Source: Methanovulcanius yangii (GTDB taxonomy: Archaea > Halobacteriota > Methanomicrobia > Methanomicrobiales > Methanomicrobiaceae). From it: 64,000 bases of DNA. The stretch's first letter is position 1. Every line of letters begins with the position of its first letter. Where the stretch lies: NCBI RefSeq assembly GCF_018687785.1, contig NZ_LTBL01000001.1, forward strand, positions 1,665,780 to 1,729,779. Reading direction: 5' to 3'. Position numbers and translations under genes: made by a program. The notes under the pieces were generated by a model, which saw only the letters and a program-made list of their open reading frames with translations, had not been told where the DNA came from and ran no database searches. Of this stretch, positions 1 through 64,000 are shown piece by piece.

Positions 1-576
1 GATGCGGTTGCGGTCTACACCGCCGGATGGCGGGTCATCCAGTTTGCGATGGTTCCCCTGATCGCCATCGGTACCGCGGTGATCGCGGTCGCAGGCGCCC
101 TCTACGGAGCCCGGCGCATCTCAGACCTGAAAGTGGTCCATACCTATTCGGTCGGCATCGGCACCGCGGCATCCCTTGCGATGAGCGTGCTTACGTGGGT
201 GTTTGCATCGCAGATCGCGATGGTATTCTGCTACACGGAGGAGAGCGCCCACCTGCTGCCGGAACTGACCGCCTTCCTGCGCACGATGTGCTTCCTCTAC
301 CCCTTCATTCCGATCGGTATCATGTCCTCGAACATCTTCCAGGCGATAGGAAGGGGACTTACCTCGTTCATCCTCGCCTTCATGCGAAACGTGATTCTCA
401 TCATCGTCTTTGCAGCTCTTCTGGGGCTTGTCCTCGGGCTGGGGGAGAGGGGAATCTGGTGGGGCATCATTGCAGGAGACGTGGTGGGAGGTATCCTTGC
501 CTACTCATGGGCCGTCCTCGCCATTCGCCGGCTGAATAAGGAAGTTTCGGAGGCGACGGAGGAGAGGGCGGCATAA
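1..576 (+). CDS. MATE family efflux transporter, C-terminal part
   Basis: The reading frame is open from the first base of the window, so the start lies outside it and about 191 C-terminal residues are seen. It has about five hydrophobic segments separated by short charged loops, with a RRISDLK-type loop and a segment rich in Phe, Ile and Gly (FQAIGRG) typical of the second half of MATE (NorM/DinF) multidrug and toxin extruders. These are 12-helix membrane proteins that export cationic compounds using a sodium or proton gradient. The tail is short and acidic, ending EEATEERAA-like. The next gene is convergent. The family call rests on general similarity of the C-terminal half; the substrate cannot be told. 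Confidence 0.8.
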   Translation, partial: DAVAVYTAGWRVIQFAMVPLIAIGTAVIAVAGALYGARRISDLKVVHTYSVGIGTAASLAMSVLTWVFASQIAMVFCYTEESAHLLPELTAFLRTMCFLYPFIPIGIMSSNIFQAIGRGLTSFILAFMRNVILIIVFAALLGLVLGLGERGIWWGIIAGDVVGGILAYSWAVLAIRRLNKEVSEATEERAA

Positions 577-659
577 CCTCCTTCTTCTCCCATGCGGTGC
601 TCCTTTGCCGGAGAGGGGGCCCGGAGAACACCGGCCCCATCGGGGCGGGTAAAAAAGAG

Positions 660-1235
660 TTATTCCTGTATCTTCTTTAAGAGCCAGGCCATGTTTCGGC
701 CGAGGTTTTCCATCGTGACGATCCCCTCCTCGTCGTCGTCCACATCCCCCGGGGCGAGGCCGACGCCGAGGTTCCAGTAGGTGGAGCCCACCGTCACCAT
801 CTCGGAGATCCCGAAGAGGTGGTTGATCGTGTCATAGGCATGGATGGCCCCGGCACGGCGCACCGCGACGACGGCGGCACCCGCCTTTCTCCGGAGGAGG
901 CCGTCGTTTGCAAGCCCCACATACCCGGCACGGTCGATGAGGGCCTTGGTTGCGGTCGAGACGTCCGCGAAGTAGGTTGGGCTTCCGATGAGGATGCCGT
1001 CGGCCGCAAACATCTTCGCCATCCACTCGTTCATCGGGTCGTCGTCGAGGATGCAGCGGCGATCCTTCGTCTCGAAGCAGCGGTTGCAGGCGATGCAGCC
1101 GTTCACCTTCGTCGCCCCGATATGGATGATCTCGGTCTCGATGCCCTCCTGTTCGAGCTCGTCACAGGCGGCCCGGAGGAGATGGTAGGTATTCCCCTTC
1201 TTGCGGGGGCTCCCGTTGAATGCGACAACCTTCAT
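660..1235 (-). CDS. Iron-sulfur flavoprotein (Isf-like NADPH-dependent FMN reductase family)
   Basis: A 191-residue soluble protein with a flavodoxin-like fold. The N-terminus MKVVAFNGSPRKKGNT is the FMN phosphate-binding loop of the NADPH-dependent FMN reductase family, and GSPTYF is the second flavin loop. At about residues 46-62 a compact cysteine motif C-x2-C-x2-C-x7-C (GCIACNRC...C) is the 4Fe-4S signature of archaeal iron-sulfur flavoproteins such as the Methanosarcina Isf. Those proteins pass electrons from ferredoxin and have been linked to oxidative-stress defence. I chose the ATG at 1235 because the FMN loop begins directly there; upstream codons in the same frame look unrelated. 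The gene is monocistronic and convergent with the MATE gene. The physiological partner is inferred from the family. Confidence 0.88.
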   Translation of the reverse strand: MKVVAFNGSPRKKGNTYHLLRAACDELEQEGIETEIIHIGATKVNGCIACNRCFETKDRRCILDDDPMNEWMAKMFAADGILIGSPTYFADVSTATKALIDRAGYVGLANDGLLRRKAGAAVVAVRRAGAIHAYDTINHLFGISEMVTVGSTYWNLGVGLAPGDVDDDEEGIVTMENLGRNMAWLLKKIQE

Positions 1236-1584
1236 GGCGGATTCACTTCCCGCAGATATGCCGGGCGTGGTATTTATCGGTAACGGGGGCAGGACAAAAG
1301 AGTACGAGGGGCTTGGGAAATGGCCACCAACGCGGACACCGAATTCACTGACCCGCAGATCCGGAGAATGGCCGATCTTCCTTATTTCCACACCGAATCT
1401 TCATCCAGGTTCATTCTATATCCAAAAATACATTTGATTTCCATTTAATCAATTTTTTTCTTGAAATATCTCAAAATGGTGTTTTATTTATATTAGACAT
1501 CATACGCCGCTTATTTATGGATCCTATTTCTGAAGAGCGCTTATCATCTCTCAGGTGAACCAGACGAAACAGGAGCCTTTCATC
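1236..1584. other. Intergenic region between divergent genes
   Basis: About 350 bases with no credible gene. The part from 1420 to 1510 is strongly AT-rich and holds TATA-like sequence at about 1483-1494 (TTTATTTATATT) on the plus strand, which could serve the surface protein gene at 1585. Nothing else recognisable was seen. Confidence 0.5.
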
Positions 1585-4185
1585 ATGACCCGCCACCTGT
1601 TTTCCACCTGTATTGGTATCGCAATCCTTCTCCTCATACTCGGTACGGCAGCACCCGCCGCCGCCACCGACTGGGGCGTAAACACCACCCACTACCGGGA
1701 GCTTCCGTCCGGTCCATCCTATGCCAGCGCCACTCCCATCCAGGGCGCCATCGACGCCGCAGCCACCGGCGATACCATCACAGTGGAATACGGCAGCTAC
1801 GACGAAGCTGTCACCGTTGCGGACAAGGATCTCGAAATCACCGGAACGCCGTCGGGGGATACCCTGCCCATCCTCCATGATTCATCCGGGACGGCATCTG
1901 CACTTGTCTCCTTCACCAACACGAGCCCGTCATTCGGGGGTTTTGCACTGGAGAACGATGTAAGCACGGATTATGGCATAAACATCGCTATCGCCCGCAA
2001 TGTCACCCTTCACAATGTGAGCGCCGACGGGTTTGATGTCAGCGCCATCCATATCGGGGAGGTATCAGGAACCCATCTACTAACCGATATCAGCGCCACC
2101 GGCAGCATCACCGGGCCGAACATTGCCGTGGACACTCTTTCCGGCAGTCCACTGACGGATACCGCCACCCTGCGATCCGTCACCGCATCAGGGGCACTGG
2201 CCGGGGAGGGAATCGCCATCGAATTCGCAACCCTGCCGGTCAGCTTTGAACATGTGACCACTACCGGCAACAGCCTATCGAACATCCGCATCATGAATGC
2301 AGGCAGTCCTGACAGGTATCACACCTTCACGTTCTCCGACCTCATAAGCACGGGCTCGCACGGCGGCAACGGCCTTTACATCTCCATCTGCCGCGGGCCA
2401 CTCGTCATCAGGGATGCAAACCTCAGTGGCAACCGGGGAAACGGAGCCTCCGTCGAATACTGCGGCCTCGACAATACCTCCGTCCCGGCAACGACCACCC
2501 TTGCCAATGTGACGGCCTCGGATGCAATCGCTGGATATGGTATCACTATTCATGAATGTCGGGGCCTCCTGACCCTGACCAATGTGACGGCAGAGCGCAA
2601 CCATTATGAGAACATCAAGCTCGATGAGGTCGGTCGCAGTGGTATGGCCGAAACCATCCTCACCGACATTACCGCCACAGGGTCCGCCGCCGGCAAGGGC
2701 ATCGGGGTAGGTTCCAGTACGGCACCGGTCACTCTGGACAATGTCACCGCAACCGGCAACAGCCTCCAGAATATCTGGCTGGGGAATATGCATGATGAGA
2801 CCACCGTCCGGACAGTCACGGCTATGGATTCGGCAACCTCCCATGGCATCGAGATCGGATCTATTGAAGGATCGCTGCTCCTCTCCGGTGTCACCGCCTC
2901 GGCAAATGACAAGAGCGGCATCGCAGTCTATACAGAAGGTTCGAGCCTCACCCTGCAGGATGTGACGGCAAATGAAAACGGCCTCTCAAAGCCGGCGGAC
3001 ACATCATTTACCGAGACCGCGGGTATCTGGCTTGACATTCCGGGAACGCCTGCCGGAACCATCGATCGGATCAGCGCAGACGGCAACCAGGGGCCGGGGT
3101 TCTATATCCAGAGTGCGTACCGGGAAGCCATCGGAATAACGGCGGAAACCATCTCTGCATCGGGTAATCTTATAGGAGTCCTCTTCTCCTGCAGCGGAGG
3201 GGTCTTTACGAATCTTTCCACCTCCACAAACACCTTTGCCGGCATGATGTTTGACAGGGAAGCCTCCGGTGTCGTGGTGACGGACAGCACCGCAAACGAG
3301 AACCCGTTCGGCATCATGTTGGGCGGAAATATCGCTGGCATGGCAGAGATCACCTACGATGCGGAACAGTTCATGGATCGCAATAACAGCTACTATTACG
3401 ATGCCGTGTATGACATGTCCGGGTGTGAACATATCGCCATCCGCGACTGCACCGCACAGGACAATTCGCTCTGGGATCTCTGGGTAACCCCGGTGGCCAG
3501 CATGGGCGATATCACCATCGAAGACCTCTCGACCCTGCCCGAAACCACGGTGTCCCCTGGCTTCAGCCCCTCTACCCATGGCCTGATGATGAGCGGCAGG
3601 GCGGCCTCCGACGTCCCTGCGCTTCCCGCCGGGGCATCCTCGACCCAGTTCGTTCTGGTCGCCGCAACGGACCCCAGCCTGGAGTATTCCCTGACTACTC
3701 CCCTGACCTTTACGGTGCCGGGACTCTCCGCTGGCGACGATGACGCCATATGGACCTCCACCGGCGGGGCGTGGACCTACTGGCCAGGTGGCGGAGTGCG
3801 GGACATCCCGAATGGCACCATCTCCCTGACCGGCCTCGATCTGACATTCGCAGGCACCTACGTTTCCCCCCTCACCGGCGCCGTCGTGCCGACCCCCATT
3901 CCTCCCCCGGAGACCGACTCCGACAGCTTCGACTTTCCGCCGGTGACGCCGTCACCCCTGCCATCAAAGACCCCCGAGGCCATCGCAACGGAACAGGCGC
4001 CGGATGAAGAACCAAAAGAGGAAGATTCGGACGGCGATGACAGTGACGCAGGGGAACCGACCCCCACGCCCGTCGTCTCTGTCCCGTCAGAGATGGCCGG
4101 AACTCCCACGAAAACCCCCTTCGCCCTGGCAGTGACTCCGTTCGGCATTGGCACCGCTGCCCTGCTCCTCCGGCGGCGAAGATAA
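1585..4185 (+). CDS. Secreted right-handed beta-helix surface protein
   Basis: An 866-residue exported protein. Residues 1-30 form a signal peptide (MTRHLFS, a long Leu/Ile core, AAPAAA). The body consists of many repeats of roughly 22-50 residues with recurring LxNVTAxxN and LTDITATGS phrases, typical of NosD/pectate-lyase-like parallel beta-helices in archaeal surface layers and adhesins. A linker rich in Pro, Thr, Asp and Glu (about 760-845) follows, then a short hydrophobic segment and a terminal RRRR, resembling an archaeosortase-type C-terminal signal but without a clear PGF motif. The ATG at 1585 has AGGAG 9 bases upstream; a GTG at 1555 has no such site. A role in the cell envelope is inferred. 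The ligand is unknown. Confidence 0.8.
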   Translation: MTRHLFSTCIGIAILLLILGTAAPAAATDWGVNTTHYRELPSGPSYASATPIQGAIDAAATGDTITVEYGSYDEAVTVADKDLEITGTPSGDTLPILHDSSGTASALVSFTNTSPSFGGFALENDVSTDYGINIAIARNVTLHNVSADGFDVSAIHIGEVSGTHLLTDISATGSITGPNIAVDTLSGSPLTDTATLRSVTASGALAGEGIAIEFATLPVSFEHVTTTGNSLSNIRIMNAGSPDRYHTFTFSDLISTGSHGGNGLYISICRGPLVIRDANLSGNRGNGASVEYCGLDNTSVPATTTLANVTASDAIAGYGITIHECRGLLTLTNVTAERNHYENIKLDEVGRSGMAETILTDITATGSAAGKGIGVGSSTAPVTLDNVTATGNSLQNIWLGNMHDETTVRTVTAMDSATSHGIEIGSIEGSLLLSGVTASANDKSGIAVYTEGSSLTLQDVTANENGLSKPADTSFTETAGIWLDIPGTPAGTIDRISADGNQGPGFYIQSAYREAIGITAETISASGNLIGVLFSCSGGVFTNLSTSTNTFAGMMFDREASGVVVTDSTANENPFGIMLGGNIAGMAEITYDAEQFMDRNNSYYYDAVYDMSGCEHIAIRDCTAQDNSLWDLWVTPVASMGDITIEDLSTLPETTVSPGFSPSTHGLMMSGRAASDVPALPAGASSTQFVLVAATDPSLEYSLTTPLTFTVPGLSAGDDDAIWTSTGGAWTYWPGGGVRDIPNGTISLTGLDLTFAGTYVSPLTGAVVPTPIPPPETDSDSFDFPPVTPSPLPSKTPEAIATEQAPDEEPKEEDSDGDDSDAGEPTPTPVVSVPSEMAGTPTKTPFALAVTPFGIGTAALLLRRRR

Positions 4186-4276
4186 TCTCTCCTCTTCTTT
4201 TATTCACGGTATTTTGAGGTACTGCTCCTGAAATGAGAGAGCCGAGGCCCGGCGTTGTTACAAATTATTCGGGTAT

Positions 4277-4540
4277 TTATGTCCGCCCATCCCCGTATAC
4301 CTGCCAGGCATGCCACATGAGGAAGAACCCCCAGAGGATGGTTACGGGAACGACCCAGAGGAGTGTCGGGGTGAAGAGGAGATTTACCGCAATGAAGACC
4401 ATCGACACACCGATAAAGAGGACGACATGGTACCACAGGCCCCGCTTCTCCAGTTCCCGTGATCGCTCGCCCGGGACAGCGGCCGTTCCCGCCACCGCCG
4501 GCATCTTCTTTCCTTCCGTGTCTTCCGTTCTTCCTTCCAT
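4277..4540 (-). CDS. Small 2TM-domain membrane protein
   Basis: An 87-residue protein with a charged N-terminal half and two closely spaced transmembrane helices (about residues 40-57 and 60-77), the second starting WVVPVTILWGFFLMWHAW. This is the pattern of the small 2TM domain family often fused to kinases or found alone in archaea. It is a likely paralogue of the protein at 5190-5465. Several ATG codons lie close together; I took the one at 4540 because GGGA lies about 9 bases before it. It is transcribed away from the DUF5518-like gene at 4697. Function unknown. Confidence 0.68.
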   Translation of the reverse strand: MEGRTEDTEGKKMPAVAGTAAVPGERSRELEKRGLWYHVVLFIGVSMVFIAVNLLFTPTLLWVVPVTILWGFFLMWHAWQVYGDGRT

Positions 4541-4696
4541 CACCATCATTCCCACATCCGGCACTATCACCCGGTTTCGCCCAGTATGTGAAGGACGGGC
4601 GCTTATATCTTTGCGTCAGCCACCCTGCGACCGGAACCGGCGGACTTCCGGCTGCCGCCACAACCTTTAACACCATCACCACCTACCTGAACGACC

Positions 4697-5062
4697 ATGC
4701 AGGTCATCCCCCCGATTGTGACGGGCTTTCTCCTGATCGTCATCCTGAGCATCGCCTTTCCGGCATACACCCTCCTCTGGGGGGTTATCGGCGGTATCGT
4801 TGCCGGCGCGATGGTGCCGGGAGACTGGTACGACGGCGTGAAGGTCGGTCTTCTCACCGGTATCATCGCAGCTGCCGTCTTCGGCTTTATCGTCCTCGTT
4901 GGCGGGACCCTCGTCCTCGGCGTGCTTGGGTTCGTCATCGGCCTGGGGACCACGTTTGTCCTTCTCATCCTCTCCGTCTTCGATATCCTGATGGCGGCCG
5001 CGGGCGGTGCCCTCGGCGGGGAGATGGGTTACCGGTACAGGGCATGGCGGCGGAAAACCTGA
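4697..5062 (+). CDS. Small hydrophobic membrane protein, DUF5518-like
   Basis: A 121-residue, Gly/Ala/Val-rich integral membrane protein with about four transmembrane helices separated by very short loops (VPGDWYDGVKVG between helices 2 and 3) and a basic C-terminus YRYRAWRRKT. The glycine-rich pattern (GGIVAGAM, GGALGGEMGYR) matches the DUF5518 style of archaeal glycine-zipper membrane proteins. It sits between two convergent or divergent 2TM-domain genes, which suggests a small membrane-protein cluster but not a function. The ATG at 4697 begins immediately before the first helix. I do not recognise an activity. Confidence 0.65.
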   Translation: MQVIPPIVTGFLLIVILSIAFPAYTLLWGVIGGIVAGAMVPGDWYDGVKVGLLTGIIAAAVFGFIVLVGGTLVLGVLGFVIGLGTTFVLLILSVFDILMAAAGGALGGEMGYRYRAWRRKT

Positions 5063-5189
5063 TCACCGGCCGGTGGAATCCCGGATAAAAAAGAGCGATA
5101 TCCCGACCATCGCACCGCTCACCATCAAGGGTTTCAAAAAAAATCATCCTAAAAAACAAGCTTTTCGCGGAATACCCGGCGAACGTGTT

Positions 5190-5465
5190 CTACTTCTTCT
5201 CCTTCTCCATGATCTCCCGGATCTTGCGCTCCTCCCATTCCTCCCCGAGAAACCGGTTCTTCGCGAAGACCCGGTAGGCCTGAACGATAATGCCGATTCC
5301 CCAGAAAAAGGCGACGAAGAGGACCCACCAGAAGCCGGGGGTGAAGAGGTAGTTGATCACCGCGAGAAAAGCGTTCACCAGGAGGTAGGCGGCAAGGGCC
5401 AGATAAAACCCGCGTATCTCTTCGACCCGCTTCTTTGCTTTCCGGTATGCCTCGTCTTCGGTCAT
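5190..5465 (-). CDS. Small 2TM-domain membrane protein
   Basis: A 91-residue protein beginning MTEDEAYRKAKKRVEE, an amphipathic charged helix, followed by two transmembrane helices (about residues 20-38 and 45-63, the second with FWWVLFVAFFWGIG) and a basic/acidic tail KIREIMEKEKK. This is a standard 2TM domain arrangement; the aromatic FWWVLFVAFFWG segment parallels the one in the protein at 4277-4540, so the two are probably paralogues. A TATA-like GATTTATC lies about 33 bases before the ATG. It shares its upstream region with the divergent methyltransferase. Function unknown. Confidence 0.7.
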   Translation of the reverse strand: MTEDEAYRKAKKRVEEIRGFYLALAAYLLVNAFLAVINYLFTPGFWWVLFVAFFWGIGIIVQAYRVFAKNRFLGEEWEERKIREIMEKEKK

Positions 5466-5561
5466 GGAACTTCTGCCGGAGATGAGACGGCAGAACAGAT
5501 AAATCATAGGGCATGCCATTCCGGCAACCTATATCCGGCTGCGATGCGCACATTTCCTAGA

Positions 5562-6173
5562 ATGTCCGGCAGCGAAGAATGGGACGAGAACTACCGGCAA
5601 CGCGGGCGTCTCTGGACCGGCGGGGTGACGGGCATCCCTCCGCTGCCGCCGGAAGGCAGTATCCTCGAACTCGGCTGCGGCAACGCGAAGACCATCGCCG
5701 CGGTCGAAGGTGACGCCCGACGCATCACCGGCATCGACATCTCCCGCCACGCCCTCGCCCTCGCCCGGGCCGCGGTGCCGCAGGCGACGTTCTGCCAGGC
5801 CGACGCCCGAAACCTCCCCTTCCGGGACGGGACATTCTTCGCCGTCATCGCCTACCATATCACCGGCCACCTCACCGCCGCGGGCAGGGCGGTGCTTGCG
5901 GCAGAGGCGCTGCGGGTCCTAGCTTCCGGCGGGGTCCTCTTCGTCCGGGAATTTTCGACAGGGGACTTTCGCTGCGGAAAGGGAACCGAGACGGAGTCGA
6001 TGACCTTCCGGCGGGGGACCGGCATCTATACCCACTACTTTACTCCGGACGAACTGGAAGCTCTCTTCGCCCCCGCCCGGCTCATCTCCCTCGAATCCCG
6101 CGGGTGGGTGATGCGCATCCGCGGCAAAGACTACCCCCGGGAAGTCATCGACGCCGTCTTTCGCCGGGAGTGA
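5562..6173 (+). CDS. Class I SAM-dependent methyltransferase
   Basis: A 203-residue cytosolic protein with the Rossmann-like methyltransferase motifs in order: motif I ILELGCGNAKT (about residues 30-40), the acidic GIDIS end of strand 2, FCQADARNLPF (motif III) and a post-motif VLASGGVLFVREF. The sequence groups with the UbiE/Tam-like Methyltransf_11/25 families, which methylate small molecules; the substrate is unknown. ATG at 5562 is chosen because a TATA-like CTATATCC about 28 bases upstream fits a leaderless transcript; an ATG at 5544 in the same frame is the alternative. The gene is divergent from the 2TM protein gene and convergent with the NRAMP-like gene. Confidence 0.85.
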   Translation: MSGSEEWDENYRQRGRLWTGGVTGIPPLPPEGSILELGCGNAKTIAAVEGDARRITGIDISRHALALARAAVPQATFCQADARNLPFRDGTFFAVIAYHITGHLTAAGRAVLAAEALRVLASGGVLFVREFSTGDFRCGKGTETESMTFRRGTGIYTHYFTPDELEALFAPARLISLESRGWVMRIRGKDYPREVIDAVFRRE

Positions 6174-6286
6174 CCAGGCACAGGGCAGGGTGATTGCGGT
6201 AAAAACAGCTTCCCCTGCCTTGTCCTGATCATCCCGGAACTCGTTCTCCTTCTTCAGGAAGGCCCGGTCCCACGCCCGCTCTCCTC

Positions 6287-8170
6287 CTATTCCCTCCCCT
6301 CCATGAGGCGCAGGTACGCCTCATGCTCCATCATGGTCCGGCCGCGTTCCCGCAGGATGTAGCGGAAGAGGATGAGCCCGAAGGCATTCGCGATGGCCAT
6401 CGGGAGAAACATCGCCCAGGCGGCCTCCGCCATCTCCGCCGGCGTCGGCGAGGAGAAGAGCGGGATGAGGAGGAAGACATGGACGGCCTCCACCACAAAG
6501 GCCAGCAGAACCATACCGAGGTAGCCGATCTTTTTGTCCCTGAACCGGGCATAGAGGCCGGCAATCACGCCGGCAGCGACGGGGGCAATCGCGGAGGCTA
6601 GAGCGGTCCATCCGCCGTCGGCATACCGGTAGACGCCGCCGATGATGCCGGCAAGACCGCCCACCACGGGGCCTGCCAGAATGCCTGCGATCATCGGCCC
6701 GAGTTCTGCGAAGTTCACCAGGAGATCGTCATACGGGAGACCTCGCATCGTCCCGTAGATGGAGAGCCCTCCGAAGATGAGAACGACCCAGCCCACGTCC
6801 TCCACCGTCGTCCCCCCTGTCATCAGACGCTCGAAGAGGTCGGTCCGGGAGACCGCATAGAGGATGAGAATGACGACCGCAATGCGTTCTGCGAGTGGGA
6901 TGCCGAGGTCAAGGATGGCCCGTTCGCTCATCGCGGCGATATAGAGGTAGAGGACACTGCCCGCACCCATCACCAGCAGCCAGACTGGGGAGCCGCGGGC
7001 ATAGGTCGGCAGCCGGCGGTCGATATAGATCACCATGAACCCGAGCACCCCGAACATCACCGCACCGGTGGCGGAGACGAGACTGATGAGGTCGGGTGCG
7101 TCCTCCATCAGGATACCCACCATGATGAGAACCGCAAACCCGGCCAAAACACAACGGTAAATGGTCCGCTCATCGTGGGAGCTCCTGCCAGTCGAGGCGA
7201 GAACGGAGGCGATCGCCCGGGCACGGCCGTCCATCCCCGAGATGACCGCCCCGACGAGGACGAGGACGGAGGTGATGAGGAAGAATGCCGCACCGCCGGG
7301 GACGGTGTCGAGCACCTGGTGCACCGCCTCGGCGATCGCCTGACCGAACGGAAGAGAGGCGAACTCCTCGATCACGTAGGCGACCTCCCCGAGGGAGAGA
7401 AATATGAACGAGACAACGGCGATGATGAAGAACGCGAGGACGAGATCGAGGTTGATGCTCTTCATGTGCCGGTGGAAGTAATTCTCCCCGTGACGATCCC
7501 CGATCTTCTCGTGCAGCCAGACGGAGTAGAGGAGAAGGTTGAGGCCGGAACCGATCGCCCCCAGAAGGGCCATCGTCTCCAAAAGCCCCTTCTCGGGGAT
7601 GGCGGGAACAAGTCCCGCAAGGATCGCCTCGCCCGGAAACGGAAGGGAGAGAAGGGCATAACCGAGCGCAAGGAAGAGGAGAACCGCAATCGCGATGACC
7701 ATGTGTTCGAGCCGTTCATAGGACTCCTTCCAGAGGACGAGGAGGGCAAGAGCGAGGATGGCAAACGCCGTCAGCGTCATCGGAATTCCCGGGATGACGA
7801 AATTTACCATATATCCCGCTATCAAGGCGATTGCCCCGAACCCGAGCATCTCGAAGAAGTAGAGGAGGGAGATGAACCAGACCTCCCAGTCCCTTGGTCC
7901 GGGGATCTGCCGCAGGCCGCTGAAGATCTGCTCCCCCCGGGCGACCGTGAAGCGGGCGATGCCCTGGACGAAGGCGAACTTGAAGACGAGGGCAAGCAGG
8001 ATCACCCACAGGAGGGCATACCCGAACTCGGCACCCGCCCGCATCACCTCGGTGATTCCCGATTCACCCGAGGCCTCGATGGCAAGGATGAGACCGGGAC
8101 CGAGGAAGAAGAGGCGTTCCGCACAATGCGGCGGCAGGCGTGCGATGATGCGGTCGTGGATAAATCCCAT
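6287..8170 (-). CDS. NRAMP-like transporter fused to a LytS-type 5TM domain
   Basis: A 627-residue integral membrane protein. The first 400 or so residues follow the NRAMP/MntH pattern (FFLGPGLILAIEASG, then GAEFGYALLWVILLALVF), with about 11 helices. From about residue 440 a different membrane module follows, with YDDLLVNFAELGPMIAGI, GGLAGIIGGVYRY and AGVIAGLYARF, matching the 5TM-5TMR_LYT domain of LytS/YhcK receptors. The NRAMP metal-binding DPGN in helix 1 reads EASGES, and the helix 6 Met-Pro-His motif reads GLN, so the usual Mn/Fe site is absent. GGAG 8 bases before the ATG at 8170 supports this start; an upstream extension to 8257 is less likely. Substrate and any sensing role are unknown. 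Confidence 0.72.
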   Translation of the reverse strand: MGFIHDRIIARLPPHCAERLFFLGPGLILAIEASGESGITEVMRAGAEFGYALLWVILLALVFKFAFVQGIARFTVARGEQIFSGLRQIPGPRDWEVWFISLLYFFEMLGFGAIALIAGYMVNFVIPGIPMTLTAFAILALALLVLWKESYERLEHMVIAIAVLLFLALGYALLSLPFPGEAILAGLVPAIPEKGLLETMALLGAIGSGLNLLLYSVWLHEKIGDRHGENYFHRHMKSINLDLVLAFFIIAVVSFIFLSLGEVAYVIEEFASLPFGQAIAEAVHQVLDTVPGGAAFFLITSVLVLVGAVISGMDGRARAIASVLASTGRSSHDERTIYRCVLAGFAVLIMVGILMEDAPDLISLVSATGAVMFGVLGFMVIYIDRRLPTYARGSPVWLLVMGAGSVLYLYIAAMSERAILDLGIPLAERIAVVILILYAVSRTDLFERLMTGGTTVEDVGWVVLIFGGLSIYGTMRGLPYDDLLVNFAELGPMIAGILAGPVVGGLAGIIGGVYRYADGGWTALASAIAPVAAGVIAGLYARFRDKKIGYLGMVLLAFVVEAVHVFLLIPLFSSPTPAEMAEAAWAMFLPMAIANAFGLILFRYILRERGRTMMEHEAYLRLMEGRE

Positions 8171-8291
8171 GGACGGTGCTCCATATACTCCCGAAGGAGA
8201 CGTTACAGAGGATTCTTCGCGGGATAACAAATCCCTTCGTACTTGAACCCGGCGCATGCCGCCAAATCAGAAGGGATCAAGGGAACAAAGA

Positions 8292-9389
8292 CTAAAATTC
8301 GGCAGGATTTTTCCGGGCAGAGGGATCGGGAAAGAGGATGGCGATCGTAAGACTGCCATTCTGCCGCACCTCGGCCTCGCCGTCGATCTGTGCCGTCAGG
8401 CTGGAGACGAGCTGCATGCCGAGCGTCGTGGCCGATTCGAGATCGAGAGCCTCTTCCGGGACTGCGCCGTCGTTCGTCACCTCGAGACGCAGGAAGCCCG
8501 GCCGGTGCGGGGCATGATGAAGACTGACCACTATCTCCCCGCGTCTCCCCGGCCCGTAGCCGTATTTGAGGGCGTTTGTTATCAGTTCGTTGATGATGAT
8601 CCCGCAGGGGATGCAGGTATCGATATCCAGCGTGATGTCCGGGTCGCAGCGGGTGAGGATCTCCACCCCGTGGAGGTCGTCCGGACGCTGCGACGAGAGG
8701 TTCGCCGCGAGTCGTGGGATATAGTCCGCCATCCGCACCGCAGCAAGGTTATCCGAGCGGTAGAGATGCTCGTGGATCGTCGCCATCGAGAAGATCCGGT
8801 TGCGGCAGTTCTCCAGGATCTCCTTCGTCTCCGCGTCATCCGTCCGGTAGTAATGCATCTTCAGGATGGAGGAGATAAGCTGGAGGTTGTTCTTGACACG
8901 GTGGTGGACCTCTTTTATCAGGATGTCCTTCTCCTGCAGCGACGACTCCAGCCCCTCTGCCTGCTGCTCGATCGTCCGCATCTGTTCCCGCGTCTTCCGG
9001 AGTGACTCCTCTGTCGACTGCTGGCTCAGGGCCTTTTTGAGGAGGTGGTTCATTTCGGCGTAGAACTGGAAGGAATCGACCGGGCTGTGAAGGAAGTAGT
9101 CCGCCCCCTTGTTGATCGCATCCACCACGATCCCTTCCGCATCCTGCCCGACGACGATGATCGGCGTCGCATACCCCCGCCCCCGGAATGTCTCGAGAAA
9201 GCTCTCGCCGTTTAAGCCTGGCACGAGGTAATCCGCGATGACAACTCCATACACCGTCTCTTCCAGCATGCCGAGTGCATCTGGTGCAGAGAAGGCGAAA
9301 TCAACCCTGAATTCCCCGGATTTCGAGAGAAAATGGTGCGCCCTCTCGCACATTTTCATGTCTCGCACAACAAACAGAACGGGGATCAT
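8292..9389 (-). CDS. Receiver-domain hybrid histidine kinase (REC-HisKA_2-HATPase)
   Basis: A 365-residue cytosolic signalling protein. Residues 1-120 are a receiver domain with the phospho-acceptor in VVIADYLVPG and the conserved Lys position replaced within LHSPVD. A coiled linker (about 120-150) leads to a HisKA_2 dimerisation region with the phospho-histidine in EVHHRVKNNLQLISS, then a HATPase with N-box INELITNALKYG and a late G-box. Such proteins accept phosphate from, or are controlled by, another kinase and pass it on; the partner is not evident here. It lies between the NRAMP-like gene and the divergent ABC transporter. The absence of the usual KP in the receiver (SP here) may alter its switching. 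Confidence 0.85.
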   Translation of the reverse strand: MIPVLFVVRDMKMCERAHHFLSKSGEFRVDFAFSAPDALGMLEETVYGVVIADYLVPGLNGESFLETFRGRGYATPIIVVGQDAEGIVVDAINKGADYFLHSPVDSFQFYAEMNHLLKKALSQQSTEESLRKTREQMRTIEQQAEGLESSLQEKDILIKEVHHRVKNNLQLISSILKMHYYRTDDAETKEILENCRNRIFSMATIHEHLYRSDNLAAVRMADYIPRLAANLSSQRPDDLHGVEILTRCDPDITLDIDTCIPCGIIINELITNALKYGYGPGRRGEIVVSLHHAPHRPGFLRLEVTNDGAVPEEALDLESATTLGMQLVSSLTAQIDGEAEVRQNGSLTIAILFPDPSARKNPAEF

Positions 9390-9527
9390 CGGACCTTTCT
9401 CCTCAGAGATGCCGCAGACCGGGAAATCGGCCGCATTTACGCATAAATCTCTCTTTTCACAGGTATTTATATCATAAGATTAATACGTTTCTTCCATCAG
9501 AGCCGACACCGGCTGGAGATTTTGGAG

Positions 9528-10265
9528 ATGGACGGCGAAGAACAGGATTTTGTCATCGAGGCCCGGAAACTGAGAAAAGACTACGGCGACGTCGTTGCGG
9601 TACGGGGGGTCGATCTTGCCATCAGGCGCGGAGAACTCTTCGGTCTCCTCGGTCCGAACGGCTCGGGGAAGACCACCATCATTAGGCTCCTCACCGGGCA
9701 GGTGCCGCCGACCTCCGGGTCCATCCGGGTGATGGGTATCGATGCGGCGGCCTCCCCTGTCGAGGCACGGACGGAGATCGGCATCATCCCCGAACAGGAG
9801 ACGCCCCCCTCGTTTCTCACCGCCGAAGAGTACCTCCGGTTCGTCGGCGAGATTCGCCACGTCGGGGATATCGAGGAACAGTGCGACTGGTGGTTTTCAT
9901 TCCTGGACTTCGACGATGCCCGCACGAGGCTCTGCAAGGACCTCTCCCGCGGAACACGCCAGAAACTGATGGTGGCCCAGGCCTTTCTTCACCGTCCGCC
10001 GCTCGCCCTCATCGACGAGCCCCTGATCAACCTCGACCCGGTGATGCAGAGGCGCGTGAAGGACTTCCTGATGGACTATGTCAGTGCAGGTAATACGGTC
10101 TTTCTCTCCACGCATATTCTTGCCATTGCCGAGGAGATCTGCACCGGCATTGCCATCCTGAACCGGGGGGACATCCTCTTCACCGGCAGCCCCGCCGAGC
10201 TCAGGGACCGCCACGAGGATCTGGAAGGGTTCTTCCTCAGTCTCGTCAGCGGCAGCGGGGAGTGA
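9528..10265 (+). CDS. ABC transporter ATP-binding protein
   Basis: A 245-residue ATPase of the ABC-2 exporter type. Walker A is GPNGSGKTT (about residue 42), the signature is LSRGTRQKLMVAQ, Walker B is PLALIDEPLINLD, and the H-loop is FLSTHIL. The signature has SRGTRQ instead of SGGQ, common in DrrA/CcmA-like exporters. ATG at 9528 is preceded by CTGGAG about 10 bases upstream; a TTG at 9522 is less likely. The stop codon overlaps the region of the permease start (GTGA), so the two subunits are translationally coupled. Cargo is unknown: it could be a drug, lipid or peptide. Confidence 0.92.
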   Translation: MDGEEQDFVIEARKLRKDYGDVVAVRGVDLAIRRGELFGLLGPNGSGKTTIIRLLTGQVPPTSGSIRVMGIDAAASPVEARTEIGIIPEQETPPSFLTAEEYLRFVGEIRHVGDIEEQCDWWFSFLDFDDARTRLCKDLSRGTRQKLMVAQAFLHRPPLALIDEPLINLDPVMQRRVKDFLMDYVSAGNTVFLSTHILAIAEEICTGIAILNRGDILFTGSPAELRDRHEDLEGFFLSLVSGSGE

Positions 10266-10270
10266 GACAG

Positions 10271-11683
10271 ATGGCCTTCGGAACGCTCTTCTCCGCCATG
10301 CTCAAAGAGGAGTGGCGCATGCACTCCACGATGTTCGGGAGCCGCGGGTTTCTGCTCTTTCCCGTTGTCCTGACGGTCATGGCTGCTGTTGCCTCCCTCG
10401 CCGTGCCGGTCTTTCTTGCCGTCATGCCCCCGGGTACCGTCAGTACCGCCCCTCACATCTTCTACCTCATCGCAGGCATATCGGTCGGATCCTTCGGTCT
10501 TCTCGGGCGGGAGGTGATGAACCGGCGCTTCGGTCAGGCAAGCCTGCTTGCCTACTCCTCCCGGAGCCTCCCCATCTCCGAACGCGCCATCATCGCGGCG
10601 TTCATACTGAAGGACTGCCTCTACTACTTCGTCTTCTGGGTGCTCCCTGCCGTTGCAGGTATCGCCGTCGGTTCGCTCGTTGTACCGGAGATTCCTCCTG
10701 TCGCAGCCCCACTCCTTCTTGTGAGCCTCGGCCTGTCATTCTTCATGGGGATTGCCCTTGCCTTTTTCCTCTCGACCGTGTATGCCTGGTCCCCGCGGGC
10801 CCTTGCGACGATCCTCGGCCTGCTGGTGATCGTCATCGTCCTCTTCGTTGCAGGCGGCTGGTCACTTGCGGAGGTCTTCTTCCCCCTGGCCTTCTATGCC
10901 GCTCCGTCCCTCATGCCGGCGGCACTGAGCGTGGTCCTCATCCTCCTCCTTGCCGGCCTTTCCATCGCCTTTGTCAACATCGACTTCCCGGAGTCCGACC
11001 GGCGGTATCCCTGCCGCCTTCCCGCGCTCTCGCGGACCTTCGGGATGACCTCCGCTCCCCATTTCGTGGCAAAGGACTTCATTGACCTGCGGAGAAGCGA
11101 CGGCGGAATGGGAAAGATCGTCTTCTCGTTTCTCTTTCCCGTAGGCATCATCTGGCTGATGCTGACCATCCTCCAGTACTTCATTCCCGGCCTTGCACCC
11201 GGCATCATCTTTGCCGTTCTCCTCGGCGTCTTCACCTCGACCATCTATAACTGGCTGACCGAATACGATCTCTTCACCTCCTACGCATTCCTGCCGGTAA
11301 CGACAGGTCAGGTCATCCGGGCGAAGCTGGAGAGCTATCTCATCCTCAATATCATTCCTGTCGTCTTTCTCCTGGTGGCGGTCCCCTTTTTCGGCGACGC
11401 TTTCCTTCTCATCCCCGCCCTTGCAGCCTTTGCGGGGCTCTCCCTCTATGCGGTGGGAGTCACCGTCTATCTCTGCGGACTGTCGCCGAACGTGATGCTC
11501 TATGACGCCCGGACCTTTCTCCTCTATGTTGCGGCGATTGCCCCGTTCGTGCTTCTCCTCATCTTCCTCTCCATCCCCTCCCCGTGGTATGCGGCGGCGG
11601 GTATCCTGCTTCTCCCGGCAGGAGTGCTCCTGATACAAAAGGCGGGCGAGCGGCACGGCTCATTCGAAGAGAGGAGCTTTTGA
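10271..11683 (+). CDS. ABC-2 type transporter permease
   Basis: A 470-residue integral membrane protein with about 12 hydrophobic segments in two halves joined by a soluble loop around residues 235-280 (DFPESDRRYPCRLP...). It directly follows its ATPase; an SD-like GGGGAG precedes the ATG at 10271 by about 8 bases, and a GTG at 10262 overlapping the ATPase stop is the alternative. The layout is that of large archaeal ABC-2 exporter permeases. The pair probably forms a two-gene exporter. No substrate clue is present in the neighbourhood, although the divergent receiver-kinase gene could be a regulator. Confidence 0.85.
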   Translation: MAFGTLFSAMLKEEWRMHSTMFGSRGFLLFPVVLTVMAAVASLAVPVFLAVMPPGTVSTAPHIFYLIAGISVGSFGLLGREVMNRRFGQASLLAYSSRSLPISERAIIAAFILKDCLYYFVFWVLPAVAGIAVGSLVVPEIPPVAAPLLLVSLGLSFFMGIALAFFLSTVYAWSPRALATILGLLVIVIVLFVAGGWSLAEVFFPLAFYAAPSLMPAALSVVLILLLAGLSIAFVNIDFPESDRRYPCRLPALSRTFGMTSAPHFVAKDFIDLRRSDGGMGKIVFSFLFPVGIIWLMLTILQYFIPGLAPGIIFAVLLGVFTSTIYNWLTEYDLFTSYAFLPVTTGQVIRAKLESYLILNIIPVVFLLVAVPFFGDAFLLIPALAAFAGLSLYAVGVTVYLCGLSPNVMLYDARTFLLYVAAIAPFVLLLIFLSIPSPWYAAAGILLLPAGVLLIQKAGERHGSFEERSF

Positions 11684-11779
11684 ACGGTTCTGATTACCGG
11701 TTCAGAATAACCAAAAAAAGAACGGTTGTCATCCCGGGATTCCGGAACCCGGGACAGCGCCCGGACTATCCGGCCGCCC

Positions 11780-12304
11780 TCACCCCTGCCACTGCCGGAC
11801 GGCGAAGTAGGAGGCGAGCCTTTCGTAGTAGTGCTGGTGCTGTTCCTCTGCCGGCCAGAAATCCCCGGCCGGTTCGACGGCGGTCACCACCGGGGGGTCA
11901 TATATGCCGGAAGAGTCCATTTCGGCACAGAATGCCTCCGCCTCTTCCTTCTGTTCCGGGGAATGAAACCAGATGACCGGGCGGTACTGTCCACCGGGGG
12001 CGATCTCCTCATACTCCCACCCCGTCGGGTCATGGGCGGAAAAGAAGACCTCCAGGAGGTCGCGATAGGAGACAACTGCAGGGTCGAATCCGACGACGAC
12101 CGTCTCCGCATGACCGCTCCCTCCCTCGGATACCTCCGAATATGAGGGGCTCTCCGTCGTCCCGCCGCTGTACCCGGCCCCGGTGGAGACGACGCCTTCC
12201 ACCCGTCGAAATGCCGCCTCGAGGTCCCAGAAGGAGCCGCCGGAAAACGAGGCAACCGCATACCTGCCTGCATCAGGGTTCTGCATAGGTACCAATCCAT
12301 TCAT
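11780..12304 (-). CDS. MsrA-family protein lacking the catalytic cysteine
   Basis: A 174-residue protein with the peptide methionine-S-sulfoxide reductase fold: GYSGGTTESPSYSEV, GHAETVVVGFDP, LLEVFFSAHDPT, GGQYRPVIWFHSPEQ and AGDFWPAEEQHQHYY are all classic MsrA blocks. The active-site block GCFW, however, reads GGSFWDLE here (about residues 21-28): the nucleophilic Cys is a Ser, encoded TCC. The frequent second Cys in the YxxVC block is also Ser. The only Cys is in EAFCAEM. It therefore should not reduce methionine sulfoxide by the normal chemistry; binding of the substrate remains possible. Start could also be the ATG at 12286. Confidence 0.8.
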   Translation of the reverse strand: MNGLVPMQNPDAGRYAVASFSGGSFWDLEAAFRRVEGVVSTGAGYSGGTTESPSYSEVSEGGSGHAETVVVGFDPAVVSYRDLLEVFFSAHDPTGWEYEEIAPGGQYRPVIWFHSPEQKEEAEAFCAEMDSSGIYDPPVVTAVEPAGDFWPAEEQHQHYYERLASYFAVRQWQG

Positions 12305-12403
12305 GAAGAGATACGATTACCGCTCTGATCTTCATCTTCCCGGCCGGCGGTTCCCTGTGAATACCGGACGCTTCTGCCCGATAGCGAAAAAAAAGGGAAC
12401 CTT

Positions 12404-12865
12404 TCAGTTATTCAGGATGTCCGTGATGACCTTTTCCATGTCAATCCAGATGATGAGGCGGGTCGACTCCTCCCCGTCCCCTTCGGGAATCTTGATGATG
12501 CCTTTGACATAGCAGGTGATGTCGGAGGAGAGCCCATCGCCCAGTTCCTCGACACAGTCGGGGGAGATCTGCATGACGCTCTTCACGTCGTCGACGATGA
12601 TGCCCACACTCGACCCGCCGGTCGCCTCGGGCATGAGAACGATGATCTTCCGGGCGTTCTCCCCTTCAGCATCGGGAATCCCGATGAATTCCCTGATATT
12701 GATGATATTCGTGACCTCACCACGGAGGTTGATCACCCCGGAGATATAGGAAGGAGCCCGGGGGATCGGGGTGATGCTCATCATCTCCACGATCTCGCGG
12801 GCAATCCGTACATCGATGGCATAGTAGCCGCCGCCGATCTGGAATTCCACTACATCCGTAACCAT
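12404..12865 (-). CDS. cheW: CheW chemotaxis coupling protein
   Basis: A 153-residue protein consisting of one CheW domain: VVEFQIGGGYYAIDV, REIVEMMSITPIPRAPSYISGVINLRGEV and VGIIVDDVKSVMQI match the double beta-barrel blocks. CheW links chemoreceptor tips to the kinase CheA at the inner membrane face or in soluble arrays. The ATG at 12865 follows the receptor gene's stop by 12 bases and has GGGGA about 6 bases upstream; a TTG at 12877 is less likely. The gene is the downstream partner of the PAS-containing receptor, so both are probably co-transcribed. No cheA is in the window. Confidence 0.92.
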   Translation of the reverse strand: MVTDVVEFQIGGGYYAIDVRIAREIVEMMSITPIPRAPSYISGVINLRGEVTNIINIREFIGIPDAEGENARKIIVLMPEATGGSSVGIIVDDVKSVMQISPDCVEELGDGLSSDITCYVKGIIKIPEGDGEESTRLIIWIDMEKVITDILNN

Positions 12866-12877
12866 GAAAATCCCCAA

Positions 12878-15514
12878 TCACTCCACCCTGAAGACACTGA
12901 CCAGGTCACGGAGCCGCTCGGACATCTGGCTGACCTCCTGGGCGCCGCTTCCCACCTCCTCGGCAGAGGCGGCGACCTCCTCGGTGAGGGCGGCAACGTC
13001 GTCCACCCGGCGCAGGTTCTCCTTCGTGAGATCCGTCGTCTCCTCCATCTTCTCCATGACGCGGTTGGTGGCATTCGCCTGGTCGTCGGTCGCGGCGGCA
13101 ATTTCACTGACGCCCTGGGCGGCCTCCTTTGCGCCCTTCACGATCTCCTGCAGGGACTGAATGGCAAGGTCGACGCTGGAGAGACCGGCACGAATCTCGC
13201 CATAGGCCGATTTCATCGAGTCGGCGGTGTCGGCGGAGTCCTTCTGGATACCCTCGATGAGCTCTTCGATGGAATTCGTCGCCGTCTTTGACTCGGCGGC
13301 AAGGTTTCTGACCTCTCCTGCCACCACGGCAAAGCCCCTGCCGTGTTCACCCGCACGGGCCGCCTCGATGGCGGCGTTGAGGGCAAGCAGATTCGTCTGG
13401 TTCGAGATGTCGGTGATGAGCTTGACGATCTTGGAGATCTCCACCATCTTCCGGTTGAGCCCGTCGATCTTGGTGACGCTCTCCTCTGCGATCTTCTCGA
13501 CCGCTCCCATCTTCTCGTTGGCCTGCTGGCCGAGTTTGGAGGCCTCGTTGCCCATCTCGGAGACGTTCTCGGAGAGGGAGCGTACCTCCTGCGTGGTGGA
13601 GGCGATCTCCTCGATGGAGGCGGAGAGATCGGAGATCTCGCGGGCCACCGCCTCGACCGCCTCGAGCTGGCGGTGGGATGCCTCGGAGGACTGCTGGCTC
13701 GAGACCGCGACCTCCTCCATCGCCTTCGTGATCTCCTCGATGCCGCGGGAGGCGTCGGTGATGTTGAGGTCGACGCCCTCTGCGGCTACCTTCACCTCCC
13801 TGAGGGCATCGCCGATATTCACTCCGACACGGTTGATGGCCTCTTTGAGCTTGTCGTGGTCTCCTGCGACCTGAATGTTCTCGTTGAACCGGATGGAGAA
13901 GTCCTTCTCCGCATACTGTTTCAGGACGCGGTAGGACTCATTGACCGGAGCGTAGATCGTATCCAAAATGTCGTTGAGACCTCTGATCAGCACCGCGTAC
14001 ACGCCCTCGAACTGGTCGGCGTGAGGCCGTGCCTTGGAATTCCCTCCCTTCTGTGCGTTCATGGTCGCAATAAAGTCCTCGACCATATCCGCTATCGCCG
14101 TCTGGGCGGCGGCGAGGTTCGCATTCATCTCCTCGAAGAGGGCACCCGCCTCGGCGGTGTATTCATTGGTCTCCCCGACTGTCAGGTCGAACGCCCGCGT
14201 GTCACCATGGGCAAGGGAGTCCAAATTCGCCGCCTGCCGGGTGATCTCCCGGTCGAGGAACTGGGAGAGCGCCCGTTCAGGGGTGAGATCCTGGTAGATG
14301 TAATAGTTGACGTCGATCTCGCCGTTCTCATCCAGAATGGGTGTCTGGAAGAGGCGCAGGTAGCTCTTCTCGTCGCCGCCCCACGAGATCTCCATGTCGG
14401 TGACGGCCTTCTTCTTCGTCTCGTACGAGGCGTAGAAGTCATCGCCGCCGACAACCTTGATGTCGAAGTCGTAGAGCTTTTTGGCCATCAGTTCGTCGTA
14501 GCTGCCGCGCCAGATGCGCTGGTACTCCTTGTTGAGATCAAGGCGATGTTTGTCGGACGCAAGAACGGTGATCCCCTGGGGGTTCTCCTGCAAAAAGGCA
14601 TCTGCACGTCTCTGCAGTTTCTGGATCTCCGCCATCTCCTTGTGCTGTTCCGTGAGGTCCTGATAGATGTAGTAGTTGACGTCGATCTCACCGTTCTCAT
14701 CCAGGATGGGCGTCTGGAAGAGGCGCAGATAGGTTTTCTCCCCGTTCTCCCAGGCAATCTCCATGTCGGTGACCGCCTTCTCCTTCGTCTCGTACGACGC
14801 GTAGAAGTCGTCGCCGCCCGTGACCGTGATGTCGAAGTCGTAGAGCTTTTTGGCCATCAGCTCGTCGTAGCCTCCGCGCCATGCCCGCTGGTACTCGTCA
14901 TTCAGGTCGAGGCGGTGCTTGTCCGCTGCAAGGACCGTGATTGCCTGCGGGTTGTATTTCAGGAAGGCGTCTGCACGCTTCTGGAGTGTGCGGACCTCCT
15001 CGCGTTCCTCAACGATCTCGGTCTCGTCCAGATAGACGTAATAGACGACATTGATCTCCCCCTTCTCATCGAGGACGGGAATCTGGTTGAGTTTGACGTA
15101 GTTCTTCGACCCGTCCTCCCAGTTGAATATCAGGTCCGTCTGGGCGTTTTTCTTCGTATCAAAGGCAGCATGAATCGAATCCCCGCCAGCAACAGTGATA
15201 TTGAAATCACTGAGGCGCTTGTGCCTGAGGTCTTCCTTTGTTCCCCGCAACAGCTCGCAGTACTTCTCATTGAGCATCAGGCAGCTCCTGTCCGGTGACT
15301 GGACGGCAATGGGCCGCGGGAAATTTTCAATGAATGCGTCAACACCGTGGAGCATCTGCTCGTACTGGTTTGCTGCTTTCAGTTTCCTGATGATCTCCTG
15401 TGCGATGGTTGCAATCCCCCGGTACTCGGGGTCCATCTCTTCGGCTCTGACCGATGCCGTGAAGTCACCGTCGAGGGCACGGCGAAGGGCATCTTCTATG
15501 CGATTTACTGACAT
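12878..15514 (-). CDS. Soluble methyl-accepting chemotaxis protein with three PAS domains
   Basis: An 878-residue receptor without any transmembrane helix. Three PAS domains occupy about residues 45-170, 185-300 and 308-420; the second and third are about 86 % identical over 110 residues, a recent duplication with a 369-base period. A HAMP-like linker (about 500-590, with [23 protein letters not shown]) precedes the long coiled-coil signalling domain, whose hairpin tip carries [32 protein letters not shown]-type residues. It presumably senses an intracellular signal (redox, ligand or energy) and acts through the CheW encoded next. Start at ATG 15514, with GGTG about 9 bases upstream. Confidence 0.92.
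14235..14980 (-). repeat. Tandem duplication of a PAS module
   Basis: Two in-frame copies of a roughly 369-base unit inside the chemoreceptor gene, recognisable from the shared CTGCACG landmarks at about 14602 and 14971 and from protein copies that differ at about 15 of 110 positions. The high similarity indicates a recent unequal exchange or duplication. Confidence 0.8.
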
Positions 15515-15669
15515 TTTGTACACACCAACATACGGGCCATCCTACGACACACGAATTCGCAGGAAATCCTTATATAATTAATAAATTCACAGCTGATCAG
15601 ATTAATAAGTTTTGATCATTCATTGAGATGTAAAAAAGAGATAATATTAGATATTTTTTCATAATTTGT

Positions 15670-16824
15670 CTACATTTGTCGTTTTATCAATAGGAATGCA
15701 ATACCGCCTGCCAAAATACCAAACAGTATCAGCCACCAGTCGGTGACCACATGACCGCCTTCTGCCGTCTCCGGGAGATAGACCGTAATCGTTCCCGTGC
15801 CGGTTCCAACAGCAATACCCCCATCGCCGGTTTTTGCAATCGCAGTCACCCGGTCGTCGCCGAACCACAGCATCCATGCCTGGCTTCCCGCCTCATCGAG
15901 GCCGAGGAGAAGGTACTGCGGTTCTCCGGTGACGACGTCGGCATCATAGCCGAGCACATATGCCCCACCGGTCGGGGCCTCCGCTGCCCAGTAGGCCATT
16001 TCGAGGCGTTTTCCGAATTCAATGGATTCCTCCAGAGTACCTCCGGGCGAGAGCCGGAGAAGAAGCGGCGTTACTCCGTCCGTTGCGATGGCTGTTGCAA
16101 GAAAACCACCGTCCGGGCGAAGACGCAGGGAGGTGATGTACCCGATGCCTTCATGGCCGTAGCGAACCTCGGCGGTCGTCACTCCCTCACCGTCGCCGAG
16201 GAGGAGAAATCCGGTTGGATCGGTTTCGTCTGCCAACGGCTGGACATAGCCTGCCGCAGCAAACCCGCCGTCCGCAAGCATCCTGACCGTCGTCAGGCGG
16301 GCATAGCCGACACCTGAGGTATCAGCAAAGCTCCGGTTCCACTGTTCCGTTCCACCGGGCCCGACCTTGTAGAGCATGGCATGGATGTAGTTGGAGGCGA
16401 TGTACGTACTCTCACCGTCGGAATCGAGACCGGCTGCCTCCCCGAATGGAAGATGCCAGGTCCACATGATCGTGCCTGTCTCGTCCACCCTGAGAAGATC
16501 CGAGGCATCGGTGAAGAGGAGAAGGTTCCCGTCCCTGGCCTCGGCAAGGTAGCTGATGGTCGTCGCATTGCCGGCGCCAACCGTACCGTTCCCGCTCATC
16601 TCCCCATCGGCTCCGATGAACCAGAGGGCCGGCCCCACGGCATCGGCGCCGCCAGCCACTACTCCCCCGTCGTCCCGGACGAGGAGGGCCCCTAAGGACT
16701 CCGCTCCTTCAATCGCGACACTCCGGTTCTCCTCAAGCCCGTCAATGGCCGTCACGGTGGCCGGAAACAGGACGAGGATGAGCAGAAGGGCCGCGGCAAT
16801 CGTGGCGTATGAACTGCGTTTCAT
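15670..16824 (-). CDS. Exported beta-propeller-like protein with C-terminal membrane anchor
   Basis: A 384-residue protein with a signal peptide at residues 1-27 (MKRSSYATIAAALLLILVLFPATVTA), a large domain of repeated blades marked by DGGxxxxG turns (DDGGVVAGG, ADGGFAAAGY, PDGGFLATA, GDGGIAVGTG), and a C-terminal helix WWLILFGILAGGIAFLLI followed by KRQM. The blade pattern resembles WD40/PQQ-like propellers found on archaeal cell surfaces. The protein is thus anchored with its propeller outside. ATG at 16824 has a TATA-like CTATATTG about 30 bases upstream, fitting a leaderless transcript; an in-frame TTG at 16851 is possible. Function is unknown; ligand binding or adhesion is a guess. Confidence 0.68.
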   Translation of the reverse strand: MKRSSYATIAAALLLILVLFPATVTAIDGLEENRSVAIEGAESLGALLVRDDGGVVAGGADAVGPALWFIGADGEMSGNGTVGAGNATTISYLAEARDGNLLLFTDASDLLRVDETGTIMWTWHLPFGEAAGLDSDGESTYIASNYIHAMLYKVGPGGTEQWNRSFADTSGVGYARLTTVRMLADGGFAAAGYVQPLADETDPTGFLLLGDGEGVTTAEVRYGHEGIGYITSLRLRPDGGFLATAIATDGVTPLLLRLSPGGTLEESIEFGKRLEMAYWAAEAPTGGAYVLGYDADVVTGEPQYLLLGLDEAGSQAWMLWFGDDRVTAIAKTGDGGIAVGTGTGTITVYLPETAEGGHVVTDWWLILFGILAGGIAFLLIKRQM

Positions 16825-16872
16825 TACGGAAGAATTGGTGCATTCCCCCAATATAGATGACTAAACGGCCTC

Positions 16873-18027
16873 TCACGGGAACAGCCCACCCTCCTCCTCC
16901 CTCGACCCGGACAGCCAGAGCGCAAGGAGCGGGTCGGTGCACCGCCAGCTCCCCTCATCGTCCCGGGCGATGAGATCACGGGAGGAGAGCGCCCTGAGCG
17001 ATGACCCGACCGCCGTACGCTGGAGGCCATAGCGGCCGGAGACCTCCCTCCCGTACAGGTGTGTCTCCCCCGCCGCCACCGCAGAGAGGAGCCCGACCTG
17101 GTGGATGGAGAGGCCGTCGCATATACCGCTGTAGAGAGGGGCAAGTTCCCGTACAACCCGACGGACCGCCGCGTCCCCGGCACCAGACCCGCGGGGATGC
17201 CCCATCCGTGCCTCCTCGAAGAGGGCATAGGCAACCCGCATGACGGAGAACGGGTGCCCCCGGACCGCCCGTACCACCTCCGCTGCCGCCCCCGAGGGAA
17301 AGGCCAGGCCCGCTTCGGTCGCCCGGCGGCAGAGGGCATCCGCCGTGGATTGTTCGGGAAGAGGCGCCGGGGAGACCATCACGCCACCGCCGCCTCCGGG
17401 GGAATCTTCTGCACCGAGACGACGGAGCAGCATCCCGCGGCGGCCTGCAAGGATCAGCCCGGTCCCGTCCTCCCCGGCGGCGATTTTTCCCATTACCGCC
17501 GCCATCCCGGGGACGGCAAGGAGACGATGGGCGTCGTCGATGAGGAGCACCGGCGCACGGTGATGACGGCCTGCCGCACGGACCACGCGGGAGAGAGCAT
17601 CCCCCATATCCGCCCGGTGATCGCCGGAGAGGGTGAACGAGACGCCGGGCCACGGTGAGAAGCACAGGGAGGGCATCTGTTCAAGGGCGGCTGCGAGCGC
17701 CGCTCCCGGTCCCGTTTCGGCCCTCCGGAGGGCTTCTTCCAGCCGCAGGGCCAACCCTTCCGGTCCGGTGATGCCTGCACCCGAGAGGACGACGGGGAAG
17801 ACCGAGGGACCGCACGCTGCACAGGCGGCAAGGGCGAGCGAGCTCGTCCCCGACCGGGGAGGACCGCAGATGATGGTCGGTACACCGCTCATTATCGCCC
17901 GGGAGGCGGCCTCCACCTCGGCCGTTTGGCCCAGAAAGGCGCTGCCGCTGACCGGACGCGAGAAGACAAAGGGATTTGGGCCCGCAGGCAGAGGATCCAT
18001 ACCATCCTTCCCTGCGCCGCAGGACAT
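16873..18027 (-). CDS. Archaeal AAA/STAND-like ATPase with altered Walker A
   Basis: A 384-residue soluble protein. The P-loop region reads CGPPRSGTSSLALAA (near residue 48): the Walker A Lys is Thr (ACG; AAG would be Lys). Walker B is intact in APVLLIDDAHRL. The C-terminal third looks like a winged-helix domain (LSIHQVGLLSAVAAG, YGLQRTAVGSSLRALSSRDLI). The layout follows the archaeal ATPase family with a C-terminal helix-turn-helix, often linked to regulation or defence. Two starts are possible: ATG 18027 with GGGGA 7-8 bases upstream, or ATG 18000 with AGGGAAGG. Lacking the lysine, nucleotide hydrolysis is doubtful. Function unknown. Confidence 0.65.
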   Translation of the reverse strand: MSCGAGKDGMDPLPAGPNPFVFSRPVSGSAFLGQTAEVEAASRAIMSGVPTIICGPPRSGTSSLALAACAACGPSVFPVVLSGAGITGPEGLALRLEEALRRAETGPGAALAAALEQMPSLCFSPWPGVSFTLSGDHRADMGDALSRVVRAAGRHHRAPVLLIDDAHRLLAVPGMAAVMGKIAAGEDGTGLILAGRRGMLLRRLGAEDSPGGGGGVMVSPAPLPEQSTADALCRRATEAGLAFPSGAAAEVVRAVRGHPFSVMRVAYALFEEARMGHPRGSGAGDAAVRRVVRELAPLYSGICDGLSIHQVGLLSAVAAGETHLYGREVSGRYGLQRTAVGSSLRALSSRDLIARDDEGSWRCTDPLLALWLSGSREEEGGLFP

Positions 18028-18198
18028 TGAAAAATCCCCACAGGGGGAGCGAAAGTGAGGGAAATCCGGTCCGGACACCCCAGGCGGGATGAATATCCGA
18101 TATGTAAATGGAGAGGACGCGAGAAAAAACCGGGCCAGGTTGCATACGTTTTTTTCTTTTCCGGGAGATGATTGTCGTACCAGACGAGAGACGGCGCA

Positions 18199-18987
18199 AT
18201 GGATCTGATACATACAATTCGGCACCTCCTCGGCGGTGCAGAGGAGAGGAGGCCGGACGATCAGGGCCGGTGCATCGATCTCCTGATGGACACCGCCGCC
18301 CTTCCCGCCGGCGCACGCGAACGGGCTGCGGTTCCGCCCGACCCGCAGTATGCGACCTACCTCGAGGTGTGCCTCAGGGTTTGGAGCGAACTTGCGGTGC
18401 ATACGCGAAAGGAGACCCTTCTTCCCGCACTCGCAGCAGCCGTTGCCGCATATCCCCACGAAGCGCTCCCCCGGATGATGGCGAACTTCGAGAACAAGAC
18501 CGCGGATATGCAGAAGCGATACCGGGACCGCCTCCTTGTGGCCGTCCACCGTGAGATCTTCGATACCCACCACCGCCTGATGACGATGTCCCGCGACCCA
18601 CCCCGCCTCTGGCGGGTCCCCCGGGTGCGGGAGGGATTTTCCGGGTACTGCACGATGGCGGCGGCGGCCTGCCGGGCACAGGCGGCGCACAAGGACCCGG
18701 CACTTCTCTCCCTCACCTACCTTCTTGCGGGCTTTGCCATGTACATCGAGGACGGACCGGGCCACCCGGTGGAAACGCCATTTCCCGGTGGGCTGGAGGT
18801 CTCCGTCGACGGCTGGACCTCGTACTGCCCGGTTCGGGAACATGCCGACGACGTCCCCTTCTCCATCTGCCCCTTCTGCCCGGCCGTACAGTCAGAGGGT
18901 GTCCACCTGATCCGCGACCCCGAAGAGAAGAAGAAGGTTGAGCAGAAGGAGTACATCACGAACTACTTCACCAATTTTAAAGGATAA
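18199..18987 (+). CDS. DUF2115 family protein (methanogen-specific)
   Basis: A 262-residue soluble protein. Conserved blocks include DPQYATYLEVCLRVWSE, the FENKTADMQKRYRDRL segment, and a C-terminal cysteine cluster YCPVREHADDVPFSICPFCP, which could bind a metal. This matches the pattern of DUF2115, known almost only from methanogens. No function is known. ATG at 18199 is chosen over a TTG at 18172; GAGAG lies about 8 bases upstream. It is divergent from the ATPase gene at 16873-18027, with only about 170 bases between them, so the two may share a control region. Confidence 0.72.
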   Translation: MDLIHTIRHLLGGAEERRPDDQGRCIDLLMDTAALPAGARERAAVPPDPQYATYLEVCLRVWSELAVHTRKETLLPALAAAVAAYPHEALPRMMANFENKTADMQKRYRDRLLVAVHREIFDTHHRLMTMSRDPPRLWRVPRVREGFSGYCTMAAAACRAQAAHKDPALLSLTYLLAGFAMYIEDGPGHPVETPFPGGLEVSVDGWTSYCPVREHADDVPFSICPFCPAVQSEGVHLIRDPEEKKKVEQKEYITNYFTNFKG

Positions 18988-19024
18988 ATAGGAGTTTTCC
19001 CGGAGCTCCGCGGTAAATCCGGAG

Positions 19025-19585
19025 TTATTTTTTATGGAGAGCAAGGGCGAGCCCGGCGATGGCGACGAGCGCCCCCCAGTACGCCTGAATGGGAAAAAGG
19101 CCGGCATATGATGCAGCGGAGATGAGCAGACCGCCCACCGCGATCATCAGTCCGCCACGGCGGTACCGCTTCTCATCCTCAATGGGTGGTTCGGGCGTCG
19201 GGGGGATATCACCGTACATGCCGCCCCGGCCACCGCTGCGAAAGACCCGGTACTTCACACCGGGCCCCCCGTACTCCCCTCCTCCCGGAGGGTTTCCCCC
19301 CGATGAGGGGGAGGTACGCTGAAAGATCTCTTCCTGCCAGTCCCTTCGCCCCGCACCCGGCCCTCCGCTCCCCTCATCGATGAGATTGACCTGGATGAGG
19401 AGGTTGCCGGTCTCGCCGTCCCGGGTGTACCCGAGACCCTTGAGACGGAGGGTGACGTGGCCATCGATGCGGGACGGCACCTGAAACATAACGGTCTTCC
19501 CGTCGAGTGTGATCTCCTTTTTCGTGCCCAGCTCATCCGGACTGACCCAGACGGCATATTCACGGTCACGGCTGGCGGCTGTCAT
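19025..19585 (-). CDS. Membrane-anchored protein with DnaJ C-terminal-like domain
   Basis: A 186-residue protein. Residues 20-75 (KEITLDGKTVMFQVPSRIDG, then VTLRLKGLGYTRDG and GNLLIQVNL) resemble the peptide-binding C-terminal domain of DnaJ/Hsp40, including the G-x-G-rich turn before the last strand. A Gly/Pro-rich linker follows (residues 80-135), then two transmembrane helices near the C-terminus (LMIAVGGLLISAASYAGLF and YWGALVAIAGLALAL). There is no J-domain or zinc finger. ATG at 19585 is preceded by GGGGA at short spacing. It neighbours a zinc-ribbon membrane protein in the same orientation, perhaps an operon. A chaperone-like role is inferred only from the fold pattern. Confidence 0.6.
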   Translation of the reverse strand: MTAASRDREYAVWVSPDELGTKKEITLDGKTVMFQVPSRIDGHVTLRLKGLGYTRDGETGNLLIQVNLIDEGSGGPGAGRRDWQEEIFQRTSPSSGGNPPGGGEYGGPGVKYRVFRSGGRGGMYGDIPPTPEPPIEDEKRYRRGGLMIAVGGLLISAASYAGLFPIQAYWGALVAIAGLALALHKK

Positions 19586-19638
19586 CTTCCCCTGTGGAGA
19601 ACGTCGCACTGAGGGGCAAAAAAAGGTTCGGAGGAGAG

Positions 19639-20310
19639 CTAGGGGAGGGGGATCGTCTCGGTCGCAACCCTGCCGTCGGCATACTCCGGGCGGGCCACGA
19701 TGACGAGGCCAGAGTCCCCCCCCCGTGCCGCAGAAAACGGCCCGAATACAGCTCCCGGTTCGGGCACCGGATACCGGGTCAGGTTCAGGGTCGAATCGCT
19801 GCCCGGGCAGACGACCCCGAGTTCGATGACTTTCGGCTGCGACCCGTCCCGCGTCCCCCCGTAGAGGACATCGACCGAACCCGACTGGCAGGTCGCCTCG
19901 AGGATGAGGTTGCCGCTCCCTTCCACGGTGACAGCCCCGATATTCGGAAGGCCGAGGGAGGGGAAGAGCGAGACCGCTGCACCTGCGACAATAAGAAGAA
20001 GAAGGACGAGCGAGACCGCACAGAATCCGATGCCGCGAATACGCCGTTTGCCATCGGCACCACCCTTTCCGGCGGCGGAACCCTCCCTCACCAGTCCCGT
20101 GCCGCAGACCATGCAGACATCGCCGTCCCCTGCGGGCTCCCCGCACTGCGGGCAGGGGTCAGCCCGGAATGACTCCGGGAGGGGGGGCGGGAGCGGGGAA
20201 CCGCAGATCATACAGATGGACGCATCCTTTGCGGGGGCCGGTTCGCCGCACTGGGGACAGGCCCGTCCCTCTCCGCCAATCGGACGACTGCGCTCTTCTG
20301 TCGATGTCAC
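19639..20310 (-). CDS. Double zinc-ribbon membrane protein
   Basis: A 223-residue protein. The N-terminus carries two zinc ribbons in tandem: CPQCGEPAP...CMICG (about residues 18-36) and CPQCGEPAG...CMVCG (about 53-69). One transmembrane helix follows (FCAVSLVLLLLIVAGAAVSLF, about 95-115). The C-terminal domain (about 120-223) is a probable extracellular beta domain with two more cysteines. This topology, ribbon inside and beta domain outside, is frequent in archaeal proteins of unknown function. It lies 53 bases upstream of the DnaJ-C-like gene and is probably co-transcribed with it. Function unknown. Confidence 0.7.
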   Translation of the reverse strand: MTSTEERSRPIGGEGRACPQCGEPAPAKDASICMICGSPLPPPLPESFRADPCPQCGEPAGDGDVCMVCGTGLVREGSAAGKGGADGKRRIRGIGFCAVSLVLLLLIVAGAAVSLFPSLGLPNIGAVTVEGSGNLILEATCQSGSVDVLYGGTRDGSQPKVIELGVVCPGSDSTLNLTRYPVPEPGAVFGPFSAARGGDSGLVIVARPEYADGRVATETIPLP

Positions 20311-20422
20311 GTATTACTGATCTACTTTTTTTCTCCTATATATCCGATACGAACCTCATCCGATGATCCGTCACCCGCTGCAGACCGTAGTGCTTAACCG
20401 TTCCGGATGCCATCACTTACCT

Positions 20423-21442
20423 ATGATTCGGGTTGCCATCAATGGCTACGGGACCATCGGCAAGAGGGTTGCCGACGCGGTCGCCGCACAGCCTGACATG
20501 GAAGTGGTGGGAGTATCCAAGACGAGGCCTTCATCCGAGGCACTCATTGCAAACGAACGGGGCTATCCGCTCTATATCACGGATATCGCTAACAGGGCAA
20601 AGTTCGAGGCGGCGGGCATCGAGGTCGCAGGTGACGTTGAGGAGATGCTCAAGAAGTGCGATATCGTGGTGGACGCAACGCCCGGCGGCGTCGGAAAGGA
20701 GAACAAGAAACTCTACGAGCTCTACGGCGTCAAGGCCATCTGGCAGGGCGGGGAGAAACATGAGGTCGCAGGCATCTCGTTCAACTCGTCGTGCAATTAT
20801 AATGACGCCTTCGGTGCCGACTATGTACGCGTTGTCTCCTGCAACACGACGGGGCTGTGCCGGATCATCCGGCTTATCGACGAGAAGTACGACGTGAAAT
20901 CGGTCTTTGCAACGATGGTGCGCCGCGGGTCGGACCCCGGTGGCATCAAGAAGGGCCCGGTCGACGCCATCGTCCTCAATCCGGTGACGATCCCCTCGCA
21001 CCACGGTCCCGACGTCCAGACGGTGCTCCCGGACATCAACATCGTGACAACTGCGATGATCGTCCCTACGACCTTCATGCACATGCACGTCCTCCAGATG
21101 GAGCTCGTCAACGAAGCGACCACGGCAGACGTTCTCGAGCTGATCCGCAGCCACCCGCGTATCGGGCTCGTGAAGGGGTCGACCGGCATCACCTCGACGG
21201 CGGAACTCAGAGAGCTTGCCTCCGACATGGGCCGCCCGCGAAGCGACCTCTGGGAGTCCTGCGTCTACGAGGACTCGGTCTCGGTCGTCGGCGACAGGCT
21301 CTACCTCTTCCAGGCCATCCACCAGGAGGCCGACGTGGTCGTGGAGAACATCGACGCCATCCGGGCGATGATGAAGGCGACCGCGGAGGCGGGAGAGTCC
21401 ATCCGGATGACGAACGAGGCGCTCGGACTGAAGGCTATCTAA
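20423..21442 (+). CDS. gap: Type II glyceraldehyde-3-phosphate dehydrogenase
   Basis: A 339-residue archaeal phosphorylating GAPDH. It converts glyceraldehyde-3-phosphate, phosphate and NAD(P)+ to 1,3-bisphosphoglycerate and, in methanogens, mainly runs in the gluconeogenic direction. The N-terminus MIRVAINGYGTIGKRVADAV is the dinucleotide-binding motif, and SCNTTGLCR (about residue 140) contains the catalytic Cys; PSHHGPDVQTVLP is typical of the archaeal class. Length fits the family (about 335-345). ATG at 20423 is chosen since the Rossmann motif starts there; a TATA-like GCTTAACC about 27-30 bases upstream suggests a leaderless transcript. Monocistronic. Confidence 0.96.
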   Translation: MIRVAINGYGTIGKRVADAVAAQPDMEVVGVSKTRPSSEALIANERGYPLYITDIANRAKFEAAGIEVAGDVEEMLKKCDIVVDATPGGVGKENKKLYELYGVKAIWQGGEKHEVAGISFNSSCNYNDAFGADYVRVVSCNTTGLCRIIRLIDEKYDVKSVFATMVRRGSDPGGIKKGPVDAIVLNPVTIPSHHGPDVQTVLPDINIVTTAMIVPTTFMHMHVLQMELVNEATTADVLELIRSHPRIGLVKGSTGITSTAELRELASDMGRPRSDLWESCVYEDSVSVVGDRLYLFQAIHQEADVVVENIDAIRAMMKATAEAGESIRMTNEALGLKAI

Positions 21443-21499
21443 GAACTCCTGTAGAAAGTGAATCAGGGACCGATGTGATATTCCATATATCACATCCTG

Positions 21500-21523
21500 A
21501 TAGCCTTATTTTCCATTTTTTTG
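21500..21523 (+). terminator. T-rich probable transcription terminator
   Basis: A run rich in T (TTATTTTCCATTTTTTT) about 60 bases after the gap stop. Archaeal RNA polymerase ends transcription at oligo-T tracts without needing a hairpin. It also lies just beyond the 3' end of the convergent gene at 21558. Confidence 0.45.
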
Positions 21524-21557
21524 GTGCCAGATTACGTTCCCGTCTCATTCAAGGGCA

Positions 21558-22853
21558 TCATTCTTTATTGTACGGTTCAAGAAGAGTCAGTGAATCCCTT
21601 CCAATGAGGCAATATCCTCGTTCATAGAGAGATTCCCGGGCTAATCTGAAGTCCAGCGGATCCATGGAGGCAGTTTTCACCGCATCCCCGAACGGGATGG
21701 GATAGTCGGCGCCAAAGACATCATACAGTCGGTAATAGAGATTTCTGGAATCTCCCGTCAGGTTGAAGGCTTCGGTTATTATCAGGGATGATGCCTGGAT
21801 TTTCCCGGTCTTATGCGACATTGCAGACCACAAATCCATGACATATCGGATATCCTCTTTGTGGATGACCGGATTCGATTGCAATCGTGCATAGGAAGAG
21901 GCCAGTTTGGGGATGGCACCGGATATGTTTTGCCGGAATGGTCTCTGCCCGGACTTGTAATACTCTTCACGGAGTTCGTAGACTGCTTCCCGCATTGCCT
22001 TTTCAATGGTATCCGTCGATTTCGGGGTAATAAGAAGGCCGTCCAGCAGTTGTCCGGTAATGATCCCGGCTTCTTCCTTCAGGATTTCACGGTAGTCAGG
22101 CGATATCCTGTTTTTTGATTCATTGTCCATTGCAACCGGAATATCGGCAACAAGGTGCCGGGGCCTGAGAATTGCCTGATTAATCTCTCCACTGGCCTTA
22201 CGAACCTGAACATCGTTGTTCGAAAAGAGATAGTAGTAATATGATGTGTCCTTTCTGAACTCCGTCGGGATAATATCAAAGGGGCGCCGGAACAGATCCC
22301 ATTGGTTCTTCTTGCCAAATACGGCAGAATGTATCCCGCCGGATTCATCGGAAACCGGAGGTGCTGAAAAGGCAAACAACGCGGAACATCCTGCAATCTC
22401 CTCGATGCAGTCCGCTTCTCCGTCATAAGGATGGGTGAAGTATTCAATGACCTCCCGAAAATCCAAAATCTTCCGTTGTCGGGCAATCTCACTGACATCA
22501 AACTCCTTCCACCCGGAAATCTTCTTGATTTTCACCCAACGATCATCGAAATAATCGAAGAAGTGATAGTTCTCCTCTTCCACCCGGACTTCGACATACA
22601 TTCCTTCCGGGGGACGGGAACTGAAGGAATAGTATATCTCCTCTTTTTCATTCCTCTTATACGGCGAATAATCGAGGAAAAAATAGCCGTCTGCCCGATC
22701 ATGCCTTACATAGCCGACATTTTCGTATTTCGGGTTGCAGGCAATCTCCCTTTCAACATTCGACAGTTCATATCCCATCGACCGGTCATCGAGTGCCATA
22801 GGTAATCCTATATCCCGAATATCATAAACCAATCGTTCGACTATCCTCAGCAT
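21558..22853 (-). CDS. Unknown protein with MCM-like AAA-lid and winged-helix C-terminus
   Basis: A 431-residue soluble protein with no Walker A motif. Residues 320-365 (FRQNISGAIPKLASSYARL, then HKEDIRYVMDLW) resemble the AAA-lid of archaeal MCM helicases, and the last 70 residues look like a winged-helix domain (YRLYDVFG...LARESLYERGYCLI). The N-terminal half shows only weak likeness to MCM. This suggests a degenerate MCM-derived protein, an inference that needs profile comparison. Base composition is visibly more AT-rich than in the neighbouring tyrS and gap genes, a sign of transfer or relaxed selection. The start is uncertain; ATG 22799 is an alternative with AGGA 6 bases upstream. Confidence 0.55.
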   Translation of the reverse strand: MLRIVERLVYDIRDIGLPMALDDRSMGYELSNVEREIACNPKYENVGYVRHDRADGYFFLDYSPYKRNEKEEIYYSFSSRPPEGMYVEVRVEEENYHFFDYFDDRWVKIKKISGWKEFDVSEIARQRKILDFREVIEYFTHPYDGEADCIEEIAGCSALFAFSAPPVSDESGGIHSAVFGKKNQWDLFRRPFDIIPTEFRKDTSYYYYLFSNNDVQVRKASGEINQAILRPRHLVADIPVAMDNESKNRISPDYREILKEEAGIITGQLLDGLLITPKSTDTIEKAMREAVYELREEYYKSGQRPFRQNISGAIPKLASSYARLQSNPVIHKEDIRYVMDLWSAMSHKTGKIQASSLIITEAFNLTGDSRNLYYRLYDVFGADYPIPFGDAVKTASMDPLDFRLARESLYERGYCLIGRDSLTLLEPYNKE

Positions 22854-22974
22854 CCGGTTTCATCGAATAGGATTGAATTCCCGTTCATTTTCAGACCATT
22901 CAATTCGTGCGAATAGATTCATCATTCCCAACGAGAGCAACCATTAATGCGGCACACATCCAACAAAATGCAGC

Positions 22975-23931
22975 ATGGATGATTACGAACTTGCGACGAG
23001 AAATACGGTCGAAGTCGTCACCGAGGAGGAGCTGAGAAGCGTCCTTTCGCAGGAGACGAAGCGGGTCTACGCGGGCTACGAGCCCTCCGGCGAGATCCAC
23101 CTCGGCCACCTCGTCACCATCAATAAACTCATGGACCTCAGGGACGCGGGCTTCGATGTCGTCGTGCTCCTGGCAGACCTCCATGCATACCTGAACCGCA
23201 AGGGGACAATGGAGGAAGTGGGCGAGCTTGCGGACTATAACCGGCGGTGTTTCGAGGCCGTCGGCCTCACCGGCGTGGAGTTCGTGCTCGGCTCCGAGTT
23301 CCAGCTCTCGCCCGACTACCAGCTCGACGTTCTCCGGCTTTCCCAGAAGATCAGCCTGAAGCGGGCCACCCGCTCGATGGACGAGGTCGGCCGCCAGATG
23401 GACAATCCGATGGTCTCCCAGATGGTCTACCCCATCATGCAGATGGTCGACATCGCCCACCTGAAGGTCGACGCGGCCGCAGGCGGCATCGACCAGCGCA
23501 AAATTCACATGCTCGCCCGCGAAAACCTCCCCACCATCGGGGTGAAGGCGCCCCTGTGCATCCACACGCCGATCCTCAACGGGCTCGACGGGAAGAAGAT
23601 GTCCTCGTCCCAGAAGAACTATATCTCCGTCGCCGACTCCGAGGAAGTCATCACGAAGAAGATGAAGAAGGCCTTCTGCCCGCCGGAGATCGAGGAGAAC
23701 CCCGTCCTCCAGGTCCTCAAATACCACGTCTTCCCGCGGGCGGGGACGGTCACCATGCAGCGGCCGGAGAAGTTCGGCGGAAACCGCGAATTTACCTCGT
23801 ATGAGGAGATGGAAGGTGCTTATGCGGCAGGCGACATCCACCCCGCCGACCTGAAGGCCGCCGTTGCAGGCGGGCTCATCGAGGTGCTTGAGGGCGCCCG
23901 CGAGTACATGAACGCAAACCGCCCCGAGTAA
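22975..23931 (+). CDS. tyrS: Tyrosyl-tRNA synthetase, archaeal type
   Basis: A 318-residue class I aminoacyl-tRNA synthetase that charges tRNA-Tyr. The HIGH motif appears as IHLGHL (about residue 40), the KMSKS loop as KKMSSS (about 205), and the tyrosine pocket as YAGYEPSG with QMVYPIMQMVD. Length is right for the compact archaeal enzyme, which lacks the bacterial S4 domain. ATG at 22975 follows a TATA-like ATTAATG about 28 bases upstream, which suits a leaderless mRNA. Rio1 follows after 41 bases in the same orientation, so the two are probably co-transcribed, a pairing of translation and ribosome maturation functions. Confidence 0.96.
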   Translation: MDDYELATRNTVEVVTEEELRSVLSQETKRVYAGYEPSGEIHLGHLVTINKLMDLRDAGFDVVVLLADLHAYLNRKGTMEEVGELADYNRRCFEAVGLTGVEFVLGSEFQLSPDYQLDVLRLSQKISLKRATRSMDEVGRQMDNPMVSQMVYPIMQMVDIAHLKVDAAAGGIDQRKIHMLARENLPTIGVKAPLCIHTPILNGLDGKKMSSSQKNYISVADSEEVITKKMKKAFCPPEIEENPVLQVLKYHVFPRAGTVTMQRPEKFGGNREFTSYEEMEGAYAAGDIHPADLKAAVAGGLIEVLEGAREYMNANRPE

Positions 23932-23972
23932 GGGCGGCCACGAACGTAGTACCATACACAAGGAAGGAACCA

Positions 23973-24755
23973 ATGGCAGACCGCGACCGCCTCCAGGACC
24001 GCTTCGACAGGGAGATCGAGAAGATGGGGGTCCGCATCAAGGACGCCGACTCCTTCAAGGTAGAGGAAAATGTGTTTGACGAGACGACCCTTCTCGCCCT
24101 GTACCGTCTCGTCCACAAGGGCAAAATCAAGGAGATCGGCGGGTCGATCTCCACCGGAAAGGAGGCAAACGTCTTCTACGGCGAGGGGGAGGAGTTTCCC
24201 ATCGCCATTAAAATCTACCGCATCCAGTCGGCGAACTTCCGGTCCATCTCCGACTACATCATCGGCGACCCCCGGTTCTCCTCTATCCGCCGTTCGAAAA
24301 AGGAGATCATCTTCGCCTGGACGAAGAAGGAGTACTCCAATCTCTCCCGGGCACTGGAGGCAGGCGTCCGCGTGCCGCGACCGGTCTTTTTTGACCGCAA
24401 CATACTGTTGATGGAATTCATGGGCGAGGACGAGATCCCCTATCCGCAGCTCAGGCAGGCGCATGTCGAGGATTACGCCCCGGTCTATGCGAGCATCCTC
24501 GACTCCATGAAGACCCTCTTCAACGAGGCGGGCCTCGTGCATGCCGACCTCTCCGAGTTCAATATCCTCTTCGACGGGGAGGAGCCGATCATCATCGACA
24601 TCGGGCAGGGCGTCACACCCGAACACCCGAAGGCGATCGCCTTCCTCGTCCGCGACATAAAAAATATCAACCGCTACTTCAGCAAAAAATGCCCGCTGCG
24701 CGATGAGGAAGAGATCTTCCGCGACATCGTGGGCGAACACCGGATGGAGATTTAG
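23973..24755 (+). CDS. rio1: Rio1-type serine protein kinase
   Basis: A 260-residue atypical protein kinase or ATPase of the RIO family, needed for late maturation of the small ribosomal subunit. The flexible nucleotide loop is SISTGKEANVFYGEG (about residue 60), the metal and catalytic loop is LVHADLSEFNIL (about 190), and the IIDIGQGV block replaces DFG. Length and N-terminal helix (DRFDREIEKMGVRIKD) fit the Rio1 subfamily rather than Rio2. It follows tyrS closely. In many euryarchaea a KH-domain gene sits next to rio1; here the KH gene is found 4.4 kb away, beyond the betaine transporter. Confidence 0.95.
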   Translation: MADRDRLQDRFDREIEKMGVRIKDADSFKVEENVFDETTLLALYRLVHKGKIKEIGGSISTGKEANVFYGEGEEFPIAIKIYRIQSANFRSISDYIIGDPRFSSIRRSKKEIIFAWTKKEYSNLSRALEAGVRVPRPVFFDRNILLMEFMGEDEIPYPQLRQAHVEDYAPVYASILDSMKTLFNEAGLVHADLSEFNILFDGEEPIIIDIGQGVTPEHPKAIAFLVRDIKNINRYFSKKCPLRDEEEIFRDIVGEHRMEI

Positions 24756-24857
24756 AATCCTGTCTCCCGGACAATTTTTACTCCACAGAATTTTGCACCT
24801 GTCCCTGCACAGCGAATCACGCCTGTCCAGGCAAAAAGAAGAGATTTGTCTGTGGAA

Positions 24858-25745
24858 CTACCCGTTGATCCAGGAGAGGACCCTGTCCTGGTTATCATCC
24901 ACCCAGGCCTGAGCGGCCTCTTCAGGGGTGGCACCGTCCTCGATTGCGAGCATCACTTCTTCCATGTCCTCTGCGTTCCAGGAGAATCGCTCAAGGATGG
25001 CGTATCCCTCAGGGTCGTCCTCCTCGAAGCCCATCCGGGCAAGGCTTGCAATGTACTCCTCGCCGCCGTAGACGCCCTCGGGGTCATCGAGGTACTTCAG
25101 GTCGAAGCGGACGAACTTCCAGTGCGGCGTCCATCCGGTGACGACGATCCACTCACCATTTGCATACGCATCACTCAGTTCGGCAGCCATCGCCGCACTC
25201 GAAGACGGCACGAGGGTATAGTCAAGATCATAGACCTCGATGGCGGTCTCGGTCGCCGCCATGATGCCGGCACCCGGTTCGATACCGATGATCTCCCCAT
25301 TGAACTGATCAGCCACACCGTTCATCTCGGTGATCGAGTCGATCGTCACATAGGCGGGAACCACGAGTCCGATTTTGGCGCCTTCGAGGTTGGTACCGAC
25401 CATCACGATGTCATCCCCATAGGTCTCCCAGTAGGCCGCATGGGTGGCGGGCATCCACGAGGAGACCGACATATCGACCTGTCCGTCAGCGAGTGCCTGG
25501 TACAGCGGACCGGCGTCAACGGCCTTGAGCTCGACGTCATAGCCCGCCTGTTCATAGACCGCCTTTACCACATTGGTGCTTGCGATCTCCGAATCCCAGA
25601 GCACATAGCCGATACTGACCTCCTTAACCGGTGCCGCGGTAGGTGTCGGTCCGCCCCCCCCGTCATCCGTACACCCCGCCGTGAAAATACCACAGAATAC
25701 GGCCAAAACTGCCAGAAGCAAAAATTTTGATGTTGGATTAATCAC
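24858..25745 (-). CDS. proX: Glycine betaine/choline-type substrate-binding lipoprotein (copy 1)
   Basis: A 295-residue OpuAC-type binding protein. Its signal peptide ends in the lipobox FTAGC, so it is probably lipid-anchored outside the membrane. The ligand cage residues are suggested by Trp in VLWDSEIAS, SSWMPATHAAYW and GWTPHWKF, the aromatic box for quaternary amines. I placed the start at GTG 25745 because it then aligns residue for residue with copy 2 up to the lipobox, and both share the upstream GGATGTG at similar spacing; ATG 25751 is the alternative. It is the last gene of the proVWX-like operon and about 85 % identical to copy 2. Confidence 0.88.
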   Translation of the reverse strand: MINPTSKFLLLAVLAVFCGIFTAGCTDDGGGGPTPTAAPVKEVSIGYVLWDSEIASTNVVKAVYEQAGYDVELKAVDAGPLYQALADGQVDMSVSSWMPATHAAYWETYGDDIVMVGTNLEGAKIGLVVPAYVTIDSITEMNGVADQFNGEIIGIEPGAGIMAATETAIEVYDLDYTLVPSSSAAMAAELSDAYANGEWIVVTGWTPHWKFVRFDLKYLDDPEGVYGGEEYIASLARMGFEEDDPEGYAILERFSWNAEDMEEVMLAIEDGATPEEAAQAWVDDNQDRVLSWING

Positions 25746-25890
25746 TCTCATCACATCCATATGCCAGAAACCAGCCAGCGGGAAATGGCCGGGCCCCGAC
25801 GTACCGAGGCATATCACCGGATCGTATATATATGCCACTGCCGGCCCTGCCTGATGCAGCGGCCTACAAAAAAGAGAAAAATTTGGAAAA

Positions 25891-26781
25891 TTATCCGTTG
25901 ATCCAGAAGGAGACGGTATCCTGATTTGCATCCACCCATGCCTGTGCGGCATCTTCGGGCGATTCTCCGCTTTCAACGGCAAGCATTACGGATTCCATGT
26001 CCTGCGGCTCCCACGAGAAACGCTCAAGAATGGCATAGGCCTCGGGATTGTCCTCCTCAAAGCCCATGCGGGCAAGGCTTGCAATGTACTCCTCGCCGCC
26101 ATAGACGCCCTCGGGGTCATCGAGATACTTCAGGTCGAAGCGGACAAACTTCCAGTGCGGCGTCCAGCCGGTAACGACGATCCAGTCACCCTCTGCATAG
26201 GCATCACTGAGCTGGGCAGCCATGCCGGCACTCGACGATGCAACGAGCGTGTAGTCAAGATCATAGACCTCGATGGCGGTCTCGGTCGCTGCCATGATAC
26301 CCGCACCCGGTTCGATGCCGATGATCTTTCCGTCAAATTCCTCGACGACATCGTTCATCTCTGCAATCGAGTCGATGGTCACATACGACGGGACCACGAG
26401 GCCGATCTTTGCGCCCTGGAGGTTCTGACCGACCATGTCAATCAAATCCCCGTAGGTGTCCCAGTAGGCCGCATGGGTGGCGGGCATCCATGACGAGATG
26501 CTCATGTCGACCTGCCCGTCGGCGAGTGCCTGATAGAGGGGCCCCGCGTCAACGGCTTTCAGCTCGACATCGTAGCCGGCCTGTTCATAGACCGCCTTCA
26601 ACACGTTGGTACTTGCAATCTCTGAATCCCAGAGCACGTAGCCGATGGAGACCTCCTTTGCGGCTTCTGCTGTGGGTTCGGTGGTTGCCGGACCGGTCTC
26701 GTCCGTACAACCGGCAACAAGAATTCCACAGAACAAAACTAACAAAACAAGTAAGATTCTTTTCGATTTCGAATTTAGCAC
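25891..26781 (-). CDS. proX: Glycine betaine/choline-type substrate-binding lipoprotein (copy 2)
   Basis: A 296-residue OpuAC-type solute-binding protein. Signal peptide with lipobox LVAGC (cysteine at residue 25), then an Ala/Thr/Glu linker and the binding lobes. The same aromatic residues as in copy 1 are kept (VLWDSEIAS, SSWMPATHAAYW, GWTPHWKF), so both should bind similar quaternary amines such as glycine betaine. GTG at 26781 is the start, with GGATGTG about 7 bases upstream. It directly follows the permease gene. Differences from copy 1 are spread over the surface rather than the ligand box, which suggests fine tuning of affinity or dosage rather than a new substrate. Confidence 0.9.
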   Translation of the reverse strand: MLNSKSKRILLVLLVLFCGILVAGCTDETGPATTEPTAEAAKEVSIGYVLWDSEIASTNVLKAVYEQAGYDVELKAVDAGPLYQALADGQVDMSISSWMPATHAAYWDTYGDLIDMVGQNLQGAKIGLVVPSYVTIDSIAEMNDVVEEFDGKIIGIEPGAGIMAATETAIEVYDLDYTLVASSSAGMAAQLSDAYAEGDWIVVTGWTPHWKFVRFDLKYLDDPEGVYGGEEYIASLARMGFEEDNPEAYAILERFSWEPQDMESVMLAVESGESPEDAAQAWVDANQDTVSFWING

Positions 26782-26869
26782 ATAAACACATCCAATTAGT
26801 CAGTAAAAAACCGCCGGAAACGGTCCGGGACTGACTTATGGAAAAATTTGTTGGGGTCTATATATACCT

Positions 26870-27709
26870 CTATTGATTCTGGCTGGTGCTGATCACATTC
26901 TGCGTGATCCGGTCAAGGATGATGGCGATGATGACGATACAGAGGCCCGCCTCGAAGCCACCGCCGATATCGACCCGCTGGATCCCCATGAGGACATTGA
27001 GCCCCAATCCCGCGGCCCCGATCATCGCGGCAATGACCGTCATCGAGAGGGCAAGCATGATACACTGGTTGACCCCTGCCATGATCGTCGGCATGGCCAC
27101 CGGAAGCTGCACCTTGATGAGTTTCTGCCACTCCGTTGCCCCGAACGCCTCGGTCACCTCGATGAGCTCGACCGGGACCTGACGGATCCCGAGATTGGTG
27201 AGACGGATGGCGGGCGGCATGGCAAAGATGATCGTTGCAATCATCCCCGGCACGTTTCCAAGACCGAAGAAGATGACGGCGGGAATCAGGTACACAAAGG
27301 AGGGCATCGTCTGCATCAGGTCGAGGACGGGCCGAAGCGCCGCATCAACGGCCGCAGACCGCGAGGCGAGGATACCAAGCGGGATGCCAATCGCAAGCGT
27401 CACCGCGGCTGAAGTGATAACGAGGGCAAGCGTGAGTAAGGTCTCGGCCCAGAGATCCAGCAGATAGATGAAGAGGAGCCCAAAGAGGGTGAGGAGCGCA
27501 ATCTTGATGTTCTTTTTGGTAAGGACGAATGCGAGGGCTGCGAATATGACGATGAGAAGGAGCGGCGGAATCGCCGCCATCCCGTCCTGAAATCCACTGA
27601 CAAGGATGTCCATGACGGCCGTAATCCCGTCGAGCAGCCACCCGAAGGTCTCGTCAATCCAGCCGACGATCGCCTCGACCGCTTCACCGACGGGGAGAAT
27701 ATCCGACAT
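26870..27709 (-). CDS. proW: Glycine betaine/proline ABC transporter permease
   Basis: A 279-residue membrane subunit with a long N-terminal extension carrying an extra amphipathic segment (WIDETFGWLLDGITAV), followed by about six transmembrane helices. The ABC-coupling EAA loop is VELIEVTEAFGATEWQKLIKVQLPVAMPTIMAG. TMPSFVYLIPAVIFFGLGNVPGMIATIIFAMPPAIRLTNLG is the characteristic ProW/OpuAB core. It overlaps the ATPase stop codon by one base (TGATG), showing translational coupling in an operon ATPase-permease-binding protein-binding protein. It serves uptake of compatible solutes in osmotic stress. Confidence 0.93.
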   Translation of the reverse strand: MSDILPVGEAVEAIVGWIDETFGWLLDGITAVMDILVSGFQDGMAAIPPLLLIVIFAALAFVLTKKNIKIALLTLFGLLFIYLLDLWAETLLTLALVITSAAVTLAIGIPLGILASRSAAVDAALRPVLDLMQTMPSFVYLIPAVIFFGLGNVPGMIATIIFAMPPAIRLTNLGIRQVPVELIEVTEAFGATEWQKLIKVQLPVAMPTIMAGVNQCIMLALSMTVIAAMIGAAGLGLNVLMGIQRVDIGGGFEAGLCIVIIAIILDRITQNVISTSQNQ

Positions 27710-28929
27710 CAGGCATCAACCTCCAGCCGCGCCAGCCCGGCAAGCAGCGATCCGCGCACGATGATCCCCTTGATCTTTCTCTCATTGTCAAGGACTGCCA
27801 CCGGATGGGGCGTCTCCGCCATGATCGGCATCAGTTCCAGGGCAGGAGTATCCGGTTCTACCGTGAGGCTGTCGGTGATCATCACGTCCTTCAGCGACAG
27901 GCCCGATTTCTTGGCCTCGACGGCGCCTTCCACCGTGACCAGACCCCGGAATACACGGTCCTTGCCGGCGACGAAGACGCTTGATATACCCCATTCCTCC
28001 ATCAGACGGAGGGCGTTTCTCGGGCCTGAATCGACCGGAACGAGCGGTTCGGGGCGTTTCATCACATCCTTTGCCACGAGGACCCTTGAGAGGTTGACAT
28101 CCTCGACGAATTTCTCCACATATTCACAGCGCGGATTCTGGAGCAGATCTTCTGCCGTTCCAAGCTGGGCGATGGCGCCATCTTTCATGAGGGCGATCCG
28201 GTCACCCAGTTTGAGCGCCTCGTCGAGGTCGTGGCTGACGAAGATGATCGTCTTGTTCAGGCGGGCCTGCAGTTCAATGAGTTCATCCTGCATATCACGG
28301 CGGATGAGCGGATCGAGCGCACTGAAGGCTTCGTCCATCAGGAGGATATCCGCATCGCTTGCAAGCGCCCGGGCAAGCCCGACCCGCTGCTGCATCCCCC
28401 CGGAAAGCCCGGACGGATAGCTCCCCTCGTAGCCCGACAACCCGACGAGATCGATTGCCTCCTGAGCTTTTTTCTCCCTCTCGGCTGCGGGGATTCCCTG
28501 GATTTCAAGTCCAAAGGCAACATTCTCCAGAATCGTCCGGTGCGGAAGAAGGGCAAAACTCTGGAAGATCATCCCGATCTTCCTCCGCCTCAGCTCTCTG
28601 AGGTCATCCTCCCCCATCCCGACGATGTTCACCCCGTCAATCTCGACGGAGCCGCTGGTCGGTTCGATCAACCGGTTGATACAACGCAGAAGAGTTGATT
28701 TCCCACAACCGGACAGTCCCATGAGAACGAACAGTTCTCCCTCATAGACATCAAATGAAACAGAGCGGAGCGCCACATTCTGTTGTGTCTCCTCCAGAAT
28801 TTCCTTTTTTTTCTTCCCCTGCTCAATGAGCGCGAGGGCATCTTCCGGTTTTTTTCCAAAAATTTTCGTCAAATTTTTGACACTAACTTTAATATTCATC
28901 TTTTTATATTCTTCCTGGGTTTCTTCCAT
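27709..28929 (-). CDS. proV: Glycine betaine/proline ABC transporter ATPase with CBS domains
   Basis: A 406-residue ATPase. After a ProV-type N-terminal extension (KKPEDALALIEQGKKKKEIL), Walker A is GLSGCGKST (about residue 70), the signature is LSGGMQQRVGLARAL, Walker B is DILLMDEAFSALDP. Two C-terminal CBS domains (about 285-400) probably sense ionic strength or nucleotides and gate transport, as in OpuA. ATG at 28929 has CGGAG about 9 bases upstream; ATG 28899 is an alternative. It is the first gene of the four-gene operon and lies next to a 270-base intergenic stretch with TATA-like sequences. The CBS tail suggests regulation of activity by salt. Confidence 0.94.
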   Translation of the reverse strand: MEETQEEYKKMNIKVSVKNLTKIFGKKPEDALALIEQGKKKKEILEETQQNVALRSVSFDVYEGELFVLMGLSGCGKSTLLRCINRLIEPTSGSVEIDGVNIVGMGEDDLRELRRRKIGMIFQSFALLPHRTILENVAFGLEIQGIPAAEREKKAQEAIDLVGLSGYEGSYPSGLSGGMQQRVGLARALASDADILLMDEAFSALDPLIRRDMQDELIELQARLNKTIIFVSHDLDEALKLGDRIALMKDGAIAQLGTAEDLLQNPRCEYVEKFVEDVNLSRVLVAKDVMKRPEPLVPVDSGPRNALRLMEEWGISSVFVAGKDRVFRGLVTVEGAVEAKKSGLSLKDVMITDSLTVEPDTPALELMPIMAETPHPVAVLDNERKIKGIIVRGSLLAGLARLEVDA

Positions 28930-29198
28930 GAAAGGCAACTCCGGGAGTTCTTCAGTAATTTTTCATGAATCGCAGTAATGCTGAAGTACATGACCCTTTT
29001 TGTAATACTATATGAAGAAGATTCGGTTAGTTCAAAACCCCCCCTATTCCCTGTATATTATATAGTTCTACCGCTGCACATGAGCGGGAGGAAGGGATCA
29101 TTCGCGCATAAAACGGGGATGCGCGCGAATTGCCCAGCCGCCAACCATTATTTCCTTCCCCGCCCCATAGTGATCAGATTTCAAGGGGATAACCCGAC

Positions 29199-29741
29199 AT
29201 GACCACCACCGATATAAAAATCACCGCCAGCCGCGTCGCTGTCCTCATAGGAAAGGGCGGGGCAACCAAACGTCAGATCGAAGAACTCACCGACACGAAC
29301 CTGACGGTCAACTCCGATGAAGGGATTGTCACCATCGACGGCGAGGATGCCGTCGCCGTCATGCGGACGACCGAACTCGTGCGGGCCATTAACCGTGGAT
29401 TTTCGCCTGAACGTGCGTACACCCTCCTCGAAGAGGAGGACCTGCTCCTCGACATCATCGACCTGTCCGGCGTCTGCTCGACACCGAAACAGATGGAACG
29501 CCTCCGCGGCCGCATCATCGGCAAGAACGGCAGGGCCCGCGAACAGATTGAGGACATGACCGGTGCCCTCGTCTCCGTCCATGGAAAGACGGTCGCCATC
29601 ATCGGCACCTTCGACCAGGTAAAGATCGTCAGCGAGGCTGTGGAGATGCTCGTCGAGGGGCTTCCGCATGCGACCGTCTTCTCCTTCCTTGACCGCAAAC
29701 GCAAGGAACAAAAGGCGGATATGTTTGAATATTATTATTGA
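29199..29741 (+). CDS. KH-domain RNA-binding protein (archaeal Pno1/Dim2-like)
   Basis: A 180-residue protein with two KH domains. The first carries VAVLIGKGGATKRQIEE (about residue 13) and the second RLRGRIIGKNGRAREQIEDMTG (about 101), each with the GxxG loop (GKGG, GKNG) that holds RNA. Archaeal Dim2/Pno1 homologues act in maturation of the 16S rRNA 3' end, along with Rio1. ATG at 29199 is preceded by AAGGGGA about 10 bases upstream. In relatives this gene is usually beside rio1; here the betaine transport operon lies between. It precedes hel308 by 230 bases. Confidence 0.9.
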   Translation: MTTTDIKITASRVAVLIGKGGATKRQIEELTDTNLTVNSDEGIVTIDGEDAVAVMRTTELVRAINRGFSPERAYTLLEEEDLLLDIIDLSGVCSTPKQMERLRGRIIGKNGRAREQIEDMTGALVSVHGKTVAIIGTFDQVKIVSEAVEMLVEGLPHATVFSFLDRKRKEQKADMFEYYY

Positions 29742-29973
29742 GAGCGTAAACGGAGAGAAGAAGGAAACAGACCGGAATTAGGTAAATTGATGAGATTTAC
29801 TATAAATATATTTTGGTTTTGACCTTTCCGAAAACAGGGTTTTTTTCACCTCCAAAACCCAAAATCACGGGCAGATAAGGATTATTTCCACTGGAGATGA
29901 ATCCGGAGGAGACCCGGGGGATTCCTGAAAAAACCCTAATCCTGCGTTTTCAAGTGGAAAAAAAGGGGTATTG
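29742..29973. promoter_or_regulatory. hel308 upstream region with two ORB-like elements
   Basis: A short intergenic region. It contains a TTTCCACTGGA half-site at 29885-29895 and a fuller ORB-like element at 29948-29970 (tttTCAAGTGGAA, A-tract, GGGGT), in the plus orientation. The GGGGT of the second lies 4 bases before the hel308 ATG at 29974, so it also works as the Shine-Dalgarno site. Initiator binding here could repress hel308, which is inference. Confidence 0.5.
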
Positions 29974-32253
29974 ATGAAAATTTCGGACCTGCCGCTCCCG
30001 GCTGAACTGGTCGGAGCCTACACCGCAAGGGGGATTGAGAACCTCTATCCCCCGCAGGCAGCATGTGTGGAGAAGGGCCTTCTCACCGGGGCAAACCTCC
30101 TTGTTGCCATCCCCACGGCATCGGGAAAGACCCTGATAGCGGAGATGGCGATGCACACCCACGTGGCGCAGGGAGGGCGCTCTCTCTACATTGTCCCCTT
30201 AAAGGCGCTGGCCTCCGAGAAGTACAGCGATTTTTCCGGCAAGGGCGCCTCGGTCGGGGTGGCGACCGGCGACCTCGACCGCCGGGACGCCTACCTCGGC
30301 CGAAATGACATCATCATCGCCACGTCGGAGAAGGTGGACTCGCTGCTGCGAAACGGTGCTCCCTGGCTGCGGGACGTAACCCTCCTCGTCGTGGATGAGG
30401 TCCACCTCATCGACTCCGAGGACCGCGGACCCACCCTCGAGATGGTGATCACCAAACTCCGGCACATGAACCCGGCGATGCAGGTGATCGCCCTCTCCGC
30501 CACTATCGGCAACCCCTCGACACTTGCCGGGTGGCTCGACGCCGACCTCGTCACCTCCGACTGGAGGCCGGTCGATCTCCGGGAGGGGGTCGCCTACCGC
30601 GACACCATCTACTTCGACGGCGACCGGCGGGAGTACCCCGCAACTACCAAACACGAGGATGTCAATCTCCTCCTCGACTGCGTCGCGGATGGCGGGCAGT
30701 GCCTGGTCTTCGTTTCCTCCCGGCGCAATGCCGAGGCGTACGCCAAACGGGCCGCTCAGGCGCTGAAAATCGATGAGCCCGCCCTTCAGGAGCTTGCAAC
30801 CCGCCTCGAATCGGCGGCCGAAACGGATATGGGGCGGATTCTGGCCACCTGCGTCCGCCACGGGGCGGCGTTCCACCATGCCGGGCTCACGCCCGCCCAG
30901 CGCTCGCTCGTGGAGCAGGGCTTTCGCGAGGGGGCCATCCGGGTCATCTCCTCCACCCCGACACTTGCCGCAGGCCTCAACCTGCCGGCCCGCCGGGTAA
31001 TCATCCGCGACTATCTCCGTTTCTCCGCCGGAGCGGGGATGACGCCCATCCCGGTCCGGGAGTACCGCCAGATGGCGGGAAGGGCTGGGCGGCCGCACCT
31101 GGACCCCTACGGTGAGGCGGTTCTCATCGCAAAGAGCGAGGACGCCGTCTACGATCTCTTCGAGGAGTACTGTACCGCACCCGATGAGGATGTCTCCTCG
31201 CGGTCCTCCTCCGAAGGGGTGCTCACCACCCACATCCTCTCGCTGATTGCAACCCGCTTCGTCCGGGACCGCGAGGGCCTTATGGCATTTCTGAAAAAGA
31301 CCTTCTATGCCCACCAGCACGGCGAGGAACGGCTGCTGCAGCGGATCGTCGATCGTTCTGTCGCATTTCTCACGGAGGCGGAGATGATCACGGACCTGAA
31401 CGGGCGTATGAACGCCACCGAATACGGCAATCTCACCTCCCGCCTCTACATCGACCCCCGTTCCGCGGAGATCATCACCCAGGGGCTCCGCGAACATAAT
31501 GACTGGTCGGTAGCGGGGCTTCTCCAGCTCCTCTGTACGACCCCCGACATGTACACCCTGTATGTGCGCAAAAACGACATGGAGATGCTCGAGCGGTTCT
31601 ACTATGCCCACGAAGACGAGCTCTGGGGCGAATTTTCCTACACCGAAATGGAAGAATTCTTCCGCGCGCTGAAGACGACGATGCTCCTGCTGGACTGGAT
31701 GGACGAGGTCGGCGAGGAGACGGTCTGCGAACGCTACGGTGTCGGACCGGGGGATATCTACAATGTGGTCGAGGGAGTTGGGTGGCTCGTTCATGCCGGC
31801 AGCCGCCTTGCACACCTGATGGCCCCCGTCCACGACGAGGCGATCGCAGCTGCGGAACTCAGGGTCAGGCACGGCGTCAAGGAAGAACTCATCCCGCTCG
31901 TGCGGATCCGCGGCATCGGACGGGTGCGTGCCCGCCGCCTGTATACGAACGGGATGACGACGCCCGCGGCCATCGTTGCCGCGGGCGTCGAGAAGGTCGG
32001 TGCAATCATCGGGAGAAAGGTCGCCGAATCGGCGATCCGGGAAATTGCGAGCGGAAGCTCAGGGAAAGGCCGGCAAGGCGGGCCTGCGGGGGGCACCGGT
32101 GAACCATCCGTCTCTGCCGTGACAAGGGATGGTAAACAACGGAAACGGAGCGGAGACACCCGTGGGGTGGAAGAACAGGGAAGTTCGAACGGCAGGGACG
32201 ATGACCCCCGCAACGGCCAGGCATCCCTTTTTTCCTTCGGGGATCATTCATAG
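29974..32253 (+). CDS. hel308: ATP-dependent DNA helicase Hel308
   Basis: A 759-residue superfamily 2 helicase (Ski2/HelQ-like) that unwinds lagging-strand forks and aids restart. Motifs in order: Q-region YPPQ, motif I IPTASGKTLIAEMA, motif II VVDEVHLI (DEVH), motif III ALSATIGN, motif IV LVFVSSRRNAEAYA, motif V SSTPTLAAGLNLPARRVII, motif VI QMAGRAGRPHLDPYGE. A winged-helix and ratchet domain follow, then a helix-hairpin-helix block RIRGIGRVRARRLYTNG. The tail (about 690-759) is low complexity and ends QASLFSFGDHS, a PIP-box-like QxxLxxF. ATG at 29974 has GGGGT at short spacing. cgi121 follows 12 bases after the stop. Confidence 0.95.
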   Translation: MKISDLPLPAELVGAYTARGIENLYPPQAACVEKGLLTGANLLVAIPTASGKTLIAEMAMHTHVAQGGRSLYIVPLKALASEKYSDFSGKGASVGVATGDLDRRDAYLGRNDIIIATSEKVDSLLRNGAPWLRDVTLLVVDEVHLIDSEDRGPTLEMVITKLRHMNPAMQVIALSATIGNPSTLAGWLDADLVTSDWRPVDLREGVAYRDTIYFDGDRREYPATTKHEDVNLLLDCVADGGQCLVFVSSRRNAEAYAKRAAQALKIDEPALQELATRLESAAETDMGRILATCVRHGAAFHHAGLTPAQRSLVEQGFREGAIRVISSTPTLAAGLNLPARRVIIRDYLRFSAGAGMTPIPVREYRQMAGRAGRPHLDPYGEAVLIAKSEDAVYDLFEEYCTAPDEDVSSRSSSEGVLTTHILSLIATRFVRDREGLMAFLKKTFYAHQHGEERLLQRIVDRSVAFLTEAEMITDLNGRMNATEYGNLTSRLYIDPRSAEIITQGLREHNDWSVAGLLQLLCTTPDMYTLYVRKNDMEMLERFYYAHEDELWGEFSYTEMEEFFRALKTTMLLLDWMDEVGEETVCERYGVGPGDIYNVVEGVGWLVHAGSRLAHLMAPVHDEAIAAAELRVRHGVKEELIPLVRIRGIGRVRARRLYTNGMTTPAAIVAAGVEKVGAIIGRKVAESAIREIASGSSGKGRQGGPAGGTGEPSVSAVTRDGKQRKRSGDTRGVEEQGSSNGRDDDPRNGQASLFSFGDHS

Positions 32254-32265
32254 GGGACAAGAAAG

Positions 32266-32802
32266 ATGAATCCGTCAACCGGGATACAATACGAAATCCG
32301 GCACGCATGCGCCGAGATCACGAATGAAGCAGAATTCCTTGCGGCGGTCAGGACCATCGCAGACGCGGAGGGAAGCGCCGTCATCTGCATCGATGCCGAC
32401 CGTGTTGCCGGAGAGGCACATGTTCGGGCGGCGCTCGCCCACGCGGTACGGTCCTTCTATGTGGAAGAGACTCCCGTCGCAAACAGCTTCGAGATGGAGA
32501 CACTCCTCTGGACGGGGGCGACCCGCCAGTGCAACGAAGCGACCCGTTTCGGCATTCATACCGGCATATGCCGTCTCTTTGTCGTCATTTGCCCGCCGTC
32601 GGGCGGGGCATCCGCCGCTCTCGCAGGTATCATGACCTTCCATGACGATGAGGCCGAGGGGTGGGAAGAGCTCACCCCCGCAAAACGCGAACGCCTCCGC
32701 AGACTCTACGGAATTTCCCCGGAAGAGGAGGCCATCGTCGGGCCGGAACGGTTTGCAGAGCTTGTCATCGAGCGGGTGGCGCTCCTTGAGGTCTACCGCT
32801 GA
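32266..32802 (+). CDS. cgi121: KEOPS complex subunit Cgi121
   Basis: A 178-residue protein of the Cgi121/TPRKB family. It binds the kinase subunit Bud32 of KEOPS, which makes the t6A base at tRNA position 37, and helps recruit tRNA. Typical blocks are AVICIDADRVAGEAHVRAALAHAVRSF, MEMLLWTG-type ETLLWTGATRQCNEATRFGI and a C-terminal ERVALLEVYR. The gene starts 12 bases after hel308 with AGGGGA upstream, and pairing of hel308 and cgi121 is common in related methanogens. The rest of KEOPS is not in the window. Confidence 0.85.
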   Translation: MNPSTGIQYEIRHACAEITNEAEFLAAVRTIADAEGSAVICIDADRVAGEAHVRAALAHAVRSFYVEETPVANSFEMETLLWTGATRQCNEATRFGIHTGICRLFVVICPPSGGASAALAGIMTFHDDEAEGWEELTPAKRERLRRLYGISPEEEAIVGPERFAELVIERVALLEVYR

Positions 32803-33085
32803 TCCGCGATGGCGGGCAGACGGGCGCTCGAAAAAAATTATCCTGGAATCCGGGCAGACGGGGCGAAGCATTGGTCCAATTGAACTTTTTTCTCTTTTTC
32901 ATGGCCGTAAGTACCTGTACCATCACCGGGCGTCCGCCTTCCCGGCGGCGCAGCGTTCTCATCTGATATGGATGGAGAGGACGCCCGGAAAAAGTCGTAT
33001 CGACGGTCCGGCCGCCGGGCACCACCGTGATTGCCATCTTCACGCCCGGACCCGGAGCTGCCTGTCCCGGAATGGTCCCGGTGGT

Positions 33086-33577
33086 CTATTTCGACGCGTG
33101 GGTGATGATGTGGCGTGCTTCGGGAAGGATGATGGCATCCATTGCGAGTCGCACGGCAGCGGTCGAACCGGGGGTGCAGAAGACCGCTTTTTTATCGATG
33201 ATACCTGCGATGGCACGCGAAAGGACCATCCGGGTGCCGACCTCCTCGTACGAGAGCAGACGGAAGAGTTCGCCAAATCCGTCGATGGTCTTCTCGAAGA
33301 GCGGGGCGACCGCCTCGATGGTGCAGTCGTCATGGGTGATGCCCGTCCCGCCGTTGACGACGACGACATTGCAGGATGCCGAAAATGCAGTGGTGAGCGC
33401 CTGCCGGATGGCCCGGATATCGTCCGGAACCACTGCATAGTAGCCGATTGGGATGCCGGATGCTGCAAACCGCTCCTTAATGAGCGCCCCCGAACCGTCC
33501 GTCGCAACATCACGTGAGGTAGAGACGGTAATGACTGCCGCCGTGAGGGTGATGTCCTGAATGTGAGATGGATCCAT
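33086..33577 (-). CDS. moaB: Molybdenum cofactor biosynthesis protein MoaB/Mog family
   Basis: A 163-residue protein of the MoaB/Mog fold that adenylates molybdopterin before metal insertion. Key blocks are AVITVSTSRD near the start, VVVNGGTGITHDDCTIEAVAPLF (the MPT-binding GGTG loop and Asp) and FCTPGSTAAVRLAMDAII (PGS loop). Methanogens need the cofactor for formylmethanofuran and formate dehydrogenases. ATG at 33577 lies about 26 bases after a TATA box (ATATATAT, 33600-33608), so the mRNA is probably leaderless. It is transcribed away from the replication origin region. Confidence 0.92.
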   Translation of the reverse strand: MDPSHIQDITLTAAVITVSTSRDVATDGSGALIKERFAASGIPIGYYAVVPDDIRAIRQALTTAFSASCNVVVVNGGTGITHDDCTIEAVAPLFEKTIDGFGELFRLLSYEEVGTRMVLSRAIAGIIDKKAVFCTPGSTAAVRLAMDAIILPEARHIITHASK

Positions 33578-33599
33578 ACTGGGAATTTGGTGCAATCGC

Positions 33600-33609
33600 G
33601 ATATATATG
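33600..33609 (-). promoter_or_regulatory. TATA box of moaB
   Basis: ATATATAT on the minus strand, about 26 bases from the moaB ATG, the standard archaeal TBP site distance for a leaderless transcript. Confidence 0.65.
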
Positions 33610-33957
33610 AGTCGGATCTGAAAGCGCCGATGCAATAAGAGAGGATGGGAGGTCCCGTCGGTGAACCGGGGGAACCGGATATCCATCCTCACCAAAATGA
33701 ACCGGGACCGATTCCCTGACATGGGGTGGAAGTGAATCATGGCAGGGGATGTGTCCCGTGAAAAAAATCCGGCGCATCACTGAAAAATGCCATCCCGAAG
33801 GACGAATGGATCAGGTATACGCCGGCGCGGGAGGAAAACGGAGGGGGAGAGAATGGATCAATTCGCGAAAATTGAGGAAAAATGGATGGGGCACGGGTGC
33901 GCGATCTCCTCCAAACCACGATATTTTTCGCGCGTCAGACAAGAAAAAAGGGGGGGG

Positions 33958-33978
33958 ACCCCATCATTTCCACTGGAA
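33958..33978 (-). repeat. ORB element 1
   Basis: ACCCCATCATTTCCACTGGAA on the plus strand, reading on the minus strand as a TTCCAGTGGAAAT dyad followed by a G-run. It matches the archaeal origin recognition box and is the left flank of the AT-rich core. Confidence 0.75.
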
Positions 33979-34026
33979 TGGAAATCCATCCATGCAGCCC
34001 AGGTTGCAGCGAAAAATGAGAATGCT

Positions 34027-34130
34027 TGAAGAAAATTAAAGCTTAAATATCGATTAAAATTTAATTTATAGCTTTATTTGTTGCTATATTTTTATCACAC
34101 AACCTATATTTTACAATTTTGAATACATCA
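34027..34130. other. AT-rich putative duplex unwinding element
   Basis: A tract of about 100 bases made mostly of A and T (AATTTAATTTATAG, TATATTTTTATC and similar), sharply different from the GC-rich surroundings and positioned between inverted ORBs. It probably melts first at replication initiation. Confidence 0.6.
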
Positions 34131-34258
34131 CGCCCGCTTTCGTACTTCGCCGCTTCGGATCAAACAGGATAAATATGAACAAATGGAGATCACTCATTGA
34201 CTATTCTCAGGTAATATGAAGAAGATACCGTCAGGTCTTCTCATGGAGCCAAATTATT

Positions 34259-34280
34259 GTTGCAGTGGAAACAAAGGGGT
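34259..34280 (+). repeat. ORB element 2
   Basis: TGCAGTGGAAACAAAGGGGT at its core (34261-34280), the closest match in the window to the classic archaeal ORB: half dyad, GGAAAC, A-tract, GGGGT. Its G-run points away from the AT-rich core. Confidence 0.8.
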
Positions 34281-34715
34281 GGGGGTGATCACAGTTCCGG
34301 CAAGGTTGCAATTTCATAAAAATTCAGTTCACCGCCATCATTCACCCTCCCTGGAATGATCATCGCTTCTTCGAGGCTCCTGCCGGTCCATGTCCCTGCC
34401 ATGTTCCATGAGTCGGACTGTTCCGCCGTTTGCATCGTCAGACGGATAAACCCTTCCGGAAATCAACAGCACCCTGATGGATGATCGATGAATATGAGAG
34501 GCATCCCCTCAATGGCTGACCCCCTCCCCCACCCTGAAAAAGCGCGCACACAATGATGAGCGGAACCAAAGTCCTTGATCCCCACTCTCACCACAGGTAT
34601 CATCGCTTTGATGGGCGCTGGACATCCCATTTTGGGGAGGCACCCTCTCGGCCCCTCATCAAAAAATTAGTATTTCAACGGGTATCCCCGAAATTAAAAC
34701 AGAAACCTGAATATT

Positions 34716-34738
34716 TTTCCACTGGAAATAAAGGGGTT
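34716..34738 (+). repeat. ORB element 3
   Basis: A TTTCCACTGGAAATAAAGG core followed by GGTT, about 110 bases before the cdc6 start. In this position it could support both origin firing and autoregulation of cdc6. Confidence 0.78.
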
Positions 34739-34834
34739 GAGACACTTCTTCCGGGTATGATTCTGATGCCCCTTTCACCCAATTCACGTACCTTAAGTAG
34801 TTTCGTGCATCATGAATTGATATCGACACGATAT

Positions 34835-34840
34835 GGAGGT
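34835..34840 (+). promoter_or_regulatory. Strong Shine-Dalgarno site deciding the cdc6 start
   Basis: GGAGGT seven bases before a GTG at 34848, ideal spacing. The upstream in-frame ATG at 34833 overlaps this site and would place the start before it. Confidence 0.7.
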
Positions 34841-34847
34841 CGTGCCA

Positions 34848-36218
34848 GTGAACCAGATGGGGGAAAATATTGAAGATGATCAGGGGAATATGTCCCTTTC
34901 GGGATTTACTGACGATGCCGGAACCCCACCCGCTCCGGGTGGAAGCGGTGCATCCTCGATGGGACTGTTTGAAAAATATCTTACAAATCAGACAATTTTT
35001 AAGGAGCGGGAGGTTCTTCGCCACTCGTACCGTCCATCGATTCTCCCGCACCGGCAGCCGCAGATGGATACTGTTGCCTCGATCCTTGCGCCGGCCATCC
35101 GTGCAGAAACCCCTTCAAACATACTGATTTACGGCAAGACGGGAACCGGCAAGACCGCATCGGTCCGCTATGTAGGTGCGGAACTCGAGAAGGCCTGCGG
35201 GAGTATCGGTGTGGAATGCAATGTCATCCACTTAAACTGCGAGATCATCGACACCCAGTACCGGGTCTTCGCCCAGATTGCAGCGACCCTCGAGGACGAC
35301 GAAGGACGTTCGTCGGACCGTCCCTCCTCGAAGATCCCGATGACGGGGTGGCCGACCGATCAGGTGTACCATGAACTGAGGAATCTCATCGAGGCAATCG
35401 GCGGGGTCCATATCATAGTTCTCGACGAGATCGACAAGCTCGTCAAGAAATCAGGGGACGAGACGCTTTACAATCTCACCCGTATCAACTCGGAACTCAA
35501 AAATGCCCGCGTCTGCATGATCGGCATCTCCAACGACCTGCTCTTTACGAGTTTTCTCGATCACCGGGTTCTCTCCTCGCTTTCGGAGGAGGAGATCGTC
35601 TTTCCGCCGTATAACGCTCCGCAGCTCGTCGATATTCTCCAGCAGCGTGCCAATCAGGCATTCCACGAGAATGTCGTCGAGGAGGGAGTGATTCCCCTCT
35701 GTTCCGCCCTTGCCGCCCAGGAGCACGGAGATGCCCGGCGGGCGCTCGACCTTCTCAGGGTCTCGGGGGAACTTGCCGAACGGGAAAACGCGGCCGGGGT
35801 GACCGAGGAACATGTGCGTGCGGCACAGCGAAAGATCGATGCGGACAGCCTGATTGAGGGCATCAAGACCCTTCCCACGCAGTCGAAGGCGGTCCTTTAT
35901 GCGATGCTGCTCTTTCCCGAGATGGGCAAACAGGTCTTCACCTCCGGCGAGGTGGTCCAGGTCTATCGCGAGGTTGCCCAGGCGCTTGACCTTGATGTCC
36001 TGACGCACCGGCGTATCACCGACCTCATCTCCGAGCTGACGATGCTCGGTGTGATCAAGGCGCGCCTCGTCTCACGGGGGCGGTACGGGAGGACGAAGGA
36101 GATGTGGTTCGGCGCGGGGACACGCAAAATTCTCGAGACACTCCGGGAGGATTCACGGTTCGAGGATGCCCGTCTGAATCAGATTGATATATCCCGGTTC
36201 AAGAACTTATTCAGGTGA
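34848..36218 (+). CDS. orc1: Origin initiator protein Orc1/Cdc6
   Basis: A 456-residue AAA+ initiator that binds ORBs and loads the MCM helicase. After a short acidic, disordered N-terminus come the Cdc6 box YRPSILPHRQPQ, Walker A YGKTGTGKTASV (about residue 105), Walker B IIVLDEIDKLV, sensor 1 ARVCMIGISND and sensor 2 GDARRALDLLRVSGELA. A winged-helix domain for DNA binding fills the last 110 residues, with RRITDLISELTMLGVI. I take GTG 34848 as the start because of the GGAGGT site. Lrp gene begins 5 bases after its stop. It lies right beside the proposed origin. Confidence 0.95.
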   Translation: MNQMGENIEDDQGNMSLSGFTDDAGTPPAPGGSGASSMGLFEKYLTNQTIFKEREVLRHSYRPSILPHRQPQMDTVASILAPAIRAETPSNILIYGKTGTGKTASVRYVGAELEKACGSIGVECNVIHLNCEIIDTQYRVFAQIAATLEDDEGRSSDRPSSKIPMTGWPTDQVYHELRNLIEAIGGVHIIVLDEIDKLVKKSGDETLYNLTRINSELKNARVCMIGISNDLLFTSFLDHRVLSSLSEEEIVFPPYNAPQLVDILQQRANQAFHENVVEEGVIPLCSALAAQEHGDARRALDLLRVSGELAERENAAGVTEEHVRAAQRKIDADSLIEGIKTLPTQSKAVLYAMLLFPEMGKQVFTSGEVVQVYREVAQALDLDVLTHRRITDLISELTMLGVIKARLVSRGRYGRTKEMWFGAGTRKILETLREDSRFEDARLNQIDISRFKNLFR

Positions 36219-36223
36219 GTACA

Positions 36224-36715
36224 ATGGACGCCAAAGACTGGCTGCTCCTCCGCATCCTTGAGGAGGACGGCAGGATGGATGTCCGTGAGATTGCAGCGCT
36301 TGCGGACCTTGACGAAGAGGAGGTTGAATCACGGATTGCGGCACTCGAGGAATCGGGAGTCATCCGGGCATACTGTGCAAGTATCGACTGGGAGAAGGCG
36401 GGCGAGGACACCGCCGCCGCCACCGTCAACCTCAAGGTGAACCCCGAGCGCGATTTCGGCTACGACCGCATCGCCGAACGTATCGCACGGTTCCCGCAGG
36501 TCCGTTCGCTGCGCCTGATCAGCGGGGTCTATGATTTTGAGCTCCTCGTCACCGGGAGAAATCTCCAGGAGATCACGAGGTTTGTGTCCGAGGAGATCGC
36601 AACCCTCGACCAGATACGCGAGACCGCCACCATTCTTGTGATGAAGACGTACAAGGAGAACGGGCGTATTCTCTTTGAACGAAAGGAAGGCGAACGGCTT
36701 CCCTTCTCATTTTAG
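36224..36715 (+). CDS. Lrp/AsnC family transcriptional regulator
   Basis: A 163-residue regulator. An N-terminal helix-turn-helix (MDVREIAALADLDEEEVESRIAALEESGVIRAY) is followed by a RAM/AsnC ligand-binding domain (about residues 60-160, with FPQVRSLRLISGVYDFELLVTGRNLQEI). Such proteins form octamers and answer to amino acids. ATG at 36224 follows the cdc6 stop by 5 bases and has AGGTGA as ribosome site, so cdc6 and this gene are coupled. The next gene is an aminotransferase with 19 bases between, pointing to control of amino acid metabolism. Confidence 0.92.
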   Translation: MDAKDWLLLRILEEDGRMDVREIAALADLDEEEVESRIAALEESGVIRAYCASIDWEKAGEDTAAATVNLKVNPERDFGYDRIAERIARFPQVRSLRLISGVYDFELLVTGRNLQEITRFVSEEIATLDQIRETATILVMKTYKENGRILFERKEGERLPFSF

Positions 36716-36734
36716 CGAAAGAGGTTGGTAAGTG

Positions 36735-37892
36735 ATGAGAGACTTTATTTCACAGCGTGCGCATGCCATCCCGCCGTCGGGCATCCGCCGGTTTTTCGAT
36801 ATCGTGCAGGAGATGGACGACGTCATCTCCCTGGGCGTCGGCGAACCCGACTACTCCACTCCCTGGGTTGCATGCCAGGCGGGCATCGCCTCCATTGAAC
36901 AGGGCCAGACGGCCTATACCAGCAACCGCGGTCTCCCGGCCCTTCGCGAGGAGATCGGGCGCTATCTCAAGCGCCGGTTCGGCGTCACGTACAACCCCTC
37001 GACCGAGATGATGGTGACCACCGGAGCATCGGAAGCGCTCGACGTTGCCATCCGGGCGGTGACCGACCCCGGGGATGAGATCCTCATCGGCGATCCGAGC
37101 TATGTGAGCTATGGACCGGGCGTGATGCTCGCCGGCGGAACGCCGGTGCTGGTCCCCTGCCAGGCGAAGGATGAGTTCCGGATGACGCCCGATACTCTCA
37201 TGGAGCGGATCACCCCGAAGTCGAAGGCGCTTCTCATCAACTTCCCGAACAACCCGACGGGCGGCGTGATGTCTCATGACGACTACCGGGCTATCGCTGA
37301 TGTCGTCGTCGACCATGACCTGATGGTCATCTCGGATGAGATCTACACCGAGCTCACCTACGAAGGGGAGATGGCCTCGGCGGCGGAGATCCCGGAGCTT
37401 CGGGATCGGACGATCCTCATCAACGGGTTCTCCAAGGCGTACGCCATGACCGGATGGCGTATCGGGTATATATGCGCACCCAGGGAGCTCTGCGATGCAG
37501 CACTCAAGATCCACCAGTACATCATGCTCTCGGCGCCTACGATGTCGCAGTACGCGGCGGTAGGTGCCCTCAGGGGCGGAGACATCGCGCGGGAGGAGAT
37601 GGTGACCGAGTACCAGATGCGGCGCAACATGTTCGTTCGCGGTCTCAATCGCATCGGTCTTCCCTGCCATATGCCCAAGGGCGCCTTCTATGCCTTCCCG
37701 TCCGTCCGTGATACCGGCATATCGGATGTCGAGTTTGCCGAACGTCTCGTCACCGAACAGCATGTCGCGGTCGTCCCGGGCAGCGTCTTCGGCCCGGCGG
37801 CGGAGGGGCACCTCCGCTGCGCGTACGCGGTCTCCCGCGACGACCTGAGAACCGCCGTCGATAGGATTGGGGAGTTTCTGGAGACGCTGTAA
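36735..37892 (+). CDS. Class I/II aminotransferase (aspartate aminotransferase-like)
   Basis: A 385-residue PLP enzyme of fold type I. Blocks include LGVGEPDYSTPW, the TGASEALDVAIRAV phosphate site, NFPNNPTGGVM, DEIYTELTY and the PLP-lysine motif NGFSKAYAMTGWRIGY; the C-terminal substrate Arg is in HLRCAYAVS. It moves an amino group between an amino acid (Asp, aromatic or other) and 2-oxoglutarate. The exact substrate is not decidable by eye. Placement after an Lrp-type gene fits an Lrp-aminotransferase pair found in methanogens. ATG at 36735 follows GAGGTTGG by about 10 bases. Confidence 0.92.
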   Translation: MRDFISQRAHAIPPSGIRRFFDIVQEMDDVISLGVGEPDYSTPWVACQAGIASIEQGQTAYTSNRGLPALREEIGRYLKRRFGVTYNPSTEMMVTTGASEALDVAIRAVTDPGDEILIGDPSYVSYGPGVMLAGGTPVLVPCQAKDEFRMTPDTLMERITPKSKALLINFPNNPTGGVMSHDDYRAIADVVVDHDLMVISDEIYTELTYEGEMASAAEIPELRDRTILINGFSKAYAMTGWRIGYICAPRELCDAALKIHQYIMLSAPTMSQYAAVGALRGGDIAREEMVTEYQMRRNMFVRGLNRIGLPCHMPKGAFYAFPSVRDTGISDVEFAERLVTEQHVAVVPGSVFGPAAEGHLRCAYAVSRDDLRTAVDRIGEFLETL

Positions 37893-37905
37893 TCCCTTCT
37901 CCGCC

Positions 37906-37921
37906 TGCTTTTTTTTATTTA
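37906..37921 (+). terminator. Oligo-T terminator after the aminotransferase gene
   Basis: CTTTTTTTTATTTA lies within about 30 bases of the stop codon, a typical archaeal termination signal. Confidence 0.55.
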
Positions 37922-38132
37922 CGAATGCCGATGGCGGGTTCTCCCCCTTCGGGGGGGGCGATCGTGGTGCCGATACGATGCTTGTGGGGGGCGAGGGGGC
38001 CGCCACGCCCTGCCATGGCAACCGCGGAATCGGATGTCCGGTGGTCGGCGTAAAAAGTCAGCTGTATGGCAGCCTTTGCCATTGGCCGGTTTGTATACAA
38101 AGTAGTGTCAGAATACACTTTCAGGGCCCGCA

Positions 38133-38154
38133 AACCCCTTGATTTCCACTGGAA
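38133..38154 (-). repeat. ORB element 4
   Basis: AACCCCTTGATTTCCACTGG and two more bases on the plus strand; on the minus strand it reads TTCCAGTGGAAATCAAGGGG. It lies in a longer near-repeat shared with element 5. Confidence 0.75.
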
Positions 38155-38268
38155 CTTTCCTCTTTTTGGGGGGCGCGGTTCGGCGACACATGTGCCCGGT
38201 TTTCTTTCTGGTGTTACGATCCACTGCTTTTCGTAAGAACGGATGATGTCGGAATAACCGGGAGGGAT

Positions 38269-38288
38269 CAACCTGATTAATCAGGTTG
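38269..38288. repeat. Perfect 20-bp palindrome
   Basis: CAACCTGATTAATCAGGTTG, two 10-base arms with no spacer, lying midway between ORB elements 4 and 5. It looks like a dimeric regulator operator. Confidence 0.7.
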
Positions 38289-38333
38289 CTGAACCGTCGC
38301 AGACTGAGAAAATAAACACTTTCGGTTTGGGTC

Positions 38334-38354
38334 AACCCCTTGATTTCCACTGGA
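38334..38354 (-). repeat. ORB element 5
   Basis: AACCCCTTGATTTCCACTGG core on the plus strand, same orientation as element 4 and identical to it over 20 bases, about 200 bases further right and about 90 bases before purA. Confidence 0.75.
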
Positions 38355-38444
38355 GAACCGGCGCAGATGCGTTTTTTCCCTCCCGGGGCATCTCGCATTG
38401 TAAGGTTTATCATCCCCCTTTTCCTATCTCTACATGATTGAAGA

Positions 38445-39446
38445 ATGAGCTGTACTATCATAGTCGGTGGATTTTTTGGGGATGAGGGAAAGGGCAAAAT
38501 CGTCGCCCATGTTGCCCACAAAGATAAGCCCACAATAATATCCCGCGGGGGGGTCGGACCCAACGCGGGCCACACTGTTCAGGTTGGGGAGAAGGAATAC
38601 GGCGTCAGGATGATTCCCTCCGGTTTTGTCTACCCGGATGCCCGTCTCTTCATCGGTACCGGGGTGCTGGTCAACCCTGATGTACTCAGGCAGGAGATCG
38701 AGTATGTCGGCGTGGAAGGCCGCATTTTCGTCGACGGACGCTGTTCGATCATCGAGCCCAAACACATCGAGCAGGACAAGGCGGACGCCTACCTCTCGAA
38801 GAAGATCGGGACCACCGGTACCGGGTGCGGGCCGGCAAATGTCGACCGGGTGCAGAGGATCGCACAGCAGGCAAAGGACAATCCCGAACTCGCAAAATAT
38901 ACGATAGATGTTCCGCTCGAGATCAACCAGGCACTCGACCGGGGCGAGAACGTCATCCTGGAGGGAACACAGGGATTCGGGATCTCCCTCTATTTCGGCA
39001 CCTACCCCTTCGTCACCTCCAAGGACACCTCGGCGTCGCAGATTGCCGCGGACAACGGGGTCGGCCCCACCCGCATCGACGATGTGATCGTGGTCTTCAA
39101 GGCATACCCGACCCGCGTGGGCGAAGGGCCCTTCGGAACCGAGATGACCCGTGAGGAGTCCCATGCTCTCGGCATCGAGGAGTTCGGCACCGTCACCCAC
39201 CGTGAACGTCGGATTGGGTGCTGGGACGGGACGATGGCACGGTATTCCGCCATGATCAACGGATGCACCATTGCGGCGATCACCGGCATCGACAACGTTG
39301 ACGAGGCATGCTATGGGGCGACCGAATACGAACAGCTCACCGAAAAGGCAAAGGAATTCCTCCGCAAGGCGGAGGAGGACATCGGAGTCCCGATCAAACT
39401 CATCTCCACCGGACCCGAGATGTCACAGATCATCGACCTGAGGTAG
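38445..39446 (+). CDS. purA: Adenylosuccinate synthetase
   Basis: A 333-residue GTP-dependent enzyme that joins IMP and aspartate on the path to AMP. The P-loop is [10 protein letters not shown] (about residue 8), [11 protein letters not shown] holds IMP and the catalytic His, and GTQGFGISL and [11 protein letters not shown] are further signatures. At about 333 residues it is the shortened archaeal form, compared with about 430 in bacteria. The upstream region carries two ORBs and a palindrome. A short Trm112-like gene follows 4 bases after the stop. Confidence 0.95.
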
Positions 39447-39450
39447 GACG

Positions 39451-39657
39451 ATGCGGATATCGACGATGAAGATCCTCTGCTGCCCGGTCTGCTGCGGGGG
39501 CTTTACCCTCACCGTGACCGAACAGGCGGTCCTGGAGGACGGCGAGGAGGACATCGTCGAGGGAACGCTGATCTGCACCGCCTGCGGGGCAGAATACCCC
39601 GTACGGGAGGGTATTCCGAATCTGCTCCCGCCGGGGTCAGAGTGCGGGGATGAATAA
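39451..39657 (+). CDS. Trm112-like zinc protein
   Basis: A 68-residue protein with four zinc-ligand cysteines in two knuckles, CCPVCCGG and CTACGAEYPV, followed by REGIPNLLP, the hallmark of Trm112/YcaR proteins. Trm112 binds and activates methyltransferases that act on tRNA and release factors in archaea. ATG at 39451 starts 4 bases after purA's stop. A second ATG at 39466 is possible, giving 63 residues. It lies in an apparent operon with purA and the next membrane protein gene. Confidence 0.82.
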   Translation: MRISTMKILCCPVCCGGFTLTVTEQAVLEDGEEDIVEGTLICTACGAEYPVREGIPNLLPPGSECGDE

Positions 39658-39671
39658 GAGGAGGTATGAGA

Positions 39672-40211
39672 ATGGGAGAACCGTGTACGATACACCTGAA
39701 CAACCGTCATATTAATTCTGTCGAGGTTCCGAAGATCACCCGTGTCGCGGCGGGAGAGAACCTGTATATCAAGTTCATGAACCATGGTGCCCCCATGCAC
39801 CTCACCCTTCGAGCCGTCAACGGGAATAAATTCACGGATTTCTTCCACGCAAATATCTATGTTCCGGACTTCCAGAAGATCAAGATCCCGATCAAGGAAT
39901 TCGCGCCCGAGGGGACCTTTATCGTCGAGGTGATCGTCGGGTACGGAATGCATGCGGAGCAGTGCGAGATTGAGGTGATCCGCCCGCCCGCACCGAAGGA
40001 TTTCTCCGAATCGCCTGATCTTCCCGACCTCGATAGACCCGAGCACGACCGTGCGGTGCCGGTGATGCAGCTGCTCCCGGTAGTGCTCACCGTTGCCCTG
40101 TCGATCTTTTTGTACATACTCTGGTTCGTGACGGAGGCGGAGATCTATAACTACGTCGCCTATGTCCTGATGATCCTCGGGGTCGCCGCTGCATGGTCGT
40201 CCAGGCGCTAG
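39672..40211 (+). CDS. Membrane-anchored beta-domain protein, DUF7524-like
   Basis: A 179-residue protein. The first 110 residues look like a beta-sandwich (CTIHLNNRHINSVEVPKITRV, LYIKFMNHGAPMHLTL, GTFIVEVIVGYGMHAEQCEIEV), and two transmembrane helices fill the C-terminus (VMQLLPVVLTVALSIFLYILWFV and NYVAYVLMILGVAAAWSS). A related type is found beside cbiB in other euryarchaea. The start is the ATG at 39672 because GGAGGT ends 6 bases before it; the ATG at 39666 abuts the site. It overlaps cbiB by 19 bases. Function unknown, possibly related to cobamide assembly at the membrane. Confidence 0.65.
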   Translation: MGEPCTIHLNNRHINSVEVPKITRVAAGENLYIKFMNHGAPMHLTLRAVNGNKFTDFFHANIYVPDFQKIKIPIKEFAPEGTFIVEVIVGYGMHAEQCEIEVIRPPAPKDFSESPDLPDLDRPEHDRAVPVMQLLPVVLTVALSIFLYILWFVTEAEIYNYVAYVLMILGVAAAWSSRR

Positions 40212-41122
40212 TCCTCTGGCTGGCGCTCGGGGTCGATCGTCTCTTTTCGGACCCGCCGAACCGGTGGCACCCGGTTGCATGGCTGGGCCGTTTCATCGGA
40301 TGGTGGGGCCGTCCCGCCGTCTGGCCGCCCGCCCTCCAGCGGAGTGCGGGCATCGTGATGGGCGTCTGCACCGCTGCCGTCTTCACGCTCCCCTTCTGGT
40401 TCTTCCAGACATATGCGCCGGTATTATATCTCGTCATTGCCGGTCCTTTTGCCCTGAAACTCTGCCTTGCGTGGCGCTGTCTCGAGGAGCACGTGACAAC
40501 CGTCGAAGAGGCGGTTGCCGCCGGGGGCGGCAGGGAGGAGGTCGGCATGCTCGTTTCACGGGATACCGGCGCATTGACGGACGACGAGGTCCTCTCGGCG
40601 GCATACGAGTCGATGACGGAGAATCTCACCGATTCGATCATTGCCCCGCTCCTCTTCTTCGCAATCTTCGGTCTCGGCGGGGCGGCCTGCTACCGTGCGG
40701 TCAACACGATGGACGCGATGCTCGGGTACCGCGACGAGCGTGCCCGCCTGGGGTGGTTCCCCGCCCGGGCCGATGACGTCCTCTCCTATCTGCCGGCACG
40801 CTGTGCGGGGCTCTGCCTCCTCATCTGGTTCGCCGGACGGGGTCGGGGGCGGGCGGCGCTTCGCATCTTCCGGCGGGACCGGAAAAACCGTCCCGGCTTC
40901 AATGGCGGGGTGACAATGTCGCTTGTCGCGGGCGGGGTCGGGGTGCGTCTCGAGAAGAAGGGCGTCTATACCATAGGCGATCCGGACCGGCCCCTCGCCG
41001 GGGCAGGCGACGAGATCGTCGCGGCGGTCCGCGGCGCCACCCTTGTGGGGGCGGTGCTCTGCACTCTTCTCATCGCAACTCTCGCCCTGATTGCTGGCCT
41101 GCTGCCCGCCATTCTTCCGTGA
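40193..41122 (+). CDS. cbiB: Adenosylcobinamide-phosphate synthase CbiB/CobD
   Basis: A 309-residue membrane enzyme that couples adenosylcobyric acid to an aminopropanol-type linker in cobamide synthesis. The N-terminal block is WLALGVDRLFSDPPNRWHPVAWLGRFIG, and YESMTENLTDSIIAPLLFFAIFGLGGAACYRAVNTMDAMLGYR is the family core. About five helices. Methanogens need cobamides for methyl transfer. It overlaps the previous gene by 19 bases (ATG at 40193), which suggests translational coupling. pdxS begins about 45 bases downstream but is probably a separate unit, as a T-rich stretch lies between. Confidence 0.93.
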   Translation: MVVQALVLWLALGVDRLFSDPPNRWHPVAWLGRFIGWWGRPAVWPPALQRSAGIVMGVCTAAVFTLPFWFFQTYAPVLYLVIAGPFALKLCLAWRCLEEHVTTVEEAVAAGGGREEVGMLVSRDTGALTDDEVLSAAYESMTENLTDSIIAPLLFFAIFGLGGAACYRAVNTMDAMLGYRDERARLGWFPARADDVLSYLPARCAGLCLLIWFAGRGRGRAALRIFRRDRKNRPGFNGGVTMSLVAGGVGVRLEKKGVYTIGDPDRPLAGAGDEIVAAVRGATLVGAVLCTLLIATLALIAGLLPAILP

Positions 41123-41167
41123 TCCGTTGTTGACGGGATGGTGGTTCCCTCTTCTTTATAAGCGATC

Positions 41168-42085
41168 ATGGACAACGCAATAGTCGCAATGAAACTGGAA
41201 GAGCTCAGGTTCGGGACCGAACTTATCAAGAGGGGTTTTGCCTCGATGCAGAAGGGCGGCGTCATCATGGATGTGGTGAATGCCGAGCAGGCCGTCATCG
41301 CCGAGGAGGCGGGCGCAGTTGCGGTCATGGCACTCGAGCGGGTGCCGGCGGACATCAGGAAAGCGGGTGGCGTGGCCCGTATGGCCGACCCGGTGAAGGT
41401 CGCCGAGATCATCGATGCCGTCTCCATCCCGGTCATGGGCAAGGCACGGATCGGGCACTTTGTCGAGGCCCGGATCCTTGAGGCCCTCGGCGTCGATATG
41501 ATCGACGAATCGGAGGTGCTCACTCCCGCAGACGAGGAATACCATATCGATAAGAAGGCATTTACCGTGCCGTTCGTCTGTGGTGCGAGGAATCTTGGCG
41601 AGGCATGCCGCCGTATCAACGAGGGAGCGGCGATGATCCGGACAAAGGGCGAGGCCGGCACCGGCAACGTCGTCGAGGCGGTCCGCCACATGCGGGCGAT
41701 CACCTCCGGCATCCACGAACTGCAGGGCATGGATGACATGGAGCTTGCCGCCCGTGCCCGCGCCCTCGAGGCGCCGTACGAGATCCTCGCGGAGTGCCGC
41801 GATCTCGGCCGCCTTCCGGTCGTCAACTTCTCCGCCGGCGGTATCGCCACCCCCGCCGATGCGGCGCTGATGATGCAGCTCGGCTGCGACGGCGTCTTTG
41901 TCGGCTCCGGCATCTTCAAGTCCGAAGAACCGAGGCGCATGGCAGAAGCCATCGTTGCGGCCGTCAACAACTTTACCGATGCATCCCGGCTCGCCGAGAT
42001 CTCAAAGGGCCTCGGCGAGGCGATGCCCGGACTCGATGTCCACACCCTCCCCGAGCATGAGGTGCTCCGGTTCCGTGGGAATTAG
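41168..42085 (+). CDS. pdxS: Pyridoxal 5'-phosphate synthase subunit PdxS
   Basis: A 305-residue TIM-barrel that makes PLP from ribose-5-phosphate, glyceraldehyde-3-phosphate and ammonia given by PdxT. Typical blocks: [21 protein letters not shown] (active-site region), [21 protein letters not shown] with catalytic Lys, [11 protein letters not shown], and [20 protein letters not shown] with the second Lys. Length is slightly longer than bacterial forms, usual in archaea. ATG at 41168. The 3' end overlaps pdxT by 11 bases, so the two subunits are made together. Confidence 0.97.
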
Positions 42086-42656
42086 AATCGGCGTCCTGGC
42101 CCTCCAGGGAAACGTGAGCGAACATATCCGTGCCTTCGAAGCGGCGCTGGCCGGGCTCGGCCTCGAGGGGGAGGTCTTCCCCCTCCGCGATGCAGAGGAT
42201 ATCCCCCGTTGTGATGCAATCGCGATTCCAGGTGGGGAATCGACGACCATCAGCCGCCTGATCACGAAGAATGGGATGCGAAAGCCGCTGAAGGATTTCC
42301 GTGGCGGCATCTTTGCGACCTGTGCGGGGATGGTCCTCGTCGCATCAGCGGTCGACGATCCCCGCGTCGAACCGCTGGGCCTCATGGACATTACGGTTGC
42401 CCGCAACGCCTTCGGGCGACAGCGCGACTCCTGTGAGATGCCGATTGCAATCGAGGGAGAGCCGGAGCCATTCGCGGGGTACTTTATCCGTGCACCCGTG
42501 GTCGAGTCGGTCGGCCCTGCGGCAACGGTCCTCTGCCGGGCCGACCATGTGGTCGGTGCGATACAGGGAAAGCACATGGCACTATCGTTTCATCCCGAGC
42601 TCGGGGGCGATCTCCGGCTGCACATCCGGTTTCTCCGGAACCTTACCGAAACATAA
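42075..42656 (+). CDS. pdxT: Pyridoxal 5'-phosphate synthase glutaminase subunit PdxT
   Basis: A 193-residue glutamine amidotransferase feeding ammonia to PdxS. The triad is visible: Cys in [13 protein letters not shown] (about residue 80), His and Glu in ALSFHPELG (about 170). [12 protein letters not shown] is the family signature. I chose GTG at 42075: GAGGTG lies about 10 bases upstream, within the end of pdxS, and the conserved [13 protein letters not shown] starts right there. An ATG at 42057 would add six residues and lacks a ribosome site. Confidence 0.95.
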
Positions 42657-42779
42657 ATTCCAGGTATCCTGACGATCGGGCGAAAAGCCCCCCCTTTTTG
42701 CATTGTCTATTGCATTCTCCGTTTTCGGCAGGAGCGGTCCTTCCTGCTGAGCTCTCAAACGGGGGTTCGTCTCCGTTTC

Positions 42780-44912
42780 TTACCGTTTCGGCGCCGGTAT
42801 ATGGAAGGTAAACGAGCCGCCCGGTCCGCCGGTCTCGATGGCGATGGTGCCACGCATCTGGCGGGTGAGGACATTGATGAGGCGGATGCCGAGCGAGTCG
42901 AGGGCTGTTACGTCGAAGTCGGGCGGGAGGCCCACGCCGTCGTCCTTGACCGTCAGCAGGTATTCCCCGTTCTCCTCGTGCATCGCGATGGAGATCGTTC
43001 CGTGTGCCCTTCCCTTGAAGCCGTGTTTGAGGGAATTGGAGACGAGTTCGTTGATGATGAGACCGCAGGGGAGGGCGTTGTCGATATCAAGGAGCGGGAC
43101 GTCGATATCAAACTCGAGTTCTACGTCGGTTTCGAGGGCATAGGAGGAGATGACCTCCTCTGCAAGGATCTTCAGGTACTTTGCCGGATCGATCTCTGCG
43201 AGGTTCTCCGACTGGTACAGCGACTCGTGGACGAGTGCCATGGATTTAACCCGGTTCTCGGTTTCCCGGAGCCGTTCGAGCATGTCCTTGTCGGTGATCT
43301 TGTCCGACTGGAGCGAAACGAGCGAGGAGATCACCTGCATGTTGTTCTTGACGCGGTGGTGGACCTCCTTGAGGAGCACCTCCTTCTCCTTCAGGGACGC
43401 CCGCAGTTCGTCTTCGCTCTGTTTTCTGCGGGTGATGTCCAGGATGGAGGTGATATACCGTGACGTCTGGGGAATGGGGGAGGTGGTGACCACGATGTCC
43501 CGCGGCTCGCCTTTCCGGTTTTTGATCCGCATTTCATACTCGATGGGGGAGCCGGTTCCGAACGGTTCGCCGCCAAGAGGCAGCGTGAAGTCGGGGGAAT
43601 TCTCCCTGTCGTACATGAAATCGTTCCATTTCATCCGTCCCTCGATCTCGTACTTCGAGTAGCCCGTCATCCGTTCGAACCGTGAGTTGACAAGGGAGAG
43701 CGTGCCGTCATGTTCGAGGATCGCCGTTGCGGCACTGCCGGCCTCGAAGAGGGTACGATAATTCTCCTCGGAGAGGATGAGCTCGTGCTGCATCTTCCGC
43801 GCCTCGGTTACGTCTTCCGCCGAGAAGAGGACCGAGGTGATGAGCCCGTTTCCTTCACGCAGCGGGGTGAAGTGCCCGGCAATGATGCGCTCGCCCTTCG
43901 GTGTCATCACGGGGTGTTCGAAGTCGTCGCTGATGCTCGAACTCCCGGTGATGATGGCATTGAATTTTCGGCGCTGGAGATCGCGGTACTCGCGGGGGAC
44001 GAAATTTTCAAACCAGTTACGGCCCATGAGCTCCGCCTCCCGGAACCCGAGAACTTCGGCACATTTGTAATTGACGAGGCTGATCTGGTGATCGGAGCGA
44101 ACGACGAAGAGCATCACCCCGGCGGTATTGAGATAGGTCTGGGCGCGGATACGCTCCTGCTCCCGTTCTCTCTCCGCAACCTTTCTGTCCGTGATGTCCG
44201 TTGCGGTCAGGACGAAGGTCGACCCGTAACCGGCCCCCACAGAGATGAGAAAGTCCCTGCTCTTCCCCGTGCGGGACTTGAAACGGGTTTCGACGTCGGA
44301 AGCGGCCTGTATATCTGAAATGACAGAAAAGAACCGTTCCATCTCGGTGAAGTCCTCCCAGATGAGGCTGAGGGAATGACCTTCGAGTTCATCCGGGGAG
44401 AACGAGACCATGCGGGCAAACCGGTCATTGACCTCCTTTATCTCGAGCGTCTTCTTGTCGACGAGAAGAATACCTGCCTGCGAGGTGGTGAAGATCGATT
44501 CGTAGCGTCCCTTCTCCTTGGAGAGTTCGCGTGAGAGGAGGCTTGTCACCGTTCCCGTGCCGACGAGGACGACGGAGTTGACGAATATCAGGTAGGCGTC
44601 CTCGAGGGAGGGGACGAGAGGGTAGTAGATGGCAACGAGGAGAAGGCCAACGATGAAGGAGAAGGCGATACCCCGCTCGGGATACCGGTTGGCGACGAAG
44701 ATGATCGGGATTAAAAAGAGATAGGATGTCAGATTCGTCGTCCCGATGGAGATGCCATAATAGATGATCACGATCGATATGGCACTGAAAAGGATAATGA
44801 GGGCAAACCATATGTCAAATGTTTTACGCCGGGAGGAGGGGGGTGCACCCGTCTGCTCCCTCTTATCCTGCATATAATATGATTGGCGTTTCAATATTAA
44901 AAACAACTCCAT
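42780..44912 (-). CDS. Membrane sensor histidine kinase with multiple PAS domains
   Basis: A 710-residue protein. Four transmembrane helices lie within residues 30-125. Three PAS domains follow (about 145-255, 265-385, 390-505), then a HisKA_2 region with phospho-His in EVHHRVKNNMQVISS and a HATPase (N-box INELVSNSLKHG, G1 KDDGVGLP). The HisKA_2 group typically signals to single-domain regulators. It is divergent from another HisKA_2 kinase (45071) and close to a response regulator gene (46308), so a shared circuit is plausible. Start at ATG 44912 is backed by a TATA-like TTAATTATTT about 25 bases upstream; ATG 44873 is possible. Confidence 0.88.
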   Translation of the reverse strand: MELFLILKRQSYYMQDKREQTGAPPSSRRKTFDIWFALIILFSAISIVIIYYGISIGTTNLTSYLFLIPIIFVANRYPERGIAFSFIVGLLLVAIYYPLVPSLEDAYLIFVNSVVLVGTGTVTSLLSRELSKEKGRYESIFTTSQAGILLVDKKTLEIKEVNDRFARMVSFSPDELEGHSLSLIWEDFTEMERFFSVISDIQAASDVETRFKSRTGKSRDFLISVGAGYGSTFVLTATDITDRKVAEREREQERIRAQTYLNTAGVMLFVVRSDHQISLVNYKCAEVLGFREAELMGRNWFENFVPREYRDLQRRKFNAIITGSSSISDDFEHPVMTPKGERIIAGHFTPLREGNGLITSVLFSAEDVTEARKMQHELILSEENYRTLFEAGSAATAILEHDGTLSLVNSRFERMTGYSKYEIEGRMKWNDFMYDRENSPDFTLPLGGEPFGTGSPIEYEMRIKNRKGEPRDIVVTTSPIPQTSRYITSILDITRRKQSEDELRASLKEKEVLLKEVHHRVKNNMQVISSLVSLQSDKITDKDMLERLRETENRVKSMALVHESLYQSENLAEIDPAKYLKILAEEVISSYALETDVELEFDIDVPLLDIDNALPCGLIINELVSNSLKHGFKGRAHGTISIAMHEENGEYLLTVKDDGVGLPPDFDVTALDSLGIRLINVLTRQMRGTIAIETGGPGGSFTFHIPAPKR

Positions 44913-45070
44913 ATACGTGCGAATACGCGAAATAATTAAGTCAAACCACCGTTTGCATCGGGTATTGCGTGGAATAGCGTGTGCAATACCAGTTCAGTAT
45001 TGCCTATCAATATGAAACATCATTATATAGCAGAACCGTCAATATTCCTGTAATAGGAGCGTACAGCAGA

Positions 45071-46267
45071 GTGTCTCTGGAAATAGATGAGAGCAAGCGG
45101 GAGCTCGCCAGGGTGAAGGAGCTCTTAAAGAATGAGCCGCGTGGCCTCTCCATCACCGATATCTCCCGCATGCTCAACATGAACCGCAATTCGGTATCGA
45201 AATACCTGAACATGCTGCTCGTCTCGGGCCATGTCGACATGCGCTCGGTGGGGGTCGCCAAGGTCTACTTCCTCTCGCAGAGGGTACCGATATCCGCGAT
45301 GCTTGACTTCTCCTCCGACTGCATCATCGTCATGGACTCCATGCTGCGCATTGTCCAGACGAATGACAACTACGTTGAGTTTTCGGGCATGTCGAGGGAC
45401 GAGCTGATCGGCATCTCGGTACTGGATCGGGATCTGCCGGTTCTCACCGACGCCATTGATGTGCATATCTTCGAGGAGGTGCTCCGTGGACAGGATCTCT
45501 CGCGTGAGCTCTGGTGGGAGTCGGACGGGGAAGCATTTTACTTTTTGATCAAACTGATTCCGACGGTCTTCGACGACGGTCAGCCGGGAGCGACGGTGAT
45601 CCTCGAGAACATCACCGACCTGAAACGGACCGAAGAGGAGCTCAAGTTCGCGCTCGCCGAAAAAGAGGAGCTCCTCACCGAGATCCACCAGCGGATCAGA
45701 AACAACCTGCAGGTGATATCATCCCTGATAAACCTCCAGACCTCCGAGGTGGAGGACCCGAAGGCACAGCGGATTGTCCAGCAGGCGCAGTCACGTATAG
45801 AGGCGCTCGCTCTCGTCCACGACAATCTGCACGAATCGCCGGATCACATGCATGTCAATGTGGAGGACTATGTCAACGATCTCGTCACCTCCCTGTTCGT
45901 GACCTTCCGGGTCGGTGACAACATCACCTTCTCGGTCAACGCACCGGGTGTGGTCATCGGACTCGATACGGCGGTCTCGTTCGGGCTCATCGTATCGGAA
46001 CTCGTCACCAATGCCATCAAGCACGCCTTCGTCGAGGGCCAGTCCGGCCATATTGCGATCACCATCGTCAAGGACGACGGCGGCAGGGTGGTCATCTCGG
46101 TGAAGGACAATGGAGTGGGGATGCCGGAAGCGTACCGCAGCGGTGAGGAGCGGGGCATCGGCCTGATGCTCGTCTCCACGCTGGTGGACCGTCAGCTCCA
46201 CGGGACGATGGAGATCTCCGTGAACCACGGCACGAATTACATGATCCAGTTTACCGAACGCCCGTAG
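45071..46267 (+). CDS. Histidine kinase with N-terminal DNA-binding winged helix (HTH-PAS-HisKA_2-HATPase)
   Basis: A 398-residue soluble protein. Residues 1-75 form a helix-turn-helix (ELLKNEPRGLSITDISRMLNMNRNSVSKYLNMLLVSGHVDMRSVG), residues 80-200 a PAS domain (FSSDCIIVMDSMLRIVQTNDNYVEFSG), then HisKA_2 with phospho-His in EIHQRIRNNLQVISS, and a HATPase (N-box VSELVTNAIKHAFV, KDNGVGMP). A DNA-binding kinase could read or set its own phosphorylation at a promoter. GTG at 45071 is preceded by AGGAG 10 bases upstream, and a TATA box (CATTATATAG, about 45020) fits; earlier in-frame codons begin at 44981. The response regulator at 46308 is its probable partner. Confidence 0.88.
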   Translation: MSLEIDESKRELARVKELLKNEPRGLSITDISRMLNMNRNSVSKYLNMLLVSGHVDMRSVGVAKVYFLSQRVPISAMLDFSSDCIIVMDSMLRIVQTNDNYVEFSGMSRDELIGISVLDRDLPVLTDAIDVHIFEEVLRGQDLSRELWWESDGEAFYFLIKLIPTVFDDGQPGATVILENITDLKRTEEELKFALAEKEELLTEIHQRIRNNLQVISSLINLQTSEVEDPKAQRIVQQAQSRIEALALVHDNLHESPDHMHVNVEDYVNDLVTSLFVTFRVGDNITFSVNAPGVVIGLDTAVSFGLIVSELVTNAIKHAFVEGQSGHIAITIVKDDGGRVVISVKDNGVGMPEAYRSGEERGIGLMLVSTLVDRQLHGTMEISVNHGTNYMIQFTERP

Positions 46268-46307
46268 GAAAGGCAGACTACCACCAATACGAGGGAGGAG
46301 ACGCGAT

Positions 46308-46691
46308 ATGAGGGAAAAAATGAAAGTGATGGTCGTCGAGGACGACGCGATCATCGGTATGGATATCGAACACCGGGTCCGGCGGCTCGGGTATGAAGTG
46401 ACCGGTGTGGCGGACAACGCGGAAGAGGCGGTCGAACTCGCCGCCGATACGAAACCGGATATCGCTCTCATGGATATCCGCCTGCGGGGCGATATCGACG
46501 GCATCGACACCGCCCGGATGCTCAAGGAGCAGTTTGCCCTCCCGGTGATCTTCATCACCGCGTATTCGGACCTGAAGATGCGCTCGCGGGCACTCGATCT
46601 CAATCCCGCAGGATACATCGTCAAACCGATACGGGAAGTCGAGCTGAAAAATACGCTCGAAGAAGCCCGCAGGCAGATAATTGGTGATTAA
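46308..46691 (+). CDS. Single-domain response regulator
   Basis: A 127-residue receiver-only protein. The acidic pocket is VVEDDAI, the phospho-acceptor Asp is in IALMDIRLRGDIDGID (about residue 60), the switch Thr is in FITAYSD and the Lys is in GYIVKPIRE. There is no output domain, so it acts by protein contacts or as a phosphate shuttle. GGAGGAG about 7 bases before ATG 46308 is a strong ribosome site. Following the HTH-kinase by 40 bases, it is very likely the kinase's partner. Confidence 0.93.
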   Translation: MREKMKVMVVEDDAIIGMDIEHRVRRLGYEVTGVADNAEEAVELAADTKPDIALMDIRLRGDIDGIDTARMLKEQFALPVIFITAYSDLKMRSRALDLNPAGYIVKPIREVELKNTLEEARRQIIGD

Positions 46692-46797
46692 GGTCATACA
46701 CGCCTCTTCTTCCTTCTTTTTATATTTGTCCGGAGCACGGGACGGTCCCGGATATGCCGGCGGTAGTATTATCTGGCTGATGCGGGTACTGGAATAT

Positions 46798-47031
46798 ATG
46801 AACCGGGCCGTATCTCTCTCTCTTTTGGTGCTGCTGCTCTCTCTTCTGCCGTTCGTCGCGGGGTGTACGGACAGCGGAAATGAGGCATGGTACACGCCGG
46901 CCCCGACCCCGGTGATGACGATCCCCTATACGCCGGTCCCGAGCTGTCCTACCATTACGGCGGCGGCGCAGGGAGAGAACTACGGAAATGATACGCCGCC
47001 CCTCCCGCCGGTACTGACCGCAGTGCCGTGA
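46798..47031 (+). CDS. Small predicted lipoprotein
   Basis: A 77-residue protein: signal peptide with a long Leu-rich core (MNRAVSLSLLVLLLSLLPF) and the lipobox VAGC at about residue 23, followed by a Pro/Thr/Tyr-rich tail (TPAPTPVMTIPYTPVP). It looks like a short surface lipoprotein with an extended tail. Start at ATG 46798, or at ATG 46780 giving six further residues. No partner is evident; it lies downstream of the response regulator and convergent with the next gene. Function unknown. Confidence 0.6.
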   Translation: MNRAVSLSLLVLLLSLLPFVAGCTDSGNEAWYTPAPTPVMTIPYTPVPSCPTITAAAQGENYGNDTPPLPPVLTAVP

Positions 47032-47176
47032 CTGCCCCCAAGGCACGGTGGTATGCGCCTTCCCGGAGGCATCCGCCTCACAGGAGAGGCATTCCAGATA
47101 ATTTGCAGGGAAAAAAAAGAAGCAGGGGGGAAGCCCGGAAAGGGAAGGAGGCATCTCCCATTTCCGTGCCGGTATC

Positions 47177-47680
47177 CTATGCGAGTGCCGTGACGGTGTC
47201 GGCCCACGTCTCGACTGCCGCCCGGATGGCGTCGTCCTCGTACGAGGAGACCCGCACCTTTGTGCGGGTGAAGGTCACGTAGTAGGTCTCGCCCGACGGG
47301 TCGTGGCATCGCAGCTGGCAGTAGTAGCTGTCTTTGCCGCTGTCACGGCGTGCGGTGCCGCCGAAGGTTGCAGCAAGGGCTGCATCGCCCGCGATTGTGG
47401 TCGCGGCGGCGTTGAAGGCGGTGACCGTCGGTGCCTGGGACGTGACGGTCGCCACCTTTTCTGCATCTCCGGTCTCGTAGACGATCTTTGCGGTATAGTG
47501 TTCGCGGCTGCGGGCGACGGCGGGGAGGGTCTCGCCACCGTCCTCATAGGCGGTGCAGCCGAAGGGGTTTTCAGTGATGACGGCCTGGATGATGCCGTCA
47601 AAGGTGCTGATATCGGCAATCGGGGTTGAAAGAGCCCGGGCTGCCGATTTTGTATTGGAGGTCTGGATAAAGTCAGCCAT
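47177..47680 (-). CDS. Hypothetical soluble protein
   Basis: A 167-residue protein I do not recognise. It begins MADFIQTSNTKSAARALSTPIADISTFDGIIQAVI and has a tail WADTVTALA; the middle contains a short beta-rich section (HYTAKIVYETGDAEKVATVT, YYVTFTRTKVRVSSYEDDAI). No membrane segment and no signal peptide. AAAGGAG about 8 bases before ATG 47680 supports the start. It might be a small regulatory or structural protein. Convergent with the lipoprotein gene and followed in the other direction by a 319-base gap. Confidence 0.65.
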   Translation of the reverse strand: MADFIQTSNTKSAARALSTPIADISTFDGIIQAVITENPFGCTAYEDGGETLPAVARSREHYTAKIVYETGDAEKVATVTSQAPTVTAFNAAATTIAGDAALAATFGGTARRDSGKDSYYCQLRCHDPSGETYYVTFTRTKVRVSSYEDDAIRAAVETWADTVTALA

Positions 47681-47999
47681 GGTATTCACTCCTTTCTGTT
47701 TGATTGCATCGTATGGTATCGTCCGCCTCCCGGCGGAACATGGAGGGGTTCCGCCGGAAAGTCCGGAGCAGGGGGTGAATAATAACGCCCTGCCCCGCCC
47801 TCACGGCCGTTCGAAGCACCGGATCAGGGACTTCGCTGGTGTGGCCGTGCAAGGGGGTGGTGTGGTGTCGGTGCATGGCGCCAGGGGACGGCCCCGTCGT
47901 TGATGAAGGACGGGGGCCGGTGTCCCGAGGCTGATACCAAGGTTGGCGTCCCGGGATATAGGACCGGGGGAGGTGGGGGGTGAAAGTGGGGACGCCCGG
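47681..47999. other. Intergenic region without recognisable gene
   Basis: About 320 bases between the hypothetical gene and the dGTPase gene, GC-rich, with several G runs. No gene, repeat or RNA structure was seen. Confidence 0.4.
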
Positions 48000-49199
48000 T
48001 CAGGGGCTGCTCCCGGAGATATTGAATGTCCGGAACCGCCGCTCCGGCATGAGGGCGGACTGTGCGAGGGTGAGGAAGTACTTGTCGGTCATTCCCGCGA
48101 TGTAGTCGCGGACGAGTTCGGCGTTCGAGGCGGCGGTGATATACTCCTCTGCCACCCACTCGGCACGAATAAAGTCCTTGTAGATGAACGAGTCCTCACG
48201 TTCGTCCTCGAGGTCGGCAAGGAAGGTGTCGAAGAGGAGGGAGAACATCCGCTCGATTTTATGGTCCCCGGCATGGAGGACGGGGTTCTCGTAGATATGG
48301 GCATAGTTGTAGTCCTTCAGCGCCCCGAGGCAGTCGGCCACCTCCGGGGAGAAGCCGATGGCGTCGTTTTCGGCGGAGTATTCAATAATATCGCGGGCGA
48401 AAGTGTCGATGACGATGCCGTTGATCTCATCCACCCCGTCAAACCGGAAGATCCCGCGGCATTTCGCCGGAAATTCCGGCAGTTCACGGGGAATCAGGTC
48501 CACCTCAACGGCGTCCTGCAGATCCCTGCCGAGATAGGCGATGGTATCGGCGAACCGGACGACGGCACCCTCGGCGGTTGCGGGGACGGGCACCCCGCCT
48601 CCGGCGGCATGGACACGCTTTGCCTCGAACCCCTCCCATGTCCGGCACCCGTCCGGCACGATCCCGGAGACGTGACGCTCCCCGTCGTGGCAGAGGATGG
48701 CATCGAGGACCTGAAGGGTGAGGTCGCAGCGCTCGATGTCGTCGAGGAACCGGACACTCTGGACATTGTGCGAGAACCGACCGATGCCGTGTGCTTCGCA
48801 GAGGGTGGAGAGGTAGCTCTCCCCGAGATGCCCGAAGGGGGTGTGGCCGATGTCGTGCCCGAGGGCGGCGGCCTCGATGAGATCCTCGTTGAGGCCCAGC
48901 GCCCGCCCGATTGTCCGGGCAATCTTGGCGGCGAGCTGGACATGGATGACCCGGTGCGTGATGTGTTCATTGTCCAGGAGGTAGAAGACCTGCGTCTTGT
49001 CGATGTAGCGCGAAAAGGCCCGTGAGTGGATGATCCGGTCGGCATCACGGAAGAAGGGCGGCCGGAGAATGGGTTCCTCGGGACGGGCGCCCCTGCGGCG
49101 GAGGGCCTCCCCGTCCCGGCAGGCACGGGGGGAGAGGAGGTCGTCGCGGGCCGTGCGGGCGGCGGCGATGGCGGTGAGGGTGCGGTCGGAAAGGTTCAC
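48000..49199 (-). CDS. dGTPase-like HD-domain triphosphohydrolase
   Basis: A 399-residue protein of the Dgt/dNTPase family that cuts dNTPs to nucleoside and triphosphate. HD ligands: His in HITHRVIHVQLAAKIA, the pair in GHDIGHTPFGHLGE (about residue 115) and Asp in RFADTIAYLGRDL. SRAFSRYIDKTQVF is a typical entry motif. GTG at 49199 is the start; a TATA-like CCATATCC about 28 bases upstream suits a leaderless message. It is divergent from the HD gene of the AT-rich island, with 134 bases between. dGTPases may also limit phage by nucleotide depletion, which is family knowledge, not shown here. Confidence 0.88.
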   Translation of the reverse strand: MNLSDRTLTAIAAARTARDDLLSPRACRDGEALRRRGARPEEPILRPPFFRDADRIIHSRAFSRYIDKTQVFYLLDNEHITHRVIHVQLAAKIARTIGRALGLNEDLIEAAALGHDIGHTPFGHLGESYLSTLCEAHGIGRFSHNVQSVRFLDDIERCDLTLQVLDAILCHDGERHVSGIVPDGCRTWEGFEAKRVHAAGGGVPVPATAEGAVVRFADTIAYLGRDLQDAVEVDLIPRELPEFPAKCRGIFRFDGVDEINGIVIDTFARDIIEYSAENDAIGFSPEVADCLGALKDYNYAHIYENPVLHAGDHKIERMFSLLFDTFLADLEDEREDSFIYKDFIRAEWVAEEYITAASNAELVRDYIAGMTDKYFLTLAQSALMPERRFRTFNISGSSP

Positions 49200-49333
49200 G
49201 AAGGAGTATTAGGAGGGTCAAAGGATATGGGTTGTGGGGAATATCGAAATCTAATTACAATTTATTATTACTGAAAGTATATGTATAATCAAATTCATTT
49301 TTTAATTTAATTAAACTCCCTTGGAGGTATTAT

Positions 49334-50635
49334 TTGAAGCTCCATGAAATCCGAGATCCAGTTTATGGATTTGTGCAATTTGATGATCTAGAAAAAGAGG
49401 TAATTTCGAGTCCATTTTTTCAGAGACTTCGCCGGCTTAAACAACTCTCACTAACTGACATGGTTTATCCTGGGGCGAATCATACTCGATTTGAGCATTC
49501 TATTGGAGTAATGTATTTAGCCTCAAAAATGTTTGATTCTATTACCAATAATCGTGAAAATATAAAACAACTTGAAGAAATTGAATATTATGATAAATAT
49601 GCTCTCTATAAAGATAGGAAAATCATTAGATTAGCAGCATTGCTTCATGATATTGGTCATGGGCCTTTTTCACATGCTTCCGAGGCAATTTTTCCAATAA
49701 ATCCAACCACAAAAAAAGCCTATTCACATGAAGACTTCTCTGAGGCAATAATAAATGGTCCAATAAAGGAAATTATTGAAGGAAATCGAAAGAACAATGC
49801 AGATATAAAATGTGAGGATATTTCGAGTTTAATTCAGGGAAGGAATACAAAAATAAGTAGACGATTAATCTGGAAACCCTTGATCTCTAGTCAATTGGAT
49901 GCCGATAGAGGGGATTATTTGATTAGGGATTCTCTGCATACCGGAGTTCGTTATGGAACCTATGACAGAGATAGGTTAATTGTCGGAATGAGACTTGGTC
50001 AGATGCCGGAAGATGAGGGAGGTGGCACAATTCTGGGTATAGAAGAAAATAGTTGGCATGTTGCTGAGTCTTTAATTCTTGCTCGGTATCAAATCTCGCT
50101 ACAAGTTTATTATCATAAAATTACTAGAGCGTATAACCTGATGCTTGAGAGCGCATTGAGAGAAATGTATCCCGACGGCTTACCTTCCCCACAAAATGAA
50201 CCAGATGCATTTTTAGAAATTGACGATGGACTAGTTATCAATATGTTAAAACAGGGAGAAGGTGGAAAATGGGGGAAAGCAATTTTAGAAAGAAATCATG
50301 TAAAATGCGTTCATGACGCTTGGCATGAACATACAAAGACTGAAATGATATTATCAGAACTCGAAAATTATTGCAATTCTAAAGGTTTTGAGCATTTTAA
50401 GGATGCATCGATCAGAAATGAATGGTATAAATTAGAACAAACCGGAGAGAATGACAATGAAATCATGATAATTGATGAACACTATAAAGCGAATCCAATC
50501 TCCGAATATTCGAAATTAATAGAACATATTAATTCCACTCCACGTCCAGTAAGATTTTATATTGACAAGGATTCGTATTCAGATTCAGTAAAAAATGACA
50601 TTGATGAAATAATTATGAGGTGCCAGAATGAGTGA
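49334..50635 (+). CDS. HD-domain phosphohydrolase, YwfO/SAMHD1-like
   Basis: A 433-residue protein with the HD motif of SAMHD1-type dNTP hydrolases: IRDPVYGFVQ at the start, FFQRLRRLKQLSLTDMVYPGANHTRFEHSIGV (first His), LLHDIGHGPFSHASE (HD pair) and LDADRGDYLIRD (last Asp). The likely activity is removal of triphosphate from (d)NTPs. TTG at 49334 is the start, with GGAGGT 5 bases upstream. Codons are strongly AT-rich compared with all neighbours, a sign of transfer. The last 8 bases overlap the next gene. In Bacillus, homologues ywfO and ywgA are neighbours; the pairing is repeated here. Confidence 0.85.
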   Translation: MKLHEIRDPVYGFVQFDDLEKEVISSPFFQRLRRLKQLSLTDMVYPGANHTRFEHSIGVMYLASKMFDSITNNRENIKQLEEIEYYDKYALYKDRKIIRLAALLHDIGHGPFSHASEAIFPINPTTKKAYSHEDFSEAIINGPIKEIIEGNRKNNADIKCEDISSLIQGRNTKISRRLIWKPLISSQLDADRGDYLIRDSLHTGVRYGTYDRDRLIVGMRLGQMPEDEGGGTILGIEENSWHVAESLILARYQISLQVYYHKITRAYNLMLESALREMYPDGLPSPQNEPDAFLEIDDGLVINMLKQGEGGKWGKAILERNHVKCVHDAWHEHTKTEMILSELENYCNSKGFEHFKDASIRNEWYKLEQTGENDNEIMIIDEHYKANPISEYSKLIEHINSTPRPVRFYIDKDSYSDSVKNDIDEIIMRCQNE

Positions 50636-51134
50636 AATGCAACATGAACTTGCCGTCATTTGTAATTTAATTAAAATTATGAAGGAAAACTATCCTCATC
50701 AAATAGGTAAAACTGCAATTCAGAAAATGGTGTATTTACTGACGCGAGAAAAAATTACGAACCATAGATATTCGTTGTATAATTATGGCCCCTATTCCTC
50801 AGACGTGATGAGAGCGTTGGATATATGCGAATATTATAATAATATAGATATTGAATGGAAAAAAGATATTGGATATGAGATCTCCCCCGGTAAAAACGTT
50901 GATTTTGGAAATTTGGATCCAGATGAGATAGGAAAAATAACCAAAACTGTGACCAAATATTCAAGTTATAATGCATTAGATCTTTCAATAATTACAACTG
51001 CATTATATGTTCTTGATAATGAATCCATAAATTCGGATCAAGAATTAGTAGATGCTGTGATAGAAATTAAGCCAAAATATAAGAATAAAGTAGAGAAGAT
51101 TTTAAGAGATTCAAATATAATCCCTATAAATTAA
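50628..51134 (+). CDS. YwgA-like partner of the HD hydrolase
   Basis: A 168-residue soluble protein that starts within the last 8 bases of the HD gene. It shows the IGKTAIQKMVYLLTREKITNHRYSLYNYGPYSSDVMRAL block, reminiscent of YwgA and of the Panacea (DUF4065) family, whose members can be antitoxins. The remainder is helical and AT-coded. An adjacent, overlapping hydrolase and this protein could be a toxin-antitoxin or defence pair; that is inference. The Panacea relation is a motif judgement, and alignment would be needed. Confidence 0.6.
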   Translation: MSEMQHELAVICNLIKIMKENYPHQIGKTAIQKMVYLLTREKITNHRYSLYNYGPYSSDVMRALDICEYYNNIDIEWKKDIGYEISPGKNVDFGNLDPDEIGKITKTVTKYSSYNALDLSIITTALYVLDNESINSDQELVDAVIEIKPKYKNKVEKILRDSNIIPIN

Positions 51135-51207
51135 TATTTTTAAGTTAAAATTTTAATTTTTTTACCACAACAAATTTGAATACATTTCCGCCCCTCTCCT
51201 AAGTACC

Positions 51208-51783
51208 ATGACTGTTCCCGACACCCACGCGGCGCTCACCGCCGATCCCCTCCCTGTCGCCCGGGGTCGCGCCGGGTTCTGCGGGTACGGCGTAACGTGG
51301 CCCGGGTGCCGTCTCGTCCGGATCACCTTCCGCAGAAAGCCCGATCTCTCCGAGGATGCGGTGGTCATTCTCCGTGACACGCGGGGTGCGCACCCGGTCG
51401 ACTCGGTCATGGATGTGGTGCAGGACCAGCTTCCGCAACGGGACCGGGACGGCCTTGGGACCGCGGTCTCCCGCCTTGCCCGTCGTGCGGGGCCCGGGGG
51501 GGTCGATGCGCTTCCGACAAAGTCAGTCTGCCGTCTCTTTGCCCTCCTCGGCATGAACCACTACGGGCTTGTAACCGCCCTGCATGCGGCCGCCGGGCGG
51601 CTCCCCGACGGTGCCGTCGACCGGTACCGCCTCTTCTCCCTCATCGTCGAGCATCTCACCGACGGCGAGGGGCGCCCGCCGATGCGTTCCATCGATGCGG
51701 TGGTGGACCTCTGCGGCGGGTCGGCGGAGGTGCTCTACGATATCTCCGGGCGGTATATGAAGGGCTGCAAGAAGCGGCGGTAA
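51208..51783 (+). CDS. Hypothetical soluble protein
   Basis: A 191-residue protein I do not recognise. It contains WPGCRLVRITFRRKPDLSEDAVVILRDT and LCGGSAEVLYDISGRYMKGCKKRR; it has no signal peptide or membrane helix, and base composition is GC-rich again, unlike the preceding gene, so it is not part of the AT-rich island. ATG at 51208 lies about 30 bases after TATA-like GAATACAT and may be leaderless. A basic C-terminus (KGCKKRR) could contact nucleic acid, which is only a guess. Confidence 0.6.
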   Translation: MTVPDTHAALTADPLPVARGRAGFCGYGVTWPGCRLVRITFRRKPDLSEDAVVILRDTRGAHPVDSVMDVVQDQLPQRDRDGLGTAVSRLARRAGPGGVDALPTKSVCRLFALLGMNHYGLVTALHAAAGRLPDGAVDRYRLFSLIVEHLTDGEGRPPMRSIDAVVDLCGGSAEVLYDISGRYMKGCKKRR

Positions 51784-51989
51784 GAAGGGCAGAATTCAAA
51801 GAAATCAGGTCGACGGCAGTGGTCGCGGGACCAGCCACAGCTCCTCTTAATCTGTTGATTGGGTTACAACGCCTGTTCTGGACTTTTTTGTGCAAATGCA
51901 CAATACCATTCCATTATATCCGATCAAAAAAAAGGAAAATTAGGGTGACTGGGCACGTCTCCTGCTGGTAAAGGTGTTCGGTGCTTTGT

Positions 51990-53654
51990 TCACCCGTTGT
52001 TTTCGGGTTCGTAGTTCTTGGTAATCCAGAGCCAGTCGTAGCCCTCGATCGGTGTTCCGTCGTTCAGTTGTCCGGTAAGTGTTGCTTTTTTGCAGTCCTC
52101 CTTGATGACAGGCCCAAGGGTATCCGCAATGGCGGGGCTGTCGAACTTCAGGGTCAGATCGTCATATCCGTCGCATCCGGTACAGGACCCGTCAAGGCAG
52201 TCCACCAGAAGGCAGCAGGAAGCAACACAGTCATAACAGGTGTCCTCCGGGCAGTAGATGGGGCTCGTCACATCCTCGATGGCCCAGCGAATCGGTGGTT
52301 CGCCGTTGAGCATCACGGTTGCCGGGTCGATGTCATTGACATCGAAGCATTCATCACCTGCAACTGCCACCGGCAGGACGCCCTTCTGGGTCGGGTTGAA
52401 GGCGTTCGGGCAGGATGTCGGCTTCAGGTCGAGGGCGACCTGCTGGATCACCGTTAACTCCTCCTGCTCGATATACTGGGTTCTCAGGCAGCCATCGGGT
52501 GACAGGTAGATCACCTTTGAAGCGATCAGGAACGGGCAGGTGACGTCGACCGGGACACTACTCCCCGCAACCCTTGATGCGATGGGGAACGTCACTTCGA
52601 AGGTATCATCGCCAGTCAGCAGCATTTTTCCGTCAAACGATGTCATGCCGACATCATACCATATGATATGGGTTTTCTTTGTCCAGGGATTCGTCCAGAC
52701 CAGATCGGGTTCAATACTAAATTCATCCTTGTCGACCATGATCTCTCCCTGGACGGTTTCCTGGACGATCACATAGTAGGGTGAAGTGGAGTATTTGATC
52801 GATGTATAGATCTCATCGAAGATAGCATCAAGGTTCTCTGCGGTCAGTGCACTGTAATACTTCCCGCCGGTGGCATCTGCCATATCTTCGAGCGGACCGC
52901 TATTGGCACCGCTCAGACCGATGGAGTAGATGATGTACCCATTGCTCACTGCGTCATCGACCGGTCCTCCGCCACCAGATGGCGTGTAGGTTCCTTGGCC
53001 GTCCGTGAGGAAAATAATCACCTTTGTGGCTGTTCGGGTTGAGCTATCAAGCATTCCAATGGCTCCTGCCAGTCCCGCGTCAAGGTTCGTGCCACCCGCG
53101 GCATTGACAGCGTCGATTGAACTGTTAAGATTGCCGAAAAAATTTTCCGTATAAAGACCGTCATAGAGGTCCACTAGGGTATCCCAACCCACAACACCGG
53201 CATAGTGATCGCCAATATCACCTGCAGCATCAAGTTTCCCGACAAAGTCCTTTGCCGCTGTTTTTCTCAGGCCGGTCGGATCGTTCCATTGCATACTCCC
53301 TGAACTGTCAATCGCAAAGACGACATCAAGGTCGGGGTATTCTTCATCAACTCCGCCGTAGCCCGTCACGCTCAGGGTGAGATCGGTCCACTGCGTCAAA
53401 CACCCGTCCTCACGGTAGCGATAAATCGTATCGGGGTCGGCGACCTTGGTGATCGAGAGCATCGGTTCACTATTTGCAACCGAGGCATCAAGGGCGTCGA
53501 CCTCCTCCAGTCCGGAGATCTCATCGAGCAGTCCCCGGAGTTCCTCTGGCATCTCATCCGGAAACTCATCCGACATCTCATCCGCACTCACCGCCGGCAC
53601 CGCTGCAAAGAGCAGCAGGACGGCAAGCACTGCAAGTAATCTTTTCATTTCCAT
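51990..53654 (-). CDS. Secreted von Willebrand factor A-domain protein
   Basis: A 554-residue protein. Signal peptide residues 1-23 (MEMKRLLAVLAVLLLFAAVPAVSA). The VWA domain (about 110-290) holds the MIDAS motif VVFAIDSSGSM, with further metal residues in AAGGTNLDAGLAGA and IIFLTDG. The C-terminal section has LDLKPTSCPNAFNPTQKGVLPVAVAGDECFDVNDIDPATVMLNG, a repeated surface-protein module seen in archaeal and bacterial extracellular proteins, and a cysteine-rich insert (CPEDTCYDCVASCCLLVDCLDGSCTGC, 9 Cys). ATG at 53654 has GAGGTG upstream. It probably mediates cell contact or matrix binding. Confidence 0.8.
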   Translation of the reverse strand: MEMKRLLAVLAVLLLFAAVPAVSADEMSDEFPDEMPEELRGLLDEISGLEEVDALDASVANSEPMLSITKVADPDTIYRYREDGCLTQWTDLTLSVTGYGGVDEEYPDLDVVFAIDSSGSMQWNDPTGLRKTAAKDFVGKLDAAGDIGDHYAGVVGWDTLVDLYDGLYTENFFGNLNSSIDAVNAAGGTNLDAGLAGAIGMLDSSTRTATKVIIFLTDGQGTYTPSGGGGPVDDAVSNGYIIYSIGLSGANSGPLEDMADATGGKYYSALTAENLDAIFDEIYTSIKYSTSPYYVIVQETVQGEIMVDKDEFSIEPDLVWTNPWTKKTHIIWYDVGMTSFDGKMLLTGDDTFEVTFPIASRVAGSSVPVDVTCPFLIASKVIYLSPDGCLRTQYIEQEELTVIQQVALDLKPTSCPNAFNPTQKGVLPVAVAGDECFDVNDIDPATVMLNGEPPIRWAIEDVTSPIYCPEDTCYDCVASCCLLVDCLDGSCTGCDGYDDLTLKFDSPAIADTLGPVIKEDCKKATLTGQLNDGTPIEGYDWLWITKNYEPENNG

Positions 53655-54195
53655 ACTCACCTCATGCCTACCGCCGGGAATGCATGCGAGGGAGGGGCGT
53701 CAGGGCCGTTGCGGGCGGAACTCCTGTGAAAAATGAGCTGTCTTCCATAGCTCCGCACAGAACGCTCCCTGGTGCCTGGAATCACAGAAACCTCTCCTGA
53801 CGCCGGTCCGCGGACCTGCATCCGGCATGGGTTCCTGCCGCGATCTCTCGACGCGTGGCATCAGCACGATGCCCCTCACTATCTCAGGTTCATGCTTGGG
53901 GGGTGATGGGGTGTCACCGTCCCGCACGGCATCCCCGGTTTCGGCGGGGGGAAATGTCCGCTTCGGATGATAAATTTATCTGGCGTCCATATGATCAGGG
54001 AGAAAAAAACCGAATATTATTGACTGGAATACGTATTCAACTTTAAATTGTGGGATTTTATTGGCCGGGGCCCTGCGGAATGCGACATATCCCCGCAACC
54101 AGTTGTTTCCTCACGACTCATCAGAAAAAATCCCGTTTTGCAGTACACCCATATACCACCCGCGGGTACGGCCGTCCGTTCCGGATTCATCGCCG
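53655..54195. other. Intergenic region without recognisable gene
   Basis: About 540 bases between two genes in the same (minus) orientation. A short palindrome (GATAAATTTATC, 53969-53980) and an AT-rich block around 53970-54060 are the only structures I see. Open frames here are short and lack codon bias. Confidence 0.4.
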
Positions 54196-55311
54196 TCATG
54201 GGCGTTTTCCGTGCTCATGCCGGTGATGCAGGTCCGGGACATGGGCGTGGTCATGCACCATCTCCGAGTGGACGTGCCGGTGGGCGTGATAGTCCCACCG
54301 GTCGACGGGCGGGGTCTCCGGGTCGTGAATATGCCCCGCCTCCTCCAGGTGGTGGGGATCGTCATGGCGGTGCCGGTGGTCGTGGACCAGCCGCTCGTGG
54401 CGGTGGGGATGGGAATGGGTCTCGGTGATGAGGAGCCACGCCCCTGCGATCATCGCGGCAAGCGCCATATAGAAGAACGGACCCGGCATCTCCCGGAAGA
54501 TCATAAAGGAGACGATCACCCCGAAGAAGGGGTTCATCGAGAAGAAGGCGGCCGAACGCGATGCGCCGAGGGAGCGAAGCGCGATCAGAAAACAGATCGT
54601 CATCAGCCCGCCGAAGCCCATCAGCCCGACGCCCATCGCGGCAAGGGCAAGCTCAGGCGTCGCGGGCATCGGCTGGCCTAGGAGGACCGCAAGGACGAGC
54701 ATGATCATCCCTGCGGAGAGCCCCTTTACCGAGACGTACCGGACGGGGTCCTTGCCCGAAAAGTGGCGTGAGAGATTGGTATCGAGACCCCAGCAGAAGG
54801 TGGCTGCAATCACGCCGAGGGCACCGAGCGATATCCCGAAGGCGCCCTCGGGGTCGTAGGCAAGGAGCACGCAGGCGGCGGTGATGAGGAACAGTGCCAC
54901 CCAGACCCGTCGCCCTACGGCCTCATGGAAGAATCCTGCCGCAATAAGGGTCGTGGCGACCGCCTCGAAACCCAGCAGTAGGGAGGCGGTCGTCGCCGGG
55001 GTGTGCTGGAGGGAAACCATGAGGACGATCGTTGCAATCACCGCACCCGTCAAAATCGAGCCTGCCACATACGGTATGTCGGCCCGCTCGAGCGGCGCCT
55101 GGTGCTGGTCCCGCCGGGCAAACCGGCGGGCAAAGGCATAGTAGATGGTCAGCACGATGCCGGACCCGAGGTATACGAAGGCAGAGAGCGTCACGGGCGC
55201 CATCTCTGTCCCGAGGAGTTTTGCGAGCGGAGCGGCGGCTCCGAAGAGGAATGCCCCGGTCAGCATATAGAGGGTGGCCGTTGTCCGATCACTGATGTGC
55301 GGGATACGCAT
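54196..55311 (-). CDS. DMT/EamA transporter with histidine-rich tail
   Basis: A 371-residue membrane protein with ten helices in two EamA repeats (ATLYMLTGAFLFGAAAPLAKL ... and GALGVIAATFCWGLDTNLSRHF ...). The last ~75 residues form a cytosolic or external tail with 23 histidines (HSHPHRHERLVHDHRHRHDD, then more), which should bind zinc, nickel, cobalt or copper. EamA proteins export amino acids or other metabolites, but a His tail of this size suggests a metal link. ATG 55311 is chosen near the first helix; ATG 55347 is preceded by a TATA-like ATTATTTG about 25 bases upstream and would add 12 residues. Confidence 0.82.
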   Translation of the reverse strand: MRIPHISDRTTATLYMLTGAFLFGAAAPLAKLLGTEMAPVTLSAFVYLGSGIVLTIYYAFARRFARRDQHQAPLERADIPYVAGSILTGAVIATIVLMVSLQHTPATTASLLLGFEAVATTLIAAGFFHEAVGRRVWVALFLITAACVLLAYDPEGAFGISLGALGVIAATFCWGLDTNLSRHFSGKDPVRYVSVKGLSAGMIMLVLAVLLGQPMPATPELALAAMGVGLMGFGGLMTICFLIALRSLGASRSAAFFSMNPFFGVIVSFMIFREMPGPFFYMALAAMIAGAWLLITETHSHPHRHERLVHDHRHRHDDPHHLEEAGHIHDPETPPVDRWDYHAHRHVHSEMVHDHAHVPDLHHRHEHGKRP

Positions 55312-55425
55312 GAAAAAGACAGGGAAATATTCGACCTTCTCCACCATCAATCCGGCAGGTATGGATACAAATAATCCGCGGCTCACCTCCCCCCGAGGGT
55401 TGTTTTGCCGATGATGCCGAAAGTC

Positions 55426-56064
55426 TCAGGTCGGCCCGGCAGGTTTCGGGAAGGTGATCACCCTCGTCCTCCCGTCCCCCTCCTGCCGTTCGATTGTTCC
55501 CTTCAGCCGGTAGTGAACGATATGATCGGCGACGATCGTCCCGATTGTGGTCTCCTCCTCACCGCCCCGCATGTCAGACCCGCCAAACCCGCTGTCGGCG
55601 ATCGTTATGGTATACCGGTGCTCGTCCTCCCGGACGGTAAGGGTGATGCTCCCCTCCGCCATCCCGTCGAGGGAACGGAGGACCGATTCGCGGATCAGCT
55701 CGCTGACCGCAAGTGCAAGGGGAACCGCCGATGCTGCGGGGATCTTCACCGCCCCCGCATCCACCGCCGTGGTGATCCACGTTCGCGTGCAGTGTGTCAG
55801 GCGGGTTGACTTCACGAGTTTCTCCATCAGCCGTCGGGCGCTGACCATGCCGCCCGTTCCGGCCTCATAGGCCGTCCCATGGGCGAGTGCCATGCTCCGA
55901 ATCAGGCCGCGAACCTGACGCAGGGCCACAAGACCCTCCGCATCCTCAAGAGCCGTCATCCGCATGTCGATGAGGCTTGCTATCAGCCGCAGATCACCGG
56001 CCATCTCCCTGTGCATGAGCAGCCTCGGCTCTTCCGGCGATCTGCCATCCCCTGACGTCATCAT
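55426..56064 (-). CDS. Degenerate HisKA_2/HATPase-like protein
   Basis: A 212-residue protein with the layout of a HisKA_2 kinase core but altered motifs. The phospho-His is kept in LLMHREMAGDLRLIASL, yet the following VKNN is replaced by EMAGD; the N-box reads ALAVSELIRESVLRSL (normally NEL...NALKH), and one G-box is kept as IADSGFGGSD. Nucleotide binding is doubtful. It follows the sensor kinase at 56169-58103 in the same direction, 104 bases downstream, so it may be an accessory phosphotransfer or decoy domain. Function is inferred. Confidence 0.68.
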   Translation of the reverse strand: MMTSGDGRSPEEPRLLMHREMAGDLRLIASLIDMRMTALEDAEGLVALRQVRGLIRSMALAHGTAYEAGTGGMVSARRLMEKLVKSTRLTHCTRTWITTAVDAGAVKIPAASAVPLALAVSELIRESVLRSLDGMAEGSITLTVREDEHRYTITIADSGFGGSDMRGGEEETTIGTIVADHIVHYRLKGTIERQEGDGRTRVITFPKPAGPT

Positions 56065-56168
56065 CCGTCACTTGGCGTCCCTCCATCATAAAGAGGACGT
56101 CCGGTCTTCGTCAGGCGGCAGATCACATGAGAGGGGGACGATAAATGGAAAAATATACGGCCTGCCGC

Positions 56169-58103
56169 TCAGGGATCAACATCCCTGCGCCAGGCCCCGG
56201 CGGGTACCACCAGGTCGAACCGGGCGCCTTCGCCCGGGGTTCCGGTCTCGGCGATGGTGATCCCGGTGATGTTCAGGACTTCCCGTACCAAAAAGAGGCC
56301 GAAACCGGTGTTTTCCCCGATGCCCTTCTCGAAGATCCTCTCCTTGTCCTCTGCAGCGACTCCCCGTCCGTCGTCCAGGATGGCGATCTTCAGTGCCCCA
56401 CCCTCGATCGGCACGGCTTCGACACGAATGCGGGAGACCGACCCCCCATGGCGTATCGCATTTTCAAACAGGTTGTAGAAGACCTGTTCGAACATCCGGT
56501 CGGCGAGGACTGCATACTCGCCCCCCCTGATGTCGAAGGAGATTGTCTGATTCATGAGTGTGACGACGGCCTTCGTCGCCGTATCGGCCACATTCTGCCA
56601 AATAGCCTCTCTCTGGCCCATTTTGTGATAATCGGCGGAGAAATGGAGCTGCCGTTCGATCTTTGTCAGGGCCTCCTCGACATGGGCGAGTGATGGGGCA
56701 AGGTGGGCCGTTGCCTCCTCGTCCCCGGCGATCCCGTCGCGAATCATCTCGACGTACATCTGCACAATGGCCAGCTGGTTGATGATGTCGTGGCGGGTCA
56801 GACTTCCCAAAAGGCTGATGCGGGAGTTTGCCTCCAGAAGAGCGGCTTCGATTCTTCTGCGTTCGGCCAGTTCGATGTCGAGTGCATCGGAGGTGTCCTG
56901 AATCTGGCGGATATCCGCCTTGAGCCGGGCCACCATCGCACGGATGGAGGTCTCCAGGCGCTCGAGCTCTCTTCCCTCCGTCTCGCGTATCGGGTGGTCG
57001 AGGTCGCCCAGAGCGATCGCATCGACATCCTCGGCAATCATTCGAACCGGGCGGGCTATCCTGCGGGAGATGAAGTAGGCGACGGAACCTGCGAAGAGGA
57101 GGGAGAGGGCGGCGAGCATCCCGTACCTGACGAGGAGTGCGGTTGTCGAGACGTTATATTCGGTGAGAGAATAGGCAACGACCGCGACGACGGCAAGCTC
57201 ATCGGAGGATACGACATGGGCGTCGTTTTCGATATAGATAAAATGAAGGAGGAGGTCCCTGTCGGGGATGGAGATCTCGCGGACTGTTCTCTCCTCGAAG
57301 GTGGCCTCGACCTCCGCCAGCAGGGCCGAGAGATTTGCATATCCGATATTCCTGACCCATGTCGTTGTATCCGCCTCGGAGACGCCGATGGCATCGCCGG
57401 TGATGTCAAAGATTACGATGCGGTCGACGGCGTCGTTTACTTCCCTGATTGTGGTTGCGGCCTCGGTGTAGGAGAAGTACTCACTTCGCGGTTCGAAGAA
57501 GAGGTCGTTTGCAATCCCCGCCTCAAGGATGTACTGGTGATCGGAGGTCGGAAGGTAGGCAAATTTCTGGATGAGGCCGGGATTGTTGAGCCCCGGAAGC
57601 CATGCATCGGAGGCGAAGCTCTCTCCTTCCCTGATTGCATCAAGACGGCGGCTGAACCCCTCGTACGGGGAAAAGTCCGTGCCGAGTTCGAGTGGTTGGG
57701 TGGCAGCGATGATCACATTCTCCGACGAGATGATATAGAGATTGAGATCGCCGTCGATGGAAGGGGCGAGCCGGTCCCGGATTCCATAAATATCCACTGC
57801 TGCCGGATCACCCCCTGCTGTTTCGTACTGGTCCCTGAATTCGGTGAGGATCTCATTCATCTGCACGTCATAGTAGGAATCAAAGACGGCGAGTCCCTTG
57901 CCCACCAGACTCACCGAACTGTACAGCGCCGTCTCTGTCTGCACCATATCCTCGGAGAATTCGGAATCCAGCTGCTTTTGTGCGCCATACCAGGCCGTGC
58001 CGCAGGCTATGCTGATGAATATGATGAAGGCAACGATGATTGCCCCCATCATTATCGTCTCGATGGATCTCGCCTCAATTCCCTGCTTTGAACCGGATGT
58101 CAT
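56169..58103 (-). CDS. Membrane sensor histidine kinase with extracellular sensor and HAMP
   Basis: A 644-residue kinase. TM1 is at about residues 17-40 and TM2 at about 325-345 (LVRYGMLAALSLLFAGSVAYFI); the ~280 residues between form an extracellular sensor, probably of the dCache type. HAMP at 347-400 (RRIARPVRMIAEDVDAIALGDLDHPIRE) leads to a coiled coil and to a HisKA-like box LTRHDIINQLAIVQMYVEMI; the HATPase carries NLFENAIRHGG, DDGRGVAAEDKERIFEKG and GFGLFLV. It senses an external ligand. The degenerate kinase-like gene lies downstream. A cognate regulator is not adjacent. Confidence 0.9.
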   Translation of the reverse strand: MTSGSKQGIEARSIETIMMGAIIVAFIIFISIACGTAWYGAQKQLDSEFSEDMVQTETALYSSVSLVGKGLAVFDSYYDVQMNEILTEFRDQYETAGGDPAAVDIYGIRDRLAPSIDGDLNLYIISSENVIIAATQPLELGTDFSPYEGFSRRLDAIREGESFASDAWLPGLNNPGLIQKFAYLPTSDHQYILEAGIANDLFFEPRSEYFSYTEAATTIREVNDAVDRIVIFDITGDAIGVSEADTTTWVRNIGYANLSALLAEVEATFEERTVREISIPDRDLLLHFIYIENDAHVVSSDELAVVAVVAYSLTEYNVSTTALLVRYGMLAALSLLFAGSVAYFISRRIARPVRMIAEDVDAIALGDLDHPIRETEGRELERLETSIRAMVARLKADIRQIQDTSDALDIELAERRRIEAALLEANSRISLLGSLTRHDIINQLAIVQMYVEMIRDGIAGDEEATAHLAPSLAHVEEALTKIERQLHFSADYHKMGQREAIWQNVADTATKAVVTLMNQTISFDIRGGEYAVLADRMFEQVFYNLFENAIRHGGSVSRIRVEAVPIEGGALKIAILDDGRGVAAEDKERIFEKGIGENTGFGLFLVREVLNITGITIAETGTPGEGARFDLVVPAGAWRRDVDP

Positions 58104-58277
58104 GGGTGGATGACGGCACTTCCGGTCAGGAAGGCGCTGTCATAAGGATTGAATTCTTCCTGATAGGGCTTTTATATTTCCATTTTTCTGTGAAGAGCAA
58201 TTTTAAATTAATTTAATTTGAAAAAATGAACGAATCAAGTTATAAATCCATTAAAAGAGAAAAAAAAGGTTTTTTCA

Positions 58278-59768
58278 TCATTCTTCTTCGGCACGACGCC
58301 CCTGCATTACCTTGGCAAGGACAACAGCGGCGATGGGAGCGAGGATGACGACGATCACGAAACCTATGGCCAGGGCTGTAAAGTCGTAGCCGCCATAGGC
58401 GCTGGTTATCTCGGAATAGACGTTGAGCACGAGCAGGATGCCGAGAACGAGGGGAATGACCACCTTCAGGATGATATCATACCATCCCTTCAGGGCCCAC
58501 TCCGAAAACCGGTTGAGGTAGTCCCGAAGGTTTACCGGACCGAGGATATACCCGACCGCAAGCACTTCCAGGATACCCACGATGAGAAGGAGGAAGGTGT
58601 TGATGTAGTGGTCGATGATATCGAGCCAGTAGAGGCCGGCACCGGTCGCAAAGAAGATCCCGATGACAAAGAAGATCACGGAGAGAATGGCGATGATCGT
58701 ACTGCGTTTCAGGTGGGGGCGTTCGTCGAAGATCGGGGTGGATACGGCCTCGGTAAGCGAGAAGGCCGAGTCGACGCCGAGGGTGACGAGCATCAGGAAG
58801 AAGAGGACGCCCATCACCTGTGGAAGAACCGGGAAGAGCGAGATTGCCGCCGGATAGACGATGAATGCCAGCCCGATACCGGAGGTGACGACCTCGGAGA
58901 CCGGGACGCCGCTCTCAAAGGCAAGAAAGCCCAGCGTGGTAAAGACCGCAAGGCCCGCAAAGACCGAGGTGAAACAGTTGGCAAGACAGATGATGATGCC
59001 TGACTTGGTGATGTCCACCTTCTCGGGGAGATACGATGCATAAGCAATCATGATACCCATCGCAAGCGAGAGGGTGTAGAAGATCTGCCCGAATGCCGCG
59101 ATCCAGACGTCCGGGTCCAGGAGTTTTCCAAAGTCCGGTGTCAGATAATAGGCGACGCCGTCCATCGCACCCGGCAGGGTGAACCCGTTTGCGACGAAGA
59201 GGATGATCAGGATCCACGGGACGGTAACGGTCACGAGAACCATCTTCTCGACAGAACGAACGCCCTTGAAGAGACTGAAATAGATCCAGAGCCAGACGAT
59301 ACCCAGCCCGAAGACGATGATCCAGTTGATGGCCCCGAAGGTGAAGGGACCGTCGGTGATCTGCAGGAAGTCATTGAAGAAGAATGCCTCGGGGTTCCCT
59401 GCGAAGTCAAGGTTTACCGAGAAGAAGGCGTAGTCCACCGCCCATCCGATGATGACGGCGTAGTAAAGGACGATGAGCAACGCCGCAATCGAGGCGAGCC
59501 AGCCGATCCATTCCTTGTTCTTCCCTATCAGATCCCTGAACGCCTGCGGCGGCCCTGCCTTTGATTTGCTGCCCATACCCAGTTCGAGGAGCATCAGGGG
59601 AATACCGGCGATAAAGAGAGCGATAAAATATGGGATAAGAAATGCCCCGCCGCCGTTTTCATATGCGACATACGGAAACCTCCAGATGTTTCCGAATCCG
59701 ATTGCAGACCCGATGGCTGCAAGTATGAAGAGTTTTGATGAACTCCAGTGTTCAGTTCGTACTGCCAT
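58278..59768 (-). CDS. Sodium:neurotransmitter symporter (SNF) family transporter
   Basis: A 496-residue membrane protein with about 11-12 helices. The first block SKLFILAAIGSAIGFGNIWRFPYVAYENGGGAFLIPYFIALFIAGIP is the signature of LeuT-type SNF symporters, in which GNIWRFPY shapes the sodium and substrate sites. Relatives carry amino acids or betaine-like solutes with sodium. ATG at 59768 has GGTG about 7 bases upstream. The gene is monocistronic and divergent from the candidate RNA and trpB2. The substrate is not decidable from sequence. Confidence 0.93.
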   Translation of the reverse strand: MAVRTEHWSSSKLFILAAIGSAIGFGNIWRFPYVAYENGGGAFLIPYFIALFIAGIPLMLLELGMGSKSKAGPPQAFRDLIGKNKEWIGWLASIAALLIVLYYAVIIGWAVDYAFFSVNLDFAGNPEAFFFNDFLQITDGPFTFGAINWIIVFGLGIVWLWIYFSLFKGVRSVEKMVLVTVTVPWILIILFVANGFTLPGAMDGVAYYLTPDFGKLLDPDVWIAAFGQIFYTLSLAMGIMIAYASYLPEKVDITKSGIIICLANCFTSVFAGLAVFTTLGFLAFESGVPVSEVVTSGIGLAFIVYPAAISLFPVLPQVMGVLFFLMLVTLGVDSAFSLTEAVSTPIFDERPHLKRSTIIAILSVIFFVIGIFFATGAGLYWLDIIDHYINTFLLLIVGILEVLAVGYILGPVNLRDYLNRFSEWALKGWYDIILKVVIPLVLGILLVLNVYSEITSAYGGYDFTALAIGFVIVVILAPIAAVVLAKVMQGRRAEEE

Positions 59769-60113
59769 ACCAACACACCAATAATAATTTTTTTACAAAA
59801 AATTGTCTGCATAGATATGCTTAAATGATGTCTATACGGGCTCCGTGTCGTGGTGGATGAAAAAGGATGTCATATGTCCGTTTTTTTCCTGGAATGACGA
59901 TGATACCGGAAGGAAAAGGTTCTCCCGGCTGTTCCTTTGCTTTTTACCCCCTTTCGCCATCAGGGAGGATGTAAAGAAGCAATTTCATTTCGTTGTGGTT
60001 TTTGCTCATATGGCGGGCATCGATCCCACAAGTGATGGCTGTATGCGTTGTTCATCCCCGAATCCCCTGATTAATGAAATATGGCGGTTCGAAAGCGGGT
60101 TCCCAATACAAAG

Positions 60114-60127
60114 GTTTTATATAATGA
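60114..60127 (+). promoter_or_regulatory. TATA box upstream of the candidate RNA
   Basis: GGTTTTATATAATG, an excellent archaeal TATA sequence. A start of transcription about 26 bases on would be near 60145, exactly where the first hairpin begins. Confidence 0.6.
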
Positions 60128-60144
60128 AAGACCACTTCTACTTA

Positions 60145-60290
60145 ATTCTGGTTGGGACACTTCCCCCCAGAATGGTACCAATTCTTGCAGATTGGGGATG
60201 CCGTTTCCCCCCAACGGCATCCTAATGATGGTTGTCTCCGAGCGAAGCCGTTCTTCGTACCCGGCGCGATTCATGGTCTCCTGAGCATGC
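60145..60290 (+). ncRNA. Candidate structured non-coding RNA
   Basis: Three stem-loops stand in a row. Hairpin 1 pairs 60145-60151 (ATTCTGG) with 60167-60173 (CCAGAAT). Hairpin 2 pairs 60196-60205 (GGATGCCGTT) with 60213-60222 (AACGGCATCC), a perfect 10-bp stem around a C-rich loop. Hairpin 3 pairs 60243-60247 (CGAAG) with 60253-60257 (CTTCG). No open frame covers them convincingly. The 3' end is a guess. It could also be a leader of trpB2, though that gene has its own TATA box. Confidence 0.4.
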
Positions 60291-60314
60291 GCCCCAAAAA
60301 TTTACCTGTTCAAT

Positions 60315-60327
60315 AATGTATAAATAT
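60315..60327 (+). promoter_or_regulatory. TATA box of trpB2
   Basis: AATGTATAAATAT about 26-30 bases before ATG 60351, fitting a leaderless trpB2 transcript. Confidence 0.6.
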
Positions 60328-60350
60328 GTTCATTGCACAACATATGTGAC

Positions 60351-61706
60351 ATGAGAACGAAGATCCTCCTCGACGAGAATGATCTGCCGCGGAAGTGGTA
60401 TAACATCCAGGCAGACCTTCCACGGCCACTGGATCCTGCCTACAACCCGCAGACCGGACAGCCGATCGGGCCGGAGGACCTCGCTCCGATCTTTGCAAAG
60501 GAACTGATCAGACAGGAGGTCTCCACCGATCGCTACATCACCATTCCTGACGAGGTACGGGACATCCTGACGCTCTGGAGGCCCTCCCCCCTGTACCGGG
60601 CGCACCGCCTCGAGGCGGCGCTCGGGACACCGGCGAAGATCTACTACAAGTACGAGGGGGTCTCACCGCCCGGCTCGCACAAGCCGAATACCGCGATCGC
60701 CCAGGCTTACTACAACATGAAGGACGGCATCGAGCGTATCGCGACCGAGACGGGTGCGGGGCAGTGGGGTTCCTCCCTGGCGTTTGCGACCCAGCTCTTC
60801 GGGCTGGACTGCACCGTCTACATGGTCCGGGGCTCGTACGACCAGAAGCCGTACCGCAAGATGATGATGCAGTGCTGGGGCGCCGAGTGCATCCCGTCGC
60901 CCTCGCCCCTGACGAACGCGGGAAGGGCAATCCTTGAAAAGGACCCGGAGACCTCGGGCTCCCTGGGAATTGCGATATCAGAAGCGGTTGAGGACGCCGC
61001 CGGCAAATCCACCACCAACTACTCTCTCGGCTCGGTCCTCAACCACGTCTGTCTTCACCAGTCCGTCATCGGTCTCGAGACAAAGGAGCAGCTTGCCATG
61101 GATGAAGCAGAGGCGGACATTGTCATCGGCTGTGCCGGCGGAGGATCGAACTTCGCCGGCCTTGCCTTCCCGTTCGTGAAGGACAAGCTCGACGGCAAAT
61201 CTCCCGACCTCGAGATCATCGCCACCGAACCCACCGCATGTCCGACACTGACGAAGGGGCTCTACGCGTATGATTACGGGGACGTTGCGGGGTACACGCC
61301 CATCATGCGGATGTTCACCCTCGGCCACGGGTTCATTCCGCCTTCGATTCACGCAGGCGGCCTGCGCTACCACGGCATGGCTCCGCTCGTCTCGCTCCTG
61401 CACCAGGAAGGGGTCATCGGGTCACGGGCCTACCACCAGAACGAGGTCTTCGAGGCGGCCGTCCGGTTCGCCCGGACGGAGGGCATCATCGTCGCCCCGG
61501 AGGCGGCACATGCGGTCAGGACGGTCATCGACTGCGCAAACGAGTGCACGAAGACCGGCGAGGAGAAGACGATCGTCTTCAACTGCTCCGGCCACGGTCA
61601 CTTCGACCTGACCTCGTATGAGGCCTACTTTGCAGGCGCACTCCCTGACTATGAGTATCCCGCAGACCTTATTGCCGAGTCGCTCAAAGACCTCCCCAGG
61701 GTCTGA
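60351..61706 (+). CDS. trpB2: Tryptophan synthase beta-like protein TrpB2
   Basis: A 451-residue PLP enzyme of the TrpB2 branch, longer than TrpB1 (about 400). It can join serine or O-phosphoserine with indole without an alpha subunit. The PLP-lysine lies in [14 protein letters not shown], the phosphate loop in [15 protein letters not shown], and [17 protein letters not shown] and [11 protein letters not shown] are typical TrpB2 blocks. ATG 60351 follows a clear TATA box. The next gene starts 4 bases after its stop, so the two form a unit. No other trp genes are near, which is typical of TrpB2. Confidence 0.94.
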
Positions 61707-61710
61707 AGCG

Positions 61711-62802
61711 ATGAAGATAGGCTTTCTGGTCAACCCCGTAGCGGGAATGGGCGGGGCCGTCGGCCTGAAGGGGACCGACGGGCAGTATGACAGGGCGGTC
61801 GCGCTCGGGGCACGGCCGGTCGCCCCTGCAAAGGCACGGGCGTTCTGCGCCGCCCTGGGCGCGGTCCCGCATACCTTCTGCACCGCGGCAGGGGAGATGG
61901 GGGAGGACACTCTCCGCTCGGCGGGGTATGACTGCGAGACGGTCTATCGTCCGGCGGGCGAGCCGACGATGCCGGCTGACACCATCGCCGCCTGTACGGC
62001 CTGCATCGCCGCAGGGGCCGGGCTCATACTCTTCTGCGGCGGGGACGGAACCGCCCGCGATATCTTCTCCGTCTGCGGCCATGACATTCCCCTGCTGGGA
62101 ATTCCCGCCGGAGTTAAGATGTACTCCGGCGTCTTTGCCACCACGCCTGCCGCCGCTGCGCAGATCATCCGGCGCCTCGGGGAGACGTCCTGCACCGACG
62201 CCGAGGTGCTGGACGTCGATGAGGAGGCATACCGCCACAATACCCTTGCAACGACGGTGTACGGTATCGCGGCGACACCGGCGCTTCCCGACCTGCGGCA
62301 GGCCGCGAAATGGGCCTCCGATGGTTCTTCGGATACACGAAATCAGGAGGAGATCGCCCGGTTCATCGTGGAGATCATGCGGCCCGGTACCCTGTATTTT
62401 CTTGGTGCGGGGTCGACGACCGCCGCGGTCACGGCCCTCCTCGGCCTCGAAGGGACACTTCTGGGCGTTGATGCGGTCTGTGACGGAAGGCTGGTGGGGC
62501 GGGACCTGAACGAGGCGGGAATCCTTACCCTGCTTGAGACCAACCCTGTGGCAAAGATCGTGGTCTCCCCCATCGGGGCCCAGGGGTTCGTCCTCGGGCG
62601 GGGCAATCAGCAGTTCTCCCCCGCAGTGATCCATCGGGCGGGAGTGGAAAACCTGATTGTGATAGCAACCCCCGCAAAACTCTCGCGAACCCCGTCTCTG
62701 TATATCGACACCGGAGATCCCGACCTGAACGCGGCGTTCGGGACTTCCGTTGCAGTGATCAGCGGCTATGCAATGGCACAGCGCATCCCCCTGAAAATCT
62801 GA
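61711..62802 (+). CDS. ATP-NAD kinase-like protein (COG3199 group)
   Basis: A 363-residue protein of the NAD kinase/diacylglycerol kinase superfamily. MKIGFLVNPVAGMGGAVGLKGTDG opens with the family's N-terminal loop, and LFCGGDGTARDIF (about residue 110) is the catalytic GGDGT motif; GIPAGVKMYSGVFATTPAAAAQII follows as in COG3199 proteins. Those may phosphorylate NAD or an acyl-type acceptor. It starts at ATG 61711, 4 bases after trpB2. Exact substrate uncertain. Confidence 0.88.
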   Translation: MKIGFLVNPVAGMGGAVGLKGTDGQYDRAVALGARPVAPAKARAFCAALGAVPHTFCTAAGEMGEDTLRSAGYDCETVYRPAGEPTMPADTIAACTACIAAGAGLILFCGGDGTARDIFSVCGHDIPLLGIPAGVKMYSGVFATTPAAAAQIIRRLGETSCTDAEVLDVDEEAYRHNTLATTVYGIAATPALPDLRQAAKWASDGSSDTRNQEEIARFIVEIMRPGTLYFLGAGSTTAAVTALLGLEGTLLGVDAVCDGRLVGRDLNEAGILTLLETNPVAKIVVSPIGAQGFVLGRGNQQFSPAVIHRAGVENLIVIATPAKLSRTPSLYIDTGDPDLNAAFGTSVAVISGYAMAQRIPLKI

Positions 62803-62814
62803 ATCCGGCGAGCA

Positions 62815-62824
62815 CATATTTATA
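62815..62824 (+). promoter_or_regulatory. TATA box of the membrane-protein pair
   Basis: ATATTTATA centred about 27 bases before ATG 62848, fitting a leaderless transcript for the two-gene unit that follows. Confidence 0.6.
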
Positions 62825-62847
62825 CCACCCCCCAACCACTATTTTTC

Positions 62848-63351
62848 ATGGATGAATCTGGGTTGAAGACCGCTCTTTCCTATATCCCGTTTATCGTCCT
62901 TGCCCTCTGCCTCATCTGGGGAGCCTGGCTCTGGTACACAGGGGGCGACCCGCTCCTCTTCAGTGATGATCCTGCCTCCGGGGTAGTGGTTGTCACCGGT
63001 GATCTCACCGGGCCCTCGGGAGCGCTGGTGCTGCATGGAGTGACGATGGATGAATCCGGAATGGTGATCATGACCGCCTCTGTCATGAACTCCCTCGATG
63101 TCCCGGTGACGATTGCCGCTGCGACGGCCCGTCCGGTGGATATCCATGGCGGAACAGAACTGATGCTTGCCGCCCCGGTCACCGTGCCGCCCGGCGGCGC
63201 GGCGGACCTGCACCTTGCGGGACCGGCGAACGATGCGAATGCTCCCTCCGTATACAGCAGTCAGGTCTCCGTTCCGGTGACGGTCACCTATGCGGTCGGG
63301 GGAATCGAGGTAGATATCGAGACGGTTGCCGTCCGGGAGTCGGCATTATGA
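62848..63351 (+). CDS. Hypothetical single-pass membrane protein with beta domain
   Basis: A 167-residue protein with one N-terminal transmembrane helix (ALSYIPFIVLALCLIWGAWLWY, about residues 9-30) and an extracellular beta-rich domain (about 45-165, with VVVVTGDLTGPSGALVLHGVTMDESG, VTVPPGGAADLHL and VPVTVTYAVGG). It looks like an Ig-like or CARDB-like fold. It begins about 27 bases after a TATA box, so it is probably leaderless, and its stop overlaps the next gene's start by 4 bases (ATGA). Function unknown; the two are likely a membrane complex. Confidence 0.7.
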   Translation: MDESGLKTALSYIPFIVLALCLIWGAWLWYTGGDPLLFSDDPASGVVVVTGDLTGPSGALVLHGVTMDESGMVIMTASVMNSLDVPVTIAAATARPVDIHGGTELMLAAPVTVPPGGAADLHLAGPANDANAPSVYSSQVSVPVTVTYAVGGIEVDIETVAVRESAL

Positions 63352-63953
63352 CAGAACAGGAAGGAAAGTGGAACCTCCGCGATATCAATATTCCGGGAAT
63401 TATAGGAGGTGTTCTCATCTTCACCCTCCCCTTCATGGGTGCCTGGTGGCAGGTCCGGTTTGGGACATCGGCCTTTGCGCTGGACCTCTCGCCCTTTGCA
63501 GTCGCGACATCGCAGTACGGGACCCCGATTGCATCCCCGGTCCTCAGCGTGGTCAGTCTTGCCTTCATGATCCTCATCCTCTACTTCGCAGCCCTCCTGG
63601 TGGCAGGGGCGATGCTGCGGGCGAACCCCCGGTATCGCACCCTCTCGGACTGGCTGGTCCGGTGGTCTGCGCGAAAGCCCGTCTATCTCATCATCTTCTT
63701 CGTCCTCTCGCTCGTCGTCACCAGCCTTGCGATGGACTACACGCTTGCGCAGTCCGGCATCGCAATCGATCTGCCCATACTCATCGGCGAGGCGACGGGC
63801 ACCATCAGCGTCAGCGGCCTTGCAGTCAGGATTCCGGCGACGATGATACTGACGACGGCCTTCTGGTATGCGGTCGGCGTTGCGATCGTCGCGGCCCTTG
63901 CCGAGCCGTACCAGTTCCGGCGGCCCCGGGATGAGCCCGGAAAGGACGAATAA
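63348..63953 (+). CDS. Hypothetical membrane protein with four helices
   Basis: A 201-residue protein with about four transmembrane helices (IPGIIGGVLIFTLPFMGAWW, VLSVVSLAFMILILYFAALLVAGAML, PVYLIIFFVLSLVVTSLAM, ATMILTTAFWYAVGVAIVAAL) and charged ends (MTEQEGKWNLRD, RRPRDEPGKDE). The WWQV near the end of helix 1 is typical of small archaeal membrane proteins. ATG at 63348 overlaps the stop of the previous gene, so translation is coupled. I do not recognise a family. It probably works with the single-pass protein before it. Confidence 0.7.
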   Translation: MTEQEGKWNLRDINIPGIIGGVLIFTLPFMGAWWQVRFGTSAFALDLSPFAVATSQYGTPIASPVLSVVSLAFMILILYFAALLVAGAMLRANPRYRTLSDWLVRWSARKPVYLIIFFVLSLVVTSLAMDYTLAQSGIAIDLPILIGEATGTISVSGLAVRIPATMILTTAFWYAVGVAIVAALAEPYQFRRPRDEPGKDE

Positions 63954-64000
63954 ATACTTCATTTTTATCCTTTTTTTCAGGAAGCGGGCCTGCCGACCTG

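Follow-up and report, generated by a model that had tools for sequence, protein, structure and literature searches.

The closest described counterparts of the origin reported here are oriC1 of Sulfolobus/Saccharolobus and oriC1 of the haloarchaea. The former is laid out as ORB2-DUE-ORB3, with Orc1-1 as initiator and a further element, ucm/UBP, as a fixed motif midway between the two origin recognition boxes (ORBs), the whole element taking up about 130 bp (PMC12141716). In haloarchaea, outward-pointing inverted ORBs with G-strings enclose an AT-rich core upstream of cdc6 and extra ORBs lie downstream of the gene; in Haloarcula hispanica a region of 11 ORBs (oriC2D) placed directly after cdc6E holds oriC2 back, probably through titration (PMC3936714). 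Thermococcales, too, have ORBs away from the intergenic core, as ORBs and mini-ORBs inside the DP1 (polD small-subunit) gene (PMC2643942). The parts of the Ori-Finder 2 report considered here name ORB-bearing intergenic regions as oriCs, give the Ori-Finder 2/DoriC ORB expression for Methanomicrobia as TCCA[GC]T[GT]GAAA[CT][AG]A[AT]GGGGT and note an extra ORB region beside purO and cgi in Haloferax (PMC4164010).

We analysed a stretch of 64 kb from the Methanomicrobiaceae methanogen Methanovulcanius yangii, referred to as the window. Methanogens of the order Methanomicrobiales are major methane producers, and a literature search found no published study of origin mapping in the order. ORBs were sought with the pattern TTTCCASTGGAAANNAAGGGG, allowing up to 3 mismatches, and the features of the window that enter the argument are as follows.

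29885-29897, plus strand: weak ORB-like dyad upstream of hel308, 1 mismatch to the dyad, without the GGGG
29948-29968, plus strand: left satellite ORB, TTTCAAGTGGAAAAAAAGGGG, 1 mismatch, 5 nt upstream of the hel308 ATG (29974)
29974-32253, plus strand: hel308 DNA helicase gene (NF002654, 1027.6 bits, cut-off 887)
33959-33979, minus strand: left core ORB, ATTCCAGTGGAAATGATGGGG, 2 mismatches to TTTCCASTGGAAANNAAGGGG, G-tail outward (left)
34026-34125, unstranded: AT-rich core, candidate duplex unwinding element
34168-34178, plus strand: TATA-like box, part of a candidate promoter
34197-34209, plus strand: initiator-like TTGACTATTCTCA, about 25 bp past the TATA-like box, candidate promoter
34220-34241, unstranded: inverted repeat AGAAGATACCGTCAGGTCTTCT, 17 bp inside the right core ORB
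34259-34279, plus strand: right core ORB, GTTGCAGTGGAAACAAAGGGG, 2 mismatches to TTTCCASTGGAAANNAAGGGG, G-tail outward (right)
34716-34736, plus strand: cdc6-proximal ORB, TTTCCACTGGAAATAAAGGGG, 0 mismatches to TTTCCASTGGAAANNAAGGGG
34833-36218, plus strand: cdc6/orc1 initiator gene, Orc1-1 type (NF001625, 580.6 bits)
36732-37892, plus strand: aminotransferase gene (aat), landmark for the right satellites
38135-38155, minus strand: right satellite ORB 1, 1 mismatch
38336-38356, minus strand: right satellite ORB 2, 1 mismatch, 201 bp from ORB 1

The original prediction had named three ORB-type sites, the first two opposed around an AT-rich stretch, and had read them as the active oriC next to cdc6. 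All three are present, at 33959 (minus), 34259 (plus) and 34716 (plus), and the opposed orientation of the first two around AT-rich DNA is borne out, the stretch at 34026-34125 having 82% AT against a window mean of about 42%. These two core ORBs are mutually inverted, point their G-tails outward and lie 279 bp apart, a gap that recurs in the nearest two relatives (L009 and L010), where the left core ORB is also conserved. The ORB at 34716 has the same orientation as that at 34259, and its counterpart in many relatives lies about 110 nt upstream of cdc6. The earlier listing was incomplete, however, since it missed the ORBs at 29948 (plus), 38135 (minus) and 38336 (minus), and its description of the origin, sound for the core layout, left out both these satellites and the inverted repeat. 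Six ORB matches in the window compare with a mean of 0.01 in 100 shuffles, which excludes chance, and the same six, lying within 8.4 kb, are the only matches in the whole genome of 2.29 Mb, in which the reversed-pattern control gave 2 hits. All six depart from the Ori-Finder 2 expression quoted above by 0-2 mismatches (PMC4164010). The window reaches the AT content of its core at a single further place, near 51056, and in most relatives the corresponding core exceeds the AT level of its locus.

The product of the adjacent cdc6 gene matches S. solfataricus Cdc6-1 (2qby_A) with an E value of 1.2e-98 and A. pernix ORC1 (2v1u_A) with one of 1.3e-98, and matches Orc1-3 (2qby_B) far more weakly (E 2.5e-37). 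Sequence comparison makes S. solfataricus Orc1-1 and A. pernix ORC1, both of which have been crystallised on origin DNA, the orthologues of the window initiator. The gene has its own conserved TATA-like box at 34790-34799 and a GGAGGT site at 34835, whose placement suggests a start codon slightly downstream of the mechanical ORF start.

GC skew, which had been proposed as a check on the origin, was sampled rather than traced continuously (37 stretches of 20 kb taken every 60 kb, together with the window and one piece of 10 kb). The sampled skew forms a single V, whose lowest point, at about 1.69-1.71 Mb, coincides with the ORB cluster and whose highest point, at about 0.56-0.62 Mb, is the antipode of the cluster on the 2.279 Mb contig. 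Stretches between 0.66 Mb and the window mostly have negative skew, and those from the window on round to about 0.56 Mb mostly have positive skew; at fine scale, the minimum within the window falls at 31,558, 2.4 kb off the core. A skew with one V is the trace left by a single bidirectional origin. The locus therefore combines the position at a skew extremum with the other marks of the oriC1 type, namely inverted ORBs flanking an AT-rich stretch and an adjacent gene of the Orc1-1 class, and we consider it very probably the single chromosomal origin, of oriC1 type, of this Methanomicrobiaceae methanogen. The skew V, the Orc1-1-type initiator and the ORB pattern match strongly support the reading as oriC in silico, and that the origin is active we infer.

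Dormant ORB-bearing origins are described in Haloferax mediterranei (PMC4595724), and the genome studied here encodes a second Orc1/Cdc6 paralogue at C1:209186 (0.209 Mb), so that replication might be imagined to start elsewhere, for example at this second cdc6, with the origin in the window dormant. Against this, the single skew V is centred on the window, and at the second cdc6 we found no ORB in the whole-genome pattern scan, no skew switch in the sampled skew and no convincing repeat array, the repeats there looking like chance or coding similarity. We rejected the second cdc6 locus as an origin and regard a dormant origin in the window as extremely improbable.

The core itself is of the ordinary, well-known oriC1-type plan, and its layout indicates that this plan holds in Methanomicrobiales. 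By analogy with Sulfolobus oriC1, Orc1-1 made from the adjacent gene would bind the inverted ORBs at 33959 and 34259; going by Sulfolobus and haloarchaeal work, the bound initiator would direct MCM onto the AT-rich stretch enclosed by this pair, and two forks would depart from there bidirectionally. The locus shares with Sulfolobus/Saccharolobus oriC1 the Orc1-1 orthologue, the adjacent initiator gene, the inverted G-string ORBs around an AT-rich stretch and the presence of an extra element between the ORBs, and differs in its 279-bp spacing, in being the single origin and in having satellites about 4 kb away (PMC12141716). The extra element differs too: no conserved motif midway between the ORBs like ucm/UBP was found, and the element here is an inverted repeat next to the right ORB, its sequence differing from clade to clade. 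From haloarchaeal oriC1, with which it shares the outward inverted ORBs, the AT-rich core upstream of cdc6 and the extra ORBs beyond that gene, it differs in that the ORBs do not all carry the long G-stretch specific to halophiles. A haloarchaeon in our set (G071; L195 and L193) has a core of inverted outward ORBs with one more nearer cdc6, and satellites of its own, an ORB 1.7 kb past cdc6 and another beside cgi121 about 21 kb off. This suggests that ORBs dispersed around oriC1 are older than the order. Such dispersal is already known from Haloarcula, G071, Haloferax and Thermococcales, so that the fixed layout seen here is a variant of it; as in Thermococcales, ORBs lie at neighbouring genes outside the core, at hel308 and after the aminotransferase gene rather than inside DP1 (PMC2643942). 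The parts of the Ori-Finder 2 report considered here describe no conserved satellite layout of this kind (PMC4164010).

Across the window and 80 related loci, all 327 of 327 ORB hits fall into three zones, to the left of hel308, in the spacer between moaB and cdc6, and beyond the aminotransferase gene, and none falls in the roughly 808 kb outside them; many of the loci come from close relatives, so the 327 hits are not independent events. A scan of the family found ORB hits in 28 of 28 genomes, against 2 hits in about 62 Mb for the control, and in the single-contig genomes examined in the family nearly all hits form one cluster of 4-13 kb. Several relatives have ORB matches far from the origin, so an ORB does not always mark an origin neighbourhood. 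Strong distal ORBs occur in several Methanoregulaceae (L108-L118 and L099-L107; for example L113:3010 and L109:3078), where a TATA-like box, AAGGGGTATAAAA, comes directly after most of them, as though these ORBs were placed at promoters; no gene common to the distal ORBs of the relatives was evident by eye. In the genome G009 two ORBs lie 50 bp apart (L107:3012 and 3062), downstream of adjacent second-cdc6-like and mch-like genes, and TATAG repeats flank each.

The right satellites lie between the aminotransferase gene and purA, two genes beyond cdc6, and in Methanomicrobiaceae the two members are spaced by about 190-270 bp. They were found only in loci of the Methanomicrobiaceae type; in Methanoregulaceae the pair is absent at up to 3 mismatches, which makes it dispensable there. 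The aat-purA spacer is otherwise unalignable (37% mean identity over 14 species), leaving the ORBs as nearly its only conserved blocks. In two loci (L034 and L040) purA has gone from this position and the pair remains beside the aminotransferase gene, which assigns it to the origin neighbourhood. The readable relocated purA genes, those of the L040 genome and of Methanocalculus, have no ORB within 1.5 kb upstream, the best candidate having 7 mismatches; in the genome of L034 purA was found as a fragment only. Regulation of purA by the right satellites was rejected on these grounds.

As in oriC2D of Haloarcula hispanica, the ORBs at 38135 and 38336 lie downstream of cdc6 without an unwinding element, the spacer having 51% AT here and an AT fraction of 0.39-0.52 in most relatives; they number two and stand two genes further on, in contrast to the dense cluster of 11 directly after cdc6E (PMC3936714). 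Since the spacer is not AT-rich, the pair would most likely bind Orc1 without unwinding and so limit or tether free initiator, as proposed for the haloarchaeal downstream ORB region; on this analogy a titrating or tethering role for the right satellites has, in our judgement, an even chance of being correct. Going by the parts of its description considered here, Ori-Finder 2 would probably call this spacer a possible separate oriC, like the Haloferax purO-cgi region (PMC4164010). In Methanoculleus the pair does diverge, with a minus-strand ORB first and a plus-strand one about 195 bp on, and resembles a core, as a second, duplicated origin core would, yet AT content near background, the absence of any excess of inverted repeats beside the satellite dyads and the common direction of both members in the window make such a duplication very unlikely.

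The left satellite ORB belongs to a more widespread element. Ahead of hel308, a half-dyad with a G-string occurs in 8 of 10 other genomes of the same order and in 0 of 19 from other orders, in most species as half a dyad only; its distance to the hel308 start ranges from a few nt to about 25 nt. Where hel308 sits 22-45 kb from the origin the element has stayed with the gene, and for this reason it looks like an operator. In several species it closely follows a TATA-like box, and we infer that it there overlaps the expected transcription start. An explanation of the GGGG as a plain Shine-Dalgarno sequence is unlikely, since in Methanoregula it lies farther upstream of the start codon. The element is most simply read as an operator, with Orc1 as its obvious candidate ligand, a pairing that on the sequence pattern could as easily hold as fail; binding by Orc1 is less certain because most species have the half dyad only. 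Its most likely role would be that of an Orc1 operator through which this repair helicase is coupled to the level of the initiator, a control with less support than the steps proposed for the origin itself. It offers a testable tie between the replication initiator and a fork-repair helicase.

Two further accounts of the satellites have to be weighed against their having a part in replication control. The ORBs outside the core might constitute a small Orc1 transcription regulon instead, as the gene-linked position of the hel308 element at the start codon and the distal Methanoregulaceae ORBs that often run directly into a TATA-like box would have it; in Saccharolobus the paralogue Orc1-2 regulates transcription in the response to DNA damage (PMC9738581). 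A purA without an ORB, the pair that stays at aat and the lack of any ORB beyond the 8.4 kb in this genome tell against a regulon, which we think possible and rather doubtful. Somewhat less probable still is that only the core (33959-34736) functions and that the satellites are inert remnants of an older, larger ORB array. The loss of the right pair in Methanoregulaceae and the outer member's orientation, which flips between genera, are what one would expect of remnants, but unused remnants should decay, and here the ORBs outlast nearly everything else in the aat-purA spacer while the hel308 element is kept after its separation from the origin. Taken as participants in replication control, the conserved satellites complete a defined six-site system in which initiator titration could be tested in a single-origin archaeon, and satellite ORBs together with an ORB-type hel308 operator would, if true, link initiator level with fork repair.

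Within the origin, alignments of close relatives (L009, L010 and L018) show a block at 34155-34243 conserved far above its surroundings. In Methanoculleus it reads, in order, TATA-like box, a TGACTATTGTCA-like sequence (TGACTATTnTCA) about 25 bp on, inverted repeat and right ORB; Methanoregulaceae have a different sequence (TTTATATA, then ATGGCTGTTTTT) and many still have an inverted repeat beside the right ORB. In comparison with shuffled sequence, the 50 bp on the inner side of the right ORB contain inverted repeats at p<=0.05 in 34% of 53 loci of the order, while the figure is 0-11% for each of six control places (outside right, inside left, outside left, mid-spacer, cdc6-proximal ORB and satellites). 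In the Methanoculleus repeat 3 of 8 pairs have changed on both sides with pairing kept; taken by itself, the copy in the window (34220-34241) does not reach significance. From these comparisons the repeat is probably a real conserved element, fixed in position and variable in sequence.

This repeat would be an additional part of the origin that makes it asymmetric, either as a hairpin that is transcribed or as a dyad bound by protein. Its form could be that of an RNA hairpin, of a protein-binding dyad resembling Sulfolobus ucm (PMC12141716) or of an extruded DNA hairpin. No known RNA family reaches its gathering threshold in the window, the core giving sub-threshold noise only, and folding 34155-34260 as a single RNA sequence gives an unremarkable result (z -0.5). 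In Methanoculleus the TATA-like box may be followed by a short leader peptide (M-T-I-x-I), whose ORF is closed or non-ATG in some species. The candidate promoter and hairpin inside the origin have less support than the origin steps, and we think it improbable that in Methanomicrobiales origins a short RNA starts from the TATA-like box and runs toward the cdc6-side ORB, where a hairpin conserved in structure and not in sequence would stop or anchor it. If true, such an in-origin transcription unit would give an archaeal origin a built-in asymmetry, through RNA-assisted melting or priming. A literature search found no description of a hairpin or transcript inside archaeal origins, and as far as we found an inverted repeat beside one ORB is an undescribed origin part. 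Three features of this locus deserve a second look: the hel308-linked element, the conserved ring of ORBs around the core, and the repeat next to the cdc6-side ORB.

Elsewhere in the window, the stretch at 49334-51134 has low GC (34-42%) and contains the gene of an HD-domain-like protein (433 aa) followed by that of a small protein which by eye resembles a SocA/Panacea-type antitoxin, possibly an acquired toxin-antitoxin or defence module.
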